Source of the DNA: a virus
Direction: 5' to 3' (one strand)
DNA length: 22,758 nt
IMG/VR virus record: IMGVR_UViG_3300043786_000008
Coordinates: 1 to 22,758 of that record
Position 1 is the first letter of the stretch, and the number at the start of each line of letters is the position of its first letter. The translations under genes and the position numbers were made by a program. The notes under the pieces were generated by a model. That model saw nothing but the letters and a program-made list of their open reading frames with translations, did not search any database and had not been told where the DNA came from. Shown piece after piece: positions 1 through 22,758 of this stretch.

Positions 1-1
1 A

Positions 2-1039
2 ACATTCTCAGAGGCAAAGGACTTCGCGTCCGAACTAGCCAATAGCAATCTTGTCCCGAAGAACTATGCAGGCAAGCCGCTGGATATCTTGGTCGCTATC
101 CAATGGGGAACCGAGATCGGACTTGCCCCGATGCAAGCTTTGCAAAACATCTCAGTCATCAACGGTAAGCCCTCAGTCTACGGTGATGCAGCGATGGCAC
201 TGGTGCAGGCACACCCAGCCTGTGAGGGCGTAGAGGAGTTCTTTGAGGGCGAAGGTACACCGAACCCTGTCGCCGTCTGTATCGCCCACAGAAGGGGGCG
301 TAAGCCTGTTACAGCACGGTTCTCAGTGGAGGATGCCAAGCGGGCAGGGCTGTGGAACAAACAGGGACCGTGGACTAGCTACCCAAAGCGAATGCTACAG
401 ATGAGAGCCAGAGGTTTTGCGCTCCGTGATGCTTTCCCAGATGCCCTAAAGGGACTCATCACTACCGAGGAGGCAGCAGACTACCCGTCAGATGCCAAGC
501 CAGCAGAGGTCAAGGACATCCCGCGCAACCCATTGGATGCTATCGCTCCAGCAAAATTGATAGAGGAAACCTATGAGGTACTTGAGACAGAGAGCATTGC
601 AGATGCCGACGCAGCGGAGCCAGAGGCAGAGGCGACAGTCATGGTTGAGGAGGCTGTCATCATTCAGGACGCTGCTTCCGTGGAAGGGGAGGCGGTCGCT
701 AGTCCAGTCGTGGCGCAGGAAACTGGTACCGAATGGACTCTCTTTGTGCCGGGGAAGGAACCCATACCCTACGGCTCGATGGATCAGTGGCTGGTTGAGT
801 ACAACAAACTCGCCGATCAAGTCACGCAATCGGGTAAGGCAGCACCGCGCACACGCATGACCAAGCTTCGGCAATTGCGGGAAGCCAATGAATCCACCAT
901 CAAGCGGCTCGACACAATGGTGCGTGTAGTATTAACCCAAGCTTACCAGACCCGGCTCGGGTACTTAGGCGCAAAGATGAAAGAGGAAGGTCAACCAGAT
1001 AACGTGAGGACAGACAATGGACTACAACGTCAAGCTTGA
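2..1039 (+). CDS. recT: RecT-family ssDNA annealing protein, 5' truncated by window edge
   Basis: The frame is open from base 2, so the true start lies outside the window; 345 residues are visible. RecT proteins bind single-stranded DNA and anneal homologous strands in phage recombination and replication. Family signatures seen here are an N-terminal ELANSNLVPKNYAGKP stretch, then AIQWGTEIGLAPMQALQNI, INGKPSVYGDAAMALV, and W-x2-YP-x-RMLQMRARGFALRDAFPDALKGL (bases about 371-455). After the core comes an acidic Ala/Glu-rich linker (about 566-730) and a separate C-terminal part starting EWTLFVPGKEPIPYG (about 731-1003), which is more than a minimal RecT needs. An internal TTG at 89 is not the start because the conserved sequence continues upstream of it. 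The gene overlaps the next one by 23 bases, which suggests an operon. Family assignment is confident; the role of the C-terminal part is unknown. Confidence 0.9.
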   Translation, partial: TFSEAKDFASELANSNLVPKNYAGKPLDILVAIQWGTEIGLAPMQALQNISVINGKPSVYGDAAMALVQAHPACEGVEEFFEGEGTPNPVAVCIAHRRGRKPVTARFSVEDAKRAGLWNKQGPWTSYPKRMLQMRARGFALRDAFPDALKGLITTEEAADYPSDAKPAEVKDIPRNPLDAIAPAKLIEETYEVLETESIADADAAEPEAEATVMVEEAVIIQDAASVEGEAVASPVVAQETGTEWTLFVPGKEPIPYGSMDQWLVEYNKLADQVTQSGKAAPRTRMTKLRQLREANESTIKRLDTMVRVVLTQAYQTRLGYLGAKMKEEGQPDNVRTDNGLQRQA

Positions 1040-1244
1040 ACTAGCCAAAGAATACTTGCGGAGTAGGAAGAAACTCATTAGCGAACAGATCGCCGGTGAC
1101 CCTAACCGCTTCATCCCAACTCCAGCAGTAGAGACAGATGTTAAAAGGACAATGAATGAATACCGAATATCCACCAGAAAAAATAAGGAAACCGGCTCAT
1201 CGACTATTCGATTTTTTGATAAAAAATTATCGGTTAAAAAATGA
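1017..1244 (+). CDS. Small hypothetical protein between recT and the HTH gene
   Basis: This 75-residue basic protein begins MDYNVKLELAKEYLRSRKKL and is predicted mainly helical at its N-terminus. The ATG at 1017 follows a GAGGA ribosome-binding site at 1006-1010 with about 6 bases spacing, and it overlaps the end of recT, so it is probably translated. Its last 89 bases overlap the HTH gene in another frame, so the C-terminal part (from EYRISTRKNKETG) is under double coding. I do not recognise a family. The main doubt is whether the natural protein really uses the overlapped C-terminus; no frameshift signal is evident. Confidence 0.6.
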   Translation: MDYNVKLELAKEYLRSRKKLISEQIAGDPNRFIPTPAVETDVKRTMNEYRISTRKNKETGSSTIRFFDKKLSVKK

Positions 1245-1386
1245 CAATGCGCTGGCAGATGCGCTCGATGTTGTGCCGTCTGCCGTCTGCAAGATCAGGG
1301 CAGGTAGACCCGTCACAGCGTCCATCATCCTGAAGATTCACGAGAAGTACGAGATACCTATCCGTGACATCAAGGGGTTGCTATGA
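1156..1386 (+). CDS. Helix-turn-helix (Cro/CI-like) DNA-binding protein
   Basis: This 76-residue protein has a helix-turn-helix in its middle: NDNALADALDVVPSAVCKIRAGR (about residues 29-51) matches the pattern of XRE/Cro-type recognition helices (ALA-x-ALGV-x2-x-VSKIR-x-GR). The C-terminal IILKIHEKYEIPIRDIKGLL resembles small phage regulators in which the HTH is followed by a short helix. It probably binds operator DNA and regulates phage genes, but whether it represses or activates cannot be seen. A purine-rich AAAAGGA at 1143-1149 lies about 6 bases before the ATG at 1156, supporting this start. It overlaps the upstream gene by 89 bases and its stop overlaps the next ATG (ATGA at 1383-1386), so it is embedded in the early operon rather than divergently placed like a classical CI/Cro switch. 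Confidence 0.75.
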   Translation: MNTEYPPEKIRKPAHRLFDFLIKNYRLKNDNALADALDVVPSAVCKIRAGRPVTASIILKIHEKYEIPIRDIKGLL

Positions 1387-1562
1387 CTAAGCTAGAAAAT
1401 ACAGGCACTCGCTGGTGTACCTCATGCAATAGTCATCGGGAAATGAAGGGTGGCTACTGGAAGAAGTGCAACAGGACTAAACGATGGATGTGCGGTCAAT
1501 GTAAAGAGCGCAAGTCACCCAGCTTCTACGGGAAAAGTAATGCGCTGCCTGCATTGTATTAA
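1383..1562 (+). CDS. Small cysteine-rich probable zinc-ribbon protein
   Basis: This 59-residue gene starts at an ATG overlapping the HTH stop codon (ATGA). The protein contains C-x2-C (WCTSC, residues 12-15), a Cys at 29 and CGQC at 37-40, with many basic and aromatic residues between. That spacing is typical of a small zinc ribbon, which in phages usually binds DNA or protein. It ends SNALPALY at 1562 and overlaps the next gene by 23 bases. No specific function can be assigned. The overlap on both sides and the conserved-looking Cys pairs make it a likely real gene despite its size. Confidence 0.65.
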   Translation: MTKLENTGTRWCTSCNSHREMKGGYWKKCNRTKRWMCGQCKERKSPSFYGKSNALPALY

Positions 1563-1749
1563 CTACAACCTGCGAGACTATCCTTCCCATGCAAAGGTGG
1601 GGTACGGCAGGTGCATGGCAGCAGACTTGCAAAGAGATGGGGCTGTGTTCATGTCAATCGCAGCACAAGTAGATTGCGATGGGTACAGCCCCGCCAAGGA
1701 CGGCATAGTTTTTAAACGAGAGGAATGGTATGAGAGCCGCAAAGGTTGA
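1540..1749 (+). CDS. Small four-cysteine protein, probable Zn-binding
   Basis: This 69-residue protein begins MRCLHCINYNLRD, with Cys3, Cys6, Cys25 (GYGRCMAA) and Cys46 (VDCDGYSP). The layout C-x2-C plus two later cysteines in a GxGRC and a xDCDxY context is seen in small phage proteins that accompany replication genes and probably bind zinc. The frame stays open upstream to a GTG at 1450, but that extension lies inside the preceding zinc-ribbon gene and the conserved Cys pattern starts at the ATG at 1540, so I chose the ATG. Its end overlaps the nuclease gene by 20 bases. No biochemical role can be stated. Confidence 0.65.
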   Translation: MRCLHCINYNLRDYPSHAKVGYGRCMAADLQRDGAVFMSIAAQVDCDGYSPAKDGIVFKREEWYESRKG

Positions 1750-2044
1750 CGACAATCAAAAGGAAATAGTTAAAGCCTTGCGGCACATGGGCTGCTTTGT
1801 CCAGCATCTGCATGATGTTGGCGCTGGCTGTCCTGATCTACTGGTGGGATACAAGGGATTCAATATCCTGCTGGAAGTCAAGGATGGAACTAAGCCACCG
1901 TCTAAACAGAAGCTAACCCCGGACCAGATCCTCTGGCACAGGGATTGGCGAGGACAGGTGGATATCGTCAACAGCGTAGACCAAGCCGTCTTAGCAGTGC
2001 TGCGGGTAGCCAGAGACTTATCCGATATGGATGACCTCAAGTGA
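1730..2044 (+). CDS. VRR-NUC / PD-(D/E)XK family nuclease
   Basis: This 104-residue single-domain protein has the restriction-endonuclease-like core seen in phage VRR-NUC proteins: helix VDDNQKEIVKALRHMG (6-21), then GAGCPDLLVG with Pro35-Asp36, and LLEVKD with Glu49-x-Lys51, giving the PD...ExK catalytic set. The tail PPSKQKLTPDQILWHRDWRG and VDIVNS-x-DQAV matches the same phage family. It should bind a divalent metal and cut DNA, plausibly branched or recombination intermediates; family members have been described as structure-specific or Holliday-junction-type nucleases. A GAGAGGA at 1718-1724 precedes the ATG by 5-6 bases. Lying downstream of RecT, it may be that protein's nuclease partner, but this is inference. 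Confidence 0.82.
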   Translation: MRAAKVDDNQKEIVKALRHMGCFVQHLHDVGAGCPDLLVGYKGFNILLEVKDGTKPPSKQKLTPDQILWHRDWRGQVDIVNSVDQAVLAVLRVARDLSDMDDLK

Positions 2045-2079
2045 GCCTGTGGCGTAAACGACAAGTGGAGGAATTAGAA

Positions 2080-2289
2080 ATGCAAACAGAGAAGCAGGAT
2101 ACCCTGCCCGAATCATTGGCAATTATCTGGTACGCCATCATGGCCTGTGCATCACTGGTGATAGTGATACTTATAGCCTTACAGCCACCACCTACTTACC
2201 GCAACATCTGTAATGTAGCAGAGATCAGCCCAGACGTTACACCGCAGGAGCGTGAGCGTTGCCGTCAGATCCGAGGACACAAACTCTAA
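2080..2289 (+). CDS. Single-span membrane protein, unknown function
   Basis: This 69-residue protein has one strongly hydrophobic segment (SLAIIWYAIMACASLVIVIL, about residues 12-31), a PPPTY turn, and a polar, cysteine-containing C-terminus (ICNVAE ... RERCRQIRGHKL). The start is set at the ATG at 2080 because GGAGG at 2067-2071 stands 8 bases upstream; a GTG at 2041 would add 13 residues but lacks such a site. It sits between two nuclease-like genes, and its TAA shares a base with the next ATG (TAATG). Similar tiny one-span proteins occur in phage early operons, but I cannot assign a role. Confidence 0.65.
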   Translation: MQTEKQDTLPESLAIIWYAIMACASLVIVILIALQPPPTYRNICNVAEISPDVTPQERERCRQIRGHKL

Positions 2290-2708
2290 TGCGTCCCATC
2301 TATGAGACAGACGCTGACCTACAGCGCGAGAAGGAAGTACAGGAAGCACTGTTCCTTATGTGGGAAGTGGACTTCCACAAGCTACCTCGTGCCTACCATG
2401 TGGACTGGATGCTGACCAAGCGAGGAGAGGCCAAGGCATTTGCTGAACTCAAGTGCCGAAACAATCCTCGCAGTCAGTACCCAACCCTGATGCTGTCCAT
2501 GCACAAGTGGATGCACGGCAAGGCAATGGCACAGGAGATCGGTGGCAAGTTCCTAGTCATCGTCAAGTGGAGTGACGGCATCTTCTACCACACACAGGGC
2601 TGGTGTGACGTAACCTACGGAGTCGGAGGCAGGAAGGACAGAGGAGACAGTCAGGATATAGAACCAGTGGTCCATATCCCGACCGACTACTTCAAGCGGG
2701 TTACTTAG
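2289..2708 (+). CDS. PD-(D/E)XK nuclease-like protein
   Basis: This 139-residue protein starts at an ATG overlapping the previous stop (TAATG); a TTG at 2259 in the same frame is less likely. It contains YHVDWMLTK followed by GEAKAFAELKCR, that is Asp39-x13-Glu53-Leu-Lys55, on predicted beta strands preceded by a helix with Glu16/Glu19. This fits a PD-(D/E)XK nuclease core. The rest (FLVIVKWSDGIFYHTQG, about 98-114) looks like the later strands of the fold. The substrate cannot be told; a resolvase or trimming nuclease in phage recombination is plausible. Its 3' end overlaps the convergent Rz gene by 8 bases, so it is the last gene of the rightward operon. Confidence 0.6.
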   Translation: MRPIYETDADLQREKEVQEALFLMWEVDFHKLPRAYHVDWMLTKRGEAKAFAELKCRNNPRSQYPTLMLSMHKWMHGKAMAQEIGGKFLVIVKWSDGIFYHTQGWCDVTYGVGGRKDRGDSQDIEPVVHIPTDYFKRVT

Positions 2709-3177
2709 GGATTAAGGATTGGTACTGGGCTTGGCATTGCTTGAGGAGGACGACGGCTTCGGCTCCTCGGGCAGCTTCCCTTGCAAGAAATTCTCCATCC
2801 TCTTTAGAAAGTCCTGCTCCAGTACATACTGTGGGGGTGCATCCAGCACTGGTGGTACTGGGCACGGTACTGATCGGGTCGGGGGTGCGACTCGGCCTGT
2901 CGCGCAAGCTGTTATTAAGGGCAGTAACACGGCTATTAAGATCGCGTGTCTCACGGTCTTTCTCCTGTCTCAATCGGTCTGCGGTCTGCTGCATCAGCTT
3001 CTCTCGCTCCCGTGCAATCTGCTGGTCACGGGCATGGATAGCCTCAAGCTCTGCACGTTCAGCATCCCACTTAGCCTGTACCTGCAAGCGGCCTGACTCC
3101 TCGCCACGCATATACCCATACGCGCCAGCTACCCCAGCAGCAATGATGACAGCCAGCGCAGTGTAGGCGATGTTCAT
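2701..3177 (-). CDS. Rz: Rz-like inner-membrane spanin (i-spanin)
   Basis: This 158-residue protein has one N-terminal membrane anchor (ALAVIIAAGVAGAYGYM, about 7-23) followed by a long charged coiled coil (about 30-95, rich in Glu/Arg/Gln) and a Pro/Thr-rich stretch (about 98-115). This is the layout of lambda Rz, whose periplasmic rods join an outer-membrane lipoprotein to fuse the two membranes at the last step of lysis. A second gene with an outer-membrane lipoprotein signal is nested inside it in another frame, as in lambda Rz/Rz1, which makes the call firm. The start overlaps the stop of the upstream gene (ATGA) and no strong ribosome-binding site is present, so translation is probably coupled. 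Confidence 0.85.
   Translation of the reverse strand: MNIAYTALAVIIAAGVAGAYGYMRGEESGRLQVQAKWDAERAELEAIHARDQQIAREREKLMQQTADRLRQEKDRETRDLNSRVTALNNSLRDRPSRTPDPISTVPSTTSAGCTPTVCTGAGLSKEDGEFLAREAARGAEAVVLLKQCQAQYQSLIPK
2712..2954 (-). CDS. Rz1: Rz1-like outer-membrane lipoprotein spanin (o-spanin), nested in Rz
   Basis: This 80-residue protein is encoded wholly inside Rz in a different frame. A signal sequence HAILIAVLLPLITAC ends in a lipobox with the lipidated Cys at residue 17. The mature part is proline-rich (PP, CPVPPVLDAPP, PEEPKP), as in known Rz1 proteins. The start is GTG at 2954, preceded by AGGAG about 7 bases upstream, a good site. It should be anchored in the outer membrane and bind the tip of the Rz coiled coil. 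The C-terminus (SSSSSNAKPSTNP) is low-complexity. The nested arrangement means any mutation here affects both proteins. Confidence 0.85.
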   Translation of the reverse strand: MRHAILIAVLLPLITACATGRVAPPTRSVPCPVPPVLDAPPQYVLEQDFLKRMENFLQGKLPEEPKPSSSSSNAKPSTNP

Positions 3178-3347
3178 TTCTGACCCGGTACTTTCTTACC
3201 TTCGAGCTTCTTGTGTACCTTGATCATCTTGCAAACCTTCTTCTCTTTGCCTGCCTTGTCCTTCTCCATGTGGCAGACTTCCTTCATCTCGCCACCGGCA
3301 AAGGCCAGCAGCGGAACAAACGCAATAAGCGCAATCAGTTTCTTCAT
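3174..3347 (-). CDS. Small secreted lysine-rich peptide
   Basis: This 57-residue protein has a clear signal peptide (MKKLIALIAFVPLLAFA, cut after Ala17). The mature peptide of about 40 residues holds 13 lysines and two cysteines (Cys25 and Cys39) that could form a disulfide in the periplasm. The start is the ATG at 3347, because GGAGGT lies about 6 bases upstream; a longer frame to 3392 would bury the signal peptide. Its stop overlaps the Rz start (ATGA), placing it inside the lysis block. Function is unknown; a cationic periplasmic peptide beside spanin genes might help weaken the outer membrane, but no homologous function is demonstrable from sequence. Confidence 0.7.
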   Translation of the reverse strand: MKKLIALIAFVPLLAFAGGEMKEVCHMEKDKAGKEKKVCKMIKVHKKLEGKKVPGQK

Positions 3348-3348
3348 G

Positions 3349-3861
3349 TCAAACCTCCGGTTCAGGTGCTGGTGGGGGAGCTTTCTTACCATCGAAGCCT
3401 ACGCCAGCAGCTTGCTGGGCAACAGGTTCGCCAGTAAACACAGGTGCAGGTGGTGTCGGACGGCCAGTAGCAGGCGCAGACTTGGACGCAGGCGCTGACT
3501 CAGGCAGGACTTCTGGTGCCTTTGCAGCCTGTGCGCTAGCCTCTTTGAACCCAGCCATCGTACTCTTCATCGCATCCATCTGGCCTTGGTCTGTGCCGTT
3601 CAGCATGATGCCTGACAGGATGCCGCAGAGGAATGATGCCACCGGGATAATGACCTCAAAAAATTTCTGGTCAATCGGACTAATCCCCTTGAGCGGTTGG
3701 GTCACGAAGATCACCGAGTATAGGATTGTGAAGATAATCCCCATCAGTGTCAGCGTTAAGCAGATACCAATGATGAACTTCAGTCGCGCCATCAATTCGT
3801 CAGTGGTGTACAGCGTTCCACGATCAAGCATACGATCAGCGATTTTATTTAGCACAGTCAT
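3349..3861 (-). CDS. Two-span membrane protein, candidate holin
   Basis: This 170-residue protein has a short amphipathic N-terminus, two hydrophobic segments (FIIGICLTLTLMGIIFTILYSVIFV, about 29-53, and FFEVIIPVASFLCGILSGIML, about 67-87) and a long Pro/Ala-rich hydrophilic tail (about 100-170). Two spans next to an endolysin suggest a holin, which would form the inner-membrane lesion that frees the endolysin. However, classical class II holins are shorter and lack such a tail, so a structural or unknown membrane role remains possible. An AAAGGGGGGAGGA purine run lies directly before the ATG. It overlaps the upstream lipoprotein gene by 17 bases and ends 1 base before the secreted-peptide start. 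Confidence 0.6.
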   Translation of the reverse strand: MTVLNKIADRMLDRGTLYTTDELMARLKFIIGICLTLTLMGIIFTILYSVIFVTQPLKGISPIDQKFFEVIIPVASFLCGILSGIMLNGTDQGQMDAMKSTMAGFKEASAQAAKAPEVLPESAPASKSAPATGRPTPPAPVFTGEPVAQQAAGVGFDGKKAPPPAPEPEV

Positions 3862-4084
3862 TCCTCCCCCCTTTGTCTTCCTTCGGTTCTGTCGTTACCT
3901 TGTCGCCACTGATCCACGGCTCCATGCGTTTCTGGTCTGCAAAGATATGGTCAGGGCAAGTCTGGTTTACTTCACAGACTGGCTTCTGACATTCCTTATT
4001 CGTCCAGTTCTCAGGGTTCTGGCAAGGGTATCGGTAACTCTGCTCACACCCAGCCAGCACCAACAAGATAAGCAGTCGGCTCAT
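3845..4084 (-). CDS. Small cysteine-rich lipoprotein
   Basis: This 79-residue protein has a very short signal (MSRLLILLVLAGC) whose lipobox places the lipidated Cys at residue 13. The mature part has five more cysteines (21, 32, 37, 43, 77) in a conserved-looking YRYPCQNPENW ... CEVNQTCPDHIF region. I recall similar small lipoproteins in marine phages, where their function is unknown. It starts at an ATG overlapping the endolysin stop (ATGA). It could be a second outer-membrane lysis factor, or a superinfection or envelope factor; the sequence does not decide. Confidence 0.7.
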   Translation of the reverse strand: MSRLLILLVLAGCEQSYRYPCQNPENWTNKECQKPVCEVNQTCPDHIFADQKRMEPWISGDKVTTEPKEDKGGRNDCAK

Positions 4085-4707
4085 CAGTGGCCTCCCATCA
4101 CATGGAGTGCATGGTTGTAATGCTTGATCCTATCTTCCAAACCAATGTAGCCACCATTGATCCTGCGTGTCAGCTCCTTGATGTCTCCACTGTCAGCCCA
4201 CTTGTTCAGGTTGTTTGTCTCCCAGAACCAGCAAGCAGACTGAGCCGCACCCTCAAACGTACCAAGGTACTCGGGCAGGTCATTGATGTTCATCTCCAGA
4301 CTGTCAGCAAATGCTTGATAGTTATTACGTCCGGTAAGTTGGATAAGACCACGACCACAGAAACGCCAGCCATCACCACTAGACTCATCACCATTACCCA
4401 TACGGTTTGCATACGCACGGTTGGCGATGTGCATTTGCTTGTTGAGTCTGGAGGAGTAGTCGTTGGCGATTGCATCTGTCGGGAAATACTTGGGAAAAAT
4501 TTTACGGAGAGTGGCAGGCTTGTAGTTCAGGTTCTCTTTGAGTACCATAAAGCCACCAGATTCATGAGCGCATTGGGCAACGAAGGCAGCTATTCGGCGG
4601 GGAGTATTGATGTCGTAGTCTGGTAGCAGTTGAGTTAGTGCTTCATGCCAGTCAGCTACATACGGATTCTTCGGTAGCATCTGTTTCAGTTGGTTCAGTG
4701 TAATCAT
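4084..4707 (-). CDS. GH19 chitinase-like endolysin
   Basis: This 207-residue single-domain protein carries family 19 glycoside hydrolase signatures: AAFVAQCAHESGGF with the likely catalytic Glu49, NLNYKP, the WRFCGRGLIQLTGRNNYQ substrate-site block (114-131), and a late INGGYIGLEDR (about 183-193). Phage GH19 enzymes cleave the glycan strands of peptidoglycan. There is no signal peptide, transmembrane anchor or cell-wall-binding domain, so export should depend on a holin. It is translationally linked to neighbours on both sides by ATGA overlaps (4704-4707 and 4084-4087 region). Length and motifs match complete family members. Confidence 0.9.
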   Translation of the reverse strand: MITLNQLKQMLPKNPYVADWHEALTQLLPDYDINTPRRIAAFVAQCAHESGGFMVLKENLNYKPATLRKIFPKYFPTDAIANDYSSRLNKQMHIANRAYANRMGNGDESSGDGWRFCGRGLIQLTGRNNYQAFADSLEMNINDLPEYLGTFEGAAQSACWFWETNNLNKWADSGDIKELTRRINGGYIGLEDRIKHYNHALHVMGGH

Positions 4708-4955
4708 TCTTCACCTCTCATTTCCCGTAAAACTTTTAGTCTCAGCTCTTTCATCTTGCGGGTTTCTTGTTCAGCCCGGTACAGTGCATTGTTCATGTCC
4801 ATGTACATCACACCCATCACAGGCAGCGCAATCACTAGCACAAAACACAAGACCACCACGGCGATAAGTAATGTCCACGGTACGTCTGGCTCGTTCGCAG
4901 GAGGACTAGGAGGCTTGCGAACCACACCACGACGAAAAGGATTGCTCCAACCCAT
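4704..4955 (-). CDS. Single-span membrane protein, possible holin-related
   Basis: This 83-residue protein has a Pro-rich, positively charged N-terminus (about 1-26), one hydrophobic span (VPWTLLIAVVVLCFVLVIAL, about 25-44, extending to about 51) and a charged helical C-terminus (about 55-83, Glu/Lys/Arg-rich). Its stop overlaps the endolysin ATG (ATGA), so it is translated with the endolysin. Its first 40 codons are double-coded with the end of the upstream 236-residue protein. Holin, antiholin or an accessory lysis role are all possible. The clear membrane segment and the coupling support a real gene. Confidence 0.6.
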   Translation of the reverse strand: MGWSNPFRRGVVRKPPSPPANEPDVPWTLLIAVVVLCFVLVIALPVMGVMYMDMNNALYRAEQETRKMKELRLKVLREMRGEE

Positions 4956-5545
4956 ACCGCTTCTTCCTTCCGCTTCCTTCTCAGCCTACGTTGCCGGGCA
5001 GCTTCAATCTGTATCTTCACAGTCTCACGCTTATGCGCTTCGTCCTGCTCAATGACGATCTGCTTCCACATCTTTTCGTACCGGCTCCACAAGTCACCCA
5101 GTTCAGCCGGTGCCTTATAGACCATAGTCTCGCGCAACTCAGCAAACATGGCATCCAATCTTGACCGGATGATGACGCGAATCAATGCCCGCTTGCCAAT
5201 CGATTCCGTGCCTGTGTACACCTGTGTTGCTTCTGCTTCCTGCTGGATAAACACCTTGCCGATCTTGTCGTACTCATCCATCAGAACACCAAGATCATTG
5301 CCGATCTTAATGAAGACATCATTCGGATCAGCCTTAGCAATCTCCTGTACCCTTGCAACCTCCTCGTTGTACTGAATCTTCTGTGCGTTAGTCGGGTTTT
5401 GTATCTTCCCGAACTGCGTCTTCAGATCATCCAGTACATCCTTGACCTCACCTGCTGCGCCCTTGATGTCCTTGTATAGCTGGCATCCTTTCTTGACGGC
5501 AGCAACAGCGGCATTGGCAGCAGCAAGTAGGGTTAGCGGATCCAC
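4835..5545 (-). CDS. Conserved helical protein with C-terminal membrane anchor
   Basis: This 236-residue protein starts at GTG 5545 (no in-frame ATG occurs before about residue 89). The N-terminus DPLTLLAAANAAVAAVKKGC is hydrophobic/Ala-rich; the middle is charged and helical; a strongly basic RQRRLRRKRK (about 185-193) precedes a hydrophobic span WVGAILFVVVWFASLLVLL (about 198-216). The protein should therefore be tail-anchored with its bulk in the cytoplasm. Similar proteins sit beside fibre and lysis genes in environmental phages, with no known function that I can name. The whole anchor and C-terminus (197-236) lie in the 121-base overlap with the next membrane-protein gene. No clear ribosome-binding site precedes the GTG. 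Confidence 0.65.
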   Translation of the reverse strand: MDPLTLLAAANAAVAAVKKGCQLYKDIKGAAGEVKDVLDDLKTQFGKIQNPTNAQKIQYNEEVARVQEIAKADPNDVFIKIGNDLGVLMDEYDKIGKVFIQQEAEATQVYTGTESIGKRALIRVIIRSRLDAMFAELRETMVYKAPAELGDLWSRYEKMWKQIVIEQDEAHKRETVKIQIEAARQRRLRRKRKEEAVWVGAILFVVVWFASLLVLLRTSQTYRGHYLSPWWSCVLC

Positions 5546-5548
5546 ATA

Positions 5549-5827
5549 TCAGAACAGATGCAGCTGCTTCTTCATGGCGATCAGTTCCTCGCGCAAGGCA
5601 TCATTAGCTTCCTCGCATTTACGGTTCTGTTCCTCTACCGCAGCCAGCCGATCAGACAGCCGTGCGACTTCCTCGCGCAGAGTAGCGATGACCTGCTGCC
5701 ACGCAGCGTCAGTAGCATCAGCGGCCTTGTTGCTGCGGCTGTCAGCCATGATCTTCTGGTACATACCGTAAGCACCAGCGCCAGCAGCAGCGATACCGAC
5801 ACCGAGGTTAGTCAGCCAGTCATTCAC
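5549..5827 (-). CDS. Small coiled-coil protein with hydrophobic N-terminus
   Basis: This 92-residue protein has a glycine/alanine-rich hydrophobic N-terminus (LTNLGVGIAAAGAGAYGMY, about 5-23) that may be a membrane segment, then a heptad-patterned coiled coil (about 43-90, TLREEVARLSDRLAAVEEQ). The start is GTG 5827, preceded by GAGG about 7 bases upstream; the nearby ATG is out of frame. It overlaps the preceding gene by 8 bases. The N-anchor plus coiled-coil form resembles small i-spanin- or holin-like proteins, but a proper Rz exists elsewhere in the window, so the role is left open. Confidence 0.6.
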   Translation of the reverse strand: MNDWLTNLGVGIAAAGAGAYGMYQKIMADSRSNKAADATDAAWQQVIATLREEVARLSDRLAAVEEQNRKCEEANDALREELIAMKKQLHLF

Positions 5828-6008
5828 TTGCTACCTCGTCAGCAGGTTCCGGGACACCGCCTTCTTCAAGCCACTTTAAATACGCTTGGTAATCCGTGTT
5901 GGCTGGATCGAAAGGGATTGATGTAATTGAACCATTTTCATTAAAACGCAAAACTGCTTTTGATTCGGTATTTTGTTTTGCGATTGGACACAATTTATAT
6001 GTAATCAT
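5820..6008 (-). CDS. Small fibre-associated protein
   Basis: This 62-residue protein contains FDPANTDYQAYLKWLEEGGVPEPAD (about 33-57), a motif common in short proteins or protein ends encoded just after phage tail-fibre genes, some annotated as fibre assembly (XkdW- or tfa-like) proteins. It starts at an ATG overlapping the stop of the second fibre gene (TAATG at 6006-6010). The DNA is AT-rich (18 G+C in the 60 bases 5941-6000), like the end of the fibre gene, so the two may have been inherited as a unit. An assembly-chaperone role is inference from position and motif. Confidence 0.6.
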   Translation of the reverse strand: MITYKLCPIAKQNTESKAVLRFNENGSITSIPFDPANTDYQAYLKWLEEGGVPEPADEVASE

Positions 6009-7123
6009 TACAACTCCGCATCAATAGTCATTTTATTTGTGGCATTAAAAAATAAATACACAATACCGGAAAGAGAGTTGGCGGTAACACCGCTAGAGCA
6101 ACTAAAATATAAATTTGATCCGCGAATGCCAGCCCCAATAGAAGTTCCGTTATACGCCGTTGGAGTAATGGTTGTGTTTGCCATTGTTATAAGTCTACAA
6201 TTAGCAACGCTATCTATTGTTACTGCTGGAGCAGCTCTTTTTGGGTAATAAGTAACATTTATTTCTGGTCTATTGTTTACATCAACACCTGCAATCCCCT
6301 GCGGTATAACATCAGCTTCTGAACTGCCGTTATAAACCTCACAATACCGTCTGCAAAGATCGTATTCCGTACCATACGGCCTGTAGTCAAAGCTGGTGGC
6401 TGTGCTGCCTTTTTCGAGTTGTACGCCGGTGATGTAGAAGGTGGCTCCGTTGGTGGCTACGACATTTGTTGCGCCAGTTGCAGATGTGTACAAAGCACCA
6501 GCCCATGCACCTGCCGTACCAAGATAAGTCGAGCCTACGCCAAGACCTAAATACAAATACAAGCCAACGCCATTATTGGTTAGCCAAGTGCCAGACGTAT
6601 CACCGGCAACAGTGATTGATTTTGTTTCCCAAGTATTAGCGGCAGAAACGCTAAACGTAAAAGGATACGATCTTGTTCCGGCGCTATTTCTAAACGCACC
6701 ACCAAATGTTCCAGTCAAACTTGAATACGCTTTAAATGAAATGGTTATGGTTGCCGCGCTTGCTGTACCCCAAGCTAAGTCAGCAGCGTTAAACCCTTCA
6801 ACCGCTTGCCCAATAATGTATTGATCGCCAGACGCTACCGTTGTTGCAGCTAGTGAAGTAACACCAAGGTAATTAGTAAATCCCGCTGGCGGCGTTACCG
6901 ACCCTGCGTTCTGCTGTACTGAGAATTTACTAGCGTTATTGCCATAAGCAAACCAACGATCAAGCGTATAAGTATTCGCGCCTGTATCCGTAATTGTTTT
7001 GCTCGCCCCGTTATTGCGCTGGTCGATCCGCATATCCCCGTTAATAATCCGGTTACGCATACCCGGCAAACCACCGCTGTCATAGCTGGTGGCAAGTTCT
7101 GCTAACTCTCTAGCTCTTGGCAT
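6008..7123 (-). CDS. Second tail fibre / receptor-binding protein
   Basis: This 371-residue protein has the N-terminal block GLPGMRNRIINGDMRIDQRN (about 19-38) and YTLDRWFAYGN, then a beta-sandwich-like region ending FYITGVQLEKGSTATSFDYRPYGTE (about 229-253), a signature of phage fibre and carbohydrate-binding surface proteins. A C-terminal tip of about 120 residues follows (CRRYCEVYNG to the end). It probably forms part of the adsorption apparatus. Its ATG overlaps the stop of the main fibre gene (TAATG at 7121-7125). The DNA coding the tip is clearly more AT-rich than the rest of the fibre genes, suggesting module exchange. It lacks the T7 gp17-type adaptor domain, so it may attach to the main fibre or to another tail protein. 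Confidence 0.78.
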   Translation of the reverse strand: MPRARELAELATSYDSGGLPGMRNRIINGDMRIDQRNNGASKTITDTGANTYTLDRWFAYGNNASKFSVQQNAGSVTPPAGFTNYLGVTSLAATTVASGDQYIIGQAVEGFNAADLAWGTASAATITISFKAYSSLTGTFGGAFRNSAGTRSYPFTFSVSAANTWETKSITVAGDTSGTWLTNNGVGLYLYLGLGVGSTYLGTAGAWAGALYTSATGATNVVATNGATFYITGVQLEKGSTATSFDYRPYGTEYDLCRRYCEVYNGSSEADVIPQGIAGVDVNNRPEINVTYYPKRAAPAVTIDSVANCRLITMANTTITPTAYNGTSIGAGIRGSNLYFSCSSGVTANSLSGIVYLFFNATNKMTIDAEL

Positions 7124-9669
7124 TATGCTGCTCCTTTTAACAAGGCTACTTCTGCTTGTAATATTTCGATCATGGCTTGCTGTTCTTGGATGGCTGCGGT
7201 CAGGGTAGCTACTAGGAACGATGTGTCTATGCCTTGGTAGAGAGCATTTCCGTTCTCATCTAATGCGTCCTTCTCGCCTGTAACGCAGTCAGGCACAACC
7301 TCTGCCAATTCATGCGCTATAAATCCTTGACCGCCTAATCCGTTTTCTTTCCATTTATACGTCACAGGTTTGAGTTCAGATATAACCGCCAACGCTCCTA
7401 TCATTGGCTGCACATCTTCTTTCAGTCGATAGTCAGATGTCGTGTTATAGGCAGTGCTTGTGCCTGATTGATAAATGCTTCCGTACAAATTGGCGTTGCG
7501 ATAGATAAGCAGCGCGTAATAGTCGCCAGTGAACTTTGTTTCCATTGCAGCGCCGCTATTAGCCGTGACACTGAATTTAACGTCTCCATTTTGCTTGGAT
7601 GTGCTATTTACAATTACCGTACCGCTGGAGTCGATACGGGCGCGTTCGGTGTTGTTGGTAACAAAAACTTGCGGAATATTAGTTACGGTTCCAAGCACAC
7701 CAAGGTTCGCACCGTATCCAGTGTTGCTTGAACCGGTCGTGCCAAACACGGACGCTTCACCGCCAGCGTTGTAAGCGCGGATAGCTCCAGCGTTTGCTGC
7801 ACTCGTTCCAGTAACGCGAACCTGAAAGTCACTGCTTGCCTGAGAAACGTGCAGCTTGTTATCAGGCGAACTCGTACCAATCCCCACATTCCCGCTGGAG
7901 TCCAACCGCATAGACTCAGTACCGCCTTCGGCAAATGCAATCGTATCCGCAGCAGGGAAGAACATACCCGTATTCGTATCGGCAGAGGTGGTAAGCGCAG
8001 GTGCTGAGACAGTACCAGCAGGCAGCAGCAGCGATCCCGTCATGGTGTCGCCGGTCTTAGCGACAGCATTCGCCACGTTAAACACAGCGAAGGCGATTAC
8101 CATCAGTTCATCATTCAGCGCAGCCGCAACATTCAGCACAATGCTGGTGCCGTTGGTCGCGGTGTAGTCATCACCGGGGCGCAGCGTCACACCGTTGAGT
8201 GACACGCTGATGCTGTTGGCGACATAGGAAAGCGTCGCGCCATTGGCATCTGTACCAGAGAAGGTTGTTTGGCCTGCGGTAGCGACAAACTCATACGTCA
8301 CCATCAGCGACTGCTGTGCAGCGGAAGCCTCAAGCCACTGCGTGCCGTCGTAGACCTTCATGCCCACAGGCGTTGTTGTGCGGTAGTACAGCGCACCTGT
8401 CAGCAGCGCGTTGCCGTCGTTGTCCACCGTTGGGTTACTAGACTTCGCACCAAGGTAGCGATCATCAAAGTTATCCAGCGCAGCCGCAGCAGCCGCAGCA
8501 GATGTCGCTGCATTTGTTTCACTTGTTGCCGCAGCAGTAGCGCTGTTTGATGCATTGGTCGCGCTTGTGCTAGCATTGCTGGCCGAGGTGCTGGCGGCTG
8601 TTGCTGAGCTGGCTGCATTGGTCGCCGACGTACTAGCTGCGCTTGCGCTGTTGGATGCGTTCGTTGCAGATGTCGATGCGTTGCTGGCGCTGGTCGACGC
8701 TGAACTAGCCGAGCTAGATGCGTTACTAGCCGATGTGCTGGCAGCAGACGCGCTGTTTGACGCATTAGTCGCAGAGGTTGACGCACCACTAGCCGAGCTT
8801 GCCGCAGCCGTTTCAGAGCTTGCGGCGTTAGTCGCAGCCGTTGATGCGGTTGACGCAGAACTAGATGCGTTGGAAGCAGAGGTGCTAGCGTTCGATGCCT
8901 GAGTGCTGGCAGTCGAGGCAGAGCTGGCAGCATTTGTGGCCGAGGTTGATGCATTGCTCGCGGAAGTTGATGCGGCAGAAGCTGATGCCGCAGCGTTGGT
9001 GGCCGACGTTGATGCCGAGGCTGCGTCTACTAACAGCGACCACTTGGCAGAGTCAGTGTTAGTGTTGATCGGCTGAGATCCGCTAGAAGTATGCTGGGTA
9101 ATACACTGCCAGATATTGTTGTTGCTGGTGTCTTTGACAATGTCCCGAACGTAGTACAGTACCGAAGCCGACCAGTTGCCACGGTTGGTGCCTAGTGTGT
9201 CACCAAGCGCTGGGTTACCGTTGGAGTCAAACGCTAGATTTTTTCCGGCTCGTAACGACGCACGGGGCAAAGTCATATTGATCGATGTCGGATCGGTCTG
9301 CGGCGCTTGCAGTGTGCGACCAAGTCCTTCGGCGTTCTGCTGGGCAAAGATGGTCTGCTGGTCCAGCTCGTCATTCAGCGTGTTGGCAAAGAAGTCGCCG
9401 CCGGTCACAAAGTCTGTGGTGCGCTGGATCGTGCGGTTGCCGACAATGGCAATCTGCGTTGCACCCGTCGGTGTCGCCGTCAGCGTGATTGAGCCAGTGC
9501 CGTTCGACGCAATGGTCACCGTGTAGTCGGTGGTCAGCGTCAGCAACGTATCGTCGCGGTATACCGCAATGTCGCCAGCCGCAAGGATCTCGAAGGTAAA
9601 CGCATACGGTCCAGTGCCGCTAGCTGCGTACACTACTCGCCTTGTCACATTGTTAATTGGTACGCCCAT
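7123..9669 (-). CDS. Tail fibre, T7 gp17-type N-terminus with C-terminal S74 chaperone
   Basis: This 848-residue protein has, in order: a T7 tail-fibre N-terminal tail-attachment domain (1 to about 140, with NNVTRRVVYAASGTGPYAFTF, VGNRTIQRTTDF, LNDELDQQTIFAQQ and LPRASLRAGK); a small W...Y-x2-DIV...W-x-C carbohydrate-binding-like module (about 165-212); an Ala/Ser/Thr/Asn repeat (216-398); an NFDDRYLGAK joint; beta-rich domains with NVGIGTSSP-type repeats (about 560-700); and a peptidase S74 intramolecular chaperone with SDYRLKEDV (Ser745 and Lys750 as the expected cleavage dyad) and GFIAHELAEVVPD. S74 domains trimerise the fibre and then cut themselves off before the Ser, which would leave about 744 residues. 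The start has an AAAGGA site 7 bases upstream. Confidence 0.9.
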   Translation of the reverse strand: MGVPINNVTRRVVYAASGTGPYAFTFEILAAGDIAVYRDDTLLTLTTDYTVTIASNGTGSITLTATPTGATQIAIVGNRTIQRTTDFVTGGDFFANTLNDELDQQTIFAQQNAEGLGRTLQAPQTDPTSINMTLPRASLRAGKNLAFDSNGNPALGDTLGTNRGNWSASVLYYVRDIVKDTSNNNIWQCITQHTSSGSQPINTNTDSAKWSLLVDAASASTSATNAAASASAASTSASNASTSATNAASSASTASTQASNASTSASNASSSASTASTAATNAASSETAAASSASGASTSATNASNSASAASTSASNASSSASSASTSASNASTSATNASNSASAASTSATNAASSATAASTSASNASTSATNASNSATAAATSETNAATSAAAAAAALDNFDDRYLGAKSSNPTVDNDGNALLTGALYYRTTTPVGMKVYDGTQWLEASAAQQSLMVTYEFVATAGQTTFSGTDANGATLSYVANSISVSLNGVTLRPGDDYTATNGTSIVLNVAAALNDELMVIAFAVFNVANAVAKTGDTMTGSLLLPAGTVSAPALTTSADTNTGMFFPAADTIAFAEGGTESMRLDSSGNVGIGTSSPDNKLHVSQASSDFQVRVTGTSAANAGAIRAYNAGGEASVFGTTGSSNTGYGANLGVLGTVTNIPQVFVTNNTERARIDSSGTVIVNSTSKQNGDVKFSVTANSGAAMETKFTGDYYALLIYRNANLYGSIYQSGTSTAYNTTSDYRLKEDVQPMIGALAVISELKPVTYKWKENGLGGQGFIAHELAEVVPDCVTGEKDALDENGNALYQGIDTSFLVATLTAAIQEQQAMIEILQAEVALLKGAA
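8476..9024 (-). repeat. In-frame Ala/Ser/Thr/Asn heptad-like repeat in the tail fibre
   Basis: Residues 216-398 of the fibre consist almost only of Ala, Ser, Thr and Asn in recurring seven-residue units such as ASTSATN, ASNSASA and ASTSASN, which gives an imperfect 21-base DNA periodicity over about 550 bases. Protein repeats of this kind are expected to form a long thin trimeric shaft between the tail-attachment part and the receptor-binding part. Such DNA can lose or gain units by recombination, changing fibre length. Confidence 0.85.
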
Positions 9670-9672
9670 GTC

Positions 9673-9689
9673 TCAATCCTTTCGATTGA
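9673..9689 (-). promoter_or_regulatory. Small hairpin carrying the fibre gene ribosome-binding site
   Basis: Read on the minus strand, TCAATC and GATTGA form a perfect 6-bp stem (9684-9689 with 9673-9678) around the five-base loop GAAAG. The AAAGGA ribosome-binding site of the main fibre gene spans the loop and the start of the 3' arm, 7 bases before the ATG at 9669. The structure lies in the 31-base gap after the 1075-residue protein gene, one of the few gaps in the tail block. It could tune fibre translation; the stem is weak, so the effect may be small. Confidence 0.4.
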
Positions 9690-9700
9690 ATTGTATTAAA

Positions 9701-12700
9701 TTATTTACCATATAAGCTATAGAATTTTTTGTTCCGGTCAATCATGGCACCTAGTTCTGGAAATTCCACGCTGTCAGACAGGAAGCCGTATTCGGTCAGG
9801 TCGGGAACTTCCGTCTGTCCCAGTTCGGGACTAGGGTCAAACCCAATCATTCTCAGTTTGGCAATACGGCGGTACTTCTTAATAACGCTATCCACAAACT
9901 TCTGAGCATCGCCCTTATTAAACTGCTCACCTGTTTCAATAGAGTATTTCTCTTTTTCTTTTAGCAAGTAAGGTACTGCCATCTCCAAGTTCATAGGAGC
10001 CGCTGTAGCCGTGTCTACGAACAAGGATGGGTCGATCATCACCTCTTGCCCATAAAGCTTCTTGTAGCGGTTGTATTGCGTCACAGACAGCCTTATGCCA
10101 TCCCATGTATCCCGTGGTCTGGATGTGCCGTGGTCAATGCTAACCATTGCCTCATTGTACGGATCACGCTTACCTTTGCTGCCCTGCACCATTGGGATGA
10201 CGTTTGCCATAAATTCAAACATATTGTTCTCGGCATACTTGCGGCGACCAATGTCGTCCAACTCTGCTGGCAATCCTTCGGATAGCGCTGGGATGCGGCT
10301 CTGAACCCGGTTCATCTGCTCATAGAAGATGCGAATATGCTCTGGCACATTCATCTGGTCAACACGGGTAGACCGGATTAGCGGGTCATTCAGACGCTCG
10401 ATGTGGGCAAGAGCTGACGCATTGGTTGAGCCAAGTATAGGAGTGCCGGTATACAGGACATCCACATACTGTTTGCCGATACGGTTTAAAACCTCATAAA
10501 CCTTTTCGCCACCGTCTTCGGCGCGAGTCCTCAAGATACCTACTAAGTCGCCTATAGCCTGCGCTGATGGGAGGTTCTTGATGTACTCAAGGTTTGAGCC
10601 AGCATAAGCCAAAGCCAACTTCGACCACTCATCTTCATCTGGCTTACCAGTGTGGAACCGCTGGGCATCAGCAAAGTCTGCCCCCATCGCCAGCACTGGG
10701 CTAAAGACTGAGAACCGTGCGTAGCTGACAAATGTAAATCCACTGAAGTTGCCTTGCCCTTTTGTCAGCGTTGTCAGCTTTGATAGCTTTGCCTCGACAT
10801 CTGGGCTAAGTTCACCCGGCTTGAAGATCAGCGAATACTTCTGCCAACCAAGTGCCTCAAGCGCCTTCTTGTCTTGGATGTCGGATGGACCAGAGCCGGT
10901 CATCCTGCCGTCTGTTGCAAACTGAACGGCAACGTATCCAGCCATCCCGCCCAGAGCTAAACGAGACATAGCCAGATCACGCTCTTTGCCACCAGCATTC
11001 CACGCATCCCAGAACTTGGGGCTAATGATATTCATACCCGGTGTGGCAGCAGCGGTATGCAAAAACTCCTGCGTGATAGCACGGGAGAACGGCAGGAACG
11101 GCTTTAGCGCAGTGCTTTGGAATAGCTTGTCTGTCTTCCAGTAAAACTCGTTAAGCTTTGTCTCGCGGTTAAAGTCTTCCGTAAATGTCGTTTGCTGCCT
11201 TGCTTTGTCCATGCTGGCTTGCATTGAGGCAGGACGCTCGTCAAGGAACGAAGCCACAACACGCTGAGTCTCCGCCAAAGCATCATCTGGGTTTGAGCCA
11301 GCAGCGATAAACTTATCGTATTCTCTTTGCGCGACGTGCCAAGCTTCCTCATGCAATTGCATCCGCGCAGTAGTAAGCCCGATAAAATCGTCTGCTGCTC
11401 TCATTGCACGGAACGGTACGCTGTACATATAGCCAAGTGCGTCCAACCCCTTACCGATAAAGCTATTGGTAAAGTCAGGGGTACGGAATAGCTCTTTGCT
11501 ACTAAACGGTAAGCGTACTGGCACATCGCTAAAAGCAGCACCAGACAGCGGGGCAACAGTTGCATCACCTTTGGCTGAAGCCCGAAGTGCATAGTCTTTA
11601 CTAAACGGGGTAGGCAAAGTAAAGTCAACACCCATGCTAGGGATCTGAACCCGTGGGCCACCTTTTGCCAGCGTTTCCCACGCATCCATAATTCCGGGGC
11701 CAAAGCCAGACAGACGGGCTTGTAAGTCACCCAAATAGAATCGCTCTCCCGGAGTCTTGCCAAGAGCCTCTACCACACCAGTGCGAGCCATCCCAATAGG
11801 GATAGATACCAGACGCTCAACTGGGGCGCGAACCGTGTTCAACACACCAGAAGTAAAGCTGAACGCATGAGGGGCAATATCGCTCAACAGGTTTGACTGC
11901 CATGTGTTGATCCACGCATCACGCAGACGCTGACCAAGACCTGCTTCGATAAGCTGGTTCTTACCTTTGCGGCTTGGCAAGGCAATATAATCATTGGCGA
12001 TCTGAAGCAATGACTTCTCGCCACCAACCTCATCTAATATCTTCCGGATATCCATTGGAGCAAAGCCGGGGCCACCATCCCTGACACGCTTAAACACGTT
12101 CATGGAACGGGCCACATCGACCTGTACGCCCTTCATGGTGCCGGTGATGACATTGTGGAAGGCCATCTGCTGACGCAACTGCAACTGGCCTGCTTGGTCA
12201 AGCTGACCAGCCGCCATCTTTTGCATCAAGTCGTCAAGTTGCTTTGCGCTTTGGTCGTGCAGGTCAACCACACCAGCAACAGTCTTTGCTAACTCAGACG
12301 ACCCAACGGTAGATTCAAGCGGCAATCCTTGCAGCAGGCGGTCAGCAACATTCTCACGGACACCAGCGTTAATCATCCGCATCTTGATAGAACGCAACGA
12401 CATCGTTGGCTCGTTCTTGACTGAACTCTCAGCCATCGCACGAACGGTCGCCTGCATCCCTTCGTTGTCAAATGCAAGGTTGCTAATCGGCGTTTCTTTG
12501 GGGCCAGCAGCAGGGCCAACAGCTTCTAGCCTCTGACGCTCTTGAATTACTCGTTGCGCCTCATCCAATGGCACAGGGGCAATACTTGGTTTAACTGGCT
12601 CGACCTTTGGAGCTACTGTTGTTTGGGCAGCAGGTGACGGTGTTGGCGCAATAGGAGGAGGGTCAGGCAAGATCTTAGGTTCTTCTTTAGCTCTTGCACC

Positions 12701-12928
12701 TTTCTCCAGCAAAGGCTTCAATGCTTTCTTTGGAGTAATCGCCTTTCTAACCGCGCCAAGTCCAAAGGCTGCTTGTGGCTCAAATTCCTCAAACGGCAAC
12801 TCAGGCTGCGGCATTACATTGCCAGCATCCTCAACCCCAGCATTAGGGTCAAATACGGGCGCAGGAGACAACTCGGCTGACTGAGCCATTTCTGATATCT
12901 TGCTGCCGATGTCTTTATTGATAGCCAT
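9701..12928 (-). CDS. Large internal virion / ejection protein (T7 gp16 position)
   Basis: This 1075-residue protein is the largest in the window and lies directly before the tail fibre, where T7-type phages place gp16, the protein that enters the host envelope during DNA ejection. Residues 1-140 are low-complexity and Pro-rich (about 83-120, PDPPPIAPTPSPAAQ), probably disordered. The rest is mostly helical, with some more hydrophobic stretches (for example MSRLALGGMAGYVAVQFATD). I see no lytic transglycosylase motif (no ESSGN or GLMQ-type sequence) such as T7 gp16 has at its N-terminus. The ATG overlaps the upstream stop (TAATG). The functional call rests on position, size and composition rather than on recognised domains. 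Confidence 0.6.
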   Translation of the reverse strand: MAINKDIGSKISEMAQSAELSPAPVFDPNAGVEDAGNVMPQPELPFEEFEPQAAFGLGAVRKAITPKKALKPLLEKGARAKEEPKILPDPPPIAPTPSPAAQTTVAPKVEPVKPSIAPVPLDEAQRVIQERQRLEAVGPAAGPKETPISNLAFDNEGMQATVRAMAESSVKNEPTMSLRSIKMRMINAGVRENVADRLLQGLPLESTVGSSELAKTVAGVVDLHDQSAKQLDDLMQKMAAGQLDQAGQLQLRQQMAFHNVITGTMKGVQVDVARSMNVFKRVRDGGPGFAPMDIRKILDEVGGEKSLLQIANDYIALPSRKGKNQLIEAGLGQRLRDAWINTWQSNLLSDIAPHAFSFTSGVLNTVRAPVERLVSIPIGMARTGVVEALGKTPGERFYLGDLQARLSGFGPGIMDAWETLAKGGPRVQIPSMGVDFTLPTPFSKDYALRASAKGDATVAPLSGAAFSDVPVRLPFSSKELFRTPDFTNSFIGKGLDALGYMYSVPFRAMRAADDFIGLTTARMQLHEEAWHVAQREYDKFIAAGSNPDDALAETQRVVASFLDERPASMQASMDKARQQTTFTEDFNRETKLNEFYWKTDKLFQSTALKPFLPFSRAITQEFLHTAAATPGMNIISPKFWDAWNAGGKERDLAMSRLALGGMAGYVAVQFATDGRMTGSGPSDIQDKKALEALGWQKYSLIFKPGELSPDVEAKLSKLTTLTKGQGNFSGFTFVSYARFSVFSPVLAMGADFADAQRFHTGKPDEDEWSKLALAYAGSNLEYIKNLPSAQAIGDLVGILRTRAEDGGEKVYEVLNRIGKQYVDVLYTGTPILGSTNASALAHIERLNDPLIRSTRVDQMNVPEHIRIFYEQMNRVQSRIPALSEGLPAELDDIGRRKYAENNMFEFMANVIPMVQGSKGKRDPYNEAMVSIDHGTSRPRDTWDGIRLSVTQYNRYKKLYGQEVMIDPSLFVDTATAAPMNLEMAVPYLLKEKEKYSIETGEQFNKGDAQKFVDSVIKKYRRIAKLRMIGFDPSPELGQTEVPDLTEYGFLSDSVEFPELGAMIDRNKKFYSLYGK

Positions 12929-14478
12929 TATTTCTGCCCTTCATCACCAGTAAGTGCTGCTCCAGCCGCCGTTACTGCTGCCGCGCCTTTTGCGACACGC
13001 CTTGTTTGTTGCGATTGTTCACGCTGCTTTTTTACACGATTTGCCGAAGCAGATACATTTGTCCGATCAGTGAGCATATCTGATTGTAATTTGCCTTCGC
13101 CTTTAGCAATTGACTTTAACCCACTTAATACTTGTGAGTCAGACCGAACCCCAAATGCGCCCTTGGATTTTTCTGTAAATTCGTTTAACCATACCTTTGC
13201 TTTAGCAATCCAAGAATTAGCCTCATACCTAGAACTCATAATCCTAGTGGCATTAACAGCCCAAAACTCAGATGGATTAACAAACTGATAATGTGCATTG
13301 TAATCTAGCGTACCGTTTTTAAATCCTTCAAAAATAGTCTTTTGTGCGTTTTTATCGCCAGAGATTGCTTTAGGTATTTCTTTTAAATACGATTGAACTT
13401 TTGGATCTGCCTTTCTATATGCAGCCAAATACGATCTTGTCCATTCATCGGTAATTCCATTTTGCACTTCGATTGGCATCATTTGTTCAGTATGATGCAA
13501 AATCTCATGGACACCAGTTGTATCGTTTGCCTTATCAGCAAATATGGTTGCGATCATATCCATTGATCTATAACCACCTGCTGTGCCTTTTTCTCCGGTT
13601 CCTTTTATTGATATTCCAAGTTCATTACCAAACTGAGGATTATTATCCAAAAGCCATTTAGCAAATCTAACTACTGGCTCTCTAAGTTGAACTTGTGCAT
13701 TAGGGTTAAGAGCGCCAAGCAATCTACGAGTTACTTCATCAGCACCACGAACCTTTTCTGCATCACTTACCTTTTCTGGTTTTTTCTGTAAAGCGTCATT
13801 AAGAAGCTTTGTGCCCTCTATGTATGATTGTTCATCCATAGCCCCAGATTCAAGTTTTTTAACCAAAGTTCCAAGACTACGCTTTGGCTGCACAATATAA
13901 CTTGTCAGGCCAGTTCTAGCGGCATAGGATTCAAACATCTCGCCAGCCACCGGGGCTAAAGACTTTACGCCCTTAACCGTAGCTTTTGCACCTTTAACAT
14001 AACCACCGGGGGCAAGAACTTCGCCAATAGTCTCATATGGGTTGTCGCCAGTTCCAACCTTCCCGACATTAGTGTCAATCCACTTCTTAATGTCCTCAGT
14101 ATTTGCCAAGATTGTTTCTTCTTGTAGCCCGCGCAAGAAAGCTTGAACCTTGCTCTCATCGCCACCACGGTTAAATATTGCAGTAACACCACGGCCAATC
14201 ATTTCAATGTCACCGGGCAAACCAACAAATCCTTGAGCAGCACCTTTGGCAGTAGCTAAACCAATTTCCCCCATGCCCTTGCCGACAGATAGCATTCCTT
14301 TGCCAGCCTCAGTTACATTCTCCATTGCAGACTGGCTTTCAAACTTCTTGATCTGTTGGGAACTAGCGCCACGGCTGCCCATCGCCAACTGCATACCGTC
14401 TAACTCATAGGCATCAGGTGCATCAGGGTATTCCCGAAAGTAAGAATAATCCCCGTAATATTTGAAATCGTCATCCAT
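12928..14478 (-). CDS. Virion-associated protein with HExxH metallopeptidase-like motif
   Basis: This 516-residue protein contains TTGVHEILHHTEQ, with His324-Glu325-x2-His328 forming a zincin-type HExxH motif, and a later conserved-looking NPSEFWAVNATR with Glu404, a candidate third zinc ligand. The N-terminal 100 residues include a Gly/Ala-rich helical part (GKGMLSVGKGMGEIGLATAKGAAQGFVG, about 60-87), and the C-terminus is basic with an Ala-rich end. It lies between the gp15-like and gp16-position genes with TAATG overlaps on both sides, so it is probably an internal virion protein carried into the cell. A peptidase acting on host or virion proteins, or on peptidoglycan peptides, is inference. 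Its DNA is AT-rich (21 G+C in the 60 bases 13261-13320). Confidence 0.6.
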   Translation of the reverse strand: MDDDFKYYGDYSYFREYPDAPDAYELDGMQLAMGSRGASSQQIKKFESQSAMENVTEAGKGMLSVGKGMGEIGLATAKGAAQGFVGLPGDIEMIGRGVTAIFNRGGDESKVQAFLRGLQEETILANTEDIKKWIDTNVGKVGTGDNPYETIGEVLAPGGYVKGAKATVKGVKSLAPVAGEMFESYAARTGLTSYIVQPKRSLGTLVKKLESGAMDEQSYIEGTKLLNDALQKKPEKVSDAEKVRGADEVTRRLLGALNPNAQVQLREPVVRFAKWLLDNNPQFGNELGISIKGTGEKGTAGGYRSMDMIATIFADKANDTTGVHEILHHTEQMMPIEVQNGITDEWTRSYLAAYRKADPKVQSYLKEIPKAISGDKNAQKTIFEGFKNGTLDYNAHYQFVNPSEFWAVNATRIMSSRYEANSWIAKAKVWLNEFTEKSKGAFGVRSDSQVLSGLKSIAKGEGKLQSDMLTDRTNVSASANRVKKQREQSQQTRRVAKGAAAVTAAGAALTGDEGQK

Positions 14479-16688
14479 TACTGAACTCTCCTGTTACGGG
14501 CTATTGTCTCAAGTTGTTCCTGATAGCGGATTACAGAATTAACAATAGCTTCTATTTCCCCCTCACTTGCCCCAGCCTTTTTAAGTTCGTCAACAAGCCT
14601 GCGACGATATGACTGAGAAGCCCGAACAGCTTTACCTTGTTCAAAGGTTGGTGGTATAGCAGCAAGATCAATATTTGCTTCCTGCGCTTTTTTAGGCAAG
14701 CTGCTGCCCTTTTGACCAAATGCAGAATTCAAATCATTTTTAGTGTTTTCATATCTTTTCTGCTGCTCATCACTCAAAAATCTTTTGCGGACATTTCTTG
14801 CCGCGTCATCCATAGTGGGAGGTGACTTACTTTTATCACTCTTTTCCCAGTCAGCCTGTAGCCTACTAAACTCAAGCTTGATTGCCTCCTGTGCTGCCAA
14901 TTCTGTTTGCGCTTTGGATTGCGGATTTCTAACGCCAGAATCCTCGACAATGTCACCCGCACCGCGTTTAGCCATTGCGTCTAACGCTAACTTTCTGTCG
15001 GCAGGACGTTTGGAAAGAGATTCAACGGTATTGCCATTAATCCTTTTCCCGCGAGAAAAAGCATAAACTTGACGCGCATCAGTTATTAGATTGTTGTCTA
15101 TTCGGTAGGTTAATTCAGTGACAGCTTCTGAATCGTTTTCGACTGGCTCTGGTTTTGCTGCCAATAACGTAGGCCAGTTATCAATATCCGCAAGCGTAAG
15201 ACCTCTAGCCTTAACAGCCACGTCCAACTGCTGTTCGGTTGATATTGTTTTGTTTCGCAATTGAAATTCAATTTGCTGAATGTCTGCTTTTTTAGCAAGC
15301 TCTCTTGCGTCTTTAGGAAGAAACTCGCCAGCCAACTTTAATGCAGTATCAGGCTTTATGCGATTACCCCTAGCAAAACGAAGTATTTCTTCTGTTGTTG
15401 TAAGGTTAGGATCTTTCCTACTTAACTTATCGCGCAGAATAGCCACTGACTCGTAGTCATCCTCAACGTCCTTCTTTAACATTGCTGGCAAATCTACTTG
15501 CACAAACTTTGCGCTAACAACGGTAGAGTCGTTATTTGAGATTTCCCTTAATGTATTAAGTGCAGTAGCCTTTTCATCCTCTGTTGAATTCATGTCCAGA
15601 TAGGTCATGGTTGCAGAGTTGGCTCTACTGGTTAAGTCAATCTTTTGAATATCCTTGTCTTTTTGTTTTATATCAATAAGCTGCTGGTACTGCATTGCCA
15701 TCTTGTCGCGGGCTTTCTTCTGGTCTGGCAAAGACATACTGTTCCAGACACGCTGCAAGTCAGGCGGCAAAGTGCCAGAGTTTATTCTGGCATTCAGTGA
15801 GGCCAGATCACCGCCAAGACCTTCCATCCGACTGACAACAGCGTTCTCTAAGTAAGCTGTCTTAATGTCTCGCTCAATCGTGCCAAGCTGCTCTAATGCA
15901 AAATTACCTGCGTCTGCGCCACCGAGAGTAATAGCGTTGGTTACAATACGGGCCTTCTCTGCCTCAATCTCTTGATTAATTGAAAGTCCCGGAACGGGCA
16001 AGGCATTCTGAATAATGTTGGCAACTGTATTTGAATAAGTATCAATTTCTGATGCAATCTTTACTTTGTTCTTTGCTAAAGCAATTTCAGTTTCTTTTTT
16101 AGCAGCGAATTGCAAAACTCGATTGGCATGAGTTGCCGCCGTTGCCCGATACTTATAAGCAGCATCCGGGCTAACAGCAGCCAAAGATGAACCCCAACCC
16201 TTAATCATTGATTGAAAATCAGCAGTAACCTTTTGAGTGCTTACATCGTAAGGGGTTATGCCATCCTCATATTTACCAGTCTCAATGCGTCGCTGAACGA
16301 TACCAGCCGCTTTGGTAATTTCTACTTCAGCATGGGCCGAAAGCTCAAGCGAACGAAACTTTTGGACAGAAGCCTGATAAGCATTGAGGGTGAAGTTTTT
16401 CTTAAATGCACCGGGATCACCCTTACTCATTGCTATCAACTGGTCTTGATTTGGCGGGTTCTCCATTACAAACTGATCGCCAGCAGCTTCAGCCAAGCGT
16501 TCAGCTTGTGAAAACATAGAGGTAGATAATCCAGAGATAACCCGGCCCAACGTAGACGCAGACTCTGCTTGTGCTTGATAAGCGATCTCAGGCCGCTGCG
16601 TCCCAAAGTTCATGTTGGGCTGCGGAAGATTCGACACCCCTGTTAATGGGACGTTTCCTGATTGAAGTCTTCTGATTGGATCAGCCAT
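14478..16688 (-). CDS. Internal virion protein, T7 gp15-like
   Basis: This 736-residue protein is close to the size of T7 gp15 (about 750) and follows a gp14-like gene in the same order as in T7. It is almost entirely helical, highly charged and Gln/Lys-rich (for example IVQRRIETGKYEDGI, LPPDLQRVWNSMSLPDQ, IEFQLRNKTISTEQQ), with no membrane span or enzymatic motif visible. In T7 the equivalent protein builds, with gp14 and gp16, the internal core and the periplasmic ejection tunnel. Its ATG lies 5 bases after the upstream stop. The assignment is by position, length and composition. Confidence 0.7.
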   Translation of the reverse strand: MADPIRRLQSGNVPLTGVSNLPQPNMNFGTQRPEIAYQAQAESASTLGRVISGLSTSMFSQAERLAEAAGDQFVMENPPNQDQLIAMSKGDPGAFKKNFTLNAYQASVQKFRSLELSAHAEVEITKAAGIVQRRIETGKYEDGITPYDVSTQKVTADFQSMIKGWGSSLAAVSPDAAYKYRATAATHANRVLQFAAKKETEIALAKNKVKIASEIDTYSNTVANIIQNALPVPGLSINQEIEAEKARIVTNAITLGGADAGNFALEQLGTIERDIKTAYLENAVVSRMEGLGGDLASLNARINSGTLPPDLQRVWNSMSLPDQKKARDKMAMQYQQLIDIKQKDKDIQKIDLTSRANSATMTYLDMNSTEDEKATALNTLREISNNDSTVVSAKFVQVDLPAMLKKDVEDDYESVAILRDKLSRKDPNLTTTEEILRFARGNRIKPDTALKLAGEFLPKDARELAKKADIQQIEFQLRNKTISTEQQLDVAVKARGLTLADIDNWPTLLAAKPEPVENDSEAVTELTYRIDNNLITDARQVYAFSRGKRINGNTVESLSKRPADRKLALDAMAKRGAGDIVEDSGVRNPQSKAQTELAAQEAIKLEFSRLQADWEKSDKSKSPPTMDDAARNVRKRFLSDEQQKRYENTKNDLNSAFGQKGSSLPKKAQEANIDLAAIPPTFEQGKAVRASQSYRRRLVDELKKAGASEGEIEAIVNSVIRYQEQLETIARNRRVQ

Positions 16689-16693
16689 GATAT

Positions 16694-17380
16694 TTATGTC
16701 TTAAACGGATAAGTCATTGCAAAGTTTGTCCCGGCTTTAGCCAACTCAGCGCCAGCCAACAAACCGCCAGTTTCTTTTGCTATTGCACCTGCCTTACGCA
16801 ATGTGCCAGCATTGGCAATCGCTGCTTCACGCTCATAAAATGCCATATCATATGACTGTTTCAACATTGTCGTAGCGTCTTCCAAACCCAATATCCGGGC
16901 TGTCATAGCATTTAAATCGGTAATACCTACGTCCTGATAAACCTCGCGCACATTCGCGCCACGAACGCCTTGATACGAGCCGCCAGTAGACACGACACCA
17001 GATGCATAGCCACGAGCCAGAATAGCGGCATTGGTAGCCCGCAAGTTCTTTAGCTGGGTATTGGCCTGAATCTTGTAGTTCAGCGTGTCGTACTCGATCT
17101 TTAACAGGTTGCGCTTAAATGCCGCCTCACCATACTCAGCAGCCTTGTCTGCCCGCAAGCCAGCCATTCTCAAGGCTTCCTGCGCCTGAACTGCGTACCC
17201 AGCCTGTTGGTAATAACCTGCCGCTTGCTGGCTATAAGCTGCACCAATGCCTGCAATAAGGCCGCTAGCCGCAGCCATTCCCATTGCTTGGGTCGGCGTA
17301 AAGCCAGATGAAGCCGACCCACCTCCCCCAGCTACCACGTCGGGAGAACCTCCTTGGCCTTGTATGTATGGCGCTACCAT
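16694..17380 (-). CDS. Internal virion protein, T7 gp14-like
   Basis: This 228-residue protein begins with a Gly/Ser-rich leader (GGSPDVVAGGGGSASSG), then a hydrophobic Ala/Gly segment (QAMGMAAASGLIAGIGAAYSQQ, about 31-52), a Gln/Ala-rich helix (QQAAGYYQQAGYAVQAQEALR) and a long charged helical body ending with another Ala/Gly stretch. Size, the hydrophobic segment and position between nozzle and gp15-like genes match T7 gp14, which forms the outer-membrane channel of the ejection apparatus. The ATG follows the tail-nozzle stop with no gap. This is a positional and compositional call. Confidence 0.72.
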   Translation of the reverse strand: MVAPYIQGQGGSPDVVAGGGGSASSGFTPTQAMGMAAASGLIAGIGAAYSQQAAGYYQQAGYAVQAQEALRMAGLRADKAAEYGEAAFKRNLLKIEYDTLNYKIQANTQLKNLRATNAAILARGYASGVVSTGGSYQGVRGANVREVYQDVGITDLNAMTARILGLEDATTMLKQSYDMAFYEREAAIANAGTLRKAGAIAKETGGLLAGAELAKAGTNFAMTYPFKT

Positions 17381-19369
17381 TTATGTCCCCTGATTCACAG
17401 CAACCTTGTACTCAAGACCCAGCAAAGTCATCTTGAGTGGCAAGGTTTGCGTAACTTCAATGACTGCTTCGCGGCTATAACCACGAATGCCATTTAGTCG
17501 CTTAATGCCAGTAAATGGCGTAATCGCAATGTCAAGCAACGGGTTATCCAAATTCTGAAACGGTACAGGCTGGTTGTTGATATTTAGATGCTGCGACTGA
17601 TTAACAATGACGTTGACCTCAACAATCCGTTTCTTAAATCCAACCCGTGTGCCAGACTGCAACTTAACTTCTACCGGCATGGTTTTTAGATACACAGTCA
17701 TCGGCAAGCCGACTTCGTAACTTGTCGTACTGGCACGGTCAAAAGTCACTGAGCCAGCACCGCTAACAGTTTCATTCCCTTGTGGTACGCCATCACAGAT
17801 AACATTTAGCGACTTACCAACGTGCGGTAGACTAGTAGCAGTGCTTGCGACACCACCAATAAAGGCACAGTCAGTAAAGCGATCATTGCTAAATAGTTCA
17901 ACAAAGTACCGAGTTGTCCCATTAAAGACTCGTTTAACAACCGTATAAATTTCTGTGACATCAACGCTAACATCAAGGAATTCCCCGTCCGTGATAAATT
18001 CTGAAGGAGCCACAATCTGCTGAGAGCGCAATACTGAGTAAGCTGCCATTGAACCATCAGTAGCGTTTATCAACAAAAGCAAATCGCCCTCATCAGTAGA
18101 GGTCGCTCTACGCAAAGAAATGCGGCTGGGGTTTTTAAGTAGATGCCCAGATAGCAACGATATCCTTTGTGATATATAAGTCAGTTGCGTATCGGAGAAT
18201 AAGAATTCGTTAAGCGCCTTGCCTTGCTTTTGTATAAATAGGGAACCAGACTCAAGCGACTCGACCCGTGTGCCAACCTTTGTGCCATTGCGGCTGACCT
18301 GCTTAAACGTAAACGTCAGCGGAGTAATCGGGTCTGTGCCTTGCTGTGGAACGTAAAACTCGCCACCCGTGGTAAAGACCTGCAAGTCGCGACCAGAGAT
18401 AATGTCAACAATAATATTAAGCTGATTAGTATCAAGGGTAGCCTCAACAGCATCGTCATCCAAAAACTCAGACGGCTTAAAGTCAAAGAAGAGGGCCACC
18501 TTACTGCCCCAGATCGTAGACGGGCGTGACTTAGAGCCGCCGAAATAGAGCCTACCCTCATGAAACGATACGCTGCGAGGCCAGCCTTTGCCAGATGACC
18601 AGACATCCTCATAACCCGTCTCCAGTTCCCAATCGCCAGAAGCGACAGCCGTAGTGTTAAAGAATGGAAATTCAGTAATGCCCTCAACTACCGTGCCACT
18701 AATGTATTTTGTAATTCTGATTCGGCCTTGTGGATTGACATTAATGTACTGGTTGACGTGAGTAGACGAGAACACGGACGAACCAGCAGTCAACGTAATG
18801 TTGCCAGACACAGCCGATGGAGTCAGGGTTGCTGATGGGTTGGTAAATGTCTGGGTAAATGCGTACTTAGGAATAGAGTCAAACGTAATCGTACTAGCCG
18901 TCCAAGTTGCATCTGTACCGCCACGCACAATCTTAATTGGCTGCAAGTCTGGATGGACAACGATCAATGTGTCAGCCGATTGCGTCCAGCACAAAGAAGA
19001 CAGCATCGGTCCAGTGATGGCAGAAACCGTCAGGTAATTATTTGCCCCACCATTAATAGCCGTTATCACCGCACCATTTTTGATGACATACATTCTGCCA
19101 GCCACAAAGCACAGCATATAGCTGTCATCTACCGAAAACTCAAAGGAGATCAGGCGAACACCATTGGCTGCTGATGGCGTACTTGAATTGGGCAGCTCAA
19201 AGATATGCTTTGTGCCGGGACGGCGACGAGCGCCACCCTGCGGCTGAATGATGACGTTGGTAGCCTTTGCCAGCGCATTCTCATACTGCGGGATATCCAC
19301 ACGAGAGCGTAGCAGAGGGTCAAGTTCCCCAGTGCTAAAGTTCGTCTGGAAATCAATAAATCGTGGCAT
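17381..19369 (-). CDS. Tail nozzle protein (tail tubular protein B, T7 gp12-like)
   Basis: This 662-residue protein opens with the family signature FSTGELDPLLRSRVDIPQY (11-29) and IIQPQGGARRRPGT (40-53), followed by a beta-propeller-like body with WPRSVSFHEGRLYFGGS and RPSTIWGSK (263-290). These blocks are characteristic of phage tail tubular protein B / nozzle proteins that form the distal tail tube below the adaptor ring. It is somewhat shorter than T7 gp12 (about 790). Its ATG overlaps the stop of the adaptor gene (TAATG at 19367-19371), matching the fixed gp11-gp12 pairing in T7-type phages. Confidence 0.88.
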   Translation of the reverse strand: MPRFIDFQTNFSTGELDPLLRSRVDIPQYENALAKATNVIIQPQGGARRRPGTKHIFELPNSSTPSAANGVRLISFEFSVDDSYMLCFVAGRMYVIKNGAVITAINGGANNYLTVSAITGPMLSSLCWTQSADTLIVVHPDLQPIKIVRGGTDATWTASTITFDSIPKYAFTQTFTNPSATLTPSAVSGNITLTAGSSVFSSTHVNQYINVNPQGRIRITKYISGTVVEGITEFPFFNTTAVASGDWELETGYEDVWSSGKGWPRSVSFHEGRLYFGGSKSRPSTIWGSKVALFFDFKPSEFLDDDAVEATLDTNQLNIIVDIISGRDLQVFTTGGEFYVPQQGTDPITPLTFTFKQVSRNGTKVGTRVESLESGSLFIQKQGKALNEFLFSDTQLTYISQRISLLSGHLLKNPSRISLRRATSTDEGDLLLLINATDGSMAAYSVLRSQQIVAPSEFITDGEFLDVSVDVTEIYTVVKRVFNGTTRYFVELFSNDRFTDCAFIGGVASTATSLPHVGKSLNVICDGVPQGNETVSGAGSVTFDRASTTSYEVGLPMTVYLKTMPVEVKLQSGTRVGFKKRIVEVNVIVNQSQHLNINNQPVPFQNLDNPLLDIAITPFTGIKRLNGIRGYSREAVIEVTQTLPLKMTLLGLEYKVAVNQGT

Positions 19370-19983
19370 TAGTATCTCACTGCAACGAGTTCATAATCCT
19401 CAATAACTTGAGGCGGCTGGCCTTGCGCATCAATATTCATTGCTTGACGCATATACCCACCACGACCATTTTCAGATGGTGAGCCAATTGCGACACCTTG
19501 CCAATAGCCTGTCTTAGCTTCCTGCTCTGTAATCGGATATGCCAGATGCCAAGCCATCATATACTTTAGCAACTGCACAAAGTATTTCGGCATTGCAAAT
19601 TCTGGGGTCTGGTAAGGATAGTCAATGTAGACATCCTCGTAGTTCGTCAGCAGCTTATCGCCTTGGATCTCCCATTCCTTGACGGGTCTAGCGTAAGCTT
19701 GAAAAGTCTCAAAGACTGCACGAGGATTGCCGAGGCGATCACCCGGCAACTGGTATTCATATTTCCACTCGCTAACCGGCGTAGTAATCAGCCTAGCTAA
19801 ACGAGTTTTATTATATGCAAATGACCAAGGATAGACTGAAAGCGTCATATCCCGAACGTCAGGATACAGACGATCACAAGAGTTTGCCTCGTCAGTTCCA
19901 TCGTTAAATGACGAAATGGGTTTTGCGCCTAATAGGATTAGTGCGTCAGAACAGATAGCAACTGCTGTATCGCCTGCTGCCAT
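19369..19983 (-). CDS. Tail adaptor protein (tail tubular protein A, T7 gp11-like)
   Basis: This 204-residue protein is near the size of T7 gp11 (196). It shows the family pattern: an N-terminal helix AVAICSDALILLGAKPISSF (8-27), then NSCDRLYPDVRDMTLSVYPWSFA (35-57), YQLPGDRLGNPRAVF, and a C-terminal AWHLAYPIT helix. Adaptor proteins form the dodecameric ring joining portal and nozzle. The ATG has GAGAGG about 6 bases upstream. It is the first gene after the terminator-like hairpin at 20004-20037, so it is transcribed by read-through or from an unseen promoter. Confidence 0.88.
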   Translation of the reverse strand: MAAGDTAVAICSDALILLGAKPISSFNDGTDEANSCDRLYPDVRDMTLSVYPWSFAYNKTRLARLITTPVSEWKYEYQLPGDRLGNPRAVFETFQAYARPVKEWEIQGDKLLTNYEDVYIDYPYQTPEFAMPKYFVQLLKYMMAWHLAYPITEQEAKTGYWQGVAIGSPSENGRGGYMRQAMNIDAQGQPPQVIEDYELVAVRY

Positions 19984-20003
19984 AACAACCTCTCATGTAA
20001 TAA

Positions 20004-20037
20004 AGGGCTAGTCCTAAGTTTCCCCAGAACTAGCCCT
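20004..20037 (-). terminator. Rho-independent terminator-like hairpin between head and tail genes
   Basis: Bases 20004-20012 (AGGGCTAGT) and 20029-20037 (ACTAGCCCT) are perfectly complementary over 9 bp around a 16-base loop, in the only gap (72 bases) between the small head protein and the adaptor gene. On the minus strand the stem is followed by CCCTTTATTA, a short and interrupted T tract, so termination is probably partial. The plus-strand side has no T run, so it acts on leftward transcripts. Confidence 0.55.
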
Positions 20038-20055
20038 GTGCTGCCTAACTACGGG

Positions 20056-20328
20056 TTAGTCCGTATCAGTTGCCGAAACAGTCGTACCGTCAGCAATGTC
20101 TACCGCAGTAGACGAAACTGCATTGACGTATGTCAGCACCAGACTTGGAGTCGTAGTGTCATAGACGAAGATAATGTCGCCAGCTTTCAGGGTGTCTTTC
20201 AGGGACAGAAAGTAATCTGCCGTGTTGACGGTTGCCTGAGTGTCAGCGGTCTTGTACAGGTACATCGAGGGTGCGTTGCCTGCTTTAGCAGCACACACTG
20301 TGACCCAGCCAGTTGCGGAAAATGCCAT
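20056..20328 (-). CDS. Small head/decoration-type protein
   Basis: This 90-residue protein (AFSATGWVTVCAAKAGNAPSM at the start, LKAGDIIFVYDTTTPSL in the middle, then VNAVSSTAVDIADGTTV) is predicted all-beta and has no membrane span. It has an excellent ribosome-binding site, AGGAGGT at 20334-20340, about 5 bases before the ATG, consistent with high expression. It directly follows the major capsid gene by 15 bases, and the pair lies between two terminators. A capsid-decoration or head-fibre role is the best guess from position, size and fold; no specific family is certain. Confidence 0.6.
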   Translation of the reverse strand: MAFSATGWVTVCAAKAGNAPSMYLYKTADTQATVNTADYFLSLKDTLKAGDIIFVYDTTTPSLVLTYVNAVSSTAVDIADGTTVSATDTD

Positions 20329-20343
20329 GATTAACCTCCTAGA

Positions 20344-21183
20344 TTAAGATTCGCGGCAGACGATCTTGACGATACCTTCATCGTCAATCGCCACAGCACC
20401 AGCCGAGAACATCGAAGCGATCAGGAAGGAAGTCTTCTCTGGCACATAGTTGATCTCAGTTTTAGGTGCGATGCCTTCTGCCAGACCAACTGCGTCTTTG
20501 TGGAATGCAAAGCAAGTACGGTCGTTTGAACCATCCTTAATCAAACCACCCTCAGTGCGATCACCCAGAACGTGGAAGGTGAAGCCCAAGAATGTGTTGA
20601 TTTCGCCCTGAACCAGCGCCTTGACAGTGTTGAAGTCAGACGAGGTAACAGCAGTCTCAGACAACAGCGAAGCCAAAGAACTTGCATGGATGATGATGTG
20701 ACGGCCATCCATAGGGACGTTGTTGGCATTCAGCGTCTGAGCAGCAGAGCGCAGCTTGGCAACGTTCATGTTGGTGTCAGAACCACCGATGTCGTTGCTA
20801 ACCGAAGTTGCGCTCGATGCAGTCAGAGCATCCAGAATCAGTTGATCCTGACGACGACCGATTGCGTTCGACACAACCTTGACCAGCTCACGACGCTCAT
20901 CAAAGTTGACCTTGGCTTGCATAAAGATGTCCGAATACTCAGCAGCGATGTAGTCGCTCAGAGTCGCGGTCACTTGCGAGTAAGTTACATTGAGAGGAGT
21001 AACGTCAGTCTGAGGGATACGGACTTGGGCAACACCCTTGCCGATTTTAGGGAATTTGTAAGTTGAACCTTCAACGCCTGTGCGAATACGGACAGCTGGA
21101 CGGAGAACCGCCGAAGCCTGATAGGCTTGCTTAACTTCCGCATCAAACAGGGTTACAAAGGCTGTAGACAGATTAATAGCCAT
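20344..21183 (-). CDS. Major capsid protein (HK97 fold)
   Basis: This 279-residue protein has the look of a short HK97-fold capsid protein: helical N-terminus (FVTLFDAEVKQAYQ), a beta-rich segment with alternating Thr/Val (YSQVTATLSDYIAAEYSD), a spine helix (FDERRELVKVVSNAIGRRQDQLILDAL, about 92-118), a second helix with MDGRHIIIHASSLASLL, and a C-terminal RTCFAFHKDAVGLAEG motif (about 222-237) typical of phage major capsids. There is no N-terminal scaffold domain; scaffold is a separate gene just upstream. It has its own probable promoter and a leader of about 130 bases, with AAAGGT about 8 bases before the ATG. Confidence 0.88.
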   Translation of the reverse strand: MAINLSTAFVTLFDAEVKQAYQASAVLRPAVRIRTGVEGSTYKFPKIGKGVAQVRIPQTDVTPLNVTYSQVTATLSDYIAAEYSDIFMQAKVNFDERRELVKVVSNAIGRRQDQLILDALTASSATSVSNDIGGSDTNMNVAKLRSAAQTLNANNVPMDGRHIIIHASSLASLLSETAVTSSDFNTVKALVQGEINTFLGFTFHVLGDRTEGGLIKDGSNDRTCFAFHKDAVGLAEGIAPKTEINYVPEKTSFLIASMFSAGAVAIDDEGIVKIVCRES

Positions 21184-21323
21184 TTTGTTTACCTTTTGAC
21201 AAAGTTATAAAGAGGTTTCTCGCTGTCGGTGAGCCGCAGTGCGGGCCGGTTGCTTGCAGTAGGATGCCAGCCAGTTGGGTACAACCATCTGAGGGTCGGT
21301 AATCTGATATGCCTCGGATACAT

Positions 21324-21351
21324 ATTGTAATCAGGTTTGTCTATTGCGCAA
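21324..21351 (-). promoter_or_regulatory. Probable sigma70-type promoter for the capsid gene
   Basis: On the minus strand, TTGCGC (21351-21346) and TACAAT (21329-21324) are separated by 16 bases and lie just downstream of a strong terminator and about 140 bases before the capsid ATG. The -10 box differs from TATAAT at one position; the -35 box matches TTGACA at four of six. Transcription would start near 21317. The spacing, position and gene context support it; there is no experimental proof, and a phage-encoded polymerase promoter cannot be excluded. Confidence 0.5.
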
Positions 21352-21372
21352 GTCTTTTTAATAGTTTTTTGC

Positions 21373-21399
21373 AAAAAAAACCCCCAGACCAGCTGGGGG
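21373..21399 (-). terminator. Strong Rho-independent terminator after the scaffold gene
   Basis: On the minus strand, CCCCCAG (21399-21393) pairs with CTGGGGG (21387-21381) around a five-base loop, immediately followed by eight T residues (21380-21373). This is a textbook intrinsic terminator for leftward transcription, 30 bases after the scaffold stop codon. It would cut off the scaffold transcript before the capsid gene, limiting capsid transcription from the upstream promoter. Confidence 0.88.
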
Positions 21400-21410
21400 C
21401 AACTCCGTGG

Positions 21411-21426
21411 AGGAGTGGAGACTCCT
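21411..21426 (-). repeat. Six-bp inverted repeat directly after the scaffold stop
   Basis: AGGAGT (21411-21416) and ACTCCT (21421-21426) form a perfect stem with a four-base loop between the scaffold stop codon and the strong terminator. It may protect the mRNA 3' end or simply be an accessory stem to the terminator. Confidence 0.45.
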
Positions 21427-21428
21427 AT

Positions 21429-22217
21429 TTAACCATATCGTTTTTGGAATAGGCGTTCTACTTTTTGACGGTAAGACGGGTCAGTCTCATACTTAGGATC
21501 GCCGACCATAGCCTGCAATTCAAGATCAGACATCTGTCCTTCCATCGGCTGAGAGTCTACTGGGATTCTGCCCTCGTAGGCTTCGCGGATCTTTGACAGA
21601 GCCTTAATGCCACGGGCTGTACCACCCATGATCTTGAACTCATCAAAGTCTTCCGCTGACCACACGCCCTTGTTGACCAAGCCTCTAGCCCAGTTGACCA
21701 TGCCGTTGATAACCGCATCAGCGTTTGGACCTAGTGCCTTACGTTCTGCCTGAATATCAATCTCAGGAACGCCTATTGCATTTTCGGCAATACCTCTAAG
21801 CTTTGTGGCAATGTCATCAAATGCTGCTTGGGATACGCCGTTTTCAGCAGCCCAGTCCTTAAACATCGGGACAAACTCAAGCTGTTCTGCGTTCTCGCCA
21901 AATGCGGAGACATCGTATTTGCCCTCTGGTGGGGCTTTGTGAGCGCCTTTGGATACCATCTTGCGAAGGTCTTTCCAAGACTTAGCCATGCCTTCAAGGT
22001 CTGGCTCGTTGTTATCTTTGTTCCAAAAGTTTTCAGGCCACCAGTCAGGCCGGTCTACTGGCTCGTCATCGGGGATGGATTCTGCGGCACGATGATCTAC
22101 TGCCGCTTCTTTGTTGTCTTCAGGAGCTTTGTCTTCACTGGCTTCTACGTTGTCAAGTAGGCCAGTGGACTCTTCTGCTGAATCACTAGGCTCGACTGCC
22201 GTTTCATTATCGCTCAA
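21429..22217 (-). CDS. Capsid assembly scaffolding protein
   Basis: This 262-residue acidic, mostly helical protein has a disordered Glu/Asp-rich N-terminus (1-55), a RPDWWPENFWNKDNNEPDLEG block (about 56-76) followed by KSWKDLRKMVSKG, and a C-terminal GDPKYETDPSYRQKVERLFQKRYG (about 239-262). These blocks are typical of scaffolding proteins of podovirus-like phages, which guide procapsid assembly and then leave. The start is TTG at 22217, overlapping the upstream TGA (TTGA), with GAGGA about 6 bases upstream; no in-frame ATG exists before about residue 77, so the TTG is probably genuine. It is followed by an inverted repeat and a strong terminator. Confidence 0.85.
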   Translation of the reverse strand: MSDNETAVEPSDSAEESTGLLDNVEASEDKAPEDNKEAAVDHRAAESIPDDEPVDRPDWWPENFWNKDNNEPDLEGMAKSWKDLRKMVSKGAHKAPPEGKYDVSAFGENAEQLEFVPMFKDWAAENGVSQAAFDDIATKLRGIAENAIGVPEIDIQAERKALGPNADAVINGMVNWARGLVNKGVWSAEDFDEFKIMGGTARGIKALSKIREAYEGRIPVDSQPMEGQMSDLELQAMVGDPKYETDPSYRQKVERLFQKRYG

Positions 22218-22468
22218 AGGTTCCTCGCTCTATGTATGCGGGACTCAACCTCTTTAACTAAAGAGCATCGTCCCTCTAAAAAATAACCGTAGGATGGATC
22301 ACTCCCCGGTCCCCAGCATGGCTGCTCAATAGTTATCTCTCGAAACCACTTGAGCAACTTTTGCCCTTCCTCTGTGCCAAAAACTCGCAAGCACAGCTTA
22401 TCCATATCACTCGATTGCGGAGGTGCCATTGCTTCTTGCATTGCCTCCAGATCATCCCACCCTGCCAT
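22214..22468 (-). CDS. Bbp19-like conserved phage protein
   Basis: This 84-residue protein contains LRVFGTEEGQKLLKWFREITIEQPCWGPGSDPSYGYFLEG and a basic C-terminal helix KEVESRIHRARN, a pattern I associate with the Bbp19 family of small proteins encoded between head genes of podovirus-like phages. Its function is unknown. The ATG at 22468 has GGGAGG about 5 bases upstream even though it overlaps the cupin gene by 17 bases. Its TGA overlaps the TTG start of scaffold, so the two are probably co-translated. Confidence 0.65.
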   Translation of the reverse strand: MAGWDDLEAMQEAMAPPQSSDMDKLCLRVFGTEEGQKLLKWFREITIEQPCWGPGSDPSYGYFLEGRCSLVKEVESRIHRARNL

Positions 22469-22757
22469 AAGCCTCCCTGTTTGGCACGATTACTCCATCT
22501 TCCTCCTCTGCCTGCTCTGTCGCGTGTATGCAGTACCAGACGGTATCTGTCTGTGTAATGATGACGTGCGACTTATCTGCTTCTATTTCTATGCAGGCAG
22601 GAGCCTTGTAAAACTTCTGTTCCCCATCTATGTCTACAACCACTTCACCTTTTGCCAATATAGACAGATGAGAATACGAGTGGACGTGCTGCGGAACCGC
22701 CCACCCTTTTGGCAAAAAGTATTCTTTCCCGTATATTCCATCAGCGAAGTGATGGCG
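22452..22757 (-). CDS. Small cupin-domain protein, 5' truncated by window edge
   Basis: The frame stays open to the right edge of the window, so the start is not visible; 101 residues can be read. The sequence GWAVPQHVHSYSHLSILAKG fits cupin motif 1, G-x5-H-x-H-x3-E-x6-G, except that the Glu is replaced by His; a later His in ADKSHVII sits where motif 2 supplies a metal ligand. Upstream residues ADGIYGKEYFLPKG fit the preceding strands. The protein is therefore a single small beta-barrel that probably binds a metal. Cupins have very diverse roles (enzymes, sugar-binding, virion parts), so no reaction is proposed. A TTG at 22715 inside the frame is not needed as a start. Confidence 0.7.
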   Translation of the reverse strand, partial: RHHFADGIYGKEYFLPKGWAVPQHVHSYSHLSILAKGEVVVDIDGEQKFYKAPACIEIEADKSHVIITQTDTVWYCIHATEQAEEEDGVIVPNREAYGRVG

Positions 22758-22758
22758 C

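Follow-up and report, generated by a model that had tools for sequence, protein, structure and literature searches.

We find that a T7-like podovirus carries in its ejection operon what we take, with moderate confidence, to be an exchangeable and probably virion-delivered effector slot, loaded here with a zinc peptidase. The window, by which we mean the whole 22,758-nucleotide stretch of viral DNA analysed, encodes the slot and its neighbours as follows:

12928..14478, minus strand: focal gene, 516 aa, a conserved N-terminal part followed by a putative zinc-peptidase payload; overlaps the start of the gp16-like gene
9701..12928, minus strand: internal virion protein of 1075 aa in the gp16 position (match to phrog_6651, internal virion protein, E 1.7e-14)
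14478..16688, minus strand: gp15-position protein, 736 aa, flanking the slot; assigned by position and by conservation in relatives
16694..17380, minus strand: gp14-position small internal protein, 228 aa; assigned by gene order, with homologues in relatives
12924..12943, minus strand: Shine-Dalgarno-like GAAGG and TAATG overlap with the downstream gene

The focal open reading frame is real, but it lies on the minus strand. An earlier note on this DNA placed it between gp15-like and gp16-position genes, which the matches of its neighbours and the relatives bear out. The gp16-like protein also matches its gp16-like counterparts in P-SSP7 and S-TIP37. The tail tubular B protein shares 61% identity with that of Methylophilales phage MEP301, and the window phage is therefore a relative of the marine OM43 podoviruses. 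Judging from the TAATG overlap, translation of the focal gene is probably coupled to that of gp16. The conserved C-terminal tail of the focal protein, ...(D/E)GQK, was considered as a signal and rejected, because it is accounted for by the downstream ribosome-binding site and the TAATG overlap of the next gene. In MEP301 (L012:2032-5131) the gp16-like protein is apparently split into two overlapping ORFs, gp23 and gp24, perhaps by a frameshift or a sequencing error. Elsewhere in the window, nested minus-strand ORFs (2701-3177 and 2712-2954) resemble an Rz/Rz1 spanin pair and are accompanied by a GH19-type endolysin at 4084-4707, and a small cupin-like ORF (22452-22715, minus strand) adjoins the head genes.

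The payload contains two motifs within one predicted domain:

13069..13761, minus strand: predicted gluzincin-type metallopeptidase domain, residues 240-470 (AF2 pLDDT and fold matches)
13492..13509, minus strand: HEILHH, residues 324-329, invariant in 75 sequences except I326
13258..13278, minus strand: NPSEFWA, residues 401-407, placed by the model on helix 402-419; E404 invariant

H324 and H328 are the proposed zinc ligands, E325 the proposed catalytic base and E404 the proposed third ligand. The earlier note had read HEILHH and Glu404 from the sequence and had allowed that the motif might be lost in homologues; both are present, and the motif is invariant instead. In the alignment of 75 sequences, whose members are mostly 31-42% identical to the window protein, the invariant columns are G245, Y303, H324, E325, L327, H328, H329, E331, Y397, S403, E404 and W406. 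Given that the relatives were retrieved using both motifs as patterns, loci found through one motif alone were checked for the other: the 7 loci without HEILHH keep HE[V/M/L]LHHxE, and the 9 without SE[YF]WAVN keep SE[FY]W. HExxH appears in 21 of 20,000 shuffles of the focal protein; the motif is not a product of chance. The domain is under purifying selection, with dN/dS of 0.08-0.19. H396 was rejected as a ligand, its column being variable (H, F, Y, N, D), and a HExxH in the gp16-like protein of contig L120 (HEFLH) was judged to be chance; the window's gp16-like protein has QEFLH. Searches of the focal protein against Pfam, PHROG, NCBIfam and PDB sequences return nothing significant, and a plasmid search returns no match; 35 of the 75 members match PHROG, solely through the whole-protein family 'DarB-like antirestriction'. 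Ahead of the zincin domain, the sequence of residues 196-226 (window 13801-13893) suggests a possible SHOCT/GvpG-like helical hairpin, and the SHOCT and GvpG Pfam models are matched by 22 and 32 of the 75 members, mostly weakly.

In the AlphaFold2 model, pLDDT exceeds 90 for most of residues 240-470; there, a three-stranded sheet (288-292, 301-304, 309-313) is followed by the HExxH helix (321-333) and then by helix 402-419 with Glu404. Foldseek alone gives no match in the PDB with E below 0.001, and such weak E-values indicate a remote relation to solved folds. With VIA-align, zinc metallopeptidases come out top in both searches and make up almost all of the nearest solved structures; the best match is to the catalytic region of anthrax lethal factor (M34, Z about 8), followed by vibriolysin and LasB of family M4, M1 aminopeptidases and M3 peptidases. 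Because Z is moderate, 8.0 at most, the case for the fold rests on the consistency of the hits and on the invariant residues. A conserved HExxH, a third-ligand Glu on a later helix and a zincin core fold, the marks of a gluzincin, are all found, and the structure prediction that the earlier note proposed as a check agrees with a gluzincin in helix, sheet, motif layout and fold matches. As modelled, the payload is probably a gluzincin-type zinc peptidase, and a genuine-looking one.

The payload is present or absent as a clean block behind a constant N-terminal part:

13933..14478, minus strand: constant N-terminal part, residues 1 to about 182, found nearly stand-alone in L096, L097 and L098
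12969..13931, minus strand: in-frame payload block of 963 bp (residues about 183-504) that L109 and L112 lack
13891..13986, minus strand: junction, residues 165-196 (...SLAPVAGEMFESYAARTGL...), common to slot proteins with other payloads

A search with the gp16-like gene identifies L096, L097 and L098 as the closest relatives, with gp16-like proteins 92-94% identical, and at the focal position these have the N-terminal part alone (contigs L109 and L112 are L096 and L098; L097 and L098, whose proteins are near-identical, may represent a single species). Compared with the payload-less proteins of L097 and L096, the N-terminal part shows 75.8-80.6% identity (residues 3-172 or 8-172). Between the window and L109, DNA identity is about 73% up to residue 172, then the block is missing, and identity is 89.7% from 13 bases before the gene end through the gp16-like gene; on the gp16 side the flanks of L109 and L112 are 87-90% identical to the window in DNA. 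The figure of 963 bp comes from a joint alignment, on which the precise ends of the block depend. GC is 0.407 over residues 173-510 versus 0.511 in the gp16-like gene. Except for MEP301, the slot relatives are metagenomic contigs. MEP301 gp25 gives a weak match to the N-terminal part (E 0.0022 among about 205 sequences, nothing by BLASTP), and the basis for its homology is mainly positional.

In other relatives the same position holds other domains:

L127:5498-6808, L133:9755-11140 and L136:8278-9846: ART-PolyVal (ADP-ribosyltransferase) payload; L127 above the curated cut-off (E 1.2e-8), L133 and L136 just below it
L124:9674-11638, L131:6600-8675 and, weakly, L126:9734-12592: DUF7178 (PF23802) payload
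L125:9755-12112: slot protein of 786 aa whose payload of about 550 aa matches no library
L102:6009-6998: BA3-type domain, resembling a portion of a Thalassomonas phage BA3 protein of 2,631 aa

The slot of L101, L105, L129 and L130 has nothing beyond the N-terminal part. Related slot proteins agree in front and part ways behind: L130 and L131 are 80% identical over residues 1-200 and then diverge, the fronts of L101 and L102 are 82% identical over 157 residues and their backs differ, and L006, with a zincin, and L102, with another payload, are 67% identical over 173 residues. The zincin-containing stretch of L006 is 65% identical to that of the window, its gp15-like and gp16-like neighbours just 22-23%. 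The middle of the N-terminal region occurs in versions (the window type, an L006/L102 type and an L005/L129/L136 type), and the junction is 48% identical to residues 171-203 of L127 (E 2e-4) and found also in L133 and L125, its pattern LAPxAGEM...YxxRtGL being common to different payload classes. The BA3 protein is encoded near a gene annotated DNA ejection, and a relative of the DUF7178 payload also adjoins the portal gene in Roseobacter phage CRP-738.

A question arises, does the peptidase serve entry? The earlier note had suggested that it may, by cutting wall peptides or envelope proteins as the DNA enters, in place of the transglycosylase of T7 gp16. The ejection-operon position would suit such an enzyme, as would the lack of an SLT transglycosylase, of which neither the window nor six related contigs of 34-36 kb give any sign, just as the note had seen no such motif in the four internal virion proteins. 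However, the zincin is found nowhere in the whole 34-36 kb contigs of the payload-less relatives, and SLT is also absent from these sister contigs; genome entry therefore does not need the peptidase. Moreover, the ART-like replacement payloads cannot cut the wall, and among the fold matches listed there is no peptidoglycan peptidase, the nearest being protein- or peptide-cutting gluzincins. We regard the entry role as highly improbable; of that claim the zinc metallopeptidase-like domain in the gene of a probable ejected protein stands, and the replacement of the transglycosylase is not favoured. Given that the enzyme is missing or replaced in close sisters, it is unlikely to be required for DNA entry or virion assembly, and the presence of an ADP-ribosyltransferase or other domains in its place suggests an accessory effector.

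Relatives of the domain are encoded by 293 viral contigs (profile-guided scan; 80 kept) and at eight bacterial-genome loci. Outside the window group and L014, a 498-aa protein laid out as the focal protein is, nearly all of them are parts of ORFs longer than 1,000 aa. In tblastn against phages, residues 202-469 are 40-42% identical to a part of the ~4,900-aa proteins of Erwinia phages PEp14, Pavtok and Stean, where the domain sits between LPD37 and LPD39 and the same protein has SLT, a methylase and a SNF2 helicase. The homologues are modules between LPD domains within phage polyvalent proteins of 1,000-4,900 aa, adjoining LPD37/LPD39, LPD1/LPD5/LPD38, SLT and ART in the giant ones; fusion to polyvalent domains (LPD, ART, SNF2, MTase, lysozyme) is seen in homologues and not in the window protein. 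Some polyvalent relatives have a second HExxH stretch (L045:5796-9428, L022, L024, L032, L037), which in L045 overlaps DUF6782, a putative metallopeptidase family. Might the focal product be a late cytoplasmic effector, with no place in the virion, whose gene lies by chance between structural genes? We consider this improbable, since its translation is probably coupled to that of gp16, the constant N-terminal part is kept at the same place even without a payload, and the same modules recur in giant proteins that phage virion operons encode. The operon and these shared modules suggest delivery with the genome.

In the effector slot that we propose, the constant N-terminal part of about 170 residues would be the virion-loading or delivery part, bringing the protein into the head or the ejection apparatus, and the junction would connect it to the exchangeable C-terminal enzyme. 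The protein would enter the cell together with the DNA. H324, H328 and E404 would bind zinc, E325 would activate water, and the peptidase would cleave some host protein soon after infection, such as a defence factor or one whose inactivation the phage requires.

The main rival, which we think rather unlikely, is self-processing, in which the peptidase cuts its own chain or a neighbouring ejection protein during or after packaging, freeing it from the N-terminal delivery part. Zincin-like MPTase domains are known in polyvalent proteins such as P1 DdrB and the C-terminal part of the N4 virion RNA polymerase, and Iyer et al. 2017 proposed that polyvalent-type metallopeptidases, that of DdrB included, process their own polypeptide (PMC5512222). 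The HExxHHxE pattern recurs in DdrB as HELGHHLE at 872, and in a single-sequence profile comparison the best hit falls exactly there, HELGHHLE being aligned to HEILHHTE. The hit is weak, however (probability 3.7%; one shuffle reached 2.5%), and N4 vRNAP is not aligned at the motif and not significant; a search for diverse DdrB relatives returned near-identical P1-like copies alone. Sisters with near-identical gp16-like proteins lack the peptidase, and processing of gp15 or gp16 therefore cannot need it. The peptidase is the sole enzymatic domain of the focal protein, so that there is no second payload to release.

With the effector slot as the preferred reading, an unnamed hypothetical protein becomes a testable candidate for an injected peptidase, and the slot could be mined for phage effectors of the first minutes of infection. 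The N-terminal part, which occurs both with a payload and without one, is an obvious candidate for the signal that loads proteins into T7-like particles. About 290 viral contigs contain the zincin domain, which no family model covers and which merits one. That marine and freshwater T7-like podoviruses have a dedicated, exchangeable slot, into which recombination brings one enzyme at a time for injection along with the DNA, seems to us an even bet; if true, small and apparently lytic phages would possess a polymorphic effector system.

How does the slot compare with known systems? T7 gp16 is an internal virion protein with a transglycosylase. Its counterpart here adjoins the focal gene in the same ejection operon but has no SLT domain, and the zincin is not its replacement. 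With the polyvalent MPTases the focal domain shares HExxH and a downstream Glu, a lethal-factor-like fold neighbourhood and a place among phage late genes, and its homologues lie in giant proteins, flanked by LPD37/LPD39 or near LPD1/LPD5/LPD38. Unlike them, the focal protein is 516 aa long and has one enzyme, with no second enzymatic domain (no Pfam hit elsewhere), in a slot swapped for other enzymes, and its domain matches no Pfam or NCBIfam model. JC1 gp69, a DarB-like protein, is found in virions (PMC9144972); we do not count it as direct support, because Bcep22-type phages are not matched by the focal domain. The MuF polymorphic toxins of temperate phages (Jamet et al. 2017, PMC5576092) likewise join a constant structural N-terminus to variable C-terminal enzymes and are proposed to be phage-delivered. 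In contrast to them, the focal protein has no MuF domain (Pfam, E up to 10), the slot belongs to a T7-like podovirus and sits among its ejection-protein genes, and it has no adjacent downstream immunity gene; in the window and in all six slots inspected the gene end overlaps the gp16-like start, leaving no room for one. The internal proteins of T4 have a short constant targeting part and variable injected payloads, and the slot is likened to them by this layout, although T4 is a myovirus and the phage here a T7-like podovirus. Their capsid targeting sequence has been reviewed (PMC3012670, PMC9026906). The literature searched, largely without subscription journals, yielded no description of such a slot. 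Polyvalent MPTase and ART modules, MuF toxins and T4 internal proteins are known kinds; the swappable slot for one enzyme in the T7-like ejection operon of environmental podoviruses appears to be new.
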